Shown: piece after piece, positions 1 to 64,000 of the stretch
Position numbering within the stretch: the stretch's first letter is position 1
Layout of the letters: every line of letters starts with the position of its first letter
DNA from: Polaromonas sp.
GTDB taxonomy: Bacteria; Pseudomonadota; Gammaproteobacteria; Burkholderiales; Burkholderiaceae_C
Length of the DNA stretch: 64,000 nucleotides
NCBI RefSeq assembly: GCF_016185115.1
Contig: NZ_JACPOF010000024.1
Coordinates: 104,413-168,412 of the forward strand
Direction of reading: 5' to 3'
Program-made: the position numbers and the translations under genes
The notes under the pieces: generated by a model
Told to the model about the DNA's origin: nothing
The model's input: the letters and a program-made list of their open reading frames with translations, nothing else
Databases searched by the model: none

Positions 1-1
1 T

Positions 2-655
2 GCCGAAGGCGGCCTGTACTACCAGGGCAACCGGGGTGCATGGACAGCAGATGTCAGTGCTTCCAGCCTGCAGCAAACCGTGCGTGTCGGTGCGCAGGGC
101 GGTCTCGCTGCCATTGACGGACAGTTTTTTGCATCACGCCGCGTGCAGGAGAGCTTTGCGCTCGTCGAGGTACCGGGTTATGCCGATGTCGGCGTGGGCT
201 TTCAGGGCCGCATTCTTGCGCGTACCAACAAGGACGGCAAGGCGCTGGTGCCGGGCATGCTGCCGTACCAGGAAAACAGCATCCGGCTGGACCCGAGCGA
301 GCTGCCCATCAGTGCCGAGCTGGACAGCATCGAGCAGGTGGTCGTGCCGGGCAACCGCACCGGCTTGATCGTCAGGTTCCCGGTCCGCAGCGGGCGCGGC
401 GCCCTCATCAAAATTGTGTTTGATGATGGCGAACCCGCACCGGCCGGGGCGGAGATCGAGCTGATAGGCGACAAGCAGGAGTTTTTTGTCGCACGCCGCG
501 GTGAGGCATTTATCACGGGAATGCAGGCTTCCAACCGCCTGCGCCTGAAATGGGAGGGTGCAAGCTGCACCTTTGCGGTTGACTTGCCAGCTGCAGTCAA
601 CCAAGATGACATTGCACGCGTGGGCCCCCTGAAATGTACTGGAGTGAAACGTTGA
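2..655 (+). CDS. Fimbrial outer-membrane usher protein, C-terminal part (partial)
   Basis: The reading frame is open from the first bases of the window and ends at a TGA at 653-655, so only about the last 217 residues are present and the 5' end lies outside. The segment reads as the end of a chaperone-usher pathway usher (FimD/PapC family): last barrel strands (VGAQGGLAAIDGQFFASRR, VPGYADVGVGFQGR), the LPYQENSIRLDPSELP stretch typical of ushers, then a small C-terminal beta domain with the VVPGNRTGLIVRFPV signature. Ushers form the outer-membrane pore through which subunits are secreted and assembled. The following spore coat U protein overlaps its stop codon, which fits an archaic (CsuE/SCPU-type) pilus operon. 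The ORF-track start at 80 is internal. Confidence 0.85.
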   Translation, partial: AEGGLYYQGNRGAWTADVSASSLQQTVRVGAQGGLAAIDGQFFASRRVQESFALVEVPGYADVGVGFQGRILARTNKDGKALVPGMLPYQENSIRLDPSELPISAELDSIEQVVVPGNRTGLIVRFPVRSGRGALIKIVFDDGEPAPAGAEIELIGDKQEFFVARRGEAFITGMQASNRLRLKWEGASCTFAVDLPAAVNQDDIARVGPLKCTGVKR

Positions 656-1539
656 AAACCCCCTTGTTGAAACTTCTGTCGATTGGCGTACTGGGCGCCG
701 GCGGCTCGGTCCACGCCGTGACCTGCAGCATCGCCGCCACCTCGGTGCCGCTGTCAACGCTCTACGCCTCGGGCACGGCGACATCGGTCACGGGCACCAT
801 CAGCGGCAGTTGCACCGCAGCCAATGCCACAGAAGCATCCACACGCCCGTATATCTATATAGGCGTCAACCAGGGGGAGCCGCCTGCGGGGCGATCCATG
901 ACGCGCCAGAACGGCACCGAGTTGCTCACCTACGAGATCTACCACCGCAACGCCACCAGCGGGCCGTGGACTGAAGCCACTGGAGTGAGCTCGACCTCCA
1001 GCACCAGCGGCGGCGTGTTCTACCGGATGACGAACACCACGGCCGCCCAAGCGTTTTCCTACCCCTACTACGTGCGCATTCCCACGCCGCAGGCGACAGC
1101 GCCGGCCGGCATTTATGACGACCTCGCACTCACCGCGACCATTCGCCTGAGCAACTCGGCAGGCCTTGCAACCGGCAGCGTGCTGGGGCTTGCCAGCTTC
1201 GGGGTGAGCGCCAGCATTCAGCACTCGTGCTACTTCAGCACCAGCCCCGCGCCGCTGATCCTGAACTACACATCCTTCAGCGCATCCCCGGCAACGGGCA
1301 GTGCGGGCTTTGCGCTCAGCTGCACCTACAACACGCCGTACACCCTGACAATCCCCACTGCCACCGGCACCCTGCTTGGCGTGAATTACTCCCTGACGTT
1401 GAGCGCGGCCTCAGGCACCGGCACCGCAGGCCCGCAAAACTTCACCGTCAACGGCACTGCCGCGGCCAACCAGGCCGGCACCTGCACCAGCGGCGCCTGC
1501 ACTGCCAGTCAGGGCCACACCATTACCGTCGGGTTCTAA
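652..1539 (+). CDS. Spore coat U (SCPU) domain pilus subunit
   Basis: Secreted protein of about 295 aa with two tandem SCPU-like beta domains. The first starts at VTCSIAATSVPLSTLY just after a signal peptide (LLKLLSIGVLGAGGSVHA); the second starts near IQHSCYFSTS and ends in the strand GHTITVGF. These are the usual subunits of archaic chaperone-usher pili. The track starts at ATG 634, but a GGAG Shine-Dalgarno at 641-644 stands 7 nt before TTG 652. That TTG overlaps the usher stop as TTGA, a coupled-translation arrangement, so I prefer TTG 652. It converges with the next gene and their stop codons overlap by a few bases. As the last gene of the operon it may be a tip or minor subunit (inference). 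Confidence 0.8.
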   Translation: MKTPLLKLLSIGVLGAGGSVHAVTCSIAATSVPLSTLYASGTATSVTGTISGSCTAANATEASTRPYIYIGVNQGEPPAGRSMTRQNGTELLTYEIYHRNATSGPWTEATGVSSTSSTSGGVFYRMTNTTAAQAFSYPYYVRIPTPQATAPAGIYDDLALTATIRLSNSAGLATGSVLGLASFGVSASIQHSCYFSTSPAPLILNYTSFSASPATGSAGFALSCTYNTPYTLTIPTATGTLLGVNYSLTLSAASGTGTAGPQNFTVNGTAAANQAGTCTSGACTASQGHTITVGF

Positions 1540-2873
1540 ACCCCCGACGGCTTGCCCAGCCAGCCCAGCAGGCGGGTCGTGACCTCGGGTTTTTTGAGCA
1601 GGTCCATGTGGTTGGTCGATGTGGCCACCCACTGGTTTTCAGGTTTGAAGCCGAGGGCGTGGTGGGTCTGGTCATGCTCACCCAGCGCACTGGCCAGGGG
1701 CACCAGGCCATCACCGAGCAACTGGTCCTGCAGGTCACCGACTTTGGCGGACGTGGTTGCAGCCACGGTGAAGCATTCAACACCCTCAGGCAAGGGCAAG
1801 GGCTCGCGCTGGTCGGGCGCCATCTTGAAGCGGTCGGCATCGGCCCAGTGGCTGCCTATGGCGTCGCCGTAACGCAGGTCGGTGATGCCGCTGCTGCGCA
1901 CCTGGCCAATTTTTGCAAAGGGTTTGGTGATGAAGTTGCTGCCCAGCAGCACGTCAACCCAGTTGCCCACCCGCTCGAGCGGCGCGCCGTGGTGCGGTGT
2001 GCCCATAAAGATGATGTTCTTCAGCTTGCTGCGCCACGCCATGCCACCCTGGTCTGCCTGGTGTTCCGCGTGATGGCAGGCACTGCGCGACACCAGCCCG
2101 CCCATGCTGTGGGTCAGCAGCGTGATCTCGTCCACCGGCTGCGGCCAGGCTTCAACAAGTTGTTCGAGCAGGCCAGCAAACTGTTTGCCGTTGCTTGATA
2201 CATGGCGGCCCGTGTTGTAGTGCAGGTAGACCGGCGTGTAGCCCAGCGCCTTTGCGAGTTCATCGCCGTGGTTGTAGCGGTGGGAAGCATCGCCAGACGT
2301 CCACTGCAAATCATTCATGCACAGGCCGTGCACCAGTACCAGGATTTTGCGGCCTGCATTGGGCAGTGCGAAGGTGATGCCGGCCCTGTCCAGCGCCAGG
2401 GTTTTGCCTTCATGCCGCAGGCTCATGGTGATGGCCAGCGGGTTGGCGGTTTCCAGCAGCTGGTCGCCCAGCACGCCGTTGATGGCAGACAGCATGGCCT
2501 CGCGCTGCGGTGAAGAGGCCTGCTCACCCACCAGCGGCTTCGCACCGGCCAGCAGCATGTCAGCTGCGCCGCCCGCCAGCCGCGTCATGGCCTTGACGCT
2601 GCCGTACACAAAACCGGTGATGCCCTGGGGCTTGACGCCGGTGGCGCCCGGCGTGCCGTCTACAAACCGCGAACCCAGCAGGCCGAAAGGCGCGGCGACA
2701 GATTTGTACACCCCCCCCTGCACCGCCTCGGCCACGCCAGTCACCCCCAGCACACCCTGGGTCGCCAGCTGCGCCAGCCCCTGGATGTCAGACACATGCA
2801 GCCAGGTCGGCAGGCGCTCGCGCAGGCTGGCGGGGATGTCAGGCGAACTTTTTGGGGGCTGGGATGGAGGCAT
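1536..2873 (-). CDS. Alpha/beta-hydrolase, triacylglycerol-lipase-like
   Basis: 445-aa protein without an evident signal peptide. The C-terminal two thirds form an alpha/beta-hydrolase: oxyanion-hole region VLVHGLCMNDLQW, nucleophile elbow THSMGGLVSR (Ser in G/T-H-S-M-G-G), then FMGTPHHGAPLER, typical of PGAP1-like and bacterial lipases, and a late STNHMDLLKKPEV segment supplying the catalytic His. The N-terminal 130 residues are alanine/glycine-rich and helical (QGVLGVTGVAEAVQGGVYKSVAAPFGLLG) and may be amphipathic. It probably hydrolyses a lipid or ester; the substrate is unknown. It stands alone, convergent with the pilus gene. A composite palindromic repeat lies upstream of its start. Confidence 0.75.
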   Translation of the reverse strand: MPPSQPPKSSPDIPASLRERLPTWLHVSDIQGLAQLATQGVLGVTGVAEAVQGGVYKSVAAPFGLLGSRFVDGTPGATGVKPQGITGFVYGSVKAMTRLAGGAADMLLAGAKPLVGEQASSPQREAMLSAINGVLGDQLLETANPLAITMSLRHEGKTLALDRAGITFALPNAGRKILVLVHGLCMNDLQWTSGDASHRYNHGDELAKALGYTPVYLHYNTGRHVSSNGKQFAGLLEQLVEAWPQPVDEITLLTHSMGGLVSRSACHHAEHQADQGGMAWRSKLKNIIFMGTPHHGAPLERVGNWVDVLLGSNFITKPFAKIGQVRSSGITDLRYGDAIGSHWADADRFKMAPDQREPLPLPEGVECFTVAATTSAKVGDLQDQLLGDGLVPLASALGEHDQTHHALGFKPENQWVATSTNHMDLLKKPEVTTRLLGWLGKPSGV

Positions 2874-2928
2874 CGCCGGATTGTGGCTGTTCAGGAGGCA
2901 GCTAACCAGAGGGTTGGCTGCGCCAGAC

Positions 2929-3123
2929 GCTATGATATTTGTAGCTGCTTACGTACGTATTTATTGGCTTGCAGCCGCATTTGGCACCTGAAAACGGCCT
3001 TTTTTGACTGTTTTTCAGGTTTTGGTAGCCGCAAAACAAGCCAAAACCACGAAAAGTTAACATGGAAGTTAACTTTTTATCAATTTTTAACGTACACATT
3101 AATTTTTTAATGTATACGTTAAA
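2929..3123. repeat. Composite intergenic repeat, copy A
   Basis: This 288-nt intergenic region holds no gene. It contains GCTAT-N7-GTAGC, then a TTACGTACGTATTTATTGG stretch, an AAACGGCCTTTTTTGAC stretch, and finally a long palindrome at 3086-3123 with 17-nt arms (TTTAACGTACACATTAA against TTAATGTATACGTTAAA, one mismatch) around a 4-nt T loop. The same ordered parts recur at 24363-24538 and, inverted, at 47887-48053. The palindrome is the part closest to the 3' end of the neighbouring serine hydrolase gene (stop at 3162), so it may serve as a terminator or mRNA 3' stabiliser. Confidence 0.75.
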
Positions 3124-3161
3124 TTACTCATCCCTGACAGCCTTACGAAGGCATCGCCAGG

Positions 3162-4385
3162 TCAGCGGCACATCTGCATCACTTCGCCCGGCTGGGCCAG
3201 GGCGTCGGCGCCCGGTGCCGGGGGCGTGGCCGGCACTGGCAACGCAGACCCGGGGTTGAGCAGGTTGTGGATACGTATGGCCAGCGCAAAACGCGGGTAG
3301 ACAGAATCGCCCGCGCCGTTCGAGCCGTTGGCCAGCAGCACCACGTCATCGCCACTGCCGAAGTGGGTGTTCACCGCGGCGAAATTCACGGTTTGGCCTG
3401 CTGCGCCGTAGCTGCCGGGCCCGCCCAGGTACGCCACGCCCATGCCGGCCGGTGCGGGCTTGCCATCGGCCTGCATGGCGGGCTTCTGGAGCAAGGCCAC
3501 GGTTTGTGCCGGCAGCAGCTTGCCGCCGTAGAGCGCGCCGTTCCAGCGCACCTGGTCAGACGCGGTGGACACCACACCGCCAGCGGCATCGAAGCCGGCA
3601 TTGAGGTCCGGGCACAGGCGCCAGTTGTCTGTAGTTTTGACGCGGTAGTGGCCGGCTGCGGCGCCGGGCACTTCACGACTGCCGGGAAGTGTGGAACTGG
3701 CCATGCCGGCAGGTTTGAAGACCATCTCCTGCAACACGGTCTCCAGTGGCTGGCCTGTCACGCGCTCGGCCACCATGCCCAGCAGGGTGTAGCCGGCGTT
3801 GGAATAGTCGTACACCGCACCGGGCTGCGCGAACAGGCCGCGCGCATTGAGCCGCTTGATAAAGTCGGCGCGCGGGGGCGGCGGGTTCACCAGTGACTGC
3901 AACACCGTACCGAAAAGATCAGAGTCCTCGGCGTTGGCACCGGGGATGCCGCCCACGTTCTGCATCACCTGCATCAGTGTGGGCGAAGGTTGCAGCTTCA
4001 CCTCGGGCAGCCAGCGCGAGATCGGGTCCTGCAGCGAGAGTTTTTTCTGCTCGCTCAGCGCCAGCAGCGTCGCCACAGTCAGCTGCTTGGTGACGGAGCC
4101 GATGCGAACCGGCGTAGCGGGCGTCATGGGCGCGCCAGTGCGCACATTGGCCGCGCCATAACCGCGCTCGTATTGCACCTCACCGCCCCGGCCCACGGCG
4201 AGTTGCAGGCCCGGCAGCACAGCGGGCACGTACTCGGCCACCATGGCGTCGATCTGCGCCTTCTGGGCGTCGGTCAGCGGCGCGGCGCTCACCTGGAAAG
4301 CCGCAGCGAACAGGCCGAGCAGGGGCACGCAGGCCAGGCGGAAATGACGGGAGTGGCGGGAGGGGCGGGTAGAGGCGGACTTCAT
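3162..4385 (-). CDS. Serine hydrolase, class C beta-lactamase/penicillin-binding family
   Basis: 407 aa with a signal peptide (basic N-terminus, then ACVPLLGLFAAAFQVSAA), so periplasmic or secreted. The beta-lactamase-related fold shows the catalytic S-x-x-K as SVTK at residues 97-100 and the second motif Y-x-N as YSN at 194-196. A late HFGSGDD may act as the K/H-x-G triad. The usual LLxHTSGIP stretch is altered to VMQNVGGIPG. Members include D-alanyl-D-alanine carboxypeptidases, esterases and AmpC-like enzymes, and the sequence does not decide between them. The final QMCR places a Cys near the C-terminus. A small lipoprotein gene lies 73 nt upstream on the same strand and may be co-transcribed. 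Confidence 0.8.
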   Translation of the reverse strand: MKSASTRPSRHSRHFRLACVPLLGLFAAAFQVSAAPLTDAQKAQIDAMVAEYVPAVLPGLQLAVGRGGEVQYERGYGAANVRTGAPMTPATPVRIGSVTKQLTVATLLALSEQKKLSLQDPISRWLPEVKLQPSPTLMQVMQNVGGIPGANAEDSDLFGTVLQSLVNPPPPRADFIKRLNARGLFAQPGAVYDYSNAGYTLLGMVAERVTGQPLETVLQEMVFKPAGMASSTLPGSREVPGAAAGHYRVKTTDNWRLCPDLNAGFDAAGGVVSTASDQVRWNGALYGGKLLPAQTVALLQKPAMQADGKPAPAGMGVAYLGGPGSYGAAGQTVNFAAVNTHFGSGDDVVLLANGSNGAGDSVYPRFALAIRIHNLLNPGSALPVPATPPAPGADALAQPGEVMQMCR

Positions 4386-4458
4386 TGTTTTATCGCTCCG
4401 GAGTAGGTGGGTTGAAAGACTGCCCTGGACACAGGCCTGAAAAAATACCTGAACGCCA

Positions 4459-4782
4459 TCACTTGAAGCTGGCTCTGGTTTGCAGCAGGTTGAGGAAATG
4501 GTATGTCAACTGGCGGTTTTTTTCCTGCTGCGCGGCCTCCTGCTTGATGGCGACGAGCTTGAGCTTCTGCTCGGGCGTCAGGCTGTTGTAGCAGGTCGAG
4601 CCGGGGTTGCAATCACGCTCGTTCTGGGCGATCTGCTGCTGGCGTGCCTGCTCGGCCATGCCGGCACAACCTGACAGTGAAGCCAGCGCCGCTACCGCCA
4701 GCGCGGCAACAAGGGCGAAGCGGGCCAGGTGCGGGAAACGGGTGGCGTGGACGGTCACTGGGCGGGCGGTGATGTTGGTCAT
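4459..4782 (-). CDS. Small predicted lipoprotein
   Basis: 107-aa protein. A hydrophobic segment FALVAALAVAALA leads into the lipobox LSGC at about residues 36-39, predicting lipid attachment at that Cys. The mature part is short, Gln-rich and probably helical (MAEQARQQQIAQNERDCNPGSTCYNSLTPEQKLKLVAIKQEAAQQEKNRQ) with two further cysteines that could form a disulfide. I recognise no domain. It precedes the class C-type serine hydrolase on the same strand and is divergent from a second member of that family, so a cell-envelope role is plausible but unproven. Confidence 0.65.
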   Translation of the reverse strand: MTNITARPVTVHATRFPHLARFALVAALAVAALASLSGCAGMAEQARQQQIAQNERDCNPGSTCYNSLTPEQKLKLVAIKQEAAQQEKNRQLTYHFLNLLQTRASFK

Positions 4783-5010
4783 GTCGCAGTCTCCTGATGA
4801 GTTGGCGGATTAATGGGTGGGCAGGGAATTCGTCTGCCCTGACTGCATTGTTGAAAAGCCCGGTTGCACCATCGTTTCAGCCAGGCGCCGGGCATATTTC
4901 AAATGCAATACAGAACGACTGCTCAAGCCTTGTCCAAACAGCTGCACCTGGTTTCAAATACGCGTGCCTCACGGCTCAAACCCGTACCCCCTTTGTTTTA
5001 CCGCTCACCC

Positions 5011-6609
5011 ATGCCACATTCACCCGCTCTCCGGCACCCCCTGAAGTCCCTGCGAAGGGCCACAGCAGTCCTTGCACTGTTCGCCACCGTGACGACAGCA
5101 GCTCAAAGCGCCACACCGCTGGTGCTGCCCGGCTCCCCTGCTGCGCAGGCAGCGCCCGGGCCCACTGAAAAATCAGGCACCGCACGGACTGTCGCGCGCC
5201 TCGTCCCGGCGATGGAGCGCTATGTGGCAAACCTCATGCGCCGCGAGGAAATCCCCGGTATGGCGGTGGTCATCGCAGACCGGGACCGGGTGCTCTACGC
5301 CAGGGGCTTCGGGGTGCGCGAAGCCGGCAAGAGTGACCCGGTCACCGCGCGCACGGTGTTCCAGATCGGCTCGGTCACCAAAGGCTTTCTGGCTACCACC
5401 GCCGCCATTGCGGTAGACAGCGGCAAGCTCGCCTGGGACACCCCGCTGGTGCAGCGCTACCCCGGTTTTGCGCTGAAAGACCCGTGGCTGACGCAGCAGG
5501 TTTCGGCGGCCGACGTGCTGTCACATTCGGTGGGTTTGCAAAGCTATGTCCATGACGACATGATCTTCCTGGGCTATCCGCTCGCAGACCGCCTGCGGGC
5601 TGCTGCCCAGGCCCCGCTGACCGCGCCATTCCGGCAGCGCCCGCAGTATGTGAACCTGCTGCACCCCGTGGTGGGCGCCGTGGCCGCACAGGCAATAGGC
5701 GAGGCGGACTGGGATGCGCTGGTGGCCAGGCGCATCTTCGGCCCGCTGAACATGTCGGACAGTTCGACCACGCGCGAGGCCCTGCTGGCTGCGGCCAACC
5801 ACGCCAGCCCGCACCAGCACCTGGACGGCAAGCTGCAGGTGGTGGCGTCGGTAGGCAGTTACTGGTCCAGCCTGGGTGTGGGGCCGGCAGGGTCGATCAA
5901 CTCCAGCGCACGCGACATGGGCCAGTGGCTTCGCCTGCAGCTGGGCCGCGGCGCCATTGACGGACAGCGCATCGTCTCGCAGGCCAACATGGACGAAACC
6001 TGGCGTCCGCGCACCATGGTCAGCCCCACCGCAGGTGGCGCGCTGGGCTGGGGCGTGATGTTCGCGCCGCAGGGCCGGCGTATCACCCACGAAGGCGGCA
6101 CGGCCTCTTATGGCGCCAACGCCATGATCCTTCCCGAGGCGGGCATAGGAATTGCCGTGCTGTCCAATCATCAACAGGAAGGCCTGCCCTTCGCGCTTTC
6201 GCAATGGGTCGCCGACCGCATCGCGGGCCTGCCGGCAAAGGACTACCGGGCCGGCTTCAGGCGCAGTGACACTGCGGCAGCGCCGGCGGCCGCCGAGGCA
6301 GTAAATTCCGCGCCACTGGAAGGTCGCTACCTGTCCGGCACGCTGGGGCCCATCACCATCACGCGGCAGCAGGGGCAACTGGTGATGCGACTGGAGATAC
6401 CCGGCGCGCGCCTGCGCCTGGTGCCCACAGGCGCCCTGGGGTTTTCAGCCGAGGTGATGGCGGAGGGACGTTTCAGGGAATTGGTGGACGAAGGCTTCTC
6501 GCCGATTTACCAGTTGCAGTTTGAGCCCGGCCCCGAAGGGGGAGGCTACCGCGCCACTGCGGTGAACCCGCAGGGCATACAGCACACGTTCGTCAAAGCC
6601 CCGGGTTGA
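5011..6609 (+). CDS. Serine hydrolase, class C beta-lactamase family (second copy)
   Basis: The track ORF starts at 4864, but the ATG at 5011 gives a normal signal peptide (LKSLRRATAVLALFATVTTAAQSA) and a 532-aa exported protein, so I start there; neither candidate has a good Shine-Dalgarno. Catalytic motifs: SVTK at residues 121-124, LSHSVGL before the second motif, YVN at 213-215, and the third triad as HEGG in THEGGTASYGANAM. A C-terminal beta-rich domain (LEGRYLSGTLGPITITRQQGQLVMRL) resembles the DUF3471-type lipocalin-like tail of many esterase/peptidase members. It is probably a periplasmic peptidase or esterase; substrate unknown. It is clearly different from its neighbour, so this is not a recent duplication. 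Confidence 0.8.
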   Translation: MPHSPALRHPLKSLRRATAVLALFATVTTAAQSATPLVLPGSPAAQAAPGPTEKSGTARTVARLVPAMERYVANLMRREEIPGMAVVIADRDRVLYARGFGVREAGKSDPVTARTVFQIGSVTKGFLATTAAIAVDSGKLAWDTPLVQRYPGFALKDPWLTQQVSAADVLSHSVGLQSYVHDDMIFLGYPLADRLRAAAQAPLTAPFRQRPQYVNLLHPVVGAVAAQAIGEADWDALVARRIFGPLNMSDSSTTREALLAAANHASPHQHLDGKLQVVASVGSYWSSLGVGPAGSINSSARDMGQWLRLQLGRGAIDGQRIVSQANMDETWRPRTMVSPTAGGALGWGVMFAPQGRRITHEGGTASYGANAMILPEAGIGIAVLSNHQQEGLPFALSQWVADRIAGLPAKDYRAGFRRSDTAAAPAAAEAVNSAPLEGRYLSGTLGPITITRQQGQLVMRLEIPGARLRLVPTGALGFSAEVMAEGRFRELVDEGFSPIYQLQFEPGPEGGGYRATAVNPQGIQHTFVKAPG

Positions 6610-6632
6610 TTGAGCAGGGGGCCGGCAAGCCC

Positions 6633-7496
6633 TCAAAAACTCTCGTGCGGCATCAGGTAACGCCACTGGCCCACGGGAAGATGCCCGAGGTTGACCCGGC
6701 CTATGCGCACACGCTTGAGCCCTGTCACAAACAGGCCAACCTGCTCGCACATGCGGCGGATCTGCCGCTTTTTGCCTTCTGTCAGTACAAAACGCAGTTG
6801 TTCCGGGTTTTGCCAGCTGACCTTTGCGGGCCGCAGTGCCTGGCCATCCAGACTGAGGCCATGGTTGAGAAGCGCCAGCTTTTCGGGCGGAAACACCGCC
6901 TGCACATTGCTGCTTTCACCGCCCACGCCAAGACTCACCCGCACCAGGTATTCCTTTTCCATCAGTGAATCCTCGCCAATCAGCTGGCGCGCCACGCGGC
7001 CGTCCTGCGTCAGCACCAGCAGGCCGATGGAGTCAATATCAAGCCGCCCTGCGGGCGCCAGGCCTCGCAACTGCTCATGGCCCCAGCGCATGCGGCTGTT
7101 GCATTCACGCCAGCGGTTTTGCGGCTGCACCAGCACCACGGCCGGCTCATGGCCGTCTTCAGCCTGGCCGCTGACATAACCCACGGGTTTATTGATGAGT
7201 ATGGTGACCTGCTGGCGCTGCTGCTGCTCGGCCTGGCGGTCAACCTCGATGCGGGCATCGAGTGCGACCGGCTGGCCCATGACGGCAGGTGCACCATTGA
7301 CACGAACCCAGCCCTTGATGATCCAGTCGTCAGCCTCGCGCCGCGAACACAGGCCGAGCTCGGCCATGCGTTTGTTCAGGCGAACAGTGGTGCCTGTCGA
7401 TGCGCCGAGCGTACCTGCAGGCGCTGCAGCGGCTGCACGAATGCGGACGGCCGGGGGTTTTGGGGCGGGCGGTTTGGGGGGAGAGGAATCAGCCAT
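6633..7496 (-). CDS. RsuA/RluF-family rRNA pseudouridine synthase
   Basis: 287 aa. An Ala/Pro-rich leader of about 35 residues is followed by an S4 RNA-binding domain (VRLNKRMAELGLCSRREADDWIIKGWVRVNG) and the pseudouridine synthase domain. The latter has the catalytic Asp153 in GRLDIDSIGLL, the EKEYLVRV strand and the C-terminal GKKRQIRRMCE motif. This order and the linker match RluF (23S rRNA U2604) better than RsuA, but the modified position cannot be read from sequence alone. It acts on ribosomal RNA in the cytoplasm. The gene is monocistronic and converges with the serine hydrolase to its left. Confidence 0.85.
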   Translation of the reverse strand: MADSSPPKPPAPKPPAVRIRAAAAAPAGTLGASTGTTVRLNKRMAELGLCSRREADDWIIKGWVRVNGAPAVMGQPVALDARIEVDRQAEQQQRQQVTILINKPVGYVSGQAEDGHEPAVVLVQPQNRWRECNSRMRWGHEQLRGLAPAGRLDIDSIGLLVLTQDGRVARQLIGEDSLMEKEYLVRVSLGVGGESSNVQAVFPPEKLALLNHGLSLDGQALRPAKVSWQNPEQLRFVLTEGKKRQIRRMCEQVGLFVTGLKRVRIGRVNLGHLPVGQWRYLMPHESF

Positions 7497-7544
7497 GAGC
7501 GGCTGATTTTAAGTCGCCGCCCTTTCCAGCGCCTTGACTGTCAA

Positions 7545-8366
7545 TCAGGCAGGAACAGCCGCCGCCTGCCGGCTCGCGCCGATATGGCCGCGCAGGTCAT
7601 GCACGATGTCGCTGAATTCTTTTGTGTAGGTGATCTCAAGGTCACGCGGGCGAGGCAGGTCTATCTCGCGTTTGGCGACAAACCGGCCCGGGCTTTTGCT
7701 CATGACATAAACCGTGTCGGCCAGAAACACCGACTCGCGCAAATCGTGCGTCACCAGGATGACGTTGAAGCGCTGCTCGGTCCAGAGGTCACGCAATATG
7801 CACCAGAGCTCCTCACGCGTAAAGGCATCGAGCGCGCCGAAAGGCTCATCAAGCAACAGGAGCTTGGGCTCGTGAATCAGTGCGCGGCAGATGCTGGCGC
7901 GCTGCTGCATGCCGCCCGACAGCTGCCAGGGGAATTTGTCTTCATAACCACCCAGCCCCACTTTTTGCAGCAGCTTGCGCGCGCGTTCTTCGTATTCAGG
8001 CCGCTTGTCACGAAAGCTGCTGCGGAATGGCTCGACGATCTCAAGCGGCAGCAGAACGTTTTCCATCGTCGTGCGCCAGGGCAGCAATGACGGCGCCTGG
8101 AAGGCCATGCCCGACACCTTGAGCGGGCCGGTCACATGTTTGCCGTCAATGATGATGTTGCCTTTGGAGGGCATGCGCAGGCCGGTAGCCAGCTTCATGA
8201 AGGTGGATTTGCCGCAGCCCGATGGCCCGACGATGGCGATGAATTCGCCCTGCCGCACCTTGAGGTCAATCGCCTCGACGGCAAACTTCTGCTGCGCCAG
8301 CAACTCTTCGTTGTAGGCCAGCCAGACATCACGAAAGTCAATGAATGAGTCGGTGTTTGTGTTCAT
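7545..8366 (-). CDS. ABC transporter ATP-binding protein (SsuB/TauB/NrtD family)
   Basis: 273-aa ATPase with Walker A GPSGCGKST at residues 47-55, ABC signature LSGGMQQRASICRAL, Walker B LLLLDEPFGALD and the H-loop LVTHDLRESVFLAD. The FMKLATGL and TREELW elements are typical of the nitrate/sulfonate/taurine importer ATPases. It is the last gene of the seven-gene minus-strand operon that begins with the binding protein at 13718, and it pairs with the permease at 11827-12603. That the ATPase is separated from its permease by four enzyme genes indicates one transcription unit serving uptake and breakdown of one compound (inference). Confidence 0.88.
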   Translation of the reverse strand: MNTNTDSFIDFRDVWLAYNEELLAQQKFAVEAIDLKVRQGEFIAIVGPSGCGKSTFMKLATGLRMPSKGNIIIDGKHVTGPLKVSGMAFQAPSLLPWRTTMENVLLPLEIVEPFRSSFRDKRPEYEERARKLLQKVGLGGYEDKFPWQLSGGMQQRASICRALIHEPKLLLLDEPFGALDAFTREELWCILRDLWTEQRFNVILVTHDLRESVFLADTVYVMSKSPGRFVAKREIDLPRPRDLEITYTKEFSDIVHDLRGHIGASRQAAAVPA

Positions 8367-8383
8367 GATGCATCGAACCTGAT

Positions 8384-8815
8384 TCAGTCGAATTTGAAAG
8401 TCTGCGCACCAGCAAAAGCTGCCAGCGCATGGTTGCCGACCTCGCGGTCCTGGTCGCCAGTGCCCGAGCCGACGCCAATGCCGCCAATCACCTGGCCCTC
8501 CACGATGATGGGCAGGCCGCCCTTGAGGTTGGTGCTGAGTCCGCCGGTGGCGGCAGCGAGTTTGGCAGCCAGTCCTTCTTCGGTGTTGCCGGTCGGGACA
8601 CGGCTCGATGCAGCCGTCATGGCCTTGTGGATCGCCGATTTTTCAGACAGCACCCTGGCGCCATCCATGCGCACAAAGGCGAGCAGGTTGCAGCCCTCAT
8701 CAACGATCGCGATGCACTGCGGCTGCTTCATGGCCACGGCCTTTTCAATCGCGGCATTGAGCAGTTGCAGCGCGCCGGCGTGCGAGAGTCTGAGCTGGCT
8801 GAAAGTGGGGTTCAT
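8384..8815 (-). CDS. HbpS/GlcG-family heme-binding-like protein (DUF336)
   Basis: 143 aa, matching the compact DUF336 fold: central MKQPQCIAIVDEGCNLLAFVRMDGARVLSEKSAIHKAMTAAS and the glycine-rich GGLPIIVEGQVIGGIGVGSGTGDQDREVGNHAL signature. Family members include the heme-binding HbpS and GlcG of glycolate loci; many occur as accessory proteins in catabolic operons with undefined roles. Its start overlaps the stop of the DUF1445 gene by 4 nt (ATGA), so translation is probably coupled. It lies between the DUF1445 protein and the transporter ATPase. Confidence 0.82.
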   Translation of the reverse strand: MNPTFSQLRLSHAGALQLLNAAIEKAVAMKQPQCIAIVDEGCNLLAFVRMDGARVLSEKSAIHKAMTAASSRVPTGNTEEGLAAKLAAATGGLSTNLKGGLPIIVEGQVIGGIGVGSGTGDQDREVGNHALAAFAGAQTFKFD

Positions 8816-9609
8816 GCGAATGTGCTTTCCGGTTCGGTTTCAAGTGAGTCGTTCAGGCGGTCGGTGACCAGCATCTTGCCGGGCGCGTGGGTGATGAAAA
8901 AATCAATGCCTGACTTCTGCAGGGCCACCGTCGCCGTCAGGCCGCAGCCCCAATACATGGGGATTTCGCCGGGCAGTGGGTTCAGTACTTCGCCAAAGTC
9001 AGGTGCGGCAATATTGCTGATGCCCAGCGTGGCCGGATCTCCCATGTGAATGGGCCCGCCATGCACGCGGGAGAAACGGCGCGTGACCTCCCGAACCGTG
9101 GGTACGGACTCTTTGGCAAATGGCCGCATCGACACCACCAGCGGCCCGCCGAAAACACCTCGGCCACGCATCTCCACCTTCGTCGTGAACAACGGGCCCT
9201 GTATGCCCAGTTCTACATGACGCAGGCGCACACCGGCTTTCAGCAAGGCATCTTCCATCGAGAACCAGCAACCAATGGCCACGACCACCAGGTCATCGCG
9301 CCAGACGTCAGAAATGTCAGTGACTTCTTCAGGCGCCAGGCCTGGCCTGTGTATGTGATAGCCGGGAAGATCGGTGCGCACATCCAGATCTGTCCCCAGT
9401 GCCGGAATATTCGGACTGCCAACTGTGCCCACGCCCAGCACCGGGCAGGCAAAGGCGTTGAGATTGCAGAACGCAATGAAGTCATCCACATGCCGCTGCG
9501 GCAACACAACCAGGTTGGCCTGGACATGACCGGGCGCACGCCCAGTCGTCAGCCCGGTGTAGTCACCGCGCCGTATGACGTGCCTGAGCTCAAGTGCTGA
9601 AGAAGTCAT
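8812..9609 (-). CDS. DUF1445 putative hydro-lyase / D-glutamate cyclase-like
   Basis: The track ORF (8812-10083) runs into the neighbouring SDR gene. The true start is ATG 9609 (MTSSALELRHVIRRGDYTGLTTG), 8 nt after the SDR stop, giving 265 aa, the normal length of the family. Conserved stretches: the N-terminal R-x-G-x-x-x-G-x-T-x-G with GHVQANLVVLP, FCNLNAFACPVLGVG, PNIPALGTDLDVRTDLPGY, the CWFSMEDALLKAG block and the C-terminal YWGCGLTATVAL. Some relatives are D-glutamate cyclases that form 5-oxo-D-proline; most are annotated only as hydro-lyases. Beside a cyclic amidohydrolase, a role on a ring-opened ureide or acyl amino acid is an attractive guess. Confidence 0.8.
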   Translation of the reverse strand: MTSSALELRHVIRRGDYTGLTTGRAPGHVQANLVVLPQRHVDDFIAFCNLNAFACPVLGVGTVGSPNIPALGTDLDVRTDLPGYHIHRPGLAPEEVTDISDVWRDDLVVVAIGCWFSMEDALLKAGVRLRHVELGIQGPLFTTKVEMRGRGVFGGPLVVSMRPFAKESVPTVREVTRRFSRVHGGPIHMGDPATLGISNIAAPDFGEVLNPLPGEIPMYWGCGLTATVALQKSGIDFFITHAPGKMLVTDRLNDSLETEPESTFA

Positions 9610-9617
9610 CCGAAAAA

Positions 9618-10409
9618 TCAGACCGAGCGGATATTGCCGCCATCGCAGCGCAGCATGCTGCCAGTCATGTAGCTCGCAGGCACGCTGGCGATAAAAGCAG
9701 CCAGCGCACCAAACTCTGCCGGCGCGCCGTAGCGGCCCATGGGAATCATGGCCGTCGAGCGGCGCTTGGCTTCTTCCATCGTGATGTTGTCTTTCTTTGC
9801 CACGGCTTCGTCTGTCATGCGCACACGCTCGGTGTCTATGCGGCCGGGCACCAGCACATTGACGGTCACGCCGTCCCTGGCAACTTCCATCGACAGCGTT
9901 TTGGACCAGGTCACCAGCGCATTGCGCAGGGTGTTGGACACACCCAGTATGGGAATAGGCTGCACCACACCTGAGGAGACCACTGTCATGATGCGACCCC
10001 ACTGGCGTTTGCGCATGCCGGGCAGCAAGGCGTCTGTCAGCGTGATGACGGAGAGCACCATCTCGTTGAAGCTCGATGTCCATTCGGTTATGCCGCGTTC
10101 GCTTGCGCCGCCATAACCCGGCCCGCCGGTGTTGTTGACAAGAATGTCTATGGAGCCAAAGCTGTCGGTCACCCTTGATGCGAAGGCCGGAAGCCCTGCC
10201 ACGTCCGCGAGGTCGAGCGCAAAGGCCTCTACCTGTGCACCCGGGTTACAGGCTTTCAGTTCAGCCACAGCCGCCTTCATGCGTTCCGCATCGCGGCCGG
10301 TGATGGCGACGTTCACGCCTTCACGCACCAGCGCCTGCGCAATGCCCTGGCCTATGCCGCGGTTGCCACCGAGTACGAGTGCGCGTTTGCCTGTGATGCC
10401 TAGGTCCAT
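9618..10409 (-). CDS. SDR-family oxidoreductase lacking the YxxxK motif
   Basis: 263 aa with a Rossmann N-terminus (ALVLGGNRGIGQGIAQAL, cofactor motif GGNRGIG), the NNTGG variant of the NNAG motif, and a C-terminal YMTGSMLRCDGGNIRSV strand typical of FabG-like SDRs. Where classical members have Y-x-x-x-K, this one reads SNTLRNALVTWSK, so Tyr becomes Ser and Lys becomes Arg. Some proteobacterial SDR subgroups share this SNxxR form; their reactions are poorly defined and may not be ordinary ketone reductions. The 5' end overlaps the dihydropyrimidinase stop by 10 nt, so both are in one operon. Confidence 0.8.
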   Translation of the reverse strand: MDLGITGKRALVLGGNRGIGQGIAQALVREGVNVAITGRDAERMKAAVAELKACNPGAQVEAFALDLADVAGLPAFASRVTDSFGSIDILVNNTGGPGYGGASERGITEWTSSFNEMVLSVITLTDALLPGMRKRQWGRIMTVVSSGVVQPIPILGVSNTLRNALVTWSKTLSMEVARDGVTVNVLVPGRIDTERVRMTDEAVAKKDNITMEEAKRRSTAMIPMGRYGAPAEFGALAAFIASVPASYMTGSMLRCDGGNIRSV

Positions 10410-11830
10410 GCCCTGTCTCCTTTTTTTGCCCTGAAACGCTTGAGAAATTGACCCTGCCCCGGCTTGCCGAGCAGTTCGCCCTCATGGCAAACCACCTGCC
10501 CGCGCGACAGCACCGTGACCGGCCAGCCGGTGAGTGTGCGACCCTCATAGGGCGTGTAGTCCACGTTGTGGTGCAGCATGTCGTTGGTAATGGTGACCTT
10601 GCGCTCGGGGTCCCAGATGGCGATGTCGGCATCCGCGCCCACCGCAATCGTGCCCTTTTGCGGGTGCAGGCCATAGAGCTTGGCGGCATTGGTTGAATTG
10701 AGCGCCACAAACCGGTTGAGGTCAAGCCGGCCCGTCATCACACCCTCAGAGAACAGAAGGGCCGAACGCGTCTCCAGCCCCGGTATGCCGTTGGCCACCT
10801 TGCTGAAGGATATCTTCGGCCCATACATGAGCTTGCCGCCCTCGTCGAAACGGTAGGGCGCGTGGTCGGATGAAAAAATATCGAACAGGCCGTCTTCAAT
10901 GCCCTGCCAGACATGGGCCTGGTTGGCCGGGTCACGCGGCGGCGGGCTGCACATGCACTTGGCACCCAGAAAATCCGGCAGGGCCAGATCACGGGTCGAC
11001 AGAAAAAGGTATTGCGGGCAGGTTTCTGCAAAGATCTTCACGCCTCGGGCACGGGCCCGGCGGATTTCTTCCATCGCGTCCTTGCCTGACACATGCACGA
11101 TCAGCAGGTTGGCTTCGGCCACTTCAGACAGTGTGATGGCGCGGTGTGTGGCTTCGCGCTCGACCGCCATGGGGCGCGAGTCTTCGTGGTAACGCGGTTC
11201 GGTCTTGCCCTCGGCCTCCAGCTTTTCAGTCAGCCAGGCAATGCACTCATAGTTCTCGGCGTGAATCATGGTCAGCGCGCCGGCGCGCTGGTTGACGTCA
11301 AGCACATCCAGAATCTGCCGGTCCGACAGTTTCATGGCCTCGTAGGTCATGTAGACCTTGACCGATGCATAACCTTCGGCGATCAGCGAGGGCAATTCGT
11401 CTTTCAGCACCGGCTGCGTCGGGTCGGAGACGATGAGGTGAAAGCCGTAGTCGATATAGGCCTTGCCGCCGGCGCGCCGGTGATAGTCCTCTACCGCCGC
11501 GCGCACTGACTGGCCGCGGTGCTGCACCGCGAATGGAATGATGGTGGTGGTGCCGCCGAACACGGCCGACAGGCTGCCTGACTCGAAGTTGTCGGCCATG
11601 ATGGCACCGCCAGAGGCCAGGCCCTGGGCACGCGGCTGATCGAGATGGCAATGGGCATCAATGCCGCCTGGCAGCACCAGCTTGCCGGAGGCATCAATCG
11701 TCTGTTTGGCGCTGGTAAGGGAACTGCCGAGCGCAACAATCCTGCCGCCGGTGATGCCTACATCGCTGCGAAAGGTGTCTGAAGCGGTGGCGACCGTGCC
11801 GCCCCTGATAACAAGATCAAATTCAGTCAT
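10400..11830 (-). CDS. hydA: Dihydropyrimidinase / D-hydantoinase
   Basis: 476-aa cyclic amidohydrolase. The binuclear metal site is recognisable: H60-x-H62 in GGIDAHCHLD, the carbamylated Lys158 in ASVKVYMTYEAM, His in TMIHAENYE, His in LIVHVSGKDAMEEI and the Asp of SSDHAPYRF. The C-terminal GTIAVGADADIAIWDPE strand is usual for the family. The enzymes hydrolyse dihydrouracil, hydantoins or related cyclic ureides and imides. No beta-ureidopropionase or dihydropyrimidine dehydrogenase lies beside it, so this need not be uracil catabolism. Its start overlaps the permease stop (ATGA) and its end overlaps the SDR gene. Confidence 0.87.
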   Translation of the reverse strand: MTEFDLVIRGGTVATASDTFRSDVGITGGRIVALGSSLTSAKQTIDASGKLVLPGGIDAHCHLDQPRAQGLASGGAIMADNFESGSLSAVFGGTTTIIPFAVQHRGQSVRAAVEDYHRRAGGKAYIDYGFHLIVSDPTQPVLKDELPSLIAEGYASVKVYMTYEAMKLSDRQILDVLDVNQRAGALTMIHAENYECIAWLTEKLEAEGKTEPRYHEDSRPMAVEREATHRAITLSEVAEANLLIVHVSGKDAMEEIRRARARGVKIFAETCPQYLFLSTRDLALPDFLGAKCMCSPPPRDPANQAHVWQGIEDGLFDIFSSDHAPYRFDEGGKLMYGPKISFSKVANGIPGLETRSALLFSEGVMTGRLDLNRFVALNSTNAAKLYGLHPQKGTIAVGADADIAIWDPERKVTITNDMLHHNVDYTPYEGRTLTGWPVTVLSRGQVVCHEGELLGKPGQGQFLKRFRAKKGDRAWT

Positions 11831-12603
11831 GACAGCATGCCGTCGTCACGCTGCGACCAGAAAGTCGTGCGTTTTTCAATCACGGCAAAGATGGCATACA
11901 TGGCCACACCCATGACGGAGGTGACGATGAGGCCGGCAAACACCAGCGGCGTGTCAAAGTTGGAAGTTGCAGCCATCATCAGGTAGCCGATGCCTCGCTT
12001 GGAAGCCACCGTCTCTGAAATGATGGCACCCACAAAGGCCAGCGTGACGGCGACCTTGAGTGATGCAAAAAAGTAGGGCATGGCGCGCGGAAAGCCGACC
12101 TTGACCAGGATGTCGCGGCGGCTGGCACCCAGGGCGCGCAGCACGTCGAGCAGTTCGGGCTCCACCGTCGCCAGACCCGTCGCGATGTTCACCGCAATCG
12201 GGAAGAAGGACACCATGAAGGCCGTCAGGATGGCGGGCACCGTGCCTGCGCCGAACCAGATCACAAACACCGGCACAACCGCCACCTTGGGAACACTGTT
12301 GAAAGCCACCAGCACCGGGTACAGCCCGCGGTAGATCAGGCGCGACGAACCGATGGCGATGCCCAGCGCCACACCCAGCACCACGGCGAGCACAAAACCT
12401 GCCAGCGTTGAGAGCAGCGTGAAGCCAGCGTTTTCAAGAATGGGCGAGGTCCACTGCACCATGGACTGCGCAATCGCATAGGGGCTGGGCAGCAAAAAGG
12501 GTTTGATGTCAAACGCGACACAGGCAAACTGCCAGATGACGAGAAGGCCGATCACAAAAAACCAGGGCATCGCGTTTTCAAGCGTGCGTGTACTCATCTT
12601 CAT
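11827..12603 (-). CDS. ABC transporter permease (SsuC/TauC family)
   Basis: 258 aa with about six transmembrane helices; the first is WFFVIGLLVIWQFACVAF. The cytoplasmic EAA loop reads ELLDVLRALGASRRDILVKVGFPRAMPYFFASLKVAVTLAFVGAIISE, typical of nitrate/sulfonate/taurine-type importers. It forms the channel with the ATPase at 7545-8366 and receives substrate from the binding protein encoded just upstream. ATG 12603 is the track start; a second ATG two codons on is equally possible. An inverted repeat at 12626-12656 sits between it and the binding-protein gene. Confidence 0.87.
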   Translation of the reverse strand: MKMSTRTLENAMPWFFVIGLLVIWQFACVAFDIKPFLLPSPYAIAQSMVQWTSPILENAGFTLLSTLAGFVLAVVLGVALGIAIGSSRLIYRGLYPVLVAFNSVPKVAVVPVFVIWFGAGTVPAILTAFMVSFFPIAVNIATGLATVEPELLDVLRALGASRRDILVKVGFPRAMPYFFASLKVAVTLAFVGAIISETVASKRGIGYLMMAATSNFDTPLVFAGLIVTSVMGVAMYAIFAVIEKRTTFWSQRDDGMLS

Positions 12604-12625
12604 GATCGGCTTTCTTCTTCTGTCG

Positions 12626-12656
12626 ATTCAGGGCTGCGGTTGCTTGAGTCCTGAAT
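12626..12656 (-). promoter_or_regulatory. Inverted repeat between binding-protein and permease genes
   Basis: ATTCAGG and CCTGAAT form perfect 7-nt arms around a 17-nt spacer directly 3' of the binding-protein stop codon. No T-run follows. Such a hairpin could protect the upstream mRNA end so that more binding protein than permease is made; this is inference from position. Confidence 0.35.
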
Positions 12657-12659
12657 GGC

Positions 12660-13718
12660 TCAAGGCAGCTTGCGGCTGGCCAGCGGCGGTAAAAACGCGT
12701 TGGTGAATACGTCTGCCGATGTGGGTTTGCCCGGCAGGTCAAATGCCCTGGACAGGACGGCAACTGATTTGTCAAGCCGCGCAGCGCGAACGCCGCCCAT
12801 GCCGTCAGCCGTTGACTCTGGCGTAGTGATCTGGTTCTTGATCAGCCACTGGAGTTTTTCCATCTCCAGTTTTTCATCGGCCAGCGGCGCCTGCTTTTTA
12901 AGCGCGGCAATCGCGGCAGCCGGGTTGGCCACGGCGTCGCGCCAGCCCTTGGCAGCTGCGGCTACAAAACCCTTGACGATGGCAGGTTTGGTTTCCAGCA
13001 TCTTTTTGGAGGCGATGATGCTGTTGCCATACAGGTCCATGCCCGCATCGGAGTAATAAAGAAACTTGATGTCTGCCGGCTTGATGCCCTGCCGTACCAG
13101 GCTGAAGTACATGGTCGAGTCAAAACCAAGAATGGCTTCGACATCGCCCTTGAGCAGCATAGCTTCGCGCAGGCGCAGGTCGCCATACTCCCATTTCACA
13201 CTGTCAGGCTTCACGCCCGTCATCCCTGCGTAGACCGGGAAAAGTTTGTAGGCACCATCGCTAAGCGAGCCGCCCATCTTTTTGCCGGCCAGGTCAGCCG
13301 GCTTGTTGATGTTGGCTTTTGCAAAGCTGGCAATTGACAGCGGCGAGCGGTAATAAAGCATGTACACCGCCTTGCCGGCGCTGCCGGGGTTCTTGGCGTT
13401 GAATTCCAGCAGCACATTGACGTCGGCAAAACCGAAGTCATACGCCCCGCTGCCGATGCGGGTGACGGCCTCGCCGGAGCCGCCCGACGGGTCCATGTTG
13501 ACGGTGATGCCTTCTGCTGCGAAGTAGCCTTTTTCCTGCGCCAGGAAGAAGGCGGCGTTGCTGCCGTCGAAAGGTGCGTTGAGGGACACCTTGACTTCAG
13601 TCGTGGGGGTTTGTGCGGCAGCGCTAGCCATCAGGCCGATGCAGCCGAGCGCCGTCAATGCCACGACAAGAGCCCTGCGCTCAAGTCCTGTCTGAACTGG
13701 GTAAATAGTGTTGGCCAT
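12660..13718 (-). CDS. ABC transporter substrate-binding protein (NMT1/THI5-like, SsuA type)
   Basis: 352-aa periplasmic binding protein with signal peptide (RRALVVALTALGCIGLMASAAAQ). The mature N-terminus VKVSLNAPFDGSNAAFFLAQEKGYFAAEGITVNM, followed by GGSGEAVTRIGSGAYDFGFADVNVLLEF, is the classic NMT1/SsuA pattern. Family ligands include pyrimidine precursors (THI5), sulfonates, nitrate and hydroxymethylpyrimidine-like molecules; here the cotranscribed dihydropyrimidinase suggests a cyclic ureide or imide (inference). It is the first gene of the operon and is divergent from the GntR regulator. Confidence 0.88.
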   Translation of the reverse strand: MANTIYPVQTGLERRALVVALTALGCIGLMASAAAQTPTTEVKVSLNAPFDGSNAAFFLAQEKGYFAAEGITVNMDPSGGSGEAVTRIGSGAYDFGFADVNVLLEFNAKNPGSAGKAVYMLYYRSPLSIASFAKANINKPADLAGKKMGGSLSDGAYKLFPVYAGMTGVKPDSVKWEYGDLRLREAMLLKGDVEAILGFDSTMYFSLVRQGIKPADIKFLYYSDAGMDLYGNSIIASKKMLETKPAIVKGFVAAAAKGWRDAVANPAAAIAALKKQAPLADEKLEMEKLQWLIKNQITTPESTADGMGGVRAARLDKSVAVLSRAFDLPGKPTSADVFTNAFLPPLASRKLP

Positions 13719-13739
13719 AAAAGATCTCTTGTCGTGATG

Positions 13740-13751
13740 TGCAAAATTGCA
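13740..13751. promoter_or_regulatory. Candidate operator for the GntR regulator
   Basis: TGCAA-AA-TTGCA, perfect 5-nt arms, lies 21 nt upstream of the binding-protein start and inside the divergent region shared with the GntR gene. A related ATTTTGCACAAAT occurs about 60 nt further on. FCD-type GntR proteins commonly bind short palindromes in such positions. The site was seen by eye only. Confidence 0.4.
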
Positions 13752-13864
13752 TGACTATCAATGCAAACCGCGTGCCAGCCTTGTTTGCTATTTTGTATTT
13801 TTATTTTGCACAAATCATGCTTAAAATTGCGCGCAATCCTGAACGCCACACAAGCCACTCCGCC

Positions 13865-14608
13865 ATGACCAAAGCATCAGAAGCCAAAGCCGCGAAATCT
13901 GCCGCCATCGACCTGTCTGTCGAGGATGTGTACCGCAGCGTGATGGACGCCATCGTGGACCAGCGCCTGCTGCCCGGCACACGACTCAACGAACTCGCGA
14001 TGTGCGAGGCTTTCAAGCTCTCCAGGCGCGAAATGGAACGGGTGTTTGCACGGCTGGCTTTTGAGAGCATGGTGCGGCTGGTGCCCAATCGCGGCGCTTT
14101 TGTTGCCAGCCCCGACGCAAAGGAAGCACGGGCGATCTTTGCGGCACGCAAGACCATAGAGGCCGGCATCGTCGAGCTGGCTGCGGCGCGGGCATCGGGC
14201 GCCGACTTCAAGGTGCTGGCTAAAAACATCGCCGAAGAAGAGGCGCACCGCCGCGCCGGCCGCATGCGTGAGGCGATCAAACTGTCAGGGCAGTTTCATC
14301 TGCTGCTCTCGGAAATTGCCGACAACGCCATCCTGGCCGACCAGGTCAGGCAACTGGTGGCGCGTACCTCCCTTGTGACCAGCCTCTATGAAAACCCCAG
14401 CGAAATGGGTTGCTGGCACGATGACCACAACAAGCTGATTGAACACCTGCGCGCTCACCAGCCCAAAAGGGCGGCCGACCTGATGCGCAGGCACCTGGAC
14501 GACCTGGAAGAAAGCCTGGACCTGGACCGGAAAATCAGCAGCAAGACGAATTTGCGCGCAATTTTTGGGCTGGATATGCCTGATCCGGCGCCAAAAAACA
14601 GGGGCTGA
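13865..14608 (+). CDS. GntR-family transcriptional regulator (FCD domain)
   Basis: I start at ATG 13865 (MTKASEAKAAKSAAID), 247 aa; the track extension to 13739 covers the AT-rich intergenic region. A winged helix occupies roughly residues 18-80 (VYRSVMDAIVDQRLLPGTRLNELAMCEAFKLSRREMERVFARLAFESMVRLVPNRGAFVASP), followed by an all-helical FCD effector domain (ARAIFAARKTIEAGIVELAAARASG...). FCD domains bind organic acids, often with a metal. Divergent placement next to the transporter/dihydropyrimidinase operon makes it the probable substrate-responsive repressor of that operon and of itself. Confidence 0.85.
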   Translation: MTKASEAKAAKSAAIDLSVEDVYRSVMDAIVDQRLLPGTRLNELAMCEAFKLSRREMERVFARLAFESMVRLVPNRGAFVASPDAKEARAIFAARKTIEAGIVELAAARASGADFKVLAKNIAEEEAHRRAGRMREAIKLSGQFHLLLSEIADNAILADQVRQLVARTSLVTSLYENPSEMGCWHDDHNKLIEHLRAHQPKRAADLMRRHLDDLEESLDLDRKISSKTNLRAIFGLDMPDPAPKNRG

Positions 14609-14622
14609 AGGCTGGTCAAACA

Positions 14623-14656
14623 TGCACCCGAAACGGACATTTCGCCGTTTTGGTGC
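14623..14656. terminator. Hairpin between convergent GntR and kdpE genes
   Basis: TGCACCCGAAACGG pairs with CCGTTTTGGTGCA around ACATTTCG: 13 pairs with one bulge and one wobble. It lies in the 65-nt gap between the two convergent stop codons and could stop or block transcription from both sides. There is no strong T-run, so intrinsic termination is uncertain. Confidence 0.5.
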
Positions 14657-14673
14657 AGCCTGGCGCAGCACTT

Positions 14674-15381
14674 TCAGGTAATTAAAAGCCGGTAACCTAC
14701 CGCTGTTTCGGTCAGCAGGTGCACGGGCTGGGCCGGGTCAGCCTCCAGCTTTTGCCGCAAATGGCCCATGTAGATGCGCAGGTAATGGCTCTGGTCGGCA
14801 TGCGACGGCCCCCAGACCTCGCGCAGCAGCTGGCGGTGCGTCAGCACACGGCCGGCATTGGCCATGAGCACGCTGAGCAGGCGGTATTCAATCGGCGTCA
14901 GGTGCACCTCGGCTCCCGCACGCCTGACGATGCGCGCCTGGCGATCCACCTCGACCTCACCGAAACGAAACACGGGGTCGGCTTCTTCGGCCGCCGCGCC
15001 ATCAACTGCTGCAGCGCGGGGGCGGCGCAGGTTGGCGCGCACCCGGGCCAGCAATTCGCCCACACCAAAAGGTTTGGTCAGGTAATCGTCTGCACCTGCA
15101 TCCAGCGCAGCAATCTTGTCGGCCTCATCGCTGCGCGCGGACAGCACGATGATGGGCACGGCAGACCAGCCGCGCACATCGCGAATCACATCCAGGCCGT
15201 CGCCATCGGGCAGGCCGAGGTCCAGCACCAGCAGGTCAGGCTTTCGTGTACCGGCTTCTGTCAGCCCCTTTTTTGCGGTGTCGGCTTCATGCACCTGCCA
15301 GCCCTCGGCCTCCAGCGCGCTGCGTACAAAGCGGCGGATCTGCGGCTCGTCTTCTATAACGACAACGACGGGAGTAGACAT
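14674..15381 (-). CDS. kdpE: Two-component response regulator KdpE
   Basis: 235-aa OmpR-type regulator. The receiver domain has acidic pocket EDE at residues 10-12, phosphoacceptor Asp54 in LLVLDLGLPDGDG, the switch residue in PIIVLSARS and Lys in DDYLTKPFG. A winged-helix DNA-binding domain follows (VHLTPIEYRLLSVLMANAGRVLTHRQLLREVWG ... SHYLRIYMGHLRQKLE). Phosphorylated by KdpD, it activates the kdp operon under K+ limitation or osmotic upshift. It lies 9 nt after kdpD and is the last gene of the operon, as usual. The bases just before its ATG (CTCCCCTC) do not resemble a ribosome-binding site, so translation may depend on coupling to kdpD. Confidence 0.93.
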   Translation of the reverse strand: MSTPVVVVIEDEPQIRRFVRSALEAEGWQVHEADTAKKGLTEAGTRKPDLLVLDLGLPDGDGLDVIRDVRGWSAVPIIVLSARSDEADKIAALDAGADDYLTKPFGVGELLARVRANLRRPRAAAVDGAAAEEADPVFRFGEVEVDRQARIVRRAGAEVHLTPIEYRLLSVLMANAGRVLTHRQLLREVWGPSHADQSHYLRIYMGHLRQKLEADPAQPVHLLTETAVGYRLLIT

Positions 15382-15390
15382 GAGGGGAGT

Positions 15391-18090
15391 TTATGTTTGT
15401 TCAAGCACAGGCGGTTCACGCCTTGGCAGCGTGACGCTGAACGCGGCCCCGCCACCCTCCGCATTGGTGGCATGAATACTGCCGCCGTGTGCATCAACCA
15501 CGGCCTTGCAGATGGCCAGCCCCAGGCCGACGCCGGGCGTCGCGGATTCAGCCTCGCCGCGCGTGAACTTGTCGAAGAGCGCTTCTTCATGCCCTGCCAG
15601 TTTTTGCGGCAGGCCGGGGCCGTGGTCGCGCACCGTCAGCACCAGTGCATCGGCGGTGACGCGCGCACTGACTTCCACAGGCGGGACGCCGTATTTGGCG
15701 GCGTTCTCAAGCAGGTTGACGAGCACACGCTCCATCAGCACAGCATCAAACTCCACCAGCGGCAGGTCTGCCGGGACATCAGTACGCACCTCCAGCCCGG
15801 CCAGCGCATGCCGCGCTGCGCGAATCGCCGAGCCCACCACTTCCTGGGCCGATTGCCATTCTTTTCGCAGGTTGACGCCGCCCTGCTGCAGGCGCGCCAT
15901 GTCGAGCAGGTTGGTGACCAGTGCGCTGAGCTGGCGTGCCTGCTGCGTGATGGACTGCGCTATGCCTGCCTGCGCCGCATCCAGCGGTGGTGCAGCGCGC
16001 TGGAGTGATTCAGCCAGCCCTATCAGCGCCGTCAGCGGCGTGCGCACGTCATGTGAAATGGCAGCCAGCAAGGTGTTGCGCAGGCGCTCTGACTCCATCT
16101 GCACCACGGCCTGTTGTGCGATCTCGACATAGTGCACACGCTCCAGCGCAATGGCGATCTGCCTGGCCAGCGTGTCGAGCTGCTGCAACTGCTCGGGTAT
16201 CAGCAGCCAGCGCGGCTGCGACGGCCTGAGGGCCAGCACGCCGCGCACCCGCATAGGCGCCCGCAAAGGGATGTAATGCCAGGGCTGGGCCGACAGCGTG
16301 CTCGTTGCGAGGCCGGCAGCCTGCTCATTGCGAAAAGCCCAATCGGCCACGCTGGTGTCAAAGTCGTCCGGCAGGCTGGCGGGAAAGGTCAGCTGGTCGT
16401 TGGCATCAGTGACCAGCACCAGCGCCTGCCCGCCAAAGTTGCGCTGCACGGCGGCCTCGCCCAGTTCGCAGACCTGTATGCTCATGAGCGCCGCAGACAA
16501 GTCACGCGTGAGTTCAAACAGCGACTGCGCACGCCGCTCGCGGCTGCTGGAGATGCGCGCCTCGAAGCGCAGGCCGGCCGTAAGCTGCCCGGTCAGCAGG
16601 CCGACCACGAGCATGACGGCGAATGTCACCAGGTACTGCACATCGCTGACGGCGAACGACAGGCGCGGCGCGACAAAAAAATAATCGAAGGCAGCAACGT
16701 TCAGAAAAGCGGCCAGCGCCGCCGGGCCGCGCCCGAACTTCAGCGCCACCAGCACAGTACCCAGCAAAAACAGCATGACGATGTTGGCCAGGTCAAACAG
16801 GTGCAGCAGCGGCGTGGCCAGCAGGGTGATGGCCACGCTGCTGGCCGCAGCCCAGGCATAACGCGGCACGCTGTCGTGCCAGGCCGCATTGGGCGTATCT
16901 TCAGGCGTACGCCGTACTGCACCGGCCAGGCGCCGCGCGCTGTCTGCGCGGCCGACCTCGACAATGTCCAGCGTCGGGGCCAGCAGCGCGAGTTTCCGTG
17001 TCATGCTGCGCCTGCCCCATGATTGCCAGCCTGTCAGTGCCGGTCTGCCCACCACCAGCGTGGCGCAGTTCAGCGTCTGCGCCTGCGACACCAGCGCCTG
17101 GGCAGCATCGGCACCCGTGAGCACCGCGGTACCTGCGCCCAGTTCTTCGGCGAGCTTGATCACCGCCAGGATGCGGTCACGCTCACCGGCCTTCAGCCGC
17201 TGCAGCTGCGGCGTCTCTACATAGGCCACATGCCAGCGCACATTGAGCTGGCCCGCCAGCCTTGCCGCTACACGCACCGTCTGCTCTGCTCCGGCACGCG
17301 GACCTATGCAGGCCAGCAGCGCGCCCTCTGTGTTCCAGACCGGCGCAATCGACTGCTCCACCCGGTAGCTACGCACATCGTCTTCAACATGCTCGGCCGT
17401 GCGGCGCAGTGCAATCTCGCGCAGCGCAATCAGGTTGCCCTTGCGGAAAAAGTTTTGCGCCGCGCGCTCAGCCTGCTGGGGCAGGTAGACCTTGCCGGCC
17501 TTGAGGCGTGCCATCAGTTCATCGGGCGTGACATCAACGAGGATGATCTCGTCTGCGTCATCAAGCACCGTGTCGGGCACCGTCTCATGCACACGTATGC
17601 CGGTGATGGCGCCTACGGTGCCGTTGAGGCTCTCAAGGTGCTGCACGTTGAGCGCCGACCACACATCAATGCCCGCCTCAAGCAGCTCCTGCACGTCCTG
17701 CCAGCGCTTGGAATGGCGAGAGCCGGGCGCGTTGCTGTGTGCCAGTTCATCAACCAGCAGCACGGCCGGTTTGCGTGCCAGCGCCGCATCAAGGTCGAAT
17801 TCTTTCAGCACATTGTTTCGATAGGGCAGCTCGCGCAGGGGCAACTGCTCAAGCCCCGCAAGCAACTCTTGCGTTTCGGCGCGGCCATGTGTTTCAACCA
17901 CGCCGATCAGCACCTCGCGCCCGGCCTTGCGCTCGCGCTGCGCTGCACTGAGCATGGCGTAAGTCTTGCCCACACCGGCGCTGGCGCCAAAGTAGATGCG
18001 CAATCGGCCACGGCGGCCGCGCGCATCCTCACCCCTGAGCTGCTCCAGCAGCTGGTCGGGGTCGGGGCGGGAGTCGGTAAACGTTGCCAT
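15391..18090 (-). CDS. kdpD: K+-sensing histidine kinase KdpD
   Basis: 899 aa from ATG 18090; the track adds a TTG codon. Domain order: N-terminal KdpD domain with Walker A GASAGVGKT (residues 35-43) and ETHGRAETQELL; a universal-stress-protein-like domain; four closely spaced transmembrane helices (DUF4118: VAITLLATPLLHLF, IVMLFLLGTVLVAL, AALAAFLNVAAFDYFF, LVTFAVMLVVGLLTG); a GAF-like region; HisKA with the phospho-His in ISHDVRTPLTALIG; and HATPase_c with N box and DHGPGLP / GVGLGLAIC. It senses low K+ and high ionic strength and phosphorylates KdpE. AAGG stands 5 nt before the start. The kdpC stop lies 26 nt upstream. Confidence 0.93.
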   Translation of the reverse strand: MATFTDSRPDPDQLLEQLRGEDARGRRGRLRIYFGASAGVGKTYAMLSAAQRERKAGREVLIGVVETHGRAETQELLAGLEQLPLRELPYRNNVLKEFDLDAALARKPAVLLVDELAHSNAPGSRHSKRWQDVQELLEAGIDVWSALNVQHLESLNGTVGAITGIRVHETVPDTVLDDADEIILVDVTPDELMARLKAGKVYLPQQAERAAQNFFRKGNLIALREIALRRTAEHVEDDVRSYRVEQSIAPVWNTEGALLACIGPRAGAEQTVRVAARLAGQLNVRWHVAYVETPQLQRLKAGERDRILAVIKLAEELGAGTAVLTGADAAQALVSQAQTLNCATLVVGRPALTGWQSWGRRSMTRKLALLAPTLDIVEVGRADSARRLAGAVRRTPEDTPNAAWHDSVPRYAWAAASSVAITLLATPLLHLFDLANIVMLFLLGTVLVALKFGRGPAALAAFLNVAAFDYFFVAPRLSFAVSDVQYLVTFAVMLVVGLLTGQLTAGLRFEARISSSRERRAQSLFELTRDLSAALMSIQVCELGEAAVQRNFGGQALVLVTDANDQLTFPASLPDDFDTSVADWAFRNEQAAGLATSTLSAQPWHYIPLRAPMRVRGVLALRPSQPRWLLIPEQLQQLDTLARQIAIALERVHYVEIAQQAVVQMESERLRNTLLAAISHDVRTPLTALIGLAESLQRAAPPLDAAQAGIAQSITQQARQLSALVTNLLDMARLQQGGVNLRKEWQSAQEVVGSAIRAARHALAGLEVRTDVPADLPLVEFDAVLMERVLVNLLENAAKYGVPPVEVSARVTADALVLTVRDHGPGLPQKLAGHEEALFDKFTRGEAESATPGVGLGLAICKAVVDAHGGSIHATNAEGGGAAFSVTLPRREPPVLEQT

Positions 18091-18116
18091 CAAGCCTTAT
18101 TAAATCCTGTTTCGGT

Positions 18117-18689
18117 TCAGCGTATCGCCTCAAGCGCAAGATTCAGTTTGAGCACGTTGACCTGTGGCTCACCCATAAAGGCGAGCAGCGGCGTATCGGT
18201 CTGCTGCTCGACCAGCGTCTGGACTTTTTCTGCAGCCACACCGCGCGCCCTGGCGACGCGCGCCACCTGGTAGCGGGCTGCAGCGGGGCTGATGTGCGGA
18301 TCAAGACCGCTGGCAGAGGCCGTCACCAAGTCCACAGGTACTGGCGCTGTGTTGCCGGGGTCAGCCGCACGCAGGGCTTCCACGCGGCCCTTGACTGCAT
18401 CGGCCAGCGCAGGGTTCAGCGGCCCCTGATTCGAGCCGCTGGATGCACCTGCGTTGTAGGGCATGGGGCCTGTGGCCGATGGGCGGCCCCAGAAGTGTTT
18501 GGGGTCGCTGAAGTTCTGCCCGATCAGCGCAGAGCCAACCGCTTTACCATCCTTGACGACGAGACTGCCTGCTGCCTGGGAGGGGAACAGCGTTTGCGCT
18601 GCGCCTGTCACCACCAGCGGGTAGGCCACGCCGGTCACGAGTGTGAGCACTGTGAAGAGGACCAGTGCTGGGCGAATTATTTTCGTCAT
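18117..18689 (-). CDS. kdpC: K+-transporting ATPase subunit KdpC
   Basis: 190 aa from ATG 18689, which has AAGGA 7-8 nt upstream; the track start at 18710 overlaps kdpB and lacks such a site. One N-terminal membrane helix ([25 protein letters not shown]) is followed by a periplasmic domain with the family hallmarks [49 protein letters not shown] and LVEQQTDTP. KdpC stabilises the KdpFABC complex. It lies between kdpB and kdpD in the standard order. Confidence 0.93.
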
Positions 18690-18706
18690 GTTGAGTCCTT
18701 GTGAGT

Positions 18707-20791
18707 TCATGAAAGGTTCACGGCGACCAGGAACAGGTCAATCACCTTGATGCCGATAAAGGGCACGATGAGGCCGCCCAGGCCATAGACAGCCAGGTTG
18801 CGGCGCAGCTGAGCCGCGGCACCAACGGCGCGGTACTTGACCCCTTTGAGCGCCAGCGGAATCAGAAACATGATGATCAGCGCGTTGAAGATCACAGCCG
18901 ACAAAATCGCCGACGACGGGCTGCCCAGCTGCATCACATTGAGCGCACCCAGCTGCGGGTAGGTCGTCACAAAAATCGCCGGGATGATGGCGAAGTACTT
19001 GGCTACGTCATTCGCAATCGAAAACGTCGTGAGCGAGCCGCGTGTCATCAGCAGCGCCTTGCCGGTCTCGACGATCTCCAGCAGCTTGGTCGGATTGGAA
19101 TCAAGGTCCACCATATTGCCGGCCTCCTTCGCAGCCTGCGTGCCGCTGTTCATGGCGACCGCCACATCGGCCTGCGCCAGCGCCGGCGCGTCGTTGGTGC
19201 CGTCGCCCGTCATGGCCACCAGCCGGCCTTCGGCCTGGTACTGGCGTATCAGCTTGAGCTTGTCTTCGGGCGTGGCCTCGGCCAGGAAGTCATCAACACC
19301 GGCCTCGGCGGCAATCGCAGCCGCAGTGAGTTTGTTGTCGCCCGTGATCATCACGGTCTTGATGCCCATGCGGCGCAGTTCGCCAAAGCGCTCCTTGATG
19401 CCGGCCTTGACAATGTCTTTCAGCTCGACCACGCCCAGCACCTGCTTGCCATCGCTCACGGCCAGCGGCGTGCTGCCGCGGCGCGAGACTTCATCGGACG
19501 CGCGCAGCACCTCGGCAGGCACGCTGCCGCCCAGTGCCTCGACATGTTTGCGCACGGCATCGACAGCGCCCTTGCGCAACTGGCGTGTGCTGCCGTCGTT
19601 CAGTTTGACGTCGACACCGCTCATTCTTGTTTGAGCGGTGAACGGAACCTCAGTCGTAGCGCCGACCAAAGCCTGAATCGCATTGGTCTTTTGCGCCAGC
19701 GTGACAATGCTGCGGCCTTCAGGTGTTTCATCGGCCATGGAGGCCTGCATTGCTGAGGTGGCGAGCGTCGCTTCAGTCACACCGGGTGCCGGCACAAAGC
19801 TTGAGGCCTGGCGGTTGCCGTGCGTGATGGTGCCGGTCTTGTCGAGCAGCAGCACATCGACGTCACCCGCCGCTTCAACGGCGCGACCCGAAGTGGCGAT
19901 CACATTGGCCTGCATCATGCGGCTCATGCCCGCCACGCCGACGGCAGACAGCAGGCCGCCAATGGTGGTGGGGATCAGGCACACCAGCAAGGCCACCAGC
20001 GCGGTGATGCTGACCACTGTGCCCGCGCCTGCAGCCTCGACGCTGAAGATGGAGAACGGCAGCAATGTCACCGTGACCACCAGGAAGACGATGGTCAGCG
20101 CCACCAGCAAAATCGTCAGCGCGATTTCATTCGGGGTCTTCTGGCGTTTGGCGCCTTCGACCATGCTGATCATGCGGTCGAGAAAAGACTCGCCAGGGTT
20201 GACGCTGATGCGCACCACCAGCCAGTCGGACAGCACGCGTGTGCCGCCGGTCACAGAGGCGAAGTCCCCACCAGACTCGCGGACCACAGGCGCAGATTCG
20301 CCGGTGATGGCACTCTCGTCAACCGAGGCCACGCCTTCGATGACTTCGCCGTCGAGGGGGATCATCTCGCCCGCATCGACCTGAACTACATCGCCCTTCC
20401 TCAGGTTTTCTGCCTGTTCAGGCAAAAAGGTAGCACCGTGTTTTGGCTCTTTCAGCTTTTTGGCCCAAGTGCTTTTCTTCAGGCCACGCAGTGAGGCAGC
20501 CTGCGCCTTGCTGCGGCCTTCGGCCAGCGCTTCTGCAAAGTTGGCAAACAGCACTGTGAACCAGAGCCAGATGGCGACGGCAAAGATAAAGCCCGCCGAA
20601 TCTGCGCCCTTGCCGCCTGGGGCCTGCAAGGCCTGCAGCCCGAGCAGCGTGGTCAGGATGCTGCCGATGAACACCACAAACATCACCGGGTTGCGCCACT
20701 GCACACGGGGGCTGAGTTTGGTAAACGAGGCGGCGATGGCCGGCTTTAGCAGGGCCGGGTCAAGAAGTACGAATGGTTTTTTGTTGGTCAT
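18707..20791 (-). CDS. kdpB: K+-transporting P-type ATPase catalytic subunit KdpB
   Basis: 694-aa P-type ATPase. The actuator motif TGES spans residues 163-166 with the regulatory Ser, phosphorylation Asp317 lies in DKTGTITHG, followed by the nucleotide domain and [19 protein letters not shown] hinge. Transmembrane segments include the early [20 protein letters not shown] pair and the [15 protein letters not shown] helix with the Pro kink. It couples ATP hydrolysis to K+ movement through KdpA in the inner membrane. The start is 16 nt after the kdpA stop. Confidence 0.95.
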
Positions 20792-20807
20792 GGTTTTTCT
20801 CGCTGCT

Positions 20808-22607
20808 TTATTTCATGGGCCACAGCATCAGGTGCTCGACCACCGGGCCCAGGGCCAGCGCAGGAACATAGTTCAGCAGGCCGACCAGCAGCACCGTGCC
20901 GATCAGCAGGGTGACAAACAGCGGGCCGTGCGTCGGCATGGTGCCGCCGGTGACAGGCAAGCGCTTCTTGGCAGCCAGCGCACCTGCAATCGCCAGCACA
21001 GGCACGATGACGCCGAAGCGGCCCAGCCACATCACCATGCCCAGCAGGGTGTTGTAGAAGGGTGTGTTGGCCGAGAGGCCTGCAAAGGCGCTGCCGTTGT
21101 TGTTGCCGGCAGAACTCAGCGCGTAGAGGATTTCAGAAAAGCCGTGCGCGCCGGGGTTGGCAATGCCGGCCTTGCCCGCAGTGGCCAGCACGGCAATGGC
21201 TGTGCCTGCCAGCACCAGGATGGGCGTGACCAGAATGGCGATCGAGGTCAGCTTCATCTCGTGCGACTCGATCTTCTTACCCAGGTATTCAGGCGTGCGG
21301 CCTATCATCAGCCCCGAGATGAACACCGCCAAAATGGCAAAGATCAGCATGCCGTAAAGGCCGGTGCCGACACCGCCGAAGACGACTTCGCCGAGCTGCA
21401 TCATCACCAGCGGCACCAGCCCACCTATTGGCGTCAGGGAATCGTGCATCAGGTTGACAGCGCCGCATGAGGCAGCCGTTGTGATCACGGCAAACAGGCT
21501 GGAGGCATTGATGCCGAAACGAACTTCCTTGCCTTCCATGTTGCCGCCGGCCTGCAGTGCGCTGCTGGCCCGATCTACACCCACCGATGTAATCAGCGGA
21601 TTGCCAGCCTGCTCGGCCGGCGTGATGACAGCCACGGCAATCACAAACATCACGGTCATGGCGGCCAGCACGGCCCAGCCCTGACGCTGGTCGCCCACGC
21701 TGCGGCCGAACGCAAAGCACAGCGCGGCAGGAATCAGAAAGATGGACAGCATCTGCACAAAGTTGCTGAGCGCAGTCGGGTTCTCATACGGGTGGGCCGA
21801 GTTGGCATTGAAGAAACCGCCGCCGTTGGTGCCCAGCATCTTGATGGCCTCCTGCGAGGCAACCGGGCCCATGGCCAGCGTCTGTTTGTCGGTCTTCGCG
21901 TCTTCCATCACCGCATTGCCCGTGGCGTCTTTCAGCGGCTGGCTGTCGGGGCCGTTTTTGGCGACCTGGTAGTTGTTGACCTCCAGCGTCGTCACGTCCT
22001 TGTAGCTGTCAAAGTTCTGGATCACGCCCTGGCCGACCAGGAAGATGGCAAACACCAAAGACAGCGGCAAGAGCAGCCAGGCCGTGATGCGGGTGATGTC
22101 CACCCAGAAGTTGCCGATCACGCCTGTCGATTTGGCCGCAAAGCCGCGGAACAGCGCAAACACCACGGCGATGCCGGTGGCCGCCGAGAAGAAGTTTTGC
22201 CCGGTCAACGCCAGCATCTGAGTGAGGTAGCTCATGGTTGATTCACCGGCATAACCCTGCCAGTTGGTGTTGGACGCAAAGCTGATGGCGGTGTTGAAAG
22301 CCGAGTCAGGCGTAATGTTGGCCATGCGGGCCGGGTTGAGCGGCAGCCAGACCTGCACACGCTGCATCAGGTAGACGACGGCAACGCCCAGCAGGTTGAA
22401 GGCCAGAAGCGCCAGCGCGTACTGCGCCCAGTTCATGGACTTGCCGGCCGATGTGCCGGCCAGTTTGTAGAGCGGCGCTTCGAGCCTGTGCATCCAGCCG
22501 GGCAGATTGCCCGAGGCGATGCGCGTGAGCCAGATGCCGAGCGGCCAGGACACCAGCAACAAAACACCAAGGAAAAGGGCCAGCAAGCCCCAGGCATTAC
22601 CGGTCAT
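20808..22607 (-). CDS. kdpA: K+-transporting ATPase channel subunit KdpA
   Basis: 599 aa from ATG 22607; the track begins one TTG codon earlier. About ten transmembrane helices with the four degenerate K+-filter repeats of the SKT superfamily; readable pore-like parts are [35 protein letters not shown] and [11 protein letters not shown]. KdpA binds and conducts K+ with very high affinity. Its ATG overlaps the kdpF stop by one base (TGATG), so translation is coupled to kdpF. Confidence 0.95.
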
Positions 22608-22705
22608 CAAAACTCCTCGGCGCAGATCAGCGCGTAGACCAGGTAGGCCAGCAGCAGGACGGCGCAGACGCCGCCGAAGCCGTACAGGATGTCAAGGCTG
22701 ATCAT
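22607..22705 (-). CDS. kdpF: KdpF, small subunit of the K+-transporting ATPase
   Basis: 32-codon ORF absent from the supplied track, translated by hand: it begins [20 protein letters not shown] and ends in CAEEF. A single hydrophobic helix with a short polar tail matches KdpF, the lipid-like stabilising peptide of KdpFABC, in size, topology and place directly before kdpA. The stop TGA shares a base with the kdpA start, and its own ATG overlaps the stop of the upstream 34-codon ORF as ATGA. Confidence 0.88.
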
Positions 22706-22806
22706 GAGCGGCCTCCTTCGGGCTTTTCAAGCTTCTGGAAGCCCCAGACCAGCAGCACCATCACGCCCCAGAGGGCGGCGACTCCAAATATGAATGCGAT
22801 ATCCAT
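22702..22806 (-). CDS. 34-aa predicted membrane microprotein ahead of kdpF
   Basis: Not in the ORF track. The 34 codons start MDIAFIFGVAALWGVMVLLV and end [14 protein letters not shown]. One hydrophobic helix of about 20 residues is followed by a basic, polar tail, so a single-pass inner-membrane peptide with the tail in the cytoplasm is expected. A GGAAAGAAG Shine-Dalgarno stands about 5 nt before the ATG. Its stop overlaps the kdpF start by 4 nt (ATGA), so it is the first gene of the operon and may be needed for kdpF/kdpA translation. It is not KdpF, which follows. I know no function; a regulatory or extra structural peptide of the Kdp pump is inference. Confidence 0.65.
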   Translation of the reverse strand: MDIAFIFGVAALWGVMVLLVWGFQKLEKPEGGRS

Positions 22807-22807
22807 G

Positions 22808-22841
22808 AACTTCTTTCCATCTGAATTGATGAAAGGAAGTT
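22808..22841 (-). promoter_or_regulatory. RBS-masking hairpin in the kdp leader
   Basis: In the mRNA sense AACTTCCTTTCATC faces GATGGAAAGAAGTT around a 6-nt loop: 14 positions, with one mismatch and one G-U pair. The 3' arm contains the GGAAAGAAG ribosome-binding site of the 34-aa ORF, and the AUG follows one base later. The structure would close the entry site of the whole translationally coupled kdp operon. It could act as an RNA thermometer, ion- or protein-controlled switch, or simply as a translational brake. Confidence 0.5.
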
Positions 22842-22884
22842 TCGGATCCGGTGTGTAAAAACGGGGATGAAAGCGAGCAGCGCC

Positions 22885-22904
22885 GTATAAAAAAAGCGTA
22901 AAAA
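22885..22904 (-). promoter_or_regulatory. Candidate KdpE operator upstream of kdp
   Basis: Read on the minus strand this is a T-rich tract, TTTTTACGCTTTTTTTATAC, about 80 nt before the first ORF. It resembles from memory the T-rich KdpE site of the E. coli kdpFABC promoter (TTTATAC and TTTACA-like half sites). A fit to the KdpE consensus was not computed. Confidence 0.35.
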
Positions 22905-23028
22905 GGGCGCGTTAAAAGATTCGACTGCAAGAACTACTCGTAGAAACTTCATCTGCGGTAAATCTGCCAGACTAGAGCCATTTCACGTCTGACAAAACTC
23001 TGTTCAAGCTCAATCACCTTCAATATTT

Positions 23029-23934
23029 ATGGCTACCACACCACCAACCGAAAAGCCTTCTTTAAACGTTGGAAACTATTGCGTGAGCTTTGTGGACCTA
23101 CTAGGCCAGAGAGCTGCTTTGCGCGGCCAATCATTGCTGCCACCCAGCAATTCCGAAGAGGAAAAGAAAAAGCTTCACGCAACACTTAGAAATAGCATTG
23201 GCTCAATCGCATCTCTTCAAGAGAGAGCGGAAACGATGCTTAGGGCCAGCGCCCCAAATCCCAAGTCGAAACTTCGCGCGAGCCTCTCTATTGAGGATCA
23301 AAGTATTTGGGATGAAATGCAGAAGACCAAGGTGACGACGCAGCGTTGGTCTGACGGCTTGGTTTCATTTGCATGCCTGGGAGACGAGGAAATCAAATGT
23401 CATTTGAACAACGTCTATGGACTATTCACTTTGGCTGGCAGCTTATGTTTTATGGGGCTGGCATCAAAACAACCTATCCGCGGTGCAATTGAAATTGCCT
23501 GGGGAGTTGAATTGCATCCTGGCGAGATCTACGGCGCTGCGGTAGCTCGGGCATACGAGCTGGAGAACTATGTCGCAGGATATCCACGCATCGTCATTGG
23601 CCCAGAGATGCTTAAATTCCTCGATCTTCATTGCCAGAATCAGAAGAGTGATGCGTTTTCTCAACTGGATCGAACCCTCGCAACCCATTGCAAAGAGATG
23701 ATTTTGGTGGATGCAGATGGACATGCCTTTTTGCACTACTTGGGACAGAGCTTTTTTAACGCAGTGAGCCATGGTGCGCATGCGGACTTATATGAAAAGG
23801 CTCAAAAATTCGCATCCAAACAGTTTGAGGAACATCAAAGAGCTCAGAACACGAAGCTAGCTTTTCGTTATCTCCATTTGCTTCAATATTTCAGCGCACA
23901 TCCGCCTCCTGAAAGCAATGCCATTCAGAAATAG
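23029..23934 (+). CDS. Orphan protein of unknown function, possibly degenerate nucleotidyl-cyclase-like
   Basis: 301 aa, no signal peptide or membrane helix. The N-terminal NYCVSFVDLLGQRAALRG and the later PIRGAIEIAWGVELHPGEIYGAAVARAYELENYVAGYPRIVIG recall uncharacterised proteins whose fold is compared with class III nucleotidyl cyclases (V-x-F-x-D-x-L-G start, R-G-A-I..G, A-x-x-L-E, PRIVI). The metal-binding Asp pair is not complete, so catalysis is doubtful. A polar, Lys/Glu-rich insert (SNSEEEKKKLHATLRNS) follows the first motif. Codon use is visibly AT-richer than in all neighbours, which suggests recent transfer. It is divergent from kdp and followed 19 nt later by a VOC gene of normal composition. 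Confidence 0.6.
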   Translation: MATTPPTEKPSLNVGNYCVSFVDLLGQRAALRGQSLLPPSNSEEEKKKLHATLRNSIGSIASLQERAETMLRASAPNPKSKLRASLSIEDQSIWDEMQKTKVTTQRWSDGLVSFACLGDEEIKCHLNNVYGLFTLAGSLCFMGLASKQPIRGAIEIAWGVELHPGEIYGAAVARAYELENYVAGYPRIVIGPEMLKFLDLHCQNQKSDAFSQLDRTLATHCKEMILVDADGHAFLHYLGQSFFNAVSHGAHADLYEKAQKFASKQFEEHQRAQNTKLAFRYLHLLQYFSAHPPPESNAIQK

Positions 23935-23953
23935 ATCAAAACTTAAACAATCT

Positions 23954-24322
23954 ATGACATTCGGAAAAACCACCCCCATCCTGCGCAGCTTCGACGAAGC
24001 CAAGGCCAAAGAGTTTTACATCGGTTTTCTCGGTTTCAAGCTCGACTTTGAACACCGCTTCGAGCCCGGCCTGCCGCTCTATATGCAGGTCTCGCGCGGC
24101 GACTGCATCCTGCATCTGTCGGAACACCACGGCGACGCCAGCCCCGGGTCCGCGATGCGCATTGAGGTGGACGACATTGACGCCTTTCACCGCGAGTTGA
24201 CTGCCGCCAACTACAAGTACGCCAGGCCAGGCATTGAAGCCACACCCTGGGACACGCGCGAGGTGACTGTCAAAGACCCGTTTGGCAACCGGCTGGTGTT
24301 CACGACGGCGATCAGCACCTGA
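23954..24322 (+). CDS. VOC-family glyoxalase/bleomycin-resistance-like protein
   Basis: Start at ATG 23954 (MTFGKTTPILRSFDEAKAKEFYIGFLGFKLDFEHRF), 122 aa; the track start at 23918 lies inside the previous gene. A single VOC module with the pattern x-x-P-I-L-R-S-F-D-x-x-K-A-x-E-F-Y, then GLPLYMQVSRGDCILHLSEHHGD, IEVDDIDAFHREL and the C-terminal TVKDPFGNRLVFTT. This subtype resembles bleomycin-binding proteins and small glyoxalases; the H in LHLSEHHGD and the late Glu/Asp could bind metal. Cytoplasmic; substrate unknown. It converges on the Crp/Fnr gene across repeat copy B. Confidence 0.8.
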   Translation: MTFGKTTPILRSFDEAKAKEFYIGFLGFKLDFEHRFEPGLPLYMQVSRGDCILHLSEHHGDASPGSAMRIEVDDIDAFHRELTAANYKYARPGIEATPWDTREVTVKDPFGNRLVFTTAIST

Positions 24323-24362
24323 AGCCATGAACGTCCTGGTTCCGGGCGTGCTGACGGAATTT

Positions 24363-24538
24363 GCTATTTATTTCATAGCTGTTTACGCTCGTATTTAAAG
24401 GGCCACAGCCATATTTTCGATCCAAAACAGGCCATTTTTGCCTATTTTTTAAGCACTGGGCCACTCCTGAGGCTGACCAATGCTGTGGGGACCTGTTTTT
24501 TGCCGTACACGTTAAATTTTTGCCGTGTACGTTAAAAA
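24363..24538. repeat. Composite intergenic repeat, copy B
   Basis: Order of parts: GCTAT-N7-ATAGC hairpin, GTTTACGCTCGTATTTAAAG, a CAGGCCATTTTTGCC stretch, and the palindrome CGTACACG-N12-CGTGTACG at 24504-24531 running to GTTAAAAA. The last base touches the stop codon of the Crp/Fnr gene (TGA at 24539-24541). It shares parts and order with copies A and C. It occupies nearly the whole 216-nt gap between convergent genes and nothing else is seen there. Confidence 0.75.
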
Positions 24539-25246
24539 TCAGTTTGTTTGCGAGCGCAGCCCCTGCAGGTCCAGCACGCGCAGGCCGCCGTACTCCACGC
24601 GTATGCTGCCCTGCGCCTCCAGCCTCGTCAGGGCTTCATTGACCCGCTGGCGTGACAGGCCTATCAGGTAGGCCAGCTCCTGCTGGGTGATGCGCAGCAC
24701 CTCGCCAACGCCGGGGTAAAGAACGGGGTTGAACAGGGCGGCCAGCGAACGGGCCACACGCACGTCGGGGTTGTTCATGCGGTCAATCTCGCGCGCGGCG
24801 ATGAACTGGCCCAGCCTTTCATTGAGCTGGTTCATCACAAAGCGGTTAAAGCCTATGGAATGGTCCAGCATCCAGTGGAAAGTGTCGACCGGCAAACCCG
24901 CCACCACGCTTTTGCGCAGCGCCTGGATGTTGTAACGGTAGGGCTCGCGCTTGAGGGCCGTGCCCTCGCCAAACCAGCCGCCGGGTGGCACCCCGGTGAA
25001 CGTCATGGTCATGCCCTGGGCGTTGTCGCTACTCATCTTGAGCAGGCCCTGCACCACCCCGAACCAGTAGGTCACGGGTTTGCCGAGGCGGCAGACATAG
25101 TCACCGGGCTGGGCATCGCCGACATGCAGTTCGGCCACGGCGCGTTCGCGCTCGGCGGGCAGCAGCAGCGGCAGCCATGGGATGCCCGCGAGATCAGCAT
25201 CGGTGATCGCACGGGGACGTATCTGCACTGGGCGATCAGGAGGCAT
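24539..25246 (-). CDS. Crp/Fnr-family transcriptional regulator
   Basis: ATG 25246 (MPPDRPVQIRPRAITDADLAG) is preferred over the track's TTG 25270, giving 235 aa. The N-terminal cyclic-nucleotide-binding fold runs to about residue 130 (LHVGDAQPGDYVCRLGKPVTYWFGVVQGLLKMSS ... GGWFGEGTAL). It lacks the FNR cysteine cluster and the strict cAMP-binding RSE motif. The C-terminal HTH reads LRITQQELAYLIGLSRQRVNEALTRLEAQGSIRVEYGG. Divergent from the acyl-CoA synthetase/LIV transporter operon, with a perfect palindrome between them, it likely controls that operon, perhaps responding to an acyl-CoA or aromatic ligand (inference). Confidence 0.83.
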   Translation of the reverse strand: MPPDRPVQIRPRAITDADLAGIPWLPLLLPAERERAVAELHVGDAQPGDYVCRLGKPVTYWFGVVQGLLKMSSDNAQGMTMTFTGVPPGGWFGEGTALKREPYRYNIQALRKSVVAGLPVDTFHWMLDHSIGFNRFVMNQLNERLGQFIAAREIDRMNNPDVRVARSLAALFNPVLYPGVGEVLRITQQELAYLIGLSRQRVNEALTRLEAQGSIRVEYGGLRVLDLQGLRSQTN

Positions 25247-25314
25247 GGCCAGACTGCACTGAAGCAGCAAAAAGAGGGGCTAAGGGAAAGTCCGGGGGAG
25301 TAATCACCCTCAAA

Positions 25315-25332
25315 TTGTCGTCGGAACGACAA
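25315..25332. promoter_or_regulatory. Candidate Crp/Fnr-type operator
   Basis: TTGTCGT-CGGA-ACGACAA has perfect 7-nt arms and lies in the 205-nt divergent region between the Crp/Fnr gene (start 25246) and the acyl-CoA synthetase gene (start 25452). Size and symmetry fit a dimeric Crp/Fnr site, although the half-site differs from both TGTGA and TTGAT. Confidence 0.5.
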
Positions 25333-25451
25333 CATGACGTCAAATGGACGCCTACGATGCAGGGCATGGAGACAACTCCAGCATGCACCAGAGGTCTGAC
25401 AGACAGGGCAGCAAGCTGGAAGTTGACATAACGAAAGCGAGACAAGGACAG

Positions 25452-27398
25452 ATGCAGACCACGTTTCCCCGATTGCTGCTGAAACACGCCGCGGAGCGCC
25501 CGGATGCGCCCGCCGTGCGCGAGAAGGAATACGGCATCTGGCAGGCCCACAGCTGGTCAGCCATGGCCGCCATGGTGGAACAGATCGCCTGCGGCATGCA
25601 CCAGGCCGGCCTGCAGCGTGGCGAGCACATGGTCATTGTCGGCAGCAACCGCCCCCGTCTTTACGCCACCATGCTGGCCGCGCAATCCCTGGGCGCCATA
25701 CCGGTCCCGCTCTACCAGGACGCCGTTGCGGCCGAATGCGTCTTCCCGATCACCAATGCCGATGTGCGTTTTGCCGTGGTGGAAGACCAGGAGCAGGTCG
25801 ACAAGCTGCTCGAAATTCGTGACCGCTGTCCGGACCTCGCCAGCATCGTGTTTGACGACCCGCGCGGCCTGCGCAACTACAGCGAACCCGGCCTCGTCTC
25901 GCTCGACCAGATGATGGATGCTGGCAAGGCTTTTGCGGCCGCGCAGCCCGGCTGGTTCAGGGCCCGTGTTGACGAGACCCGCCCCGATGACGTGGCCGCG
26001 ATGTTTTTTACATCCGGCACCACGGGCAATCCCAAGGGTGTGGTGCACACCCACAACACCATGCTGGACAGGGCGAAGGCCGGCGCTGATTTCGACAAGC
26101 TCACGTCCGACGAGGAAGTGCTGGCCTACCTGCCGCCGGCCTGGGTCGGACAGAACATCTTCAGCTACGCGCAGTGGCTGGCCTGCGGTTATGTCGTCAA
26201 CTGCCCCGAAAGCGCTGCGACGGTGATGATCGACCTGAAAGAAGTCGGCCCCACCTATTACTTTGCGCCGCCCCGCATTTTTGAAGGCCTGCTGACGACG
26301 GTGATGATCCGCATGGAAGACGCGGGCCACATCAAGCGCGGCATGTTCGACTATTTCATGGGTGTGGCCAAACGCGTCGGCCCCGCGCTGATGGACGGCA
26401 AAGCTGTTGGTGGCCTTGACCGGCTGCTGTATGCGCTGGGCAATGTCATGGTCTACGGTCCGCTACGCAACACGCTGGGCTTTTCGCGCGTGCGTGTGGT
26501 GTACACCGCAGGCGAAGCCATCGGGCCCGACCTCTTTACCTTCTACCGTTCCATCGGCATCAACATGAAGCAGCTCTACGGCTCGACCGAGACCGCCGTG
26601 TTCGTCTGCCTGCAGCCCGACAACGAAGCGCGTGCCGACACGGTGGGCGTGCCGATCTCGGGTGTGCAGATCCGCGTGGCCGACAACGGCGAGATCATGG
26701 TCAAGTCAGCCGGCCTGCTCAAGGAATACTACAAAAACCCCACCGCCACTGCAGAGGTGCTGACGGCAGACGGCTGGTACCACACCAGCGATGCGGGCTT
26801 CATCGACGCCTCTGGTCACCTGAAAATCATAGACCGCGTGAAAGACGTGGGCCGCATCAGGGGCGGCAGCAACGACGGCGCCATGTTTGCGCCCAAGTAT
26901 GTGGAGAACAAGCTCAAGTTCTTCCCCTACATCAAGGAAGTCGTGGCCTACGGCGATGGCCGCGAGAAGGTCTGCGTCTTTATCAACATTGACTTTGAAG
27001 CAGTGGGCAATTGGGCCGAGCGGCGCAACCTGCCCTATGCCGGCTACACAGACCTGGCGCAAAAGCCCGAGGTCTACCAGCTCATCAAGGAGTGCGTCGA
27101 GAAGGTCAATGCCGACCTGAGCGTGGACCTGCTGCTCGCGGGTTCGCAGGTCAGCCGCTTCCTCGTGCTGCACAAGGAACTGGACGCCGACGATGGCGAG
27201 CTGACCCGCACGAACAAGGTCAGGCGCGGTTTTATCGGCGACAAATACCAGCCGCTGGTCGATGCGCTCTATGGCGGCAAGACTGAACAGTTCATTGAAA
27301 CCGTGGTGAAGTTCGAGGACGGCCGGAGCGGCAGCGTCAGCGCCACACTGAAGATTGACGATGCAAAAACCTTTGCACCTGTGAAGGCGGCAGCATGA
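25452..27398 (+). CDS. AMP-forming acyl-CoA synthetase (long-chain type)
   Basis: I start at ATG 25452 (MQTTFPRLLLKHAAERPDAPA), preceded by AAGGACAG, giving 648 aa; the track ORF begins 36 codons earlier. ANL-superfamily motifs: P-loop MFFTSGTTGNPKGVVHTH, A5-like YGSTETAVF, A7 WYHTSDAGFID and hinge/A8 IIDRVKDVGRIRGGSNDGAMFAPKYVENKLKF. The last resembles FadD15-like long-chain ligases that lie in LIV transporter operons. It activates a carboxylic acid to its CoA thioester in the cytoplasm. The stop overlaps the next gene by 4 nt (ATGA). With a LIV-type importer and a second CoA-ligase-like gene, the substrate is probably an imported aromatic or long aliphatic acid. Confidence 0.85.
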   Translation: MQTTFPRLLLKHAAERPDAPAVREKEYGIWQAHSWSAMAAMVEQIACGMHQAGLQRGEHMVIVGSNRPRLYATMLAAQSLGAIPVPLYQDAVAAECVFPITNADVRFAVVEDQEQVDKLLEIRDRCPDLASIVFDDPRGLRNYSEPGLVSLDQMMDAGKAFAAAQPGWFRARVDETRPDDVAAMFFTSGTTGNPKGVVHTHNTMLDRAKAGADFDKLTSDEEVLAYLPPAWVGQNIFSYAQWLACGYVVNCPESAATVMIDLKEVGPTYYFAPPRIFEGLLTTVMIRMEDAGHIKRGMFDYFMGVAKRVGPALMDGKAVGGLDRLLYALGNVMVYGPLRNTLGFSRVRVVYTAGEAIGPDLFTFYRSIGINMKQLYGSTETAVFVCLQPDNEARADTVGVPISGVQIRVADNGEIMVKSAGLLKEYYKNPTATAEVLTADGWYHTSDAGFIDASGHLKIIDRVKDVGRIRGGSNDGAMFAPKYVENKLKFFPYIKEVVAYGDGREKVCVFINIDFEAVGNWAERRNLPYAGYTDLAQKPEVYQLIKECVEKVNADLSVDLLLAGSQVSRFLVLHKELDADDGELTRTNKVRRGFIGDKYQPLVDALYGGKTEQFIETVVKFEDGRSGSVSATLKIDDAKTFAPVKAAA

Positions 27399-28177
27399 CC
27401 AAGAAAATCGGGGACGTCATTCTTGACGTGAACAACATCAGTTTGAGCTTTGGCGGCGTCAAGGCGCTGTCGGACATCTCGTTCAATGTGAAAGAGCACG
27501 AGATACGCGCCATCATTGGCCCCAACGGCGCGGGCAAAAGCTCCATGCTCAACTGCATCAACGGCGTGTACTCACCGCAGCAGGGCTCCATCACATTCCG
27601 CGGCCAGACCTTCAAGCACATGAACAGCCACCAGGTGGCGGTGATGGGCGTGGCCCGCACCTTCCAGAACCTGGCTCTCTTCAAGGGCATGAGCGTGCTC
27701 GACAACATCATGTCGGGCCGCAACCTGAAGATCAAAAGCAACCTCTTCATGCAGGCGCTGCGCATCGGCCCTGCCGAACGCGAAGAAATACGCCACCGCG
27801 AAGCCGTCGAGAAAATCATCGACTTTCTGGAGATCCAGGCCTATCGCAAGACCCCCGTCGGGCAACTCCCCTACGGCCTGCAAAAGCGCGTCGATCTGGG
27901 CCGCGCCCTGGCGATGGAGCCGCAGGTGTTGCTGCTCGACGAACCCATGGCCGGCATGAACGTCGAAGAAAAACAGGACATGTGCCGTTTTGTGCTCGAC
28001 GTGAACGACGAGTTCGGCACCACGGTGGTGCTGATCGAGCACGACATGGGTGTGGTGATGGACATCTCTGACCGTGTCGTCGTGCTGGACTACGGCAAAA
28101 AAATCGGCGACGGCACGCCCGACGAAGTGCGCAACAACGAAGACGTGATCAAGGCCTATCTGGGCACGAGCCACTAA
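27395..28177 (+). CDS. LIV-type ABC transporter ATP-binding protein (LivG type)
   Basis: 260 aa with Walker A GPNGAGKSS, Q-loop region ARTFQNLALF, a signature variant LPYGLQKRVDLGRAL, Walker B VLLLDEPMAGM and H-loop LIEHDMGVVMDIS. The C-terminal VRNNEDVIKAYLG is diagnostic of LivG/BraF proteins. It forms an ATPase heterodimer with the product of 31811-32620. Translation is probably coupled to the upstream synthetase by the ATGA overlap. Confidence 0.9.
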   Translation: MTKKIGDVILDVNNISLSFGGVKALSDISFNVKEHEIRAIIGPNGAGKSSMLNCINGVYSPQQGSITFRGQTFKHMNSHQVAVMGVARTFQNLALFKGMSVLDNIMSGRNLKIKSNLFMQALRIGPAEREEIRHREAVEKIIDFLEIQAYRKTPVGQLPYGLQKRVDLGRALAMEPQVLLLDEPMAGMNVEEKQDMCRFVLDVNDEFGTTVVLIEHDMGVVMDISDRVVVLDYGKKIGDGTPDEVRNNEDVIKAYLGTSH

Positions 28178-28191
28178 AGGCGGAACAAAAG

Positions 28192-29121
28192 ATGGCATTC
28201 TTTCTTGAAACACTTTTTGGCGGCCTGATGGCTGGCATGCTTTATTCGCTGGTGGCGCTCGGCTTTGTGCTGATCTTCAAGGCCTCCGGCGTCTTCAATT
28301 TTGCGCAGGGCGCGATGGTGCTGTTTGCCGCACTGGCGATGGCGCGTTTTTCGGAATGGATTCCGCAGTGGACGGGCATCAACAACCTGCTGTTTGCCAA
28401 TGTCTGCGCGTTTGTCATCGCCGGCATCATCATGTTTGCAGTGGCATGGCTGATCGAGCGGCTGGTGCTCAGCCACCTGGTCAACCAGGAAGGCGCGACG
28501 CTGCTCATGGCCACACTGGGCATTGCCTACTTTCTTGAAGGCCTGGGCCAGACACTGTTCGGCAGCAGTATTTACAAGATTGACATCGGCATGCCGAAAG
28601 AGCCCATCTTCATTCTTGACAAGATGTTCCAGGGCGGCATTCTCATCAACAAGGAAGACCTGATTGCAGCGGCGATTGCTGCAGGCCTGGTCGCCCTGCT
28701 GAGCGTCTTCTTCCAGAAAACATCCACCGGCCGCGCCCTGCGTGCCGTGGCCGACGATCACCAGGCCGCGCAATCCATAGGCATTCCACTGGGCCGCATC
28801 TGGGTCATCGTCTGGTGCGTGGCGGGTGTCGTGGCGCTGGTGGCCGGGATGATCTGGGGCAGCAAGCTGGGGGTGCAGTTTTCGCTCACCACTGTGGCGC
28901 TGCGCGCGCTGCCCGTCGTGATCCTGGGCGGACTGACATCGGTGCCGGGCGCCATCATCGGCGGGCTGATCATAGGCGTCGGAGAAAAGCTTTCAGAGGT
29001 TTACCTCGGCCCCTTCGTTGGCGGCGGCATTGAAATCTGGTTTGCCTATGTGCTCGCCCTGGGCTTCCTGCTGTTCCGTCCACAGGGCCTCTTCGGCGAA
29101 AAAATAATCGACCGTGTCTGA
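28192..29121 (+). CDS. LIV-type ABC transporter permease (LivH type)
   Basis: 309-aa inner-membrane permease with about eight helices. The start FLETLFGGLMAGMLYSLVALGFVLIFKASGVFNFAQGAMVLFAAL is the LivH/BraD signature, and the EAA-like loop is KTSTGRALRAVADDHQAAQSIGIPLGRIW. It forms the translocation pore with LivM. It lies 14 nt after livG and 16 nt before livM. Confidence 0.9.
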   Translation: MAFFLETLFGGLMAGMLYSLVALGFVLIFKASGVFNFAQGAMVLFAALAMARFSEWIPQWTGINNLLFANVCAFVIAGIIMFAVAWLIERLVLSHLVNQEGATLLMATLGIAYFLEGLGQTLFGSSIYKIDIGMPKEPIFILDKMFQGGILINKEDLIAAAIAAGLVALLSVFFQKTSTGRALRAVADDHQAAQSIGIPLGRIWVIVWCVAGVVALVAGMIWGSKLGVQFSLTTVALRALPVVILGGLTSVPGAIIGGLIIGVGEKLSEVYLGPFVGGGIEIWFAYVLALGFLLFRPQGLFGEKIIDRV

Positions 29122-29137
29122 ACAGAAATAGAACACC

Positions 29138-30214
29138 ATGCTTTACAGAGAAAACGGTCAATTCAAAACCACCTACCGGGCAGACCAGCAGATCTTCCCC
29201 ATCCTCCAGGACCGCGTAGTCGTGGGCCTGTTCCTGCTGTTTGCGTTTGTCGCCGTGCCCATGCTGGCAAGCGACTACCTTTTCCGCGCCATCCTGATTC
29301 CTTTCCTGATCATTTCGCTGGCCGCCCTGGGCGTCAATATCCTCGTCGGTTACTGCGGCCAGATCTCACTGGGCTCGGGCGCTTTCATGGCCGTGGGTGC
29401 CTACGGCGCATACAACTTCTTTGTGCGCATTCCGGGCATGCCGCTGATACCCACGCTGATACTGGGCGGGCTGTGTGCCACGGTGTTCGGCATTCTGTTC
29501 GGGCTGCCCAGCTTGCGCGTCAAGGGCCTGTACCTGGCCGTAGCCACGCTGGCTGCGCAGTTCTTCAGCGACTGGATGTTTTTGCGCATCAAGTGGCTGA
29601 CCAACGACTCACCGTCGGGCTCGATCTCTGTCACGCAGCTACAGGTCTTCGGCATGCCCATAGACAGCGCCGTGAGCAAATACCTGCTGTGCCTCGGCAT
29701 ACTCGTCGTGATTGCGCTGCTGGCCAAAAACCTGGTGCGCGGTGCCATAGGACGGGAGTGGATGGCCATACGCGACATGGACGTCGCCGCAGCCGTGATC
29801 GGCATACGCCCCATGTACGCCAAGCTCAGCGCATTTGCCGTCAGCTCATTCATCATTGGTGTGGCCGGCGCGCTTTGGGGCTTTGTTCACCTCGGTGCAT
29901 GGGAGCCGGCAGCTTTTTCTGTCGACTTCTCTTTCCGCCTGCTCTTCATGGTCATCATCGGCGGCCTGGGTTCCATCCTGGGCGGTTTTCTCGGCGCTGC
30001 CTTTGTCACCATACTGCCCATCGTGCTGAGCCGTGCGCTACCCGCCATCACCAGCCTGTTCGGCTACGAGATGAGCACGGCCGGCGTGTCGCACGCAGAA
30101 CTCATGATTTTTGGCGGCCTGATCGTCTGGTTCCTGATTGTGGAACCGCACGGCCTGGCCAAGTTGTGGGCAGTTGCAAAACAAAAACTAAGGCTATGGC
30201 CATTCCCCCACTAA
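29138..30214 (+). CDS. LIV-type ABC transporter permease (LivM type)
   Basis: 358 aa. A short polar N-terminus (MLYRENGQFKTTYRADQQIF) precedes about nine helices. LivM markers: LAALGVNILVGYCGQISLGSGAFMAVGAYGAY, LPSLRVKGLYLAVATLAAQFF and the loop GREWMAIRDMDVAAAVIGIRPMYAKLSAFAVSSFIIGVAGALWG. It pairs with the LivH-type permease. The 115 nt to the binding-protein gene carry a TTTTCAGGAGACAACA ribosome-binding site and possibly an internal promoter. Confidence 0.9.
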   Translation: MLYRENGQFKTTYRADQQIFPILQDRVVVGLFLLFAFVAVPMLASDYLFRAILIPFLIISLAALGVNILVGYCGQISLGSGAFMAVGAYGAYNFFVRIPGMPLIPTLILGGLCATVFGILFGLPSLRVKGLYLAVATLAAQFFSDWMFLRIKWLTNDSPSGSISVTQLQVFGMPIDSAVSKYLLCLGILVVIALLAKNLVRGAIGREWMAIRDMDVAAAVIGIRPMYAKLSAFAVSSFIIGVAGALWGFVHLGAWEPAAFSVDFSFRLLFMVIIGGLGSILGGFLGAAFVTILPIVLSRALPAITSLFGYEMSTAGVSHAELMIFGGLIVWFLIVEPHGLAKLWAVAKQKLRLWPFPH

Positions 30215-30329
30215 AACGGGGAAATGCTCGCAACTACCAATGCGTAACAGGGTATTTGTCCGTTTACTCAGGTGTCCGTTTGGATTTTGGTTTTCAGGTG
30301 TGTGATTTTTAAATTTTCAGGAGACAACA

Positions 30330-31661
30330 ATGAAGATTCGCAGTTTGATTCTGGCAGTGGCTGCAATAGCCGCTGGCGCTTCGTCCCTTGTGACGACCAG
30401 CGCATTTGCGCAGGCGAAGGAACAGTTCTTCCCGCTGCTGTCCTATCGCACCGGGCCTTACGCGCCCAACGGTGTGCCCTGGGCCAACGGCAAGCAGGAC
30501 TACCTCAAGCTCATCAATGCGCGCGATGGCGGCATCAACGGCGTGAAGCTCACATATGAAGAATGCGAAACCGGTTATGCCACTGACCGCGGCGTGGAAT
30601 GCTACGAGCGCCTGAAGGGCCGCCCTGGCGTTGCGATTTTTGACCCGCAGGCCACCGGCATCACCTTTGCCCTGACTGAAAAAGTCACGACCGACAAGGT
30701 GCCGCTGATCACACTGGGCTACGGGTTGTCTGTTGCACAGGACGGACAGGCCTTCAAGTGGAACTTTCCGCTCATGGGCAGTTACTGGACCGCAGCCGAC
30801 ATCCTGATCCAGCACATCGGCAAAAAAGAAGGCGGCATGGACAAGCTCAAGGGCAAGAAGATTGCCCTGGTCTATCACGACTCGCCGTTCGGCAAGGAGC
30901 CGATTCCCCTGCTGCAGGAACGCGCCAGGATGCAGGGTTTTGACCTGCAGCTGATCCCCGTGACCGCACCCGGCGTTGAACAGAAATCTGCATGGCTGCA
31001 GGTTCGCCAGTCACGTCCAGACTATGTGCTGCTGTGGGGCTGGGGCGTCATGAACTCCACCGCACTGAAAGAAGCGCAGGCCACGGGTTATCCGCGCGAC
31101 AAGATGTATGGCGTGTGGTGGGCCGGTGCAGAGCCTGACGTGAAAGACGTGGGCGAAGGCGCCAAGGGTTACAACGCGCTGACGCTGAACACTTCGGGCA
31201 CACAGCCCAAGGTGATCCAGGACATCCTGAAGATGGTGCACGACAAGGGCCAGGGCACAGGTCCGAAAGACGAAGTCGGCTCGGTGCTGTACACGCGCGG
31301 CGTGATCATCCAGATGCTGAGCATTGAAGCCGTACGCCGTGCACAGGAGCGTTTTGGCAAAGGCAAGGTCATGACCGGCGAGCAGGTTCGCTGGGGCATG
31401 GAAAACCTGGCACTCGACCAGAAGCGCCTGGACGCACTCGGCTTTACCAATGTGATGCAGCCGCTGTCAACTTCGTGCTCCGACCACATGGGTTCGACCG
31501 CTGCGCGCGTTCAGACCTGGAACGGCAGCAAGTGGGAGTTCTCGTCCGGCTTCATCGCGGCTGACGAGCAGATCATCAAGCCCATGATCAAGGCCGGCGC
31601 CGACAAGTACCTGGCCGACAAGAAGATGACGCGCCGTACCTCGGCGGACTGCCAGTCTTGA
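30330..31661 (+). CDS. LIV-type ABC transporter substrate-binding protein
   Basis: 443 aa with signal peptide (RSLILAVAAIAAGASSLVTTSAFA). Type I periplasmic binding fold: LLSYRTGPYAPNGVPWANGKQDYLKLINARDGGINGVKLTYEECETGY, then GVAIFDPQATGITFAL and KGKKIALVYHDSPFGKEPIPLLQ. It is of the branch found in aromatic-acid and fatty-acid transport loci rather than strict leucine binding. A strong Shine-Dalgarno (CAGGAGACAACA) precedes ATG. Hairpins immediately downstream may raise its level relative to the membrane subunits. Confidence 0.88.
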   Translation: MKIRSLILAVAAIAAGASSLVTTSAFAQAKEQFFPLLSYRTGPYAPNGVPWANGKQDYLKLINARDGGINGVKLTYEECETGYATDRGVECYERLKGRPGVAIFDPQATGITFALTEKVTTDKVPLITLGYGLSVAQDGQAFKWNFPLMGSYWTAADILIQHIGKKEGGMDKLKGKKIALVYHDSPFGKEPIPLLQERARMQGFDLQLIPVTAPGVEQKSAWLQVRQSRPDYVLLWGWGVMNSTALKEAQATGYPRDKMYGVWWAGAEPDVKDVGEGAKGYNALTLNTSGTQPKVIQDILKMVHDKGQGTGPKDEVGSVLYTRGVIIQMLSIEAVRRAQERFGKGKVMTGEQVRWGMENLALDQKRLDALGFTNVMQPLSTSCSDHMGSTAARVQTWNGSKWEFSSGFIAADEQIIKPMIKAGADKYLADKKMTRRTSADCQS

Positions 31662-31677
31662 GCGGCGTAGCCGCTCA
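31659..31677 (+). promoter_or_regulatory. Perfect hairpin starting at the binding-protein stop codon
   Basis: TGAGCGGC-GTA-GCCGCTCA has perfect 8-nt arms and its first three bases are the stop codon itself. No T-run follows. A 3' stabiliser or translation-termination-linked structure for the abundant binding-protein mRNA is plausible. Confidence 0.45.
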
Positions 31678-31759
31678 GACTGGCTTTGCCAGGTACTGAC
31701 GGCACCCTCCCCAACCCCTCCCGCCAGGCGGAAGGGGCTGGCTCTCACGAGCCGCCAGC

Positions 31760-31794
31760 CTTGAGGGCTGATTACCGTAACCGCAGCCCTCAAG
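31760..31794 (+). promoter_or_regulatory. Hairpin upstream of the LivF-type gene
   Basis: CTTGAGGGCTG and CAGCCCTCAAG form perfect 11-nt arms around 13 nt, ending 16 nt before the LivF-type start codon. Together with the hairpin at the upstream stop codon it structures the whole 149-nt spacer and may attenuate expression of the downstream ATPase and ligase. Confidence 0.45.
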
Positions 31795-31810
31795 ATTGGT
31801 CAGGAAAAAT

Positions 31811-32620
31811 ATGGACACACCCAACATCGTTCTCAACGTCAACGGCATCGAGGTCATTTACAACCACGTGATTCTGGTGCTCAAGGGCGTCTCGCTGCAG
31901 GTGCCGCAAGGCAAGATCGTCGCCATCCTCGGCGGCAACGGCGCTGGCAAGACGACCACGCTGCGTGCGATTTCCAACCTGCTGCAAGGCGAGCGCGGTG
32001 CAGTTACCAAGGGCTCAATAGAGCTGCGCGGTGAACGCATTGAAAACCTCTCGCCCGCCGACCTGGTGCAACGCGGCGTGGTGCAGGTCATGGAAGGCCG
32101 GCATTGCTTTGCCCACCTGACAATTGAAGAGAACCTGCTGACTGGCTCGTACACCCGCAAGAACAAGGCGGAAATCGCCGCCAATCTTGAGAAGGTTTAC
32201 GCCTACTTTCCGCGTCTTAAAACCCGCCGCACCTCGCAGGCGGCCTATACCTCAGGCGGCGAGCCGCAGATGTGCGCGATTGGCCGGGCGCTGATGGCCA
32301 GTCCCAGCATGGTGCTGCTTGATGAACCATCGATGGGCCTGGCGCCGCAGATCGTCGAAGAGGTGTTCAATATCGTGAAGGACCTGAACCAGAAGGAGAA
32401 GGTCACCTTCCTGCTGGCCGAGCAGAACACCAACATGGCGCTGAAATATTCGGACTACGGCTACATCATGGAGAGTGGTCGCGTGGTGATGGACGGCGCC
32501 GCGAGCGACCTGGCCAGCAACGAGGACGTGAAAGAGTTTTACCTCGGCGTGGGCGGCGGCGAGCGCAAGAGCTTCAAGGATGTCAAAAGCTACAAGCGCC
32601 GCAAACGCTGGCTTGCCTGA
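31811..32620 (+). CDS. LIV-type ABC transporter ATP-binding protein (LivF type)
   Basis: Start at ATG 31811 (MDTPNIVLNVNGIEVIYNHVILVLKG), preceded by AGGAAAA; the track's TTG 31796 is less likely. 269 aa with Walker A GGNGAGKTT, signature SGGEPQMCAIGRAL, Walker B MVLLDEPSMGL and the C-terminal YIMESGRVVMDGAASDLASNEDVKEFYLG typical of LivF/BraG. The tail is extended by about 20 basic residues (GERKSFKDVKSYKRRKRWLA), as often seen in LivF proteins of CoA-ligase-linked loci. It partners the LivG-type ATPase. Confidence 0.9.
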   Translation: MDTPNIVLNVNGIEVIYNHVILVLKGVSLQVPQGKIVAILGGNGAGKTTTLRAISNLLQGERGAVTKGSIELRGERIENLSPADLVQRGVVQVMEGRHCFAHLTIEENLLTGSYTRKNKAEIAANLEKVYAYFPRLKTRRTSQAAYTSGGEPQMCAIGRALMASPSMVLLDEPSMGLAPQIVEEVFNIVKDLNQKEKVTFLLAEQNTNMALKYSDYGYIMESGRVVMDGAASDLASNEDVKEFYLGVGGGERKSFKDVKSYKRRKRWLA

Positions 32621-32624
32621 AATG

Positions 32625-32724
32625 GCCCCCACGCTTGTCACTTCGTGTACTGCGCTGCCCCCCGAGGGGGCTGCTGCGCCTGCGGCCCGGCAAAGCCGGT
32701 TCCGCGGCCCCTGCTTGCCTGCAG
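32625..32724. repeat. Comamonad-type intergenic repeat, copy 1
   Basis: The region between the LivF-type and PaaK-like genes carries CCCCACGCTTGTCACTTCGTGTA, a CCCCCCGAGGGGGC hairpin and GCCTGCGGCCCGGCAAAGCCGGTTCCGCGGCCCCTGC. The last part recurs at 34026-34124 and 34162-34257. Its hairpins may act as terminators or mRNA-end structures. Confidence 0.6.
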
Positions 32725-32770
32725 TGCCCGCATTCAACCCAGACACAAAAAATACAAACCGGGGCCACGC

Positions 32771-34024
32771 ATGAGTTCCTATTACGATGCGCTTGAAACG
32801 CGTAGCGTCACCCAGCGCGAAGCTGCACTGATGGCTGCGCTGCCCGGGCAGGTGGCGCATGCGCAGGCTCATGCGCCGGCGTTCGCAGGCATTCTTGAAG
32901 GCATCAGCGCCCAGACCGTGACATCACGTGCAGCGCTTGCAAAACTGCCCGTCACGCGCAAACATGAATTGCTCGAGAGCCAGCAGGCTGCCCGCCAGTC
33001 CGGTGGCGATGTGTTCGGCGGTTTCAGTGCGCTGACTTACGGCGCGGGCATGCCACGCGTGTTTGCCAGCCCCGGCACCATTTACGAACCCGACAGCACA
33101 CGCCAGGATTACTGGCGCATGGCACGTGCCATATATGCAGCGGGCTTTCGGCCCGGCCAGCTGATACACAACAGCTTCAGTTACCACTTTGTGCCTGCCG
33201 GCGCCATGATGGAGTCCGGCGCACATGCGCTGGGCTGCACGGTCTTCCCAGGCGGTACCGGCCAGACCGAGCAGCAGGTGCAAGCCATGGCGGAGCTCAG
33301 GCCTGCGGGCTATATCGGAACGCCCAGCTTCCTGAAAATCATTGTTGAAAAAGCGGCAGAGATGAAAATCCCGCTGCCCACGGTGACGCGTGCGCTGGTC
33401 TCCGGTGAGGCCTTCCCGCCCAGCCTGCGCGACTGGCTGGCCGAACGTGGCATTGCGGGTTACCAGTGTTATGCGTCAGCCGATCTGGGCCTGATTGCGT
33501 ATGAAACCGAAGCGCGCGAAGGCCTGGTGCTGGACGAAGGCGTGATTGTCGAGATCGTACGGCCGGGTACGGGCGACCCGGTGCCTGAAGGCGAGGTCGG
33601 CGAACTGGTGGTCACCACCCTGAACCCCGACTACCCGCTAATACGTTTCGGGACCGGCGATCTGTCAGCCATACTGACCGGCCAGTGCCCTACGGGACGC
33701 ACCAATGCCCGCATCAAGGGCTGGATGGGCCGCGCCGACCAGACCGTGAAGGTGCGCGGCATGTTTGTGCACCCGGGCCAGGTTGCGGATATTGCCCGGC
33801 GCTTTCCGGAAGTGCTCAAGGCGCGCCTGGTGGTGAGCGGCGAGATGGCCAATGACAGCATGACCTTCAGGGTCGAATCAGCCTCAGCCATCGCAGGCCT
33901 CGACCAGCGCATCAGTGACGCCATCAGGGACGTCACCAAATTGCGCGGCACAGTCGAAATGCTGGCGCCGGGCAGTCTCCCCAATGACGGCAAGGTCATT
34001 GAGGATGCGCGCAGTTATAAATAG
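32771..34024 (+). CDS. PaaK-like phenylacetate-CoA ligase family protein with an atypical P-loop
   Basis: Start at ATG 32771 (MSSYYDALETRSVTQREAAL), 417 aa, the size of PaaK-type ligases. The fold is followed through GFRPGQLIHNSFSYHFVPAG, GCTVFPGGTGQTEQQVQ, PAGYIGTPSFLKIIVEKA, RALVSGEAFPPSLRDWL, and the C-terminal RADQTVKVRGMFVHPGQV with a final Lys in LPNDGKVIED. The usual SSGTTGKPT P-loop reads FASPGTIYEPDS, so the phosphate-binding loop is altered and ligase activity should not be assumed. As last gene of the LIV operon it probably acts on the imported acid together with the synthetase at 25452. Confidence 0.72.
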   Translation: MSSYYDALETRSVTQREAALMAALPGQVAHAQAHAPAFAGILEGISAQTVTSRAALAKLPVTRKHELLESQQAARQSGGDVFGGFSALTYGAGMPRVFASPGTIYEPDSTRQDYWRMARAIYAAGFRPGQLIHNSFSYHFVPAGAMMESGAHALGCTVFPGGTGQTEQQVQAMAELRPAGYIGTPSFLKIIVEKAAEMKIPLPTVTRALVSGEAFPPSLRDWLAERGIAGYQCYASADLGLIAYETEAREGLVLDEGVIVEIVRPGTGDPVPEGEVGELVVTTLNPDYPLIRFGTGDLSAILTGQCPTGRTNARIKGWMGRADQTVKVRGMFVHPGQVADIARRFPEVLKARLVVSGEMANDSMTFRVESASAIAGLDQRISDAIRDVTKLRGTVEMLAPGSLPNDGKVIEDARSYK

Positions 34025-34025
34025 G

Positions 34026-34257
34026 AACACCCCTGCTGACGCTCACTGCGTGTAGCGTCCCCTCCCCTTGCAGGGGACGGCGCCTTGCGCCCGGCAAAGC
34101 CGGATCGCGGCCCCTGCTTGCAGGTATCCAGTCGAGGCATCTACGCGTTCAGGCACCAAGAAACACCCCTGCCGACGCTCACTGCGTGTAGCGTCCCCTC
34201 CCCTTGCAGGGGACAGTGCCTGCGGCCTGGCAAAGCCAGTTCCGCGGCCCTCCTGGT
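34026..34257. repeat. Tandem pair of Comamonad-type intergenic repeats, copies 2 and 3
   Basis: The 371-nt gap holds no gene. Units at 34026-34124 and 34162-34257 share AACACCCCTG(C/T)(T/C)GACGCTCACTGCGTGTAGCGTCCCCTCCCCTTGCAGGGGAC almost base for base, and then the GGCAAAGCC(G/A) hairpin with CGCGGCCC. Inside each unit CCCCTCCCCTTGCAGGGGA and CCGGCAAAGCCGG can fold. Copy 1 lies upstream of the preceding gene. They separate the LIV operon from the first Bug gene. Confidence 0.7.
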
Positions 34258-34395
34258 GAAGATGCAGGCCGGAGGCGAGTAAGAAATCCGTAAGCGGGAA
34301 GCGCGGTGCCTCACACTTTCCCTTACGTAGTTCCCGCGATGTGCGACAGGCATACGGAACTTAAACTTTGTGCTGTTTTAATCAGGAGACGAATC

Positions 34396-35379
34396 ATGAA
34401 ACGACTACTCGTTCTTGCAGTTGCAGCAACTGCCATTCTTGCCAATGCGCAAACCTTCCCCGGCACCAAGCCCGTCACCTTTGTCGTACCTTTCGCCGCA
34501 GGCGGCCCGACCGACCGCGTTGCGCGCGACCTTGCAGAAGCCATGCGCAAGGCGATTCCTGGTTCCAACTTTGTCGTTGAAAACGTCAACGGTGCCGGCG
34601 GCACGATTGGCGCCGCAAAAGTTGCACGCGCTGCACCAGACGGCCACACACTTTTGTTGCACCACATCGGCATGGCGGCAGCGCCAGGCCTGTATCGCAA
34701 GCTGCCTTACAAGGTGCTGGACGATTTTGAATTCCTCGGCATGATCAATGAAGTGCCCATGACCATCATCGGCAAGCCTCAACTGCCGGCCAACAACTAC
34801 CGCGATCTTGAGAACTACATCAAGGCCAATTCCGGCAAACTCAACATTGCGCATGCAGGTCTGGGTTCAGCATCCCACCTGTGCGGCCTGATGTGGCAGG
34901 CGGCCATCAATGCCAAGGAAGCGATGACCACCATCCCTTTCAGCGGCACCGCACCGGCGATGAATGCGCTGGTCGGCGGGCAGGTTGACATGATGTGTGA
35001 CCAGACCACCAACACCACGGGCCAGATCGAGTCCGGCCGTGTCAAGGCCTACGCCGTGACCACCACCAAGCCGCTGTCCGGCAACAAGCTGTTGAAAGAC
35101 TACCCCACGCTGCAGGAAATGGGCCTCAAGGGTTTTGACCTGACCATCTGGCACGGCCTGTATGCCCCGAAGGGCACGCCACCAGCGGTACTGGCACAGC
35201 TCAATGCGGGCCTGAAGGCTGCGCTGAAAGACGCCGACTTCCTGAAGAAGGAAGATGCCCTGGGCGCCGTTGTCGTGACCGACCGCCGCGTTGAGCCAGC
35301 CGCGCACAAGGCTTTTGTGTCTGCAGAAATCAACAAGCTCAAACCCGTGATTGATGCAGCGGGCAAGTACGCAGACTGA
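34396..35379 (+). CDS. Bug-family (TctC-like) periplasmic solute receptor
   Basis: Start at ATG 34396 with CAGGAGACGAATC before it; 327 aa with a short signal peptide (KRLLVLAVAATAILANA). Bug markers: FPGTKPVTFVVPFAAGGPTDRVARDLAEAM, NVNGAGGTIGAAKVARAAPDGHTLLLHH, NIAHAGLGSASHLCGLMWQ and PFSGTAPAMNALVGGQVDMM. These proteins bind carboxylates or amides for tripartite tricarboxylate transporters or act as sensors. No TctA/TctB membrane genes are present, the usual situation for the expanded Bug family of betaproteobacteria. A terminator follows at 35411. Confidence 0.88.
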   Translation: MKRLLVLAVAATAILANAQTFPGTKPVTFVVPFAAGGPTDRVARDLAEAMRKAIPGSNFVVENVNGAGGTIGAAKVARAAPDGHTLLLHHIGMAAAPGLYRKLPYKVLDDFEFLGMINEVPMTIIGKPQLPANNYRDLENYIKANSGKLNIAHAGLGSASHLCGLMWQAAINAKEAMTTIPFSGTAPAMNALVGGQVDMMCDQTTNTTGQIESGRVKAYAVTTTKPLSGNKLLKDYPTLQEMGLKGFDLTIWHGLYAPKGTPPAVLAQLNAGLKAALKDADFLKKEDALGAVVVTDRRVEPAAHKAFVSAEINKLKPVIDAAGKYAD

Positions 35380-35410
35380 TTGACGACGAATCTGCAGCAC
35401 CATGTTGCAA

Positions 35411-35442
35411 GCCGCCTGAGCCCAGAGCCAGGCGGCTTTTTT
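35411..35442 (+). terminator. Intrinsic terminator after the first Bug gene
   Basis: GCCGCCTG and CAGGCGGC pair over 8 nt around AGCCCAGAGC, followed by TTTTTT. It is 32 nt after the stop at 35379. Confidence 0.8.
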
Positions 35443-35539
35443 AATGCACGTGGATATTCCGGGGATTTACCCTCTTGAAGCGCTACGGCCACACGGTTAT
35501 CTTTGCCCTCAACAACATTAATACACAACGGAGACCGGC

Positions 35540-36550
35540 TTGAAAACACCCCGCACCCCCAACCGCCGCACAGCGCTTGCTGCGCTGGCCTTTACCGCAG
35601 CGGCCTGCGCCGTCATGCCAGCAGCCGCACAGGGCACCTGGCCGAGCAGACCCGTCAAGATCATCGTGCCGTTTGCGCCTGGCGGCACCACAGACATCCT
35701 GGCACGCGCCACCGCAGCTGAACTGAGCAAGGCCTTCCCCCATCCCTTTGTGGTCGAAAATCGCGGGGGTGCAGGCGGCAACATAGGCGCGGACGCCGTC
35801 GCCAAAGCGGCACCCGACGGCTACACGCTGCTGATGGGTACCGTGGGCACACAAAGCATCAACAAGTGGCTCTATGCAAAGATGCCGTTCGACCCGCAAA
35901 AGGATTTCACGCCCATCACCCTCGTGGCCGGCGTACCCAATGTCATGGTGGTGCCGGCCGACAAGGCAAAGGCCGCTGGCATCAACACCGTGGCCGATTT
36001 CATCAAATATGCGAAAGCCAACCCGGGCAAGCTGAACATGGCGTCAAGCGGCAACGGCACCTCCATACATCTGGCGGGTGAATTGTTCAAGAGCATGAGC
36101 GGCACCTACATGACGCACTTCCCGTTCAGCGGCTCCGGCCCTGCACTGCTCAGCCTTGTGGGCGGCGACATGGATGTGATGTTTGACAACCTGCCATCGT
36201 CCATGCAGCTCATCAAGGCGGGCAAGCTCAAGGCGCTGGCCGTGACCAGCGCCCAGCCTTCTGCGGCACTGCCGGATGTCCCCACGGTGGAACAGGCTGG
36301 CCAGCTCAAGGGCTTTGATGCAACGTCGTGGTTCGGCCTGCTCGGCCCTGCGGGACTTCCCCCCGACATCACCAACCGCATACAGCAGGAAGTTGCAAAA
36401 TCACTGGCCACACCGGCGATGAAAGAAAAGCTGCTGGCCCAGGGTGCCATTCCCAGCGGCAACACACCTGCCCAGTTTGCCCAGCTGATTGATTCAGAGC
36501 TGAAGAAATGGCAGCCTGTGGTGAAAGCATCCGGCGCCAAGGTGGACTGA
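35540..36550 (+). CDS. Bug-family (TctC-like) periplasmic solute receptor
   Basis: 336 aa beginning at TTG 35540, supported by GGAG 7 nt upstream; no suitable ATG lies near. A twin-arginine-like [24 protein letters not shown] signal leads into [106 protein letters not shown] and [13 protein letters not shown]. Ligand unknown. It stands as its own transcription unit between two terminators. Confidence 0.87.
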
Positions 36551-36572
36551 CAACCGCATCAGCGCCATCACG

Positions 36573-36603
36573 AAAAAAGCCCTGACATGCAGGGCTTTTT
36601 TTT
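36573..36603. terminator. Bidirectional intrinsic terminator
   Basis: AAAAAA-GCCCTG-ACATG-CAGGGC-TTTTTTTT: 6 GC-rich pairs extended by A-T pairs, with T-runs in both directions. It lies between the convergent Bug gene and the DUF1840 gene and can end both transcripts. Confidence 0.85.
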
Positions 36604-36619
36604 GCGAGCGGGAAATCCG

Positions 36620-36916
36620 TCAAACGCCCCAGACCACCTCATCGCCGGCCTCGTAATTGCGCTGGAGCATATCGATGAACGGCATGGCCCGCTGGCGCAG
36701 ACCAAGGCCGTCGCCAGGTACCGCGCCTTCGTCCTTGTCACCAGACTCCTCATGGGCAATGGCGGCCTCAAGCGCCGCAATTGCTGCAGGCATCTGTTCG
36801 GGAAGGATGATGCCTTTGGGGCCAGCATCCTTGCCTATGACTTCCAGCACCTTGCGGCCATTGGCTTCGAGCATGATCACATCGCCAGCATTTTTTGACT
36901 TGAATTTGTAGAGCAT
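36620..36916 (-). CDS. DUF1840 domain protein
   Basis: 98-aa cytoplasmic protein: MLYKFKSKNAGDVIMLEANGRKVLEVIGKDAGPKGIILPEQMPAAIAALEAAIAHEES, then an acidic linker and ...MPFIDMLQRNYEAGDEVVWGV. The whole length matches DUF1840, a small family common in betaproteobacteria with no known role. A GAGG site stands before ATG. It is divergent from the TetR gene across 222 nt in which I see a TTGACA-like hexamer but no convincing complete promoter or other gene. Confidence 0.8.
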   Translation of the reverse strand: MLYKFKSKNAGDVIMLEANGRKVLEVIGKDAGPKGIILPEQMPAAIAALEAAIAHEESGDKDEGAVPGDGLGLRQRAMPFIDMLQRNYEAGDEVVWGV

Positions 36917-37138
36917 TGCAGCACCTCAAGATTAATAGGAAAACCATTATGGGACCGCGTTTCGGGGTTTCCTGTAGGCATCCTTCCAATATTGACATGG
37001 CTCAACGCCAGCGCGATCAAGGCCTGGACGCGGGCCAGGCTGTTGCACAATAGGTTGCGGCCATTCACCCCGGGAGCAACAGCGGGTAAATGAAGCCATG
37101 AAGCCAGAACAACAGCTTGTGTAAATCGCCCAGACGCC

Positions 37139-37825
37139 ATGAAAAGCAACATCAGCGCCAAAAAATCAGAAACACCTGTGGCAAGCGCCAAAGCCGTCCG
37201 TCAGCCTCGCGCCAGAAAGCCTGCAACTGCCCCGATCTCGACAGTCAAGGAAGCCAGGCCAGACCTTCAGCCTTCAGACTGGGTGCGCGCCGGCATGAAG
37301 ATCCTCGCCCAGTCAGGCGTTGACATGGTGCTGATACCCCCGCTGGCCAGGGAACTGGGTGTGACCAAAGGCAGTTTCTACTGGCACTTCACCTCCCGCG
37401 AAGACCTGCTGATGAAACTGATTGACGAGTGGAAGCAGCACGCCACCCTGCGTGTGATCGACATCGTTGAACGTGCAGGTGTGTCGCCCCAGGAAAAAAT
37501 TCGCCTGATTGCCTTCATAGGTACCAACTCGCCAATTGACGAGTTCGGCGGTGCGGTTGAGCTGGCGGTGCGCAACTGGGCCCGCGTCAACCCGAATGTA
37601 CGCAAGGTCGTCGCCGATGTAGACCGCCAGCGCCTGAACTACCTGACCACCCTCTATGAAGAAATCGGCTCAAAGGTCGATGCTGAACTGCTGGCCTGCA
37701 TGCATTACTGTTTCTCAGCGGGCCTGAGACTGATTTTTGCGTATCCGGAAAAACAGAAGCTCGCCATGCGTCAGGCTGCGCTGGACCAGATTTTTTTCGC
37801 GGACCATCTGCAAAAAACGGCCTGA
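37139..37825 (+). CDS. TetR-family transcriptional regulator
   Basis: 228 aa. A basic, disordered-looking leader of about 45 residues (SNISAKKSETPVASAKAVRQPRARKPATAP) precedes the TetR HTH (WVRAGMKILAQSGVDMVLIPPLARELGVTKGSFYWHFTSREDLLMKLIDEWKQ). The rest is a helical ligand domain with a C-terminal LRLIFAYPEKQKLAMRQAALDQIFF. Its stop is 3 nt from the stop of the nitronate monooxygenase gene, which is convergent. The palindrome at 38853-38870 between that gene and the acyl-CoA synthetase is a plausible operator for it (inference). Confidence 0.85.
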   Translation: MKSNISAKKSETPVASAKAVRQPRARKPATAPISTVKEARPDLQPSDWVRAGMKILAQSGVDMVLIPPLARELGVTKGSFYWHFTSREDLLMKLIDEWKQHATLRVIDIVERAGVSPQEKIRLIAFIGTNSPIDEFGGAVELAVRNWARVNPNVRKVVADVDRQRLNYLTTLYEEIGSKVDAELLACMHYCFSAGLRLIFAYPEKQKLAMRQAALDQIFFADHLQKTA

Positions 37826-37828
37826 GCT

Positions 37829-38827
37829 TCAAGCAGGCCTGCACGCTGCAGCATATTCGGCTGCAAGACGATTCACGATTTCTGCTGCAGGCAAGACCGA
37901 ATCGATGCCGCCGATGCCCTGGCCCGCGCTCCACACATCGCGCCAAGCTTTGGCCTCCGTCCCATCGCCCCGTTTTCCGAAACCGAAAGACGAGGTCTCG
38001 CGCGCAGGCAGGGCATCAACGTCAACGCCCAGCGCAGCGAAACTCGCACGCAGGTAGTTGGCCGGCAGCCCGGTCACCGCGCTGGTGCACACGATGTCCG
38101 CCGCAGCACCGTCCACAATCATCTGCTGGTAACGCGAATCGGCCTGCGCCTCGGTCGACGCGACGAAACGCGTGCCCACATAGGCAAGATCCCCGCCCAT
38201 GGCCTGTACGGCACGCACCTGCCTGCCATGCGAGATACAGCCTGACACGGCGACCAGGCCGTCAAAAATCCGCCTGACCTCATCGGTGAATGCAAAGGGG
38301 TTGAGGGTTCCGGTGTGGCCTCCCGCACCGGCACACACCAGCACCAGTCCGTCAACGCCCGCATCAATCGCTTTACGCGCATGACGCATGGTTGATACGT
38401 CGTGCAGCACGATCCCGCCATATGCATGAATACGTTCGGCGACCTGCCCCGGCGCATTCAGGCTGGTGATCACCACCGGCACCTTGTACTCACACACCAC
38501 ATCAAGATCATGCGCCAGCCGCTGGTTGCTGGGATGCACGATCAGGTTCACGGCATAGGGCGCGGCACGCCGGGGCTGCTGCGGTTGTGCATTCCATGCC
38601 GCGATCTCGCGGTTCAGGTAGTCAAGCCACGAAGCCAGTTCGCTTTCAGGCCTTGCATTGAGCGCAGGAAACGCGCCCAAGATGCCCGCCAGGCATTGCT
38701 GGGCCACCAGTTCTTTCGACGAGGCGATGAACATGGGTGAGCCGATCACGGGAAGGCGCAGCGCCGTAAATGGCTCTGTTGTCATGGCCGACGAAGCGCT
38801 TAAGGGTTTGTACGGGGATTGACTCAT
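37829..38827 (-). CDS. Nitronate monooxygenase family flavoprotein
   Basis: 332-aa TIM-barrel FMN enzyme of the 2-nitropropane dioxygenase/NMO family. Visible motifs: LPVIGSPMFIASSKELVAQQCLAGILGAFPALNARP at the N-terminus, YAVNLIVHPSNQRL, DVVCEYKVPVVITSLNAPG, the FMN-phosphate loop GVDGLVLVCAGAGGHTG and MGGDLAYVGTRFVASTEAQADSRYQ. The enzymes oxidise alkyl nitronates, but many homologues act as enoyl reductases or remain unassigned. Its promoter region is shared with the divergent acyl-CoA synthetase gene, so a joint role in an acyl-CoA pathway is possible. Confidence 0.82.
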   Translation of the reverse strand: MSQSPYKPLSASSAMTTEPFTALRLPVIGSPMFIASSKELVAQQCLAGILGAFPALNARPESELASWLDYLNREIAAWNAQPQQPRRAAPYAVNLIVHPSNQRLAHDLDVVCEYKVPVVITSLNAPGQVAERIHAYGGIVLHDVSTMRHARKAIDAGVDGLVLVCAGAGGHTGTLNPFAFTDEVRRIFDGLVAVSGCISHGRQVRAVQAMGGDLAYVGTRFVASTEAQADSRYQQMIVDGAAADIVCTSAVTGLPANYLRASFAALGVDVDALPARETSSFGFGKRGDGTEAKAWRDVWSAGQGIGGIDSVLPAAEIVNRLAAEYAAACRPA

Positions 38828-38852
38828 GGCATGCAGGCGAATAAATTATGCT

Positions 38853-38870
38853 CCATACCGCCCAGTATGG
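38853..38870. promoter_or_regulatory. Palindromic operator candidate (TetR type)
   Basis: CCATAC-CGCCCA-GTATGG has perfect 6-nt arms and lies in the 67-nt gap between divergent start codons at 38827 and 38895. ATACCG..AGTAT-type palindromes of this size are frequent TetR sites, and a TetR gene ends near 37825. An AT-rich ATAAATTATG beside it could be a -10 region. Confidence 0.5.
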
Positions 38871-38894
38871 CACACGACAAAAGCACCGTCAACA

Positions 38895-40457
38895 ATGAAC
38901 AGCGCCTCCGATTCATCCTTTGCTGCAGACAGCTACGCCGCCATCAATGGGCGCCGCGTCAGCCTTGAAGCGCTCTGGCACAAAGGCTCATGTCTGGCCA
39001 CTTTTTTCAGGGCGCAAGGCGTGAAAGAGGACCAGGCCGTCGCCATCCTGATGCGAAACGACCTGGCTTTTCTCGAATGCACGATTGCCATTTCCATCCT
39101 GGGTGCCTACGCGGTACCGCTGAACTGGCACCTCACGGGACCCGAGATCGACTACATACTTCGCGATTCCGCAGCCGTCATGCTGGTGTCGCACGCAGAC
39201 CTCTACCGGCCCATCGCGTCATCCATCCCAGACAGCATCCTCCGGGTTGTCGCACGCACGCCTGAAGAAATCAGCGGGCCCTACAACATTGCCGCCGACC
39301 AGTGCGAGGTACCGCCTGGTGTCATGGACCTTGAGCAGGCCGCAGAAACTTCCGAACCGCTGCTCGACCGCAGCAAGGTCGGCAGCAGGAACAGCATCCT
39401 CTACACAAGCGGTACCACAGGCCGTCCCAAAGGGGTCAGAAAGCTGCCCCTGCCTGCGGAAGAAATGCGTAAAAACGCACTGGTGTCGCAGCAGTGGTTT
39501 GACCTCAAACCGGGTGTCCGCACCGTGATGGCCGGGCCCATGTACCACAGCGCACCCAACACCTACACACGTCAGGTCGTCAACTCGGGCGGCAGCATCA
39601 CCCTTATGCCGCGCTTCGACGCTGAACAATTGCTGGCCATCATCGCGCGTGACCGCATTACCCACCTGCACCTGGTGCCGACCATGATGGTGCGCCTGCT
39701 GCGCCTGCCCGACGAAGTCAAAAAGCGCTACGACCTCAGCTCCCTGCAGTTCGTTGTTCACGGCGCTGCAGCCTGCTCCACGGAAACCAAGAAGGCCTTT
39801 ATTGACTGGTGGGGTCCCGTCATTCATGAGTACTACGGCGCGACGGAAACCGGCATGGTCACACGCTCATCAACGCAGGAGTGGCTGGAGCGGCCCGGCA
39901 CGCTGGGCAAGGCCTGGCCCGGGCGCAGCATACGCATCTACTCTGAAGACGGCGAGGTTCTCGGGCCCAACCAGGTCGGTGAAATCTACGTGGGGCTGCA
40001 GGGCGTGCCCAACTTCACGTATCACAACGCGGAAGAACAGCGTCTGGAAATAGACCGCGACGGCATGGTCACCAATGGTGATGTGGGCTACCTTGATGAA
40101 GATGGTTATCTCTTCCTTGTCGACCGCAAGAAGGACATTGTCATTTCAGGTGGTGTGAATATCTACCCGGCCGAGATCGAGTGCGCACTGATCGAACACC
40201 CCGGCGTGGCCGATTGCGCGGTGATCGGCATCCCTGATGAAGAGTTTGGCGAAAAGCTGCTGGCGTTCGTCAAGCCGTCTGCCGGAAAACAGCCCTCGCA
40301 GATTGACATCAGCACCTTTCTGCGCGGCAAGCTGGCCGGCCTGAAGGTGCCCAAGGACTATGTTTTTCTTGACGAACTGCCGCGTGACGATTCCGGAAAA
40401 CTGATGAAGCGCAAGCTGCGCGACCCCTATTGGGCCGGCCGCAGCAGGATGATCTGA
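38895..40457 (+). CDS. AMP-dependent acyl-CoA synthetase
   Basis: Start at ATG 38895 (MNSASDSSFAADSYAAINGRRVSLEALWHKG), 520 aa. ANL motifs: P-loop ILYTSGTTGRPKGVRKLP, A5 YYGATETGM, A7 VTNGDVGYLDEDG, A8/hinge LFLVDRKKDIVISGGVNIYPAEIE and the catalytic Lys in LPRDDSGKLMKRKLRDPYW. It resembles medium-chain or aryl acyl-CoA synthetases. It converts an acid to its CoA ester and, through the shared short spacer, is tied to the downstream Bug receptor and the meta-cleavage cluster. Confidence 0.87.
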   Translation: MNSASDSSFAADSYAAINGRRVSLEALWHKGSCLATFFRAQGVKEDQAVAILMRNDLAFLECTIAISILGAYAVPLNWHLTGPEIDYILRDSAAVMLVSHADLYRPIASSIPDSILRVVARTPEEISGPYNIAADQCEVPPGVMDLEQAAETSEPLLDRSKVGSRNSILYTSGTTGRPKGVRKLPLPAEEMRKNALVSQQWFDLKPGVRTVMAGPMYHSAPNTYTRQVVNSGGSITLMPRFDAEQLLAIIARDRITHLHLVPTMMVRLLRLPDEVKKRYDLSSLQFVVHGAAACSTETKKAFIDWWGPVIHEYYGATETGMVTRSSTQEWLERPGTLGKAWPGRSIRIYSEDGEVLGPNQVGEIYVGLQGVPNFTYHNAEEQRLEIDRDGMVTNGDVGYLDEDGYLFLVDRKKDIVISGGVNIYPAEIECALIEHPGVADCAVIGIPDEEFGEKLLAFVKPSAGKQPSQIDISTFLRGKLAGLKVPKDYVFLDELPRDDSGKLMKRKLRDPYWAGRSRMI

Positions 40458-40477
40458 AAACCCTCCAGGAGACAACA

Positions 40478-41446
40478 ATGAAACTCAAGCTTTTGAACTG
40501 CCTCGCCGCCATGGGTCTTGCGGCGGCGGCTTTGCTGCCCTCAGGCGCATGGGCCAAGTACCCTGAAAAGCCGATACGGCTGATCGTTCCCTTCCCCGCC
40601 GGCGGTGGTACGGATGTGCTGGCACGCCTGGCCGCCCGCAACATGTCGGCCGTGCTGGGACAGGAAGTTATCGTCGACAACCGCGGCGGTGCAGGCACCA
40701 TCATAGGCGGCGATGCGGTCGCCAAGGCTGCGCCTGACGGCTACACGCTGCTGCTCTCGACAGCCAGCGGCTTCAGCATCAATCCCCAGTACAACAAGAA
40801 GCTGCCCTACAAGCCTGAAGACTTTGTGCATATCGGCCTCATCAGCGAATCCCCCGTCGTCCTGGTGGCGCCGTTCAACGCGCCGGCCAAAAACCTGCAG
40901 GAGCTGGTGCGCTCGCTCAAGGACAAGGAAACCCCGATTGCCACAGCGGGTAAAGGTAGCCAGTCGCACCTGAGTGCGGTGATGTTCTTCAATGCCATCA
41001 ACGCGAAGTTCCGCCCCGTGCATTACCGCGGCGAAGCCCCTGCGCTGGTGGACCTTCTGGGTGGCCAGGTGCCGATTTATTTCGCCAGCATACCGGGCAC
41101 GCTCTCCCACCTGAAAGCCGAAAGACTGCGCGGTTATGCCGTCACGACCACAGGGCGTACGCCGGCCGCCCCTGACATTCCCTCTTTCACCGAACAGGGC
41201 ATGCCTGAAGTGCTGGCCACCTCATGGTTCGGCCTGGCTGCACCCAAAGGCACACCCCAGGAAGCTGTCAACGCCCTCGCCGCAGCACTGGCCAAGGCGC
41301 TGGAAGATAAGGCCATGCAGGACCGCCTGGCCGCAGATGGCGCCACCACACGCAAACTCAGCATTTCTGAATTCAACGACTACATGAAGCGTGACTACGA
41401 ACGCTGGGGCAAGGTTCTGCGCGCTGCCAACATCGAAGAAGACTGA
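40478..41446 (+). CDS. Bug-family (TctC-like) periplasmic solute receptor
   Basis: Start at ATG 40478 after CCAGGAGACAACA; 322 aa with signal peptide (KLLNCLAAMGLAAAALLPSGAWA). Core motifs: [102 protein letters not shown]. The gene is 20 nt after the acyl-CoA synthetase and 19 nt before the LigA-like gene, so it is within the aromatic operon and probably binds that pathway's aromatic acid, as TphC does for terephthalate. Confidence 0.88.
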   Translation: MKLKLLNCLAAMGLAAAALLPSGAWAKYPEKPIRLIVPFPAGGGTDVLARLAARNMSAVLGQEVIVDNRGGAGTIIGGDAVAKAAPDGYTLLLSTASGFSINPQYNKKLPYKPEDFVHIGLISESPVVLVAPFNAPAKNLQELVRSLKDKETPIATAGKGSQSHLSAVMFFNAINAKFRPVHYRGEAPALVDLLGGQVPIYFASIPGTLSHLKAERLRGYAVTTTGRTPAAPDIPSFTEQGMPEVLATSWFGLAAPKGTPQEAVNALAAALAKALEDKAMQDRLAADGATTRKLSISEFNDYMKRDYERWGKVLRAANIEED

Positions 41447-41465
41447 GCAGGACTGGGGAAGCACC

Positions 41466-41738
41466 ATGAGCACTCATGCGATGGAATCCGTCCTGTATGA
41501 CCTGGGCGTCAAGCGCGAGGCACGCACCGCTTTTGGCGAAGACGCGGCCGCCTTCCTCAAACGTTACGGGGTTGATGCGCAAGAGGCGGCCATGATCAGC
41601 GGCTTCGACATGGCGGCTTTGCTCAGGGCCGGCGTCAGCCCGCTTCTGACCTACGGCTTCTGGATGATGAATGCCCCCGTGAAGACACGTGCGGCCTATC
41701 TCGAACGCAGCCGCGGCACTCCCCCGGCACAAGGATAA
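41466..41738 (+). CDS. LigA-like small subunit of a class III extradiol dioxygenase
   Basis: Start at ATG 41466 (MSTHAMESVLYDLGVKREAR), 90 aa, all-helical: FGEDAAAFLKRYGVDAQEAAMISGFDMAALLRAGVSPLLTYGFWMMNAP. This is the LigA domain pattern (L..Y.LT..E...I...D...L...G.....L..L) that forms the lid over the LigB active site in protocatechuate 4,5-dioxygenase and CarBa of carbazole degradation. It stops 2 nt before the catalytic-subunit gene. The track ORF adds 25 residues that overlap the Bug gene. Confidence 0.83.
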   Translation: MSTHAMESVLYDLGVKREARTAFGEDAAAFLKRYGVDAQEAAMISGFDMAALLRAGVSPLLTYGFWMMNAPVKTRAAYLERSRGTPPAQG

Positions 41739-41740
41739 AC

Positions 41741-42592
41741 ATGGCAAGCATTGTTGGCGGCTTCACCATGCCGCACGAACCCGGCGTGTTCTACATGCCG
41801 AAAGAAAAATGGAACGATGCGCAGAAACGCGTGCGTGCTGCCTATGACCACATAGGCACGCGCATTGGCGAGCTGGGCGCTACATCGGTGATCGTGATCG
41901 GTGCCGACCACTATGTGCTGTTCGGGCCGGGTTGCCTGCCGAGCTACCTGATCGGCATTGGCGACGTCAGCGGGCCGTATGAACGCTTTCCCGATATTTC
42001 GCAGGGCAATATTCCAAACAACACTGCCCTCGCGCTGCACATTGCGCAGTACGGGCGCACGCATGGTTTTGACTGGTCTGTCGCCAAGACCTTGCGGGTC
42101 GACCATTCCATAGGCGTGCCGGCGCGGCTTTGTGCACTGCCCAACGCCAGCGTCACGGGAGTCGTGCCGGTCTATCTTGCGAGCGGGGTCGAGCCTCTTC
42201 TGCCCATGCGGCGCGCCCATGAGCTGGGCAGGATGATTCGCTCGGCCGTCGAAGCCTGGCCCGAAGATGAGCGTGTGGTGGTCATAGGCTCTGGCGGCAT
42301 CAGCCACTGGGTAGGCCTGCCCGAGATGGGCAAGGTCAATGAAGTCTTTGACCGCTGGGTGCTCGACTGCGTGACCCGCGGTGACGCCGAAGCCATGCTG
42401 AAACTGAGCGACGCCGAAGTGTTTGAGCAGGGCGGCAACGGCGCCTGGGAAATCCGCAACTTTCTTTGCATGATGGGCGCGCTGGGCGACCAGCCCGGCC
42501 ATGTCATCGCTTATGAACACGGTCCGCAATGGGTGACCGGCCTGGGTTTTGCCGAAGTGGGCACCCGGGCCCATGAACCCGTCCCCGCCTGA
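41741..42592 (+). CDS. LigB-like catalytic subunit of a class III extradiol dioxygenase
   Basis: 283 aa. The iron ligands of LigB-type enzymes are recognisable: His12 (GGFTMPHEPG), His57 (GADHY), Glu237 (NGAWEIRN), and the acid/base His189 in GSGGISHW. The family block TLRVDHSIGVPARL is also present. It opens a catechol-type ring next to the two hydroxyls using O2 and Fe(II). With the LigA-like partner and the downstream C-C hydrolase it belongs to a meta-cleavage route of the carbazole or biphenyl kind rather than the protocatechuate 4,5-route, whose LigC dehydrogenase is absent. The ring substrate is unknown. Confidence 0.87.
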   Translation: MASIVGGFTMPHEPGVFYMPKEKWNDAQKRVRAAYDHIGTRIGELGATSVIVIGADHYVLFGPGCLPSYLIGIGDVSGPYERFPDISQGNIPNNTALALHIAQYGRTHGFDWSVAKTLRVDHSIGVPARLCALPNASVTGVVPVYLASGVEPLLPMRRAHELGRMIRSAVEAWPEDERVVVIGSGGISHWVGLPEMGKVNEVFDRWVLDCVTRGDAEAMLKLSDAEVFEQGGNGAWEIRNFLCMMGALGDQPGHVIAYEHGPQWVTGLGFAEVGTRAHEPVPA

Positions 42593-42611
42593 ACCCAACA
42601 GAAACCAAGCC

Positions 42612-43952
42612 ATGCCCACGACCATCCCCATCACCCCTGTTCGACTCAAGCCTGCACAGCACGCAACTATCACTGCCGACAGTCTGCGCAAGCTGGTTGA
42701 TTTTGAGAATGGCAGCATTGACCGCCGCCTGTACTGGGACGAAGAAATCTACCGCCTGGAGCTTGAACGCATCTTCGCCCGCACCTGGCTGTTTGTCGCC
42801 CACGAAAGCCAGGTTGCCAACTATGGCGACTTCCTGACCACCTTCATGGGTGAAGACGGCGTGATTGTTACGCGTGACCAGCAGGGCAAGGTTCGGGTCT
42901 TCCTCAACTCATGCACGCATCGTGGCAACAAGATCTGCATGGCCGAAGCGGGTAACAAAAGGCGCTTTACCTGCAATTACCACGGCTGGACATTCGACAG
43001 CGCCGGTTCCCTCGTCGGCCTGCCGCAGGAAGAACTCTACAAGAGCACCTGCAGGGACTTCGACAAGGCACAGCTCGGCATACGCAATGCGCGGGTTGAG
43101 AGCTACAAGGGCCTGGTGTTTGCCACCTTCAACGAAGAGGCCGAAAGTCTGGAGCAGTTTCTGGGCGACTACCGCTGGTACCTCGACATCCTGCTGGACA
43201 ACGACCCCGGTGGCACCGAGTTCCTGCCCGGAAACATCAAATCACGCATGCAGTGCAACTGGAAGTACCCGTCGGAGAATTTCGCGGGGGACTCCTACCA
43301 CGCCGCATGGACGCACAACTCCGGCGCGGTCGCACTGTTTGGCCGCGGTGTCGACAACAAATACGACCAGTCCAAGGTCTACCAGGCCAACGTCAACGGC
43401 CACGGCTGGCAGTTCGGCCTGGACTTTATCGGCAACGCCATGGTGCTGGGCGAGCAGGACATCCTCGACTACCTGAAAGAAAACGAGGCGAAGTTTGCGG
43501 CGCGCCTGGGCAAGCTGCGCTCACGCATGATCGGCTCCATCAGCTCCGCCAACCTGTTTCCGCACACGTCCTTCCTGCCCGGGCAAAACACCTTCCGCAC
43601 CTGGCACCCCAAGGGCCCGTCGCAGATAGAGCTGCACACCTGGGTGCTGGTCAACAAGTCAGCGCCCGAAGCGCTGAAGGACATGTACATGAAGGGCGTG
43701 ATGCGAAGCTTCTCGCCCTCGGGCGTGCTGGAGATGGACGATGGCGACAACTGGGAGAACGCCACGGCCACCAATCTCGGCGTGGTCACGCGCCAGCAGA
43801 AACTGCATTACGGGCTGGGCATGGACAGCAAGGTCGAGCACGACGAACTCAAGGGCAATGTGCACATTCGCAAGTACAACGATTCCAACCAGCTGGCCTT
43901 CTACGGCAAGTGGCTGGAGCTGATGTGCGATGAAGGGGCAGGTGCATCATGA
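42612..43952 (+). CDS. Aromatic-ring-hydroxylating dioxygenase, alpha (oxygenase) subunit
   Basis: Start at ATG 42612 (MPTTIPITPVRLKPAQ), 446 aa, the length of NDO/BphA alpha subunits. Rieske [2Fe-2S] ligands are C101, H103, C121, H124 (CTHRG ... CNYHGWTF). The mononuclear iron site ENFAGDSYHAAWTH gives H230 and H235 with the bridging D227, closely matching naphthalene dioxygenase; a late MDDGDNWENAT supplies the Asp ligand. The enzyme adds O2 to an aromatic ring, giving a cis-dihydrodiol, and needs a ferredoxin and reductase that are not encoded here. Its stop overlaps the beta-subunit start (ATGA). Confidence 0.9.
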   Translation: MPTTIPITPVRLKPAQHATITADSLRKLVDFENGSIDRRLYWDEEIYRLELERIFARTWLFVAHESQVANYGDFLTTFMGEDGVIVTRDQQGKVRVFLNSCTHRGNKICMAEAGNKRRFTCNYHGWTFDSAGSLVGLPQEELYKSTCRDFDKAQLGIRNARVESYKGLVFATFNEEAESLEQFLGDYRWYLDILLDNDPGGTEFLPGNIKSRMQCNWKYPSENFAGDSYHAAWTHNSGAVALFGRGVDNKYDQSKVYQANVNGHGWQFGLDFIGNAMVLGEQDILDYLKENEAKFAARLGKLRSRMIGSISSANLFPHTSFLPGQNTFRTWHPKGPSQIELHTWVLVNKSAPEALKDMYMKGVMRSFSPSGVLEMDDGDNWENATATNLGVVTRQQKLHYGLGMDSKVEHDELKGNVHIRKYNDSNQLAFYGKWLELMCDEGAGAS

Positions 43953-44521
43953 AGTTTGTGATGGGCGAGACGCCCGTACTCAAAAAACCATTAGTGCCGC
44001 CGCATTACCCGCTGGCGCCCATGGAACTGGTGTTTGAAATCAGCCAGTTCCTCTACCGCGAGGCGCGCATTCTTGACGAAGAGCGCTATGAAGAGTGGCT
44101 GGGCATGATGACTGATGACATCCATTACTGGATGCCGGGCATACAGGCCAGGCACCGCAAGGACAAGACCCCGCGCCTGGACCCCAAACGCATGGCATTT
44201 TTTGATGACGACATGCTCAACATGCGCAGGCGCGTGACGCGCTTCATGGACCCGACGGCCTGGGCTGAAGACCCACCCACACGTGCGGTCCATGTGATCT
44301 CCAACATCGAAGTCGAGCTGACTGACAAACCAGATGAGTTCAGGGTGTATTCAACCTTTATCAATTGCCGTGGCCGTGGTGAGGCTGAAGAGTTCTGGCT
44401 GACCGGGCGGCGCACGGACATACTGCGGCGCGGGAATGATGGTGTGCTGCGCATTGCCTCACGCGAGATCGTCACCACACAAACCGTACTGCTGGCGAAG
44501 AACCTCAATGTCTTTCTTTAA
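43949..44521 (+). CDS. Aromatic-ring-hydroxylating dioxygenase, beta subunit
   Basis: 190-aa NTF2-like fold protein: PLAPMELVFEISQFLYREARILDEERYEEWLGMMTDDIHYWMPG, RKDKTPRLDPKRMAFFDDDMLNMRRRVTRFMDPTAWAEDPPTRAVHVISNIEVE, and a C-terminal GRRTDILRRGNDGVLRIASREIVTTQTVLLAKNLNVFL, standard for small subunits of biphenyl/naphthalene-type dioxygenases. It builds the alpha3beta3 oxygenase with the preceding product, to which it is translationally coupled. Confidence 0.9.
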   Translation: MKFVMGETPVLKKPLVPPHYPLAPMELVFEISQFLYREARILDEERYEEWLGMMTDDIHYWMPGIQARHRKDKTPRLDPKRMAFFDDDMLNMRRRVTRFMDPTAWAEDPPTRAVHVISNIEVELTDKPDEFRVYSTFINCRGRGEAEEFWLTGRRTDILRRGNDGVLRIASREIVTTQTVLLAKNLNVFL

Positions 44522-44533
44522 ACGGGTGCAGTC

Positions 44534-45331
44534 ATGAGCGGCTGGCTTGAAGGGCAGGTGGCCTTTGTCACAGGCGCGGCCGACGGCATAGGCCGCGCGG
44601 TGGTCGAGCGTTACTTAAAGGAAGGTGCGGCGGGCGTTGTCGCACTGGACCGCGATGCGGATGGGCTTCAAACACTGGCGGCCATTTATGGCGATCGCAT
44701 CGCCACCGTGACAGGCGATGTACGTCAATATGGGAGCCATGAAGAAGCAGTAAAACTGGCACTGTCACGTTTCGGAAGACTCGACACCGTGGTGGGCAAC
44801 GCCGGTGTGTTCGATTTCCGGCGTCCGCTGCGCAGCTACACCGGCGAGTCCATGGCCGCCACCATGGACGAGCTCTTCGCCATCAACCTGCGCGGTTACC
44901 TCTACGCAGCGATGGCCGGGCGCGAGGCGCTCATCGCCAGCCGGGGCAGCATCATCTTCACGGCCTCCGTCGCCAGCTTCAATTCTGGCGGCGGCGGCAT
45001 TCTCTACACCATGGGCAAACATGCGGTGGTCGGCATGATCAAGCAACTGGCGCTCGAACTCGCACCCGACATCCGCGTGAACGGCGTGGGGCCCGGCGGC
45101 ACGCTGACGGGCCTGAGCGGCACCGATGCGCTGGGTCAGACGGGGCGCAGCATCAATGCAAACCCGCAGGCGTTTAACGAAAAGATGGCTGCAGCGGTAC
45201 CGCTCGGGTTTGCGCAGCAGCCGGAAGACCACACCGGCCTGTATGTGCTGCTGGCCAGCAGCGCCAACGCCCGCGCCGTGACGGGCGAAATTTTCATGAG
45301 CGACGGCGGCACCGGTTCGCGCTCTGTCTGA
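44534..45331 (+). CDS. cis-Dihydrodiol dehydrogenase-like SDR (BphB/HcaB type)
   Basis: 265-aa NAD-dependent SDR: cofactor motif FVTGAADGIGRAVVERYLKEG, acidic ALDRD at the end of beta 2 favouring NAD, VVGNAGVFDF, catalytic Ser in IIFTASVASF, Y-x-x-x-K as YTMGK and the long VGPGGTLTGLSG loop typical of the BphB branch. It should oxidise the cis-dihydrodiol formed by the ring dioxygenase to a catechol, the substrate of the LigAB-type enzyme. It lies 12 nt after the beta-subunit gene. Confidence 0.87.
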   Translation: MSGWLEGQVAFVTGAADGIGRAVVERYLKEGAAGVVALDRDADGLQTLAAIYGDRIATVTGDVRQYGSHEEAVKLALSRFGRLDTVVGNAGVFDFRRPLRSYTGESMAATMDELFAINLRGYLYAAMAGREALIASRGSIIFTASVASFNSGGGGILYTMGKHAVVGMIKQLALELAPDIRVNGVGPGGTLTGLSGTDALGQTGRSINANPQAFNEKMAAAVPLGFAQQPEDHTGLYVLLASSANARAVTGEIFMSDGGTGSRSV

Positions 45332-45350
45332 AACCATCTGCGGAGTCTGC

Positions 45351-46202
45351 ATGACGACAAACATCAATCACCCTGCCATCGGCAAAACCATCGTCGCCGC
45401 TGGCGTACGCACCAACTACCACGAGGTCGGCCAGGGCCATCCCATGATCCTGCTGCACGGCTCAGGCGCGGGTGTCACGGGCTGGGAAAACTGGCACGGC
45501 GTGATGGACGACTTTGCCAGACACTTTCGTGTGCTGGTGCCGGACATCATCGGCTTCGGTTTCACCGAGCGGCCAGAGGGTACAAAGTACAGCATCAAGC
45601 TCTGGGTGCAGCACCTGCTGGGCTTTATGGATGCGCTGAACATTGAAAGAGCTGTACTGGTCGGCAATTCCTTTGGCGGTGCACTCTCGCTTGCTCTGGC
45701 GATACGCAATGCGCACCGGGTGGACCGCATGGTGCTCATGGGCACGCCTGCGGGAAGCTTCACGCAACGATCTGCCATGGCGCGATCCTGGTATTACGAG
45801 CCCTCGCTCGAAAACATGGCCGAGCTGCTGCGCAGCTTTCCCCACGACCCGTCCTTCGTCACGGACGAGATGGTGCGCCTGCGCCATGAGACGACGCAGC
45901 TTGCCGGTGGCATGGAGGCCTACCGCAAGTTATTCCCCGAGCCCGCACCGGGCGGCCAGACACGGGAGGTCAAGGGCATTCCTGAAGAAGACCTGCGCAC
46001 CATCCAGACGCCCATACTCGCCCTGCACGGCAGGCACGACGAACGTGTGCCACTGGAGTGCGGCATACGCATCGCGCACGCCTGCCCGAACGCCGACCTG
46101 CACGTCTTTGCCAACTGCGGCCACTGGGTGCAGATTGAACGCCGCAAGGAATTCATTGAACAGACCCTCAGTTTCACACAAGGCCTGCACGCCCATGTTT
46201 GA
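45351..46202 (+). CDS. Meta-cleavage product C-C hydrolase (BphD/MhpC/CarC-like)
   Basis: 283-aa alpha/beta-hydrolase. The N-terminal [25 protein letters not shown] with its GSGAG oxyanion loop is diagnostic of MCP hydrolases. The nucleophile is in [11 protein letters not shown], the Asp in [14 protein letters not shown] and the His in [16 protein letters not shown]. It cleaves a 2-hydroxy-6-oxo-dienoate to a 2-hydroxypentadienoate and an acid. The acid side product depends on the unknown ring substrate: benzoate, succinate and anthranilate are the known cases. It overlaps the hydratase gene by 8 nt. Confidence 0.87.
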
Positions 46203-46998
46203 CCAGCAACGCATTGATCGGCTTGCCGACGAGCTGCACCAGTCAGAAAAGACGCGGGTCCAGGTCGAACACTTCTCCAAACGCTTTCCGGAGATGACGA
46301 TTGAAGATGGTTATGCCGTCTCCCGCGCCTGGGTGAAGATGAAGCTGGACCAAGGCCGCACCGTGCGCGGCCACAAGATAGGCCTGACCTCACGCGCCAT
46401 GCAGCTGTCGAGCAACATCACCGAGCCCGACTACGGCACGCTGCTGGACGACATGTTCTTTGCCGAGGGCAGCGATATTCCCATGAACCGTTTCATCGCG
46501 CCGCGGGTGGAGGTCGAACTGGCCTTTGTGCTGGGTAAACGGCTTGAAGGCCCGAATGTCACCATCGTCGACGTGCTGAAAGCGACCGACTACGTGGTGC
46601 CTGCCATCGAGATCATCGACGCCCGCATTGAGCAGTTTGACCGCCACACCAAAGCCATGCGCAAGGTTTTCGACACCATCTCGGACAACGCGGCCAACGC
46701 CGGCATCATCACCGGCGGCAGGCCGGTCAAACCCGACGCGGTCGACCTGCGCTGGGTCAGCGCCCTGCTCTACAAAAACGGCGTGATTGAAGAATCGGGC
46801 GTAGCGGCTGCCGTGCTCAACCACCCGGCGAACGGCGTGGCCTGGCTGGCCAACAAACTGGCCGCATGGGGTGAATGCCTGGAGGCAGGCGAAACGGTGC
46901 TGGGCGGATCGTTCACGCGGCCCACGCCTGCCGTGGCTGGCGACACCTTTCATGCCGACTACGGACCGCTGGGCGCGATCGCCTTCCGTTTCGTCTAA
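46195..46998 (+). CDS. 2-Hydroxypentadienoate / 2-oxohept-4-enedioate hydratase family (MhpD/HpcG)
   Basis: Start at ATG 46195 ([21 protein letters not shown]), 267 aa; the track ORF carries a spurious N-terminus from another frame of the hydrolase gene. Signature parts: [31 protein letters not shown], the metal-binding [15 protein letters not shown] and [11 protein letters not shown], and [27 protein letters not shown]. Retention of EPDYG and [12 protein letters not shown] is close to HpcG-type hydratases. It adds water to the dienoate from the hydrolase to give a 4-hydroxy-2-oxo acid for the aldolase. Confidence 0.87.
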
Positions 46999-47025
46999 CG
47001 TCATCGCCCTTGGCAAAATGAGCCC

Positions 47026-47850
47026 ATGAAAACACCCACAAACTTCTTCAAACAGGCGCTGCTGCAAAAGCGCCCGCAAATCGGGCTCTGGCTGGGCACC
47101 GGTGAGCCCTACATCGCCGAGATCCTGGCGGGTGTCGGTTTCGACTGGCTGCTGATTGACGGCGAGCATGCGCCGAACGACCTGCACTCCATCCTTGGCC
47201 AGTTGCAGGGCATTGCCAGCTCAGTCGGTGCCTTTCCGGTGACGCCTGCGGTATCCAACGCCGTCGTGCGCATTCCGCACGGCGACACGGCCCTCATCAA
47301 GCAGTGCCTGGATATAGGCGCCCAGACCATCCTCATCCCCATGGTCAACACGGCGGCACAGGCGGCGGAGATGGCGCTGGCCATGCGTTATCCACCGGTG
47401 GGCATACGCGGCATGGGCGGCTCGATGGCGAGGGCGGCGCGCTGGTCGAGGTACCCGAACTACCTGCACGAGGCGAACGATGAGGTTTGCCTGCTGGTGC
47501 AGGTCGAGACCATGGAAGCCATGGCCAACATCGACGCGATTGCCGCCACACCCGGCGTGGATGGTGTTTTCATCGGCCCGGCCGACCTTGCTGCGTCGAT
47601 GGGCCACCCTGGCAACGCCGGCCATCCCGACGTGCAGGCGCAGATCGAATACGGCATGAAGCGCATTCTTGCCGCCGGCAAGGCACCTGGCATTCTGTCG
47701 GTCACCGAAGCACAGGCGCGCAAGTGGCTGGACGCAGGCGCTGTGTTTGTGGCGGTCGGTGTGGACATTCCGCTGCTGAACGCGGCCGCGGGCGCATTGC
47801 TGGCGAAATTCAAAGGTGCCGAAGGGAAGGCACCCGGTAGCGGCTACTGA
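47026..47850 (+). CDS. HpcH/HpaI-family 4-hydroxy-2-oxo acid aldolase
   Basis: 274-aa class II pyruvate aldolase. [33 protein letters not shown] carries the catalytic His/Glu region, [29 protein letters not shown] follows, the metal Glu is in [11 protein letters not shown] and the Asp in [12 protein letters not shown]. It splits 4-hydroxy-2-oxo acids into pyruvate and an aldehyde. Here it takes the place of the MhpE/BphI aldolase, and there is no partner acetaldehyde dehydrogenase, so the aldehyde must be handled elsewhere. Last gene of the meta-cleavage cluster; repeat copy C starts 36 nt after its stop. Confidence 0.88.
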
Positions 47851-47886
47851 AATATCTGCGGCCTGAAAAACGCCACCAAGAGCTAA

Positions 47887-48053
47887 TTTTTAACGTACAC
47901 GTTAAATTTTTGCCGTGTACGTTAAAAACTGAGCCCTCGTAGGCTTGAAGCGGTCAAAAATCGTCCTGAAAGGCCCCAAAATAGCCCAAAAAAGGCATGT
48001 TTTAGGCCTCCAGACCAATAAATACGTGCGTGAGGAGCTATTAAAAACATAGC
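47887..48053. repeat. Composite intergenic repeat, copy C (inverted)
   Basis: On the minus strand the order is GCTAT-N7-ATAGC, CACGCACGTATTTATTGG, an AACATGCCTTTTTTGGGC stretch, then a palindrome with perfect 15-nt arms, TTTTTAACGTACACG and CGTGTACGTTAAAAA around 12 nt (47887-47928). Same parts and order as copies A and B. The palindrome again lies next to a gene 3' end (aldolase stop 47850). Confidence 0.78.
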
Positions 48054-48095
48054 AAAGGACTTCCCGACCTGCTGGGTCGCACAGTGCACGGGGCT

Positions 48096-48127
48096 GGCCA
48101 AGCGGGCGGCCAAGCGGGCGGTCAAGC
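48096..48127. repeat. Short tandem repeat upstream of the 2OG-Fe oxygenase gene
   Basis: GGCCAAGCGGGC occurs twice in tandem (48096-48107 and 48108-48119), followed by a partial third unit GGTCAAGC. It ends 11 nt before the next start codon and might affect ribosome access or vary by slippage. Confidence 0.5.
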
Positions 48128-48138
48128 AAAATAAGGCC

Positions 48139-48888
48139 ATGTTCAATATCGCCACCGTCCCCAAGCCCGCCGGACAAGGCCTGAGCCAGGACGGGCTCAG
48201 CCTCCTGACGCCGGGCGAATTGCTCAGCACCCTGCAACTTCCCACCCCAGCCTGGACGCAGGACTGGGCCGCGCTGGCACAGACCTGGAACAACCTGCCG
48301 CCGGATGCCCACCTGAAAGACGGCGGCCACTACCGCAAACGCCGCCACGCCTGTTATGTGCAGGACATGGCCACAGGCGCGCTGGTGCAGACGCCGCACC
48401 GCGCCCACTGGCAGCCGACCGACTACAACGCCCTGCACGGCGGCTTTGAGCGCTGGTTCGACCCGGTCGAACCCAGCGTGGCTGCAGCACCAGCATGGAC
48501 CCAACTCATCAGCGCCTTTGGCGGGTTGTTCGCAGGTGTTCAGGCTGTGCCAGAGTGGTACGTCGAAGCGCACCAGTTCCGCATCGACACGGTTGGCGGC
48601 GTGGGCCGGCCGACGCCTGAAGGCGCGCACCGCGACGGAGTGAATTTTGTCGTTGTGCTGCTGGTGTCGCGTCATGGCGTGAAGGGTGGCGAAACGCGGG
48701 TGTTTGATGCCAACGGCCCGCACGGCGTCCGTTTTTTGATGCAGGAACCCCTCACCGCCCTGCTGCTGGACGATGCCCGCGTGATCCACGAAACCACGCC
48801 CATCCTCCCTGCTGATGAAGGTTCACCCGACGGCTACCGCGACACGTTGGTGCTCACTTACCGCGCTGGCGGCTTTCAGGCACCCTGA
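48139..48888 (+). CDS. 2OG-Fe(II) dioxygenase (BsmA / amino-acid hydroxylase type)
   Basis: 249 aa resembling the 2OG-Fe_Oxy_2 family, which includes BsmA and free L-isoleucine 4-hydroxylase. The iron triad is seen as H-x-D in PEGAHRDGVNFV and the distal His in DDARVIHETTPI, with the 2-oxoglutarate Arg in GYRDTLVLTYRAGG. N-terminal HYRKRRHACYVQD and LHGGFERWFDPV blocks also fit. It probably hydroxylates a free amino acid or similar small molecule; the substrate is unknown. It lies alone between repeat copy C and the anthranilate operon promoter. Confidence 0.78.
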   Translation: MFNIATVPKPAGQGLSQDGLSLLTPGELLSTLQLPTPAWTQDWAALAQTWNNLPPDAHLKDGGHYRKRRHACYVQDMATGALVQTPHRAHWQPTDYNALHGGFERWFDPVEPSVAAAPAWTQLISAFGGLFAGVQAVPEWYVEAHQFRIDTVGGVGRPTPEGAHRDGVNFVVVLLVSRHGVKGGETRVFDANGPHGVRFLMQEPLTALLLDDARVIHETTPILPADEGSPDGYRDTLVLTYRAGGFQAP

Positions 48889-48963
48889 CCGCGGCGCTGC
48901 CGCCAGCAATCATCCGGACTATTCACCTTCCGGGGCCTTTTCAGGCTCCGGGCAAAAGTCCGC

Positions 48964-48992
48964 TTGACGAAAATACTTTAAACCTAAACAAT
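48964..48992 (+). promoter_or_regulatory. Candidate sigma-70 promoter of the anthranilate operon
   Basis: TTGACG (48964-48969), a 17-nt spacer and AACAAT (48987-48992) match 5 of 6 and 4 of 6 consensus bases. It sits in an AT-rich island about 45 nt before the monooxygenase/reductase start. The flanking CTAAA ... TTTAG may be part of an operator for the MarR protein encoded in the operon. A CCGG-rich hairpin (48930-48951) lies just upstream, at the end of the 2OG-oxygenase gene. Confidence 0.4.
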
Positions 48993-49035
48993 TAAGGCAG
49001 TATTCAATTTAGACAGAAACCAGAAAGCCACAAGC

Positions 49036-51372
49036 ATGCGCATCCTTTGTCTGGGCGGTGGTCCCGCAGGTCTGTATTTCGCCCTGCTCATGAAGCTGCA
49101 AAACCCGGCCAACATCGTCACGGTGGTCGAGCGCAACCGCCCTTTCGACACCTTCGGCTGGGGTGTGGTGCTGTCGGACCAGACGCTGGGCAACCTGCAG
49201 GTTGCCGACCCGGTGAGTGCAAAACTCATTGGCGACGCCTTCAACCACTGGGACGATGTCGAGGTGTTTTTCAAGGGCCGCAGCGTACGCTCTGGCGGCC
49301 ACGGTTTCTGCGGCATAGGCCGCAAGCGCCTGCTCAACATCCTGCAGGAGCGCTGCATTGAACTTGGCGTAGACCTGGTCTTTGAAACCGACGTGCAGGA
49401 CGACCAGGCCATTACAGCCCAATACGACGCCGACCTGGTGATCGCCAGCGACGGCCTCAACAGCCGCATCCGCAACCGCTATGCCGCCACCTTCAAGCCC
49501 GACGTCGAGTTGCGTGCCTGCCGCTTCGTCTGGCTGGGCACCCACAAGACTTTTGACGCCTTCACATTCGCCTTTGAGAAAACCGAACACGGCTGGTTTG
49601 CCGCGCACGCCTACAAGTTCGACGACAGGACCTCCACCTTCATCGTCGAGACACCCGAAGCAGTCTGGAAGGCCCATGGCCTGGACCAGATGAGCCAGGA
49701 AGAAGGCATCGCCTTCTGCGAACGCCTGTTCGCCAAATACCTGGACGGCAATGCGCTGATGAACAACGCGACGCACGTGCGCGGATCGGCGATCTGGATA
49801 CGCTTTCCGCGCGTGGTGTGCGAGCGCTGGGTGCACCATGAAACCGTTGCAGGCAAAAATGTGCCTATCGTGTTGATGGGCGATGCTGCGCACACCGCGC
49901 ACTTCTCGATTGGCAGCGGCACCAAGCTGGCGCTTGAAGACGCGATTGAACTGTCACGCTGCTTTGCCGATGGCACAGGTACCGATGAAGCGCTGCAGGC
50001 TTATGAAGCGGTGCGTTCGGTCGAGGTGCTGAAGATACAGAATGCCGCCCGCAACTCCACCGAATGGTTCGAGAACGTGGGCCGCTACAGCGGCATGGAT
50101 GCCGAGCAGTTCTTCTATTCACTGATGACACGCTCGCAGCGAATCAGCCACCAGAATTTGGGCGTGCGCGATGCGTCATGGCTGCAGGGTTATGAGCAGT
50201 GGCTGGCGAAGTCGAATGGCAAGCCGGCGCCACCGCCCATGCTTTTGCCCTTAAAGGTCAGGGACGTACAGCTCAAGAATCGCATTGTCGTTTCACCGAT
50301 GGCCACCTACAGCGCCATTGACGGTATCCCCCAGGACTTTCATCTGGTGCACCTGGGCGCGCGCGCACTCGGTGGTGCGGCCATGGTCTTCGTCGAGATG
50401 ACCTCGCCCAACCCCGAAGGCCGCATCACGCCGGGCTGCCCTGGCCTGTGGAATGAAACACAGATGCTGGCTTTCAAACGCATCGTCACCTTTGTGCACG
50501 CGTCAGGCGAAGGCGCGAAGATCGCCCTGCAGATCGGGCACAGCGGACCGAAAGGCTCGACACAGGTGGGTTGGGAAGATTCCGACGAGCCGCTGCTGTC
50601 GGGCAACTGGCCGCTGATGGCTGCCAGTGGGGTAGCGTATGGCCCGACCAACCATATGCCCAAGGCCATGACGCGTGAGGACATGGACACGGTCAAGGCA
50701 CAGTTCGTGCAGTCCACGCGTTATGCCGCAGAAGCCGGTTTCGACTGGGTCGAACTGCACTGCGCACATGGCTACCTGCTGTCGAGCTTCATCACGCCTC
50801 TGACCAACCTGCGCACCGACGAGTATGGCGGCAGCCTTGAAAACCGTTGCCGCTATCCACTCGAAGTTTTTGAAGCCATGCGCGCCGTGTGGCCCGCACA
50901 CCTGCCCATGAGCGTGCGCATTTCGGCACACGACTGGGCGCCCGGCGGCAACACGGCAGACGACGCGGTCGCCATGGCCAAAATGTTCAAGCAGGCCGGG
51001 GCGGACTTTATCGACGTTTCCTCGGGCCAGACGACTCGTGACGCCAAACCGGTGTACGGCCGCATGTACCAGACGCCTTTTGCGGACCGCATACGTAACG
51101 AGGCCGGCATACAGACCATCGCCGTCGGTGCGATTTCGGAGGTCGACCACGTCAACAGCATCATCGCGGCAGGCCGTGCCGACCTGTGCGCCATCGCCAG
51201 GCCTCATCTCGCCGACCCGGCATGGACCTTGCACGAGGCCGCCAAACTGCAGAGCCGTCACGTGGCCTGGCCCAAACCCTACCTCAGCGGACGAGACCAG
51301 ATGTACCGCGAGATTGCAAAACAGCAGGAGCTTGCGGCATCAACCGCGCAGGTGCCCGCAGCCATCAAATAA
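49036..51372 (+). CDS. abmA: 2-Aminobenzoyl-CoA monooxygenase/reductase (bifunctional flavoenzyme)
   Basis: 778-aa fusion. Residues 1 to about 390 form a PHBH-type FAD monooxygenase: [16 protein letters not shown], then [17 protein letters not shown], then [25 protein letters not shown], as in salicylyl-CoA 5-hydroxylase. Residues about 400-770 form an old-yellow-enzyme FMN domain ([71 protein letters not shown]). This architecture is that of the Azoarcus evansii enzyme that hydroxylates and then reduces 2-aminobenzoyl-CoA, removing aromaticity. Downstream genes supply the matching CoA ligase and beta-oxidation-like steps. The symbol follows that system from memory. Confidence 0.9.
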
Positions 51373-51404
51373 CACTCACAGATTCAGGCAACAAGGAGCA
51401 CACC

Positions 51405-51890
51405 ATGGACATGGAAGCACGAGGCCACAGCGAACACCCCGAGGCATTGCGGCTCTGGCTGCGCATGCTGACATGCACGCAGCTGGTTGAAAAGCAGGTG
51501 CGCAGCCAGCTGCGCGAACAGTTCGACACCACGCTGCCGCGCTTTGACCTGATGGCGCAGCTTGAGCGTAACCCCGAAGGCCTGAAGATGAACGAGCTCT
51601 CGCGCCGCATGATGGTGACGGGCGGCAACGTGACCGGCATCACCGACCAGCTGGTGGCTGAAGGTGTCGTCGAGCGGGCGGGTGTTGAAGGCGACCGCCC
51701 CGCCTACCGCGTGCGCCTGACCGCACGCGGCCGCAAGGTGTTCGGCGAGATGGCGCGCCAGCATGAAGCCTGGATAGTCGCCGCTTTCGAATCACTCTCT
51801 GCGCGCGAGGTGGAGTCACTGCACAAATTGCTGGGCAAGGTCAAGCAGCACCACAACGCACAGCAACTGGACAAACTGGAAACCATATGA
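51405..51890 (+). CDS. MarR-family regulator of the anthranilate operon
   Basis: Start at ATG 51405 after ACAAGGAGCACACC; 161 aa. The track ORF starts inside the previous gene. Winged-helix core: [70 protein letters not shown], with helical dimerisation ends. MarR proteins in aromatic-CoA operons usually respond to the CoA thioester. Lying inside the operon, it would autoregulate together with the enzymes. Its stop overlaps the hydratase gene start (ATGA). Confidence 0.87.
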
Positions 51891-52741
51891 AGCATTACAT
51901 AGGCCCCAACAACCCCATGCACGCCCAGTTCGATGCGTTTGCGGGCTACCAGGCAAAACACTTCGCCTATGCGTTTGATGCAGGCGTGGCCACCCTCACA
52001 CTGAACCGGCCTGACCGCAAGAACCCGCTGACCTTTGACTCCTACGCCGAGCTGCGCGACCTGTTCCGCGCACTGAACACCGCCACCGACGTGAAAGCGG
52101 TTGTCATCACCGGCGCAGGCGGCAACTTCTGCTCTGGCGGCGATGTGCACGAAATCATTGGCCCGCTCACCAAAATGAGCATGCCCGAGATGCTGGAGTT
52201 CACGCGCATGACAGGCGATCTGGTCAAGACCATGCGCCTGTGCCCGCAACCCATCATTGCCGCCATAGACGGCATCTGCGCCGGTGCGGGCGCCATGATG
52301 GCGCTGGCTGCAGACATGCGCCTGGGTACTGCGCAGGCCAAGACCGCGTTCTTATTCACACGCGTCGGGCTGGCCGGTGCCGACATGGGCGCCTGCGCAC
52401 TGCTGCCGCGCCTGATCGGCCAGGGTCGCGCGTCCGAGCTGCTGTTCACCGGCCGCGCCATGAATGCGCAGGAAGGCCTGCAATGGGGGTTCTTCAATTC
52501 GCTGCACGAGCCTGATGACGTCCTGGGTGCAGCACAGAAGCTGGCCGCCGACCTGGCCAGTGGCCCGACCTTTGCGCATGGCATGACCAAGACCATGCTT
52601 CACCAGGAATGGGCCATGACGCTGGACCAGGCTATTGAAGCCGAAGCCCAGGCACAGGCCATCTGCATGCAGACCAAAGACTTCACCCGCGCCTACGAAG
52701 CTTTTGCCGCGAAACAAAAACCTGTTTTCATGGGCGATTGA
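51887..52741 (+). CDS. Enoyl-CoA hydratase/isomerase family protein
   Basis: 284-aa crotonase-fold protein: [27 protein letters not shown], oxyanion-hole [18 protein letters not shown] and [51 protein letters not shown]. The position of the usual catalytic Glu near GLAGAD is Asp-like, so hydratase versus isomerase or lyase activity is open. In the aerobic 2-aminobenzoyl-CoA pathway such an enzyme acts on the non-aromatic cyclohexene-carboxyl-CoA product. Coupled to marR by a 4-nt overlap; the acyl-CoA dehydrogenase gene follows after 4 nt. Confidence 0.86.
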
Positions 52742-52745
52742 CGAC

Positions 52746-53927
52746 ATGGTGCCCTCTACCTCACATCTATCGCTGCCCTTCTTTGACGATGTGCATCGCG
52801 GCATCGGCCAGCGGTTGGCCGCGTGGATACCGCAGCAGCATATTGACGAAAGCGATGACCGCCTGGCCTGCAAGGAGTGGGTGCAATTGCTGGGCGCCAG
52901 CAACTGGTTGCGTTACTGTGTGCCAGCCGGTTCAGACGGCAAACTTGGGGGCGCATTGCCAAAGCTCGACTCAAGAGCGCTAGTCATACTGCGGGAAACA
53001 CTCGCCTTCCATTCGCCATTGGCCGACTTTGCATTTGCGATGCAGGGTCTGGGCAGTGGGGCCATCACGCTGGCCGGTACGCCCGCGCAGCAGGCTGCCT
53101 ACCTGCCTCTGGTGGCGAGCGGAAAGAAAATTGCAGCCTTTGCACTGAGTGAGCCCGACGCAGGCTCGGACGCGGGCGCCATGTCTACCAGCGCCGTCAA
53201 GGTCGGCGATGAATGGACCATCAACGGCAGCAAGACCTGGATCAGCAACGGCGGCATCGCAGACTTTTATGTGACCTTCGTAAAAACCGACCACGCAGCT
53301 GGAACGCGCGGCATCACAGCTTTTATAGTGGATGCGAACGCGCAAGGCCTGGACACCAGCGAGCACATTGCTGTCATGGCACCGCACCCGCTCGCCACGC
53401 TCAAATTTGCCAACTGCAAACTGGATGCAGCCACGCAATTGGGCGCATTGCATGGCGGGTTCAAGCTGGCGATGCAGACCCTGGATATTTTTCGTGCCTC
53501 TGTGGCAGGTGCGGCTCTGGGCATGGCCCGCCGCGCACTGGCCGAAGCTGTCAGCCATTCAAAACAGCGAAAGATGTTTGGCCAGACGCTGGCTGACTTT
53601 CAGCTCACGCAGGCAAAGATCGGTGAGATGGCCGCGCTGGTCGATTCAGCCGCGTTACTCACCTACCGCGCTGCCTGGTTTCGTGACGAGGGCGAACGCA
53701 CGGGCGCCAACACACGTGTGACGGCCGAAGCGGCAATGGCCAAAATGACCGCCACCGAAAACGCACAACGCGTGATTGACATGGCGCTGCAGATGCATGG
53801 CGGCCTGGGCGTCAAGGTCGGCACCAAGGTTGAGAGCCTGTACCGCGACATCCGGTCGCTGCGTATTTACGAGGGCGCGACCGAAGTCCAGCAACTGATT
53901 ATTGGAAAGGCCGTGTTGCAATCATGA
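52746..53927 (+). CDS. Acyl-CoA dehydrogenase
   Basis: Start at ATG 52746 (MVPSTSHLSLPFFDDVHRGIG), 393 aa; the track ORF is over-extended. FAD motifs: FALSEPDAGSDAGAMSTSAVKVGDEWTINGSKTWISNGGIADFYVTF, ARRALAEAVSHSKQRKMFGQTLADFQLTQAKI, ALQMHGGLGVKVGTKVESLYRDIRSLRIYEGATEVQQLIIGKAVL; the Glu in IYEGATE is the usual catalytic base. It oxidises an alicyclic or straight-chain CoA ester and passes electrons to ETF. The stop overlaps the CoA-ligase start by 4 nt. Confidence 0.88.
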   Translation: MVPSTSHLSLPFFDDVHRGIGQRLAAWIPQQHIDESDDRLACKEWVQLLGASNWLRYCVPAGSDGKLGGALPKLDSRALVILRETLAFHSPLADFAFAMQGLGSGAITLAGTPAQQAAYLPLVASGKKIAAFALSEPDAGSDAGAMSTSAVKVGDEWTINGSKTWISNGGIADFYVTFVKTDHAAGTRGITAFIVDANAQGLDTSEHIAVMAPHPLATLKFANCKLDAATQLGALHGGFKLAMQTLDIFRASVAGAALGMARRALAEAVSHSKQRKMFGQTLADFQLTQAKIGEMAALVDSAALLTYRAAWFRDEGERTGANTRVTAEAAMAKMTATENAQRVIDMALQMHGGLGVKVGTKVESLYRDIRSLRIYEGATEVQQLIIGKAVLQS

Positions 53928-55567
53928 CCCGAACTTCCGCCGCCTGCCCATCGGCGCAGCCAGACCACTTCGTGCATGACAGGCTGCCCCCCGCCGCGCA
54001 ATGCGCCGAGATGCTTTACAGCCTGCCGGAGCTGCAGATACCCGCACAGGCCAACCTGGTTGATGTTCTGTTTGACAAGGCTGCTTCGCGCAAGCTGTCC
54101 AGCAAGGCTTTTCTGCGCTCCGACAAATTGACGCTGAGTTATGGTGAAGCGGCGCAGCAGGTGGCGCGTATCGCGCAGGTGCTGACGGAAAACCATGCAT
54201 TGGTGCCCGGCAACCGTGTACTGCTCAGGGGCGGCAACTCGATTGCGATGGCGCTGGCCTGGCTGGGGGTCGTCAAGGCGGGTCTGGTGGCTGTGGCCAC
54301 CATGCCACTGCTGCGTGCCAAGGAACTTGGCGAAGTGATTGAGAAATCGCAGGTGTCGTTTGCGCTTTGCGATGCCTCGCTGCTTGATGAACTGCAGGCA
54401 GCGCAGACGCAGGGTGAAACACTCAAAACCGTTGTGGCATTCAATGCGCCGCAACAAGCGGAGTCACTCGAAGGCCTTGCGACCGCGAAAACCGGTAATT
54501 TCACGCCCTGCCTTACCTCAGCTGACGATGTGGCCATGATGGCTTTCACATCGGGTACCACCGGCAAACCCAAGGCAGTGGTGCACACACACCGCGATGT
54601 GCTGGCAGCCTGTGAGTCGTGGCCGCACCACATCCTGCGCGCCGCGCCCAACGACATCGTGATGGGCTCACCGCCGCTGGCTTTCACCTTTGGCCTGGGC
54701 GGCCTGTTGCTGTTCCCGATGTGGGCCGGCGCCTCGGTGTATTACCCCTCCATAGCTTACACGCCGGAAGCCATGGTCAAGCTCATCAACCAGGTGGGCG
54801 CCACCATCTGCTACACCGCACCCACGTTCTACCGGCAGATGGCTGCATTTGCCAAGCAGCTTGGCACACCCACATTGCGTACCTGCGTCAGCGCCGGTGA
54901 AGCGCTGCCCGATGCCACGCGCCAACTCTGGAAGGACGCGACCGGCATGGAAATGACCGATGGCATTGGCGCCACAGAGATGTTTCATATCTTCATCTCC
55001 ACCGACCCGGCCAGCCCGGATGGCGTTCGGCGTGGCGCTATCGGCAAGGTGGTGCCAGGCTATATGGCCAAGGTGGTTGACGACCAAGGCCATGAAGTTC
55101 CGCGCGGCACGGTGGGCAAACTGGCTGTCAAGGGCCCTACCGGTTGCCGCTACCTGGACGATGAGCGCCAGGGCAACTATGTGAAGGACGGATGGAATTA
55201 CCCGGGCGATGCTTTCATGCAGGATGACGACGGCTACTTCTTCTATCAGGCGAGGGCTGATGACATGATCATCACCGCCGGCTACAACGTTGGTGGCCCC
55301 GAGGTGGAAGATGCCCTGCTCAAGCACCCTGCAGTGGCTGAGTGCGGTGTGGTCGGCTTGCCTGACGATGAGCGCGGCATGATCGTCAAGGCCTTCATCG
55401 TGCTGAAACCCGGACAGAAGGACGGCGCAGAAACAGTCAAGGCATTGCAGGACCACGTGAAGTCATCATTGGCCCCATTCAAGTATCCGCGCCAGATCGA
55501 ATTTGTCGATAAACTGCCGCGTACCGAAACCGGAAAGCTGCAGCGATTCAAGCTGCGTACGCCATGA
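53924..55567 (+). CDS. abmG: 2-Aminobenzoate-CoA ligase (benzoate-CoA ligase family)
   Basis: 547-aa AMP-forming ligase. P-loop MAFTSGTTGKPKAVVHTHRDVLA, then SPPLAFTFGLGGLLLFPMWAGASV, typical of benzoate/2-aminobenzoate-CoA ligases, A5 DGIGATEMFHIFIS, hinge FFYQARADDMIITAGYNVGGPEVEDALL and catalytic Lys in LPRTETGKLQRFKLR. N-terminal PDHFVHDRLPPAAQCAEMLYSLPELQIPAQANLVDVLFDKA also matches that subgroup. It activates anthranilate for the upstream monooxygenase/reductase. Benzoate specificity cannot be excluded from sequence, but the operon makes anthranilate most likely. Symbol from memory of the Azoarcus system. Confidence 0.87.
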   Translation: MTRTSAACPSAQPDHFVHDRLPPAAQCAEMLYSLPELQIPAQANLVDVLFDKAASRKLSSKAFLRSDKLTLSYGEAAQQVARIAQVLTENHALVPGNRVLLRGGNSIAMALAWLGVVKAGLVAVATMPLLRAKELGEVIEKSQVSFALCDASLLDELQAAQTQGETLKTVVAFNAPQQAESLEGLATAKTGNFTPCLTSADDVAMMAFTSGTTGKPKAVVHTHRDVLAACESWPHHILRAAPNDIVMGSPPLAFTFGLGGLLLFPMWAGASVYYPSIAYTPEAMVKLINQVGATICYTAPTFYRQMAAFAKQLGTPTLRTCVSAGEALPDATRQLWKDATGMEMTDGIGATEMFHIFISTDPASPDGVRRGAIGKVVPGYMAKVVDDQGHEVPRGTVGKLAVKGPTGCRYLDDERQGNYVKDGWNYPGDAFMQDDDGYFFYQARADDMIITAGYNVGGPEVEDALLKHPAVAECGVVGLPDDERGMIVKAFIVLKPGQKDGAETVKALQDHVKSSLAPFKYPRQIEFVDKLPRTETGKLQRFKLRTP

Positions 55568-55995
55568 TATTCACCATAGCGCGGCAGATCCGCTTTCATC
55601 ATTGCGACCCCGCGGGCATTGTTTTTTTTCCGCAATTTTTCTACCTGCTCCATGAGGCAAAGGAAGACTTTCTCGCGCATATTGGATTTCCGCAGCACGA
55701 GATGATCAAAGGTGGCTTTGGTACACCCATCGTGGATATCAAAACCAGCTTTCTTGGCATGTGCCGCTATGGCGATGAAATCACCATCAGCGTGTCGATT
55801 TCAAAACTCGGAAATTCAAGCCTGGGCATGGACTACGAAATCCATTCGGGCGGCCAGCCACGTGACGCAGCGGGCGCACTGAAACTCAAGTCGAACTCGG
55901 TGCTCGTGTATTCAGTGCTGCCCGATGGGAAGCCGGTGCGCATTCCTGATGAGCTCAGGGCTGCCATGCTGCCCTATCTGCAAACAACTCCATGA
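55564..55995 (+). CDS. Acyl-CoA thioesterase, 4-hydroxybenzoyl-CoA thioesterase family
   Basis: 143-aa hot-dog fold protein: IARQIRFHHCDPAGIVFFPQFFYLLHEAKEDFLAHIGF with Asp15 of the DPAGIVF active-site motif, then CRYGDEITISVSISKLGNSSLGMDYEIHSGG. It can release free acid from a stalled aryl- or acyl-CoA and so protect the CoA pool, a usual companion of aryl-CoA routes including that of 2-aminobenzoate. ATGA overlap with the ligase gene. Confidence 0.86.
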   Translation: MIFTIARQIRFHHCDPAGIVFFPQFFYLLHEAKEDFLAHIGFPQHEMIKGGFGTPIVDIKTSFLGMCRYGDEITISVSISKLGNSSLGMDYEIHSGGQPRDAAGALKLKSNSVLVYSVLPDGKPVRIPDELRAAMLPYLQTTP

Positions 55996-56017
55996 CATCC
56001 AGAAGAGACACAACAAC

Positions 56018-56410
56018 ATGAAAAAACTGCAACCTCCAGGCTGGGCCGAACCCAGGGGCTATGCCAATGGCGTGATGGCGCGTGGTACGCTTATTTTTGT
56101 GGGCGGCCAAATCGGCTGGAACGCAGACCAGAAATTTGAAACCGATGACTTTATTGCACAGACGCGGCAGGCCTTGCTGAACATCGTTGCCGTTCTGAAA
56201 GCCGGTGGCGCGGGACCCGAGCACATGGCCCGCATGACCTGGTATGTCGTCGACCGTGTTGAATATGTGGAGAGGCTTAAAGAACTGGGCGTCGTATATC
56301 GCGAGGTCATGGGTAAAAACTTCCCCGCCATGACATGTGTCGAAGTAGCCGCACTGGTTGAAGAGCGCGCAAAGATCGAGATCGAAGTGACAGCAGTCTT
56401 GCCTGACTAG
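56018..56410 (+). CDS. Rid-family (YjgF/YER057c) protein without the catalytic arginine
   Basis: Start at ATG 56018 (MKKLQPPGWAEPRGYANGVMARG), 130 aa. Rid fold: TLIFVGGQIGWNADQKFETDDFIAQTRQALLNIVAVLKAGGAGPEHMARMTWYV and the C-terminal NFPAMTCVEVAALVEERAKIEIEVTAV. RidA enzymes carry Arg105 in PARSCVEV; here that residue is Met (PAMTCVEV), as in Rid subfamilies not shown to hydrolyse imines. Rid proteins recur in 2-aminobenzoyl-CoA operons, where deamination of an enamine or imine intermediate is expected. Last gene of the operon; a terminator follows at 56447. Confidence 0.87.
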   Translation: MKKLQPPGWAEPRGYANGVMARGTLIFVGGQIGWNADQKFETDDFIAQTRQALLNIVAVLKAGGAGPEHMARMTWYVVDRVEYVERLKELGVVYREVMGKNFPAMTCVEVAALVEERAKIEIEVTAVLPD

Positions 56411-56446
56411 GCTTTCTTCCGGCTGCGCGCAGTTGCAGCAGAAACC

Positions 56447-56475
56447 AAAAAAGGCAGCTATGGCTGCCTTTTTTT
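56447..56475. terminator. Strong bidirectional intrinsic terminator
   Basis: AAAAAAGGCAGC-TATG-GCTGCCTTTTTTT: perfect stem with A and T runs on both sides. It lies between the convergent anthranilate operon (last stop 56410) and the surface-protein operon (last stop 56496) and would end both. Confidence 0.9.
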
Positions 56476-56495
56476 GCTGCGTTGCCAAGGTATGG

Positions 56496-57593
56496 CTATT
56501 TGGCGGTGCCCGTCGCTTCAATCGTCACGCGGCGATCAGGCTGCAGGCACTGGATCAGCTGTTCGCGGCCAAGGCTGGCGCTGCAGTCCTTGCTGACAGC
56601 ATCGCGCTTGCCTTTGCCCTGTGCGACTGCCGCAGCTGACTTGACGCCGAGCGACTCAAGGTAGGCCTGCACGGTTTTGGCTCGGGCTTCCGAAAGCTTG
56701 TCGTTGTAGTCGTCCGAACCCAGACGGTCGGTATAACCCAACACCGTGAGCGTCTGTATGGACTTGTAGGCCTTGAGGCGCTGGGCAACATCATTGAGGC
56801 GCTGCATGCCGCCGGGAATCATGTCTTCGGCGCCTGATTTGTCGAACTTGAACAGGGTGTCTGTGAGCAACACATAGGTTTCGCGGCTGATTGGTGCAAC
56901 TGCAGCCACCCCGGCGGCAGGCGTTGCATCCCTCGCCGTCAAAACACCAGCCCGTGGCTGGACGCAACTGTCCGCTTCGATTTTCGCCCGGCGCAATGCG
57001 TCTTCGACCATCTGGATGTGCGGAGTTGCTTGACGCCAGCCGGTCTGTTCATCTGCATGGCCAGCACGCACCAGACGGACCTCGGCACATGCAACCGTTC
57101 GGGCATTGCAGGCCATGGATGCCGGCTGGTTCTTGTAGTTACTGAGCTGGGCCCACAGATCGTCGCGCAGCTTGGAGCTGCGTGCGACCAGGGGTGTATC
57201 GAGACCGGCGCGGGCTGTTTTGTCGGCCTCGAGAGCCTGGGCAATCTTCACCGCTTCGGTCATCGACTCTTCAATATATCCCGACCGATCATTTTCGTGG
57301 TACTGGCTTCTGGCCGTATCCAGCCAGCACTGGGCTTTTGCCAGTGAGTAACTGTTCTGCGGTATGCCAGCTTCATTGAGCTTGCGCAGGCGTTGCTGAA
57401 CACCTTCAAGTGTTTGCCTGTCCTGGATGATGCGCTCATCGGTGATGCGAAGCTGCTGGGGCGTCAGCCCGGTGGCTTGCGCATACGCTGCAGGCGCTTC
57501 GTTTTTGCTGCCGCCCGATGAGCAGCCAGCCAATACCGCAGCAGCAACGAGCAACAGCGTTGCAGGACTGCGAGGGGCGATTGAATAGTTCAT
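56496..57593 (-). CDS. OmpA-family outer-membrane lipoprotein (DUF4398-like N-terminus)
   Basis: ATG 57593 (MNYSIAPRSPATLLLVAAAVLAGCSSGG) has GAGG 6 nt upstream, so I prefer it to the track's GTG 57608; 365 aa. Lipobox LAGC predicts lipid anchoring. The N-terminal half is helical and carries a DUF4398-like pattern (LAKAQCWLDTARSQYHENDRSGYIEESMTEAVKIAQALEADKTA). The C-terminal OmpA domain (FDKSGAEDMIPGGMQRLNDVAQRLKAYKSIQTLTVLGYTDRLGSDDYNDKLSEARAKTVQAYLESLGV) has the peptidoglycan-binding Asp/Arg of the TDxxG..xxN..LSxxRA motif. It ties the outer membrane to the cell wall and probably supports the barrel encoded 17 nt upstream. Confidence 0.87.
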   Translation of the reverse strand: MNYSIAPRSPATLLLVAAAVLAGCSSGGSKNEAPAAYAQATGLTPQQLRITDERIIQDRQTLEGVQQRLRKLNEAGIPQNSYSLAKAQCWLDTARSQYHENDRSGYIEESMTEAVKIAQALEADKTARAGLDTPLVARSSKLRDDLWAQLSNYKNQPASMACNARTVACAEVRLVRAGHADEQTGWRQATPHIQMVEDALRRAKIEADSCVQPRAGVLTARDATPAAGVAAVAPISRETYVLLTDTLFKFDKSGAEDMIPGGMQRLNDVAQRLKAYKSIQTLTVLGYTDRLGSDDYNDKLSEARAKTVQAYLESLGVKSAAAVAQGKGKRDAVSKDCSASLGREQLIQCLQPDRRVTIEATGTAK

Positions 57594-57610
57594 GGCCATC
57601 CTCAACACGG

Positions 57611-60600
57611 TTAGGGTTTCATCACGTTAGGGTCAATCGTCTTGTTGGACGATGCGTCGTTCTTTTTGAACAGGTCTTCGTCAAACTTGTAGCGCAGGCC
57701 GAGTACCCAACCGCGGTTGGTGTAGTCGTTGCCGGTCAGGCCCGCTGCGGTGCCAGAAGATGCAAAACCACGCCAGTTGTAGCCCAGGGTCGCGTAAAGG
57801 TTATCCATCACGACATAGCCCACTTCAAGACCGTAGGCGTACTGCACGTCACCGCCGGTGCCTTGCAGCCTGGAGAAAATCGCACCAAGCGACCACTTGT
57901 TGGTGACGTCGTAGGTCACGCGGCCGCCGAGCAACTGGGCCCGGTAGCTGTCATTGATGGTACCGAGCAGCAACTCGTTGACGTTTTTATAGGCATAGCG
58001 GCCGGAGATCCACCAGGCGCGGCTGGGGTGGTAGTTGCCCCGGAAGCTTATGACATCGGTCGTGCTGTTGATCTGCGTCGCGCCCGGGCTGCTGTTGCGC
58101 TCATCCTTGCGCTCGTAAAGGCCCAGTGCATCAAACTTGTTGTTATCCACGGGGCGATAGGCAAACCCGACCTGGAAGCGACTTTGCAAGGTTTTGGCAC
58201 CCAGCGCAGTACGCGGGTTGACGATGCTTGCGTATTCACGCGCCAGCAAGGTCCAGTCGCTGTCGAGCTTGCGTGCAGTGCCCGCCGTCACCAAAAAATT
58301 GGTGTTGTTGGCATCTTCGCGCCACTCAACCCGGCCGGAAGATTTCCATATCGGGCTGGCCGTATATTCAAGACCCACCGCCGCTGAAGATGCATTGCCG
58401 CTGGTAGCGGCGAGACGCTCCAGATTGGTGGTCATGCGAACACCCTCCGCCAGGCGCCAGCCGTTACGCAGACCCAGCGCACGCTGAACTTCCTTGCCAG
58501 AACCGCCATCACGCAGGCGATATTCGCTGTAAAGCGCTCCATCCTGCATGTACTGGGTGTCGATACCCACGGAGAAAGCGTCAGAGACAGGTCCAACGCC
58601 CAGGCCGTAGGCACCGCTGTACTGCGTGGCGCGCTCATAACGGCTGTAGAGACGGGTCTTGTCCGCAACACGCCAGTCGGCGCCCAGGCGATACAGGCCC
58701 GAGCCATTGCCACTGAATTCACGCTGGGTTTCAGCAGATACATTCAACCGATCAGTGACGGCCCAACGTGCGCCCAGGCGGTATAGATTGGTGGGATCAC
58801 TGCCGGTGACATTTTGCAGCTCGCCATCCAGTGTCAGGGAATCAGTCACCTTGTAGGCGGCGCGGGCAAACAGGGAAGTGCGCTCAAGACTGGTCGGTGC
58901 GCCCGGGACATTGTTGATGCCCACATTGCAAAGTATGGGCAACCCGGTGGCCGGGTCGATGGACTGGTTGCCCACCTGGCTGATGCCGTAGCCGGTGTTG
59001 TAGCCCGAAATCGCACCTGCAGCTGTTGTAGTTCCGGTTGTGATGTTGCTGCAGTTGGTGGCTGTCGTCTGAGCCAGGCTGATGGAGTTCTGCTCGACCC
59101 GACGTACACCGCCACCAATGGTCAGGCGGCTGGATATCTTGAGGTCAATGGCTGCGGAGCCCTGCTCGTTCAGACTCCCGGATAGGCTGTCTTTTGACGT
59201 CAGGTACTCGCCCGTGATACTCAAGGCCGGCGTAACGCGATATGCACCCGACGCGCCATATTCGGTCCTGCCGCCTGTGAGGCCCGAAGATGCGTTGTTG
59301 AAATCCGTGCTGGAGCGCACACCGTAGGCCTTGTAACGCAGGTCGTCGTCTGCATGACGAATTTCCACACGGGCGGCACTGCCCTGCACCTCGCCAACCT
59401 TGCCGGCAAAGTTGGAACTGACATTTGTGTTGTACCCGCTCGCGTTGGTATTGACTGTGCTGTTTGTGCGTGCTACTTCGGCGAGTATCTCGGTGTTCTT
59501 GCTCAACTTGAGGGTGAGGTTGGCACCTGTCACTTCAAAAGGCGCACCGGGATTTTCATCCCGCGCACCGGCAACGCCCACACTCAGGTTGTCGGTCAAT
59601 TTCAGGCGGACATCCCCGCCATAAACGAGAAACTTCGGCCCCCCGGTATTCACCTCATATGTGATGCGGATGGACACAGGATTGAGCTGGTCGTCAAAAC
59701 TCGGTACCGGGGCACGAAAAACGATCTGGCCAGAGAAGGGCTCGAATTCGTAATCAGTGTTGCGGGCTACAGGCGTGACCTTGATGATGTTGGTGGTACG
59801 GTAACGGTCACGGGTCAGTATTTCGATCTTCTCAGACCCGCTGACGCCGTTAGGGTTGGATACCGAGTAGGGTCCCGATACGCCGCGCGCAGGGAATTCA
59901 TCCACCACCTGCGTCAGTGCCTGCTGAGCCACAAAGCCATTGGCCGTAACACGACCTTCTTCGTAATGGCCCCGTATGCCAGGCAGCGAGCGGTTGTACT
60001 GGCTCAGCGTACGCGCAGGATTGGTATCGCCAGTCGTGTAATCGCCCAGCAAAAGGTAGTTGAGCTTGTTGTCAATCCGGACGTAAAGCTTGCCCGAGCT
60101 CTGGGCGTCAACACCGCGAATGCTTGAGTCGCCATAGACCGGATAGAAGGCGTTCGGATCAATGTCCTGGAACAGCTTGATCCGGGTGTCTTTGTCGGAA
60201 TCGTATGCAAGTGTTAAAAGGTATTCGCCCTTGACCTTCCCCTTGAGGTAGACAGCCGCGCGTGCACCCAGCTTGGTTTTGCCACCATTGAAATCCTTGG
60301 TGAAGCCCTTGAGCTCATTGTCGAAACCGTCATTTTCCCGAACCGGAGTGATCTGCTTCGGATCAAACTTGTCCGACCGCAGACGACCTTCGAGGAGGCC
60401 AACAGCCACGAAGTCCCTCAGGTCGGGTACATAACGGACGACGATCTTTTCCGCGACACCCTTGATGGACACCTTCAAGGTCACAGGATCGGGCTTGAAA
60501 GGCGCGATCAGCTTGAACTGCAAGGTGCCGTTCTTGACCACATACTGGACGCCGGGGGTAATTCTGTCGATATCGCCGCGGTCCGCACCCGACTCCGAAG

Positions 60601-60994
60601 TTCTGCGGCCAGGCATCAAAACGCGCGCGCCACCGTCGACCTCAATCGTGACTTCGACATCTGCCGTGATGCGCTGGTCATCCTTGCCAAAAAGACGCAA
60701 CTGGACATCTGTACCCGTTACGCCGTCGGCAGTCAGGTTATCCCCGTCCACCTTCAGGCTGATTCTGGTGACGGGCGAACTGAGGCGCTCAAGGAACGAT
60801 GTAAAGGGGCGTGGACCTATGCCCTCCTGACCTCCTGTTTCAAACAGACTTTTTGACTCGGGAACATCTGCACTTGTCGTATTGGCTGCAGGCTGGGCCA
60901 ATGCCAGACCCTGCGCGAGCATGACCGCGATGGCGACCGGCGTACGGCGCAGCATCACTCCATCGGAAAAGCAGGGCTGCTTCATCTTCTTCAT
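57611..60994 (-). CDS. Large outer-membrane beta-barrel protein with N-terminal Ig-like domain
   Basis: 1127 aa with signal peptide (MLRRTPVAIAVMLAQGLALAQ). Residues about 70-190 look Ig/invasin-like (ISLKVDGDNLTADGVTGTDVQLRLFGKDDQRITADVEVTIEVDGGARV). From about residue 200 onward come amphipathic strands with outer-membrane periodicity (GARAAVYLKGKVKGEYLLTLAYDS, SITGEYLTSKDSLSG, LYRLGADWRVADKTRLYSRYERATQYS) to the terminal WVLGLRYKFDEDLFKK. There is no TonB box or plug, so it is not a TonB receptor. Start overlaps the stop of the DUF11 gene (ATGA). A role as secretion or anchoring partner for that giant protein is inferred from coupling. Confidence 0.7.
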   Translation of the reverse strand: MKKMKQPCFSDGVMLRRTPVAIAVMLAQGLALAQPAANTTSADVPESKSLFETGGQEGIGPRPFTSFLERLSSPVTRISLKVDGDNLTADGVTGTDVQLRLFGKDDQRITADVEVTIEVDGGARVLMPGRRTSESGADRGDIDRITPGVQYVVKNGTLQFKLIAPFKPDPVTLKVSIKGVAEKIVVRYVPDLRDFVAVGLLEGRLRSDKFDPKQITPVRENDGFDNELKGFTKDFNGGKTKLGARAAVYLKGKVKGEYLLTLAYDSDKDTRIKLFQDIDPNAFYPVYGDSSIRGVDAQSSGKLYVRIDNKLNYLLLGDYTTGDTNPARTLSQYNRSLPGIRGHYEEGRVTANGFVAQQALTQVVDEFPARGVSGPYSVSNPNGVSGSEKIEILTRDRYRTTNIIKVTPVARNTDYEFEPFSGQIVFRAPVPSFDDQLNPVSIRITYEVNTGGPKFLVYGGDVRLKLTDNLSVGVAGARDENPGAPFEVTGANLTLKLSKNTEILAEVARTNSTVNTNASGYNTNVSSNFAGKVGEVQGSAARVEIRHADDDLRYKAYGVRSSTDFNNASSGLTGGRTEYGASGAYRVTPALSITGEYLTSKDSLSGSLNEQGSAAIDLKISSRLTIGGGVRRVEQNSISLAQTTATNCSNITTGTTTAAGAISGYNTGYGISQVGNQSIDPATGLPILCNVGINNVPGAPTSLERTSLFARAAYKVTDSLTLDGELQNVTGSDPTNLYRLGARWAVTDRLNVSAETQREFSGNGSGLYRLGADWRVADKTRLYSRYERATQYSGAYGLGVGPVSDAFSVGIDTQYMQDGALYSEYRLRDGGSGKEVQRALGLRNGWRLAEGVRMTTNLERLAATSGNASSAAVGLEYTASPIWKSSGRVEWREDANNTNFLVTAGTARKLDSDWTLLAREYASIVNPRTALGAKTLQSRFQVGFAYRPVDNNKFDALGLYERKDERNSSPGATQINSTTDVISFRGNYHPSRAWWISGRYAYKNVNELLLGTINDSYRAQLLGGRVTYDVTNKWSLGAIFSRLQGTGGDVQYAYGLEVGYVVMDNLYATLGYNWRGFASSGTAAGLTGNDYTNRGWVLGLRYKFDEDLFKKNDASSNKTIDPNVMKP

Positions 60995-63900
60995 TGCACA
61001 ACCCCCGGATTCGAGGGAGGGACTTCTCGCTGTACTTCACCCGGGCGATTCCGGGTTTGCAGTGGCAGCCCTTTTTCTGTTTCAGGGGCAGTAACGCCTC
61101 CCTGGGCACGACGCGCCTTCACCTGGTCAAGGACTTCAGGGCTGCAGGAACCCTCGATGAAGTCAGCGCGTGCAAGCTCACCGCCTTTGAGGTCAACAAA
61201 GAGGCTGTCACCCACACCGGCATTGCGGTTGCTGGATGGAACCATGCGCGAACCCTTGGGCAGCGTGGTCCGGTCAACTTTCACAACATGGGTTTGTGGC
61301 TTGACGCCGCAAACGCTGTATTTACCTTCCGAATCCGTGATGAAGAAGCTGCCATCGAGCATGACCAGCCGCACCCCGGGTATACCGACCTCACGGCTGC
61401 CACCGGTGTTGTTCTGTATGCCATTGCCGTCGCAATCGACATAGACCTTGCCAGCGATACATCCATCATTGGTGAACACGCCACCCAGAACATTGACCTT
61501 GAATCTGGCGATATTTGATTCGGCCACAAATGCCCCATTCGGGCCCACACCATTTCCGGTAGCTTTCGCGCTGTTAATGCCATCACCCTGCTGGGAACCC
61601 ACGCCGAGGCGGACGAAGTATGTCAACTCGGCGGTCTCCTGGCCGTTGATGGTGCCAATAGCGAAACTCAGGTCGCGCCCAACACCACCGGCAGGGTCAG
61701 TCAGCGTCGTCGTACCCAGTCGGGAGGTGCCGAGAATGTAGCGGAATCCAGCCGGCAGGGAATCTGCGACTTTCACACCGGTGATGGGCACCAGCGTGGT
61801 ATTGCGCACCCGGATGGTGTACTGGACAGAATCACCCAACTCTGCCGAAGTCTTGTTACCTGTCTTGCTGATAAGCAAGGCACCAAGGGCGGGTTTCGCA
61901 CCGGGGTCCAGTGGAATATGGTTGAAGTAAATGTTGGCCGAGGTCGCCGAAAGGTTGAACGACAGGTAGTACGTGGTGGCCTGCCCAACCTTGGGGGGGC
62001 CTGACTGGCTCTGAACAAAGATGTCGGCGCCTGCCGGCACTGGCGACTGCGGGAAAATACCCGGCGTTATCGAGCTTGCCGAGAAGCCGGCAGGCGGCGT
62101 TACCTGAATCACATAGTTGCCGGCAATGAACGGAGAAGATCCATCTGCTGCGTTCTTGAGCAGGTATTCATAACCACCCGGCTGTCCGCTCGGGCAGGCA
62201 GGAATGTCCCCCACGGCACCACCCGTGGCGCAAGTGTTGATGCCGCTGACCAGGTTTTTACCTGGGACAGCAACCATCTGGCCATTGGTGCCGTACGGCC
62301 CATAGAGCGTCAGGATTGCACCGTTCAGCGGCTCACGCGTATCTGTGCGGTACACCACACCGCTCGGGTCAATCGGCAAATTCTGGTTAACGGTGTTGTC
62401 GCCGGCATAAAGGCTGACACCCGAGATGCTCAGACCGTAGGTGCCGCCGCTGACACCGGTCTCCACCACAGTGCTGGCGTTATTCTGATTGCCATTGGAA
62501 GTCACGGCACCCTGGTTGACAGGCGTGGTACCGATGGCATTACAGGTACTGGTATCGGTCGTCACCGAACAGTTGAAGAACTGGAGGCTGTAACCCGATC
62601 CCGGCTGTATGCCCGTAATCTGATACTGCCCTTGCGAATTCGTGAATGCGGTGCCCACAACCACGGAAGACGAATTCGTCAGTTTGACCAACACATTGGG
62701 CAGCAGGGTCTCGCCAACCTGGTAGGTACGGAAGTTGGAACCATCCCGAATACTGTCTATCCACGCAAGGCCCTTGAGGTTGGCGCCAACGCCAGCAGCC
62801 AGGACGCTCTTGTCATTGGCCGGGTTGATGTCGGCACCGCCAGACGCTGCCACAGTGGCTGTAAACGTCTGGGTAGTTGTTACGGAACCCGGTAAAGAGT
62901 AGGTTGTAGTGAATACGCGGGACTCACCTGGAGATAGCTGCCCCACGGTGAAAGTAACGGTAGTTGCAGTAGAGCTCCCAAATCCTGACGGCAAATTGAC
63001 CGTCAGGGAGCCTCCACTGGCCAGTGAGCCCACATTCGTCACCGTCACGATCACCCGGTTGGTCCCTGCAACAGTGCTTGTGATGCCCCCCACAGTCGTA
63101 CTGGTCGGCGGCACCAGCAAGGCTGGTGACAAAGTAAGGGTTACGGAGAGATCGACCCCTGTACCCGACACCACCGTGGTGGCCGTTTTGACGTTGTTCG
63201 CCAGATTGATGTCTGCCGTCGTGGTGGTGATGGTGCTTGTGCCCCTGACGGTGCCTGAAGCCGGGACAACATAGGTAAATGTGAAGCTGGCGCTGCTGCC
63301 CGATGCCAGCGTGGCCACCGCGAAGGTCGCCGTCACGCTACCCGCAACGATAGTACCGCCAGTCACCGCCGTCAGCGTGCCGCCGCTCAGCACAACCGTG
63401 CGTGTCACATCATTGGCGGTTGACGGCCCCAGATTGAAGAAAGTCACGGTAGCTGTCACGGTACCACCCGGTGTCGCACTGGCAGGCATCGTCAGGGTCG
63501 TGCCCACGTCAGCGTTGACTGCGGGCACATTGAAGGTACCTGTGTTGTTGGCAGGGTTGGTGTCATTCACGGCGTTCGAGGTACCCGTACCTGTGACGCC
63601 CGTACTGGTCTGCAGGAAGCTGATCGAGGCGCTGACCGTGCCGCTCGGCGTGACGTTGACCACCGTCGGCGAAGTTGGGAATGTCACCACACCGGTCGCG
63701 TTGTTGTACACGCCGTTGCCAAGCAGAGCACTGGTAACAGTGACGTTGCCCACTCCCAGGCCCGGTTTGAGTGCGAGGGTAAACACCGCAGTCGTGGCCG
63801 TACCCGTAGTGCTGGTATTTACAAAACTGACCGTACCGCTGACGGTTGTACCAGGTGCCGCACTTGCCGGGAACCCGGCAAAGCTGGCGCTCATGTCGGC

Positions 63901-64000
63901 GGCCGTGCCCAGCACGCTGAACGTGCCCGTGTTGTTGGCGGCGTTGGTGTCGTTCAGCGCCCCTGTCGTGCCCGTTCCTGTCACGCCCGTGCTGGTCTGC
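60991..64000 (-). CDS. Giant DUF11/SdrD-B-like repeat surface protein (5' end outside window)
   Basis: Open from the window edge to TGA at 60991; at least 1000 residues are visible and the true start lies beyond 64000, so the ORF-track ATG 63984 is internal. Repeated DUF11-type beta domains of about 129 residues (SASFAGFPASAAPGTTVSGTVSFVNTSTTGTATTAVFTLALKPG ... NDTNPANNTGTF) are followed by an SdrD-B-like domain (GLAWIDSIRDGSNFRTYQVGETLLPNVLVKLTN), a DUF11 domain (LLISKTGNKTSAELGDSVQYTIRVRNTTLVPITGVKVADSLP) and a last SdrD-B-like domain with the calcium-type loop DCDGNGIQNN. Thr/Ala/Val-rich, extracellular by composition. No LPXTG or autotransporter barrel; the barrel is encoded separately just downstream. 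Confidence 0.8.
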   Translation of the reverse strand, partial: QTSTGVTGTGTTGALNDTNAANNTGTFSVLGTAADMSASFAGFPASAAPGTTVSGTVSFVNTSTTGTATTAVFTLALKPGLGVGNVTVTSALLGNGVYNNATGVVTFPTSPTVVNVTPSGTVSASISFLQTSTGVTGTGTSNAVNDTNPANNTGTFNVPAVNADVGTTLTMPASATPGGTVTATVTFFNLGPSTANDVTRTVVLSGGTLTAVTGGTIVAGSVTATFAVATLASGSSASFTFTYVVPASGTVRGTSTITTTTADINLANNVKTATTVVSGTGVDLSVTLTLSPALLVPPTSTTVGGITSTVAGTNRVIVTVTNVGSLASGGSLTVNLPSGFGSSTATTVTFTVGQLSPGESRVFTTTYSLPGSVTTTQTFTATVAASGGADINPANDKSVLAAGVGANLKGLAWIDSIRDGSNFRTYQVGETLLPNVLVKLTNSSSVVVGTAFTNSQGQYQITGIQPGSGYSLQFFNCSVTTDTSTCNAIGTTPVNQGAVTSNGNQNNASTVVETGVSGGTYGLSISGVSLYAGDNTVNQNLPIDPSGVVYRTDTREPLNGAILTLYGPYGTNGQMVAVPGKNLVSGINTCATGGAVGDIPACPSGQPGGYEYLLKNAADGSSPFIAGNYVIQVTPPAGFSASSITPGIFPQSPVPAGADIFVQSQSGPPKVGQATTYYLSFNLSATSANIYFNHIPLDPGAKPALGALLISKTGNKTSAELGDSVQYTIRVRNTTLVPITGVKVADSLPAGFRYILGTSRLGTTTLTDPAGGVGRDLSFAIGTINGQETAELTYFVRLGVGSQQGDGINSAKATGNGVGPNGAFVAESNIARFKVNVLGGVFTNDGCIAGKVYVDCDGNGIQNNTGGSREVGIPGVRLVMLDGSFFITDSEGKYSVCGVKPQTHVVKVDRTTLPKGSRMVPSSNRNAGVGDSLFVDLKGGELARADFIEGSCSPEVLDQVKARRAQGGVTAPETEKGLPLQTRNRPGEVQREVPPSNPGVVQ

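Follow-up and report, generated by a model that had tools for sequence, protein, structure and literature searches.

A conserved small protein encoded with kdp: a probable, overlooked accessory subunit of the textbook Kdp pump

Results

The kdp operon and its first gene

The window, a stretch of 64,000 nucleotides from Polaromonas sp. (contig NZ_JACPOF010000024.1), carries a kdp operon on its minus strand. An ORF of 34 codons had been predicted at the head of this operon. The ORF, for which we use the working name X, is real and runs from 22806 to 22702 on the minus strand with a TGA stop. The features of the locus are as follows.

22885 to 22904, minus strand: T-rich KdpE-type box TTTTTACGCTTTTTTTATAC (fits 20/20 positions of a pattern based on the box upstream of E. 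coli kdpF)
22808 to 22841, minus strand: 5'-UTR hairpin over the Shine-Dalgarno of X (folding, genus level)
22810 to 22818, minus strand: Shine-Dalgarno-like GGAAAGAAG of X (sequence)
22702 to 22806, minus strand: X, gene 1 of the kdp operon, for a predicted single-helix membrane protein of 34 aa (start ATG, stop TGA)
22702 to 22705, minus strand: ATGA in which X stops and kdpF starts (sequence)
22607 to 22705, minus strand: kdpF, 32 aa (PF09604, 30.3 bits, cut-off 21.2; TIGR02115, 28.9 bits, cut-off 26.85)
20808 to 22607, minus strand: kdpA (TIGR00680, 759 bits; its ATG overlaps the kdpF stop by one base)
18707 to 20791, minus strand: kdpB (ORF; as a tblastn query it located kdpB in related operons)
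18117 to 18710, minus strand: kdpC (ORF; tblastn in related operons)
15391 to 18093, minus strand: kdpD, start codon provisional (ORF; PF02702 match in its own genome, E 2.3e-97)
14674 to 15381, minus strand: kdpE, response regulator (ORF; tblastn in related operons)

Both junctions described in the original prediction were found: the stop of X and the start of kdpF (22705 to 22607) overlap by four nucleotides in ATGA, and kdpF ends and kdpA begins within TGATG at 22607, with one base in common. The four-nucleotide overlap recurs in 107 of 213 loci and a one-nucleotide overlap in 18 further loci; judged from the sequence of the junction, translation of kdpF may be coupled to that of X. The Shine-Dalgarno claimed for X is present but in this genome amounts only to the weak GGAAAGAAG; GGAG, AGGA or GAGG precedes X in 158/213 loci, compared with 7% at control positions. 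No terminator-like site was found next to X, and an Rfam search of the window gave no match.

The T-rich box TTTTTACGCTTTTTTTATAC is located 78 nt upstream of the start of X (about 75-84 nt across the genus) and resembles the sequence before E. coli kdpF, TTTTTATACTTTTTTTACAC. In E. coli, KdpE is described as binding a [Tn]-rich region within the kdp promoter (PMC5716572). By this resemblance, X stands where kdpF stands in E. coli. Between the box and X, the hairpin over the Shine-Dalgarno had a mean folding z of -2.7 at 27 genus-level loci, compared with -0.6 and -0.4 in other groups. Its covariation was modest (66% of cells paired versus 63% after shuffling and 47-54% after sliding, in a plain alignment), and RNAalifold found no consensus structure in the plain 5' UTR alignment. 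Placed in this way at the head of the operon, the hairpin could act as an RNA switch for the kdp genes. The same hairpin occurs in a Rhodoferax relative (L137), where it stands before kdpF.

Distribution of X

We collected kdpA loci via KdpA from genomes related at genus, order, class and phylum level, from contigs of named genomes and from annotated plasmids, which yielded a sample of 256 usable loci. X profiles, built for this count from a member set wider than the Burkholderiales, scored at least 10 bits at 218 of them. In 2,270 dinucleotide-shuffled upstream regions, a single match reached at least 10 bits and none reached at least 15 bits. Some divergent members were initially chosen by eye (position and pattern) and part of these later joined the profile; the significance of the profile derives from the shuffle control, not from the seed set. 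A profile made from Burkholderiales only already detected X before kdpF in many alphaproteobacteria.

The expected occurrence of X in other Burkholderiales was thus borne out, and its spread is far wider than had been supposed. Carriers among the sampled kdpA loci include beta-, gamma- and alphaproteobacteria as well as Deinococcus (24 and 22 bits) and Streptomyces (21 and 20 bits), the phyla outside the proteobacteria being represented by a few plasmid records. In addition, 164 plasmid records of rhizobia and Azospirillum matched a rhizobial X. A tblastn search of plasmids with the Streptomyces and Deinococcus peptides gave no match; these queries are probably too short.

We also searched 55 whole genomes in six frames. 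Matches with E <1e-4 lay at kdp loci only, a result whose informative half is the silence elsewhere, as some of the kdp loci had fed the profile; genomes without kdpA among the 55 gave no match below E 1e-3. In this search X is encoded with kdp and found only with kdp, as would be expected of an accessory subunit.

X was not found at the kdp loci of E. coli, Klebsiella, Pseudomonas-like bacteria and Moraxellaceae, and an ORF scan upstream of E. coli kdpA returned kdpF alone. The Kdp structure papers that we found describe the E. coli complex. Because E. coli kdp is without X, these structures could not have shown it. At the kdp loci of Niallia (L259, upstream of kdpF) and Listeria (L249, 867-959), other short membrane ORFs precede kdpF (MEDLLMLFIIGMSLTSMYELIKW... 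and MDFFMLGILIFSYFMLKMIVHWC..., respectively). The X profile does not recognise them, and they are possibly divergent forms of X.

X is a protein-coding gene

Conservation of the reading frame in relatives had been set beforehand as the check on the prediction. The frame is conserved, and residues are kept while synonymous sites vary. Across 27 distinct genus-level copies, pN/pS of the X frame was 0.41 (95% CI 0.30-0.55), whereas the other two frames of the region gave 0.92 and 1.26 and shuffled alignment columns gave 0.88 (minimum 0.65). kdpF (0.23) and the first 200 codons of kdpA (0.25) are under stronger selection than X. The residues D2, L12-W13 and L26 are near-fixed in the genus, and D2 and L26 are also the near-invariant positions of family-wide alignments. 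X precedes kdpF at all examined genus-level kdp loci, L137 excepted. Purifying selection on the protein sequence, as seen here, would be expected of a small single-helix accessory subunit.

Could X nevertheless be a spurious ORF, open by chance or through high GC? It is short, no family model covers it and its Shine-Dalgarno is weak in this genome. Against this, 218/256 loci were positive compared with 1 in 2,270 shuffled regions, pN/pS is far under 1, and the peptide pattern recurs in distant phyla. The shuffle control, pN/pS and the cross-phylum pattern together rule out a chance ORF, a reading to which we assign next to no probability. X is a genuine protein-coding gene.

Predicted structure and relation to KdpF

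The family consensus is MDxxYLxxxxxFFxLxxxLxxxCxRL followed by a tail of variable length, and the alignment is almost gap-free. One hydrophobic helix had been proposed for X. In agreement, AlphaFold2, given an alignment of proteins from the window and the genome loci only, predicted a single helix over residues 2-27 with a mean pLDDT of 87. The proposed basic tail proved mildly basic, with K25, K28 and R33 offset by E27 and E30. The N-terminus carries a net charge of -0.9 and the tail one of +1.4, and from this negative N-terminus and positive tail the positive-inside rule suggests an N-out/C-in topology. Like KdpF, X combines a place in the kdp operon with a single predicted transmembrane helix.

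X had no match in Pfam or NCBIfam at E 10, nor did 89 family members at E 0.1, and a PDB sequence search with X and its family gave no match. We considered whether X arose as a second KdpF that has since diverged, as it equals KdpF in size and shares with it the operon and the possession of one helix; at L271, an X-like ORF stands alone before kdpA and no KdpF is recognised. However, X fails the KdpF family models PF09604 and TIGR02115 (no match above cut-off), the motifs differ (MD...C.RL in X, YL..AL..PE.F in KdpF) and both genes are present at most loci. The X-KdpF profile-profile score of 15.5 (probability 27%) lies under the best shuffled score of 16.4, with 1 of 60 shuffled profiles reaching the X-KdpF score or more. 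With a score that is not significant against shuffles, we rejected X as a KdpF paralogue and regard this origin as very improbable.

The gene had been called overlooked. It lacks a family model and is mostly unannotated or a 'hypothetical protein' in plasmid records of Variovorax, Rhizobium and Azospirillum (the gene table being incomplete), but one RefSeq record contains it under a misleading name. WP_212667346.1 of Mycetohabitans endofungorum (L253, 876-980) is X, with 34 aa and a four-nucleotide overlap with kdpF, and bears the product name 'potassium ABC transporter ATPase'. This name is wrong, since X is no ABC protein and no ATPase, and we found no family model or paper behind it. We found no description of X in the literature searched for small kdp-encoded proteins and for 'kdpX'. 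A Caulobacter paper recovered only an unannotated kdpF, and in the main text of a Deinococcus sORF paper we found one mention of kdp and no small kdp protein.

Operon rearrangements and loss of X

The place of X in the operon shifts while X stays adjacent to kdp genes. The order is kdpF-X-kdpA-kdpC-kdpB at L272 and L275, kdpF-kdpB-X-kdpA-kdpC at L269 and L270, and kdpB-X-kdpF-kdpA-kdpC in Deinococcus (L247, L257). For the second of these orders, X of L270 taken by itself reaches just 10 bits, and that of L269 was identified in L244, a shorter locus. Both X and a 26-aa kdpF between kdpB and kdpA of Deinococcus are missing from the plasmid gene table. The published description of the Deinococcus operon, kdpBAC-D-N, names no kdpF there (PMC5716572). 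In the Rhodoferax relative (L137, 1838-2003), X is cleanly lost and kdpF uses the former UTR and ribosome site of X. At another locus (L016, upstream of kdpA), the C-terminus of kdpF of genome G014 is altered (...ICADLR) and X of the same operon is intact.

These arrangements bear on the suggestion that X is a leader peptide, an ORF that brings ribosomes to kdpF and kdpA while the peptide itself is idle. The ATGA overlap at half of the loci, the first place of X behind the KdpE box and, in this genus, the hairpin over its Shine-Dalgarno are what such a leader would present. However, a 5' leader should always be the first ORF, and in the Deinococcus, F-X-A and F-B-X-A operons other genes precede X. 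Conservation of its amino acids goes well past what an open frame alone needs, with variation at synonymous sites, and the relative without X keeps an ordinary kdpF start behind the same UTR. In the window, the X-kdpF region as a whole showed no excess of RNA structure (z -0.6). The natural operon rearrangements thus speak against a pure leader, and we consider coupling as the main role of X decidedly unlikely.

A different single-helix protein, MgrB, regulates PhoQ, and X might act on the sensor kinase KdpD in the same way. KdpD was present in 79/80 tested kdp-bearing genomes (most, not all, of them X-positive), and in mycobacteria a two-hybrid assay showed binding of KdpF to KdpD, though KdpF hardly alters kdp expression (PMC3618439). 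The position of X, on the other hand, tracks the pump genes, especially kdpA, and not kdpD. X is retained in Deinococcus radiodurans despite a split KdpD (PMC5716572), and one X-bearing genome (G656, locus L231) had no KdpD match, which counts weakly. Regulation of KdpD by X is, on balance, unlikely.

Discussion

Our preferred reading is that X serves the Kdp complex as an accessory subunit or regulator with a single helix, and that coupling is a by-product; we give this reading a probability of roughly two in three. The original prediction had named an additional small subunit or regulator of KdpFABC, and this part is supported to the extent that protein-level selection, conservation across several phyla, linkage to kdp only and shifting operon positions all point to it. 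The textbook Kdp pump probably has, in X, an accessory subunit that went unnoticed. The KdpE-controlled kdp mRNA would yield X together with KdpF, KdpA, KdpB and KdpC. According to the model and the charge pattern, X would sit in the membrane by one helix, with the N-terminus (MD...) outside and the K/R-bearing C-terminus inside. It would bind the pump as a fifth, accessory subunit and may aid its assembly or stability, or tune its activity, as KdpF does. Coupling to kdpF via ATGA is likely a by-product and not the reason why X is kept.

X is not essential to the pump. Some Kdp pumps, that of E. coli included, work without X, and the clean loss in L137 likewise indicates that the pump can do without it. 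A more far-reaching view is that X is an ancient subunit, shared across phyla but absent from the lineages of E. coli and Pseudomonas, that Kdp is a five-subunit pump in most bacteria and that the E. coli KdpFABC work describes a reduced complex. We hold this view tentatively and put it at a little under even odds.

Kdp serves as a model system both of K+ homeostasis and of hybrids between P-type ATPases and channels. If X is a subunit, Kdp assays and structures from rhizobia, Burkholderiales, Streptomyces and Deinococcus need to include the X gene, and deletions or complementations made as 'kdpFABC' may have omitted it. With a family model for X, the RefSeq misnomer would be replaced and hundreds of genes that now lack annotation would be recovered.

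Several very small one-helix proteins are partners or regulators of larger membrane complexes, among them CydX, AcrZ, MgtS and MgrB. Their partners differ from the Kdp complex proposed for X, and they show no sequence relation to it. The closest comparison is with KdpF, a subunit of the E. coli pump. KdpF is a proposed stabiliser of the complex, a role that X may share. The two have no significant sequence or profile similarity, and X adjoins kdpF. Like X, KdpF has about 30 aa and one helix, and it is encoded in the same operon and on the same mRNA.
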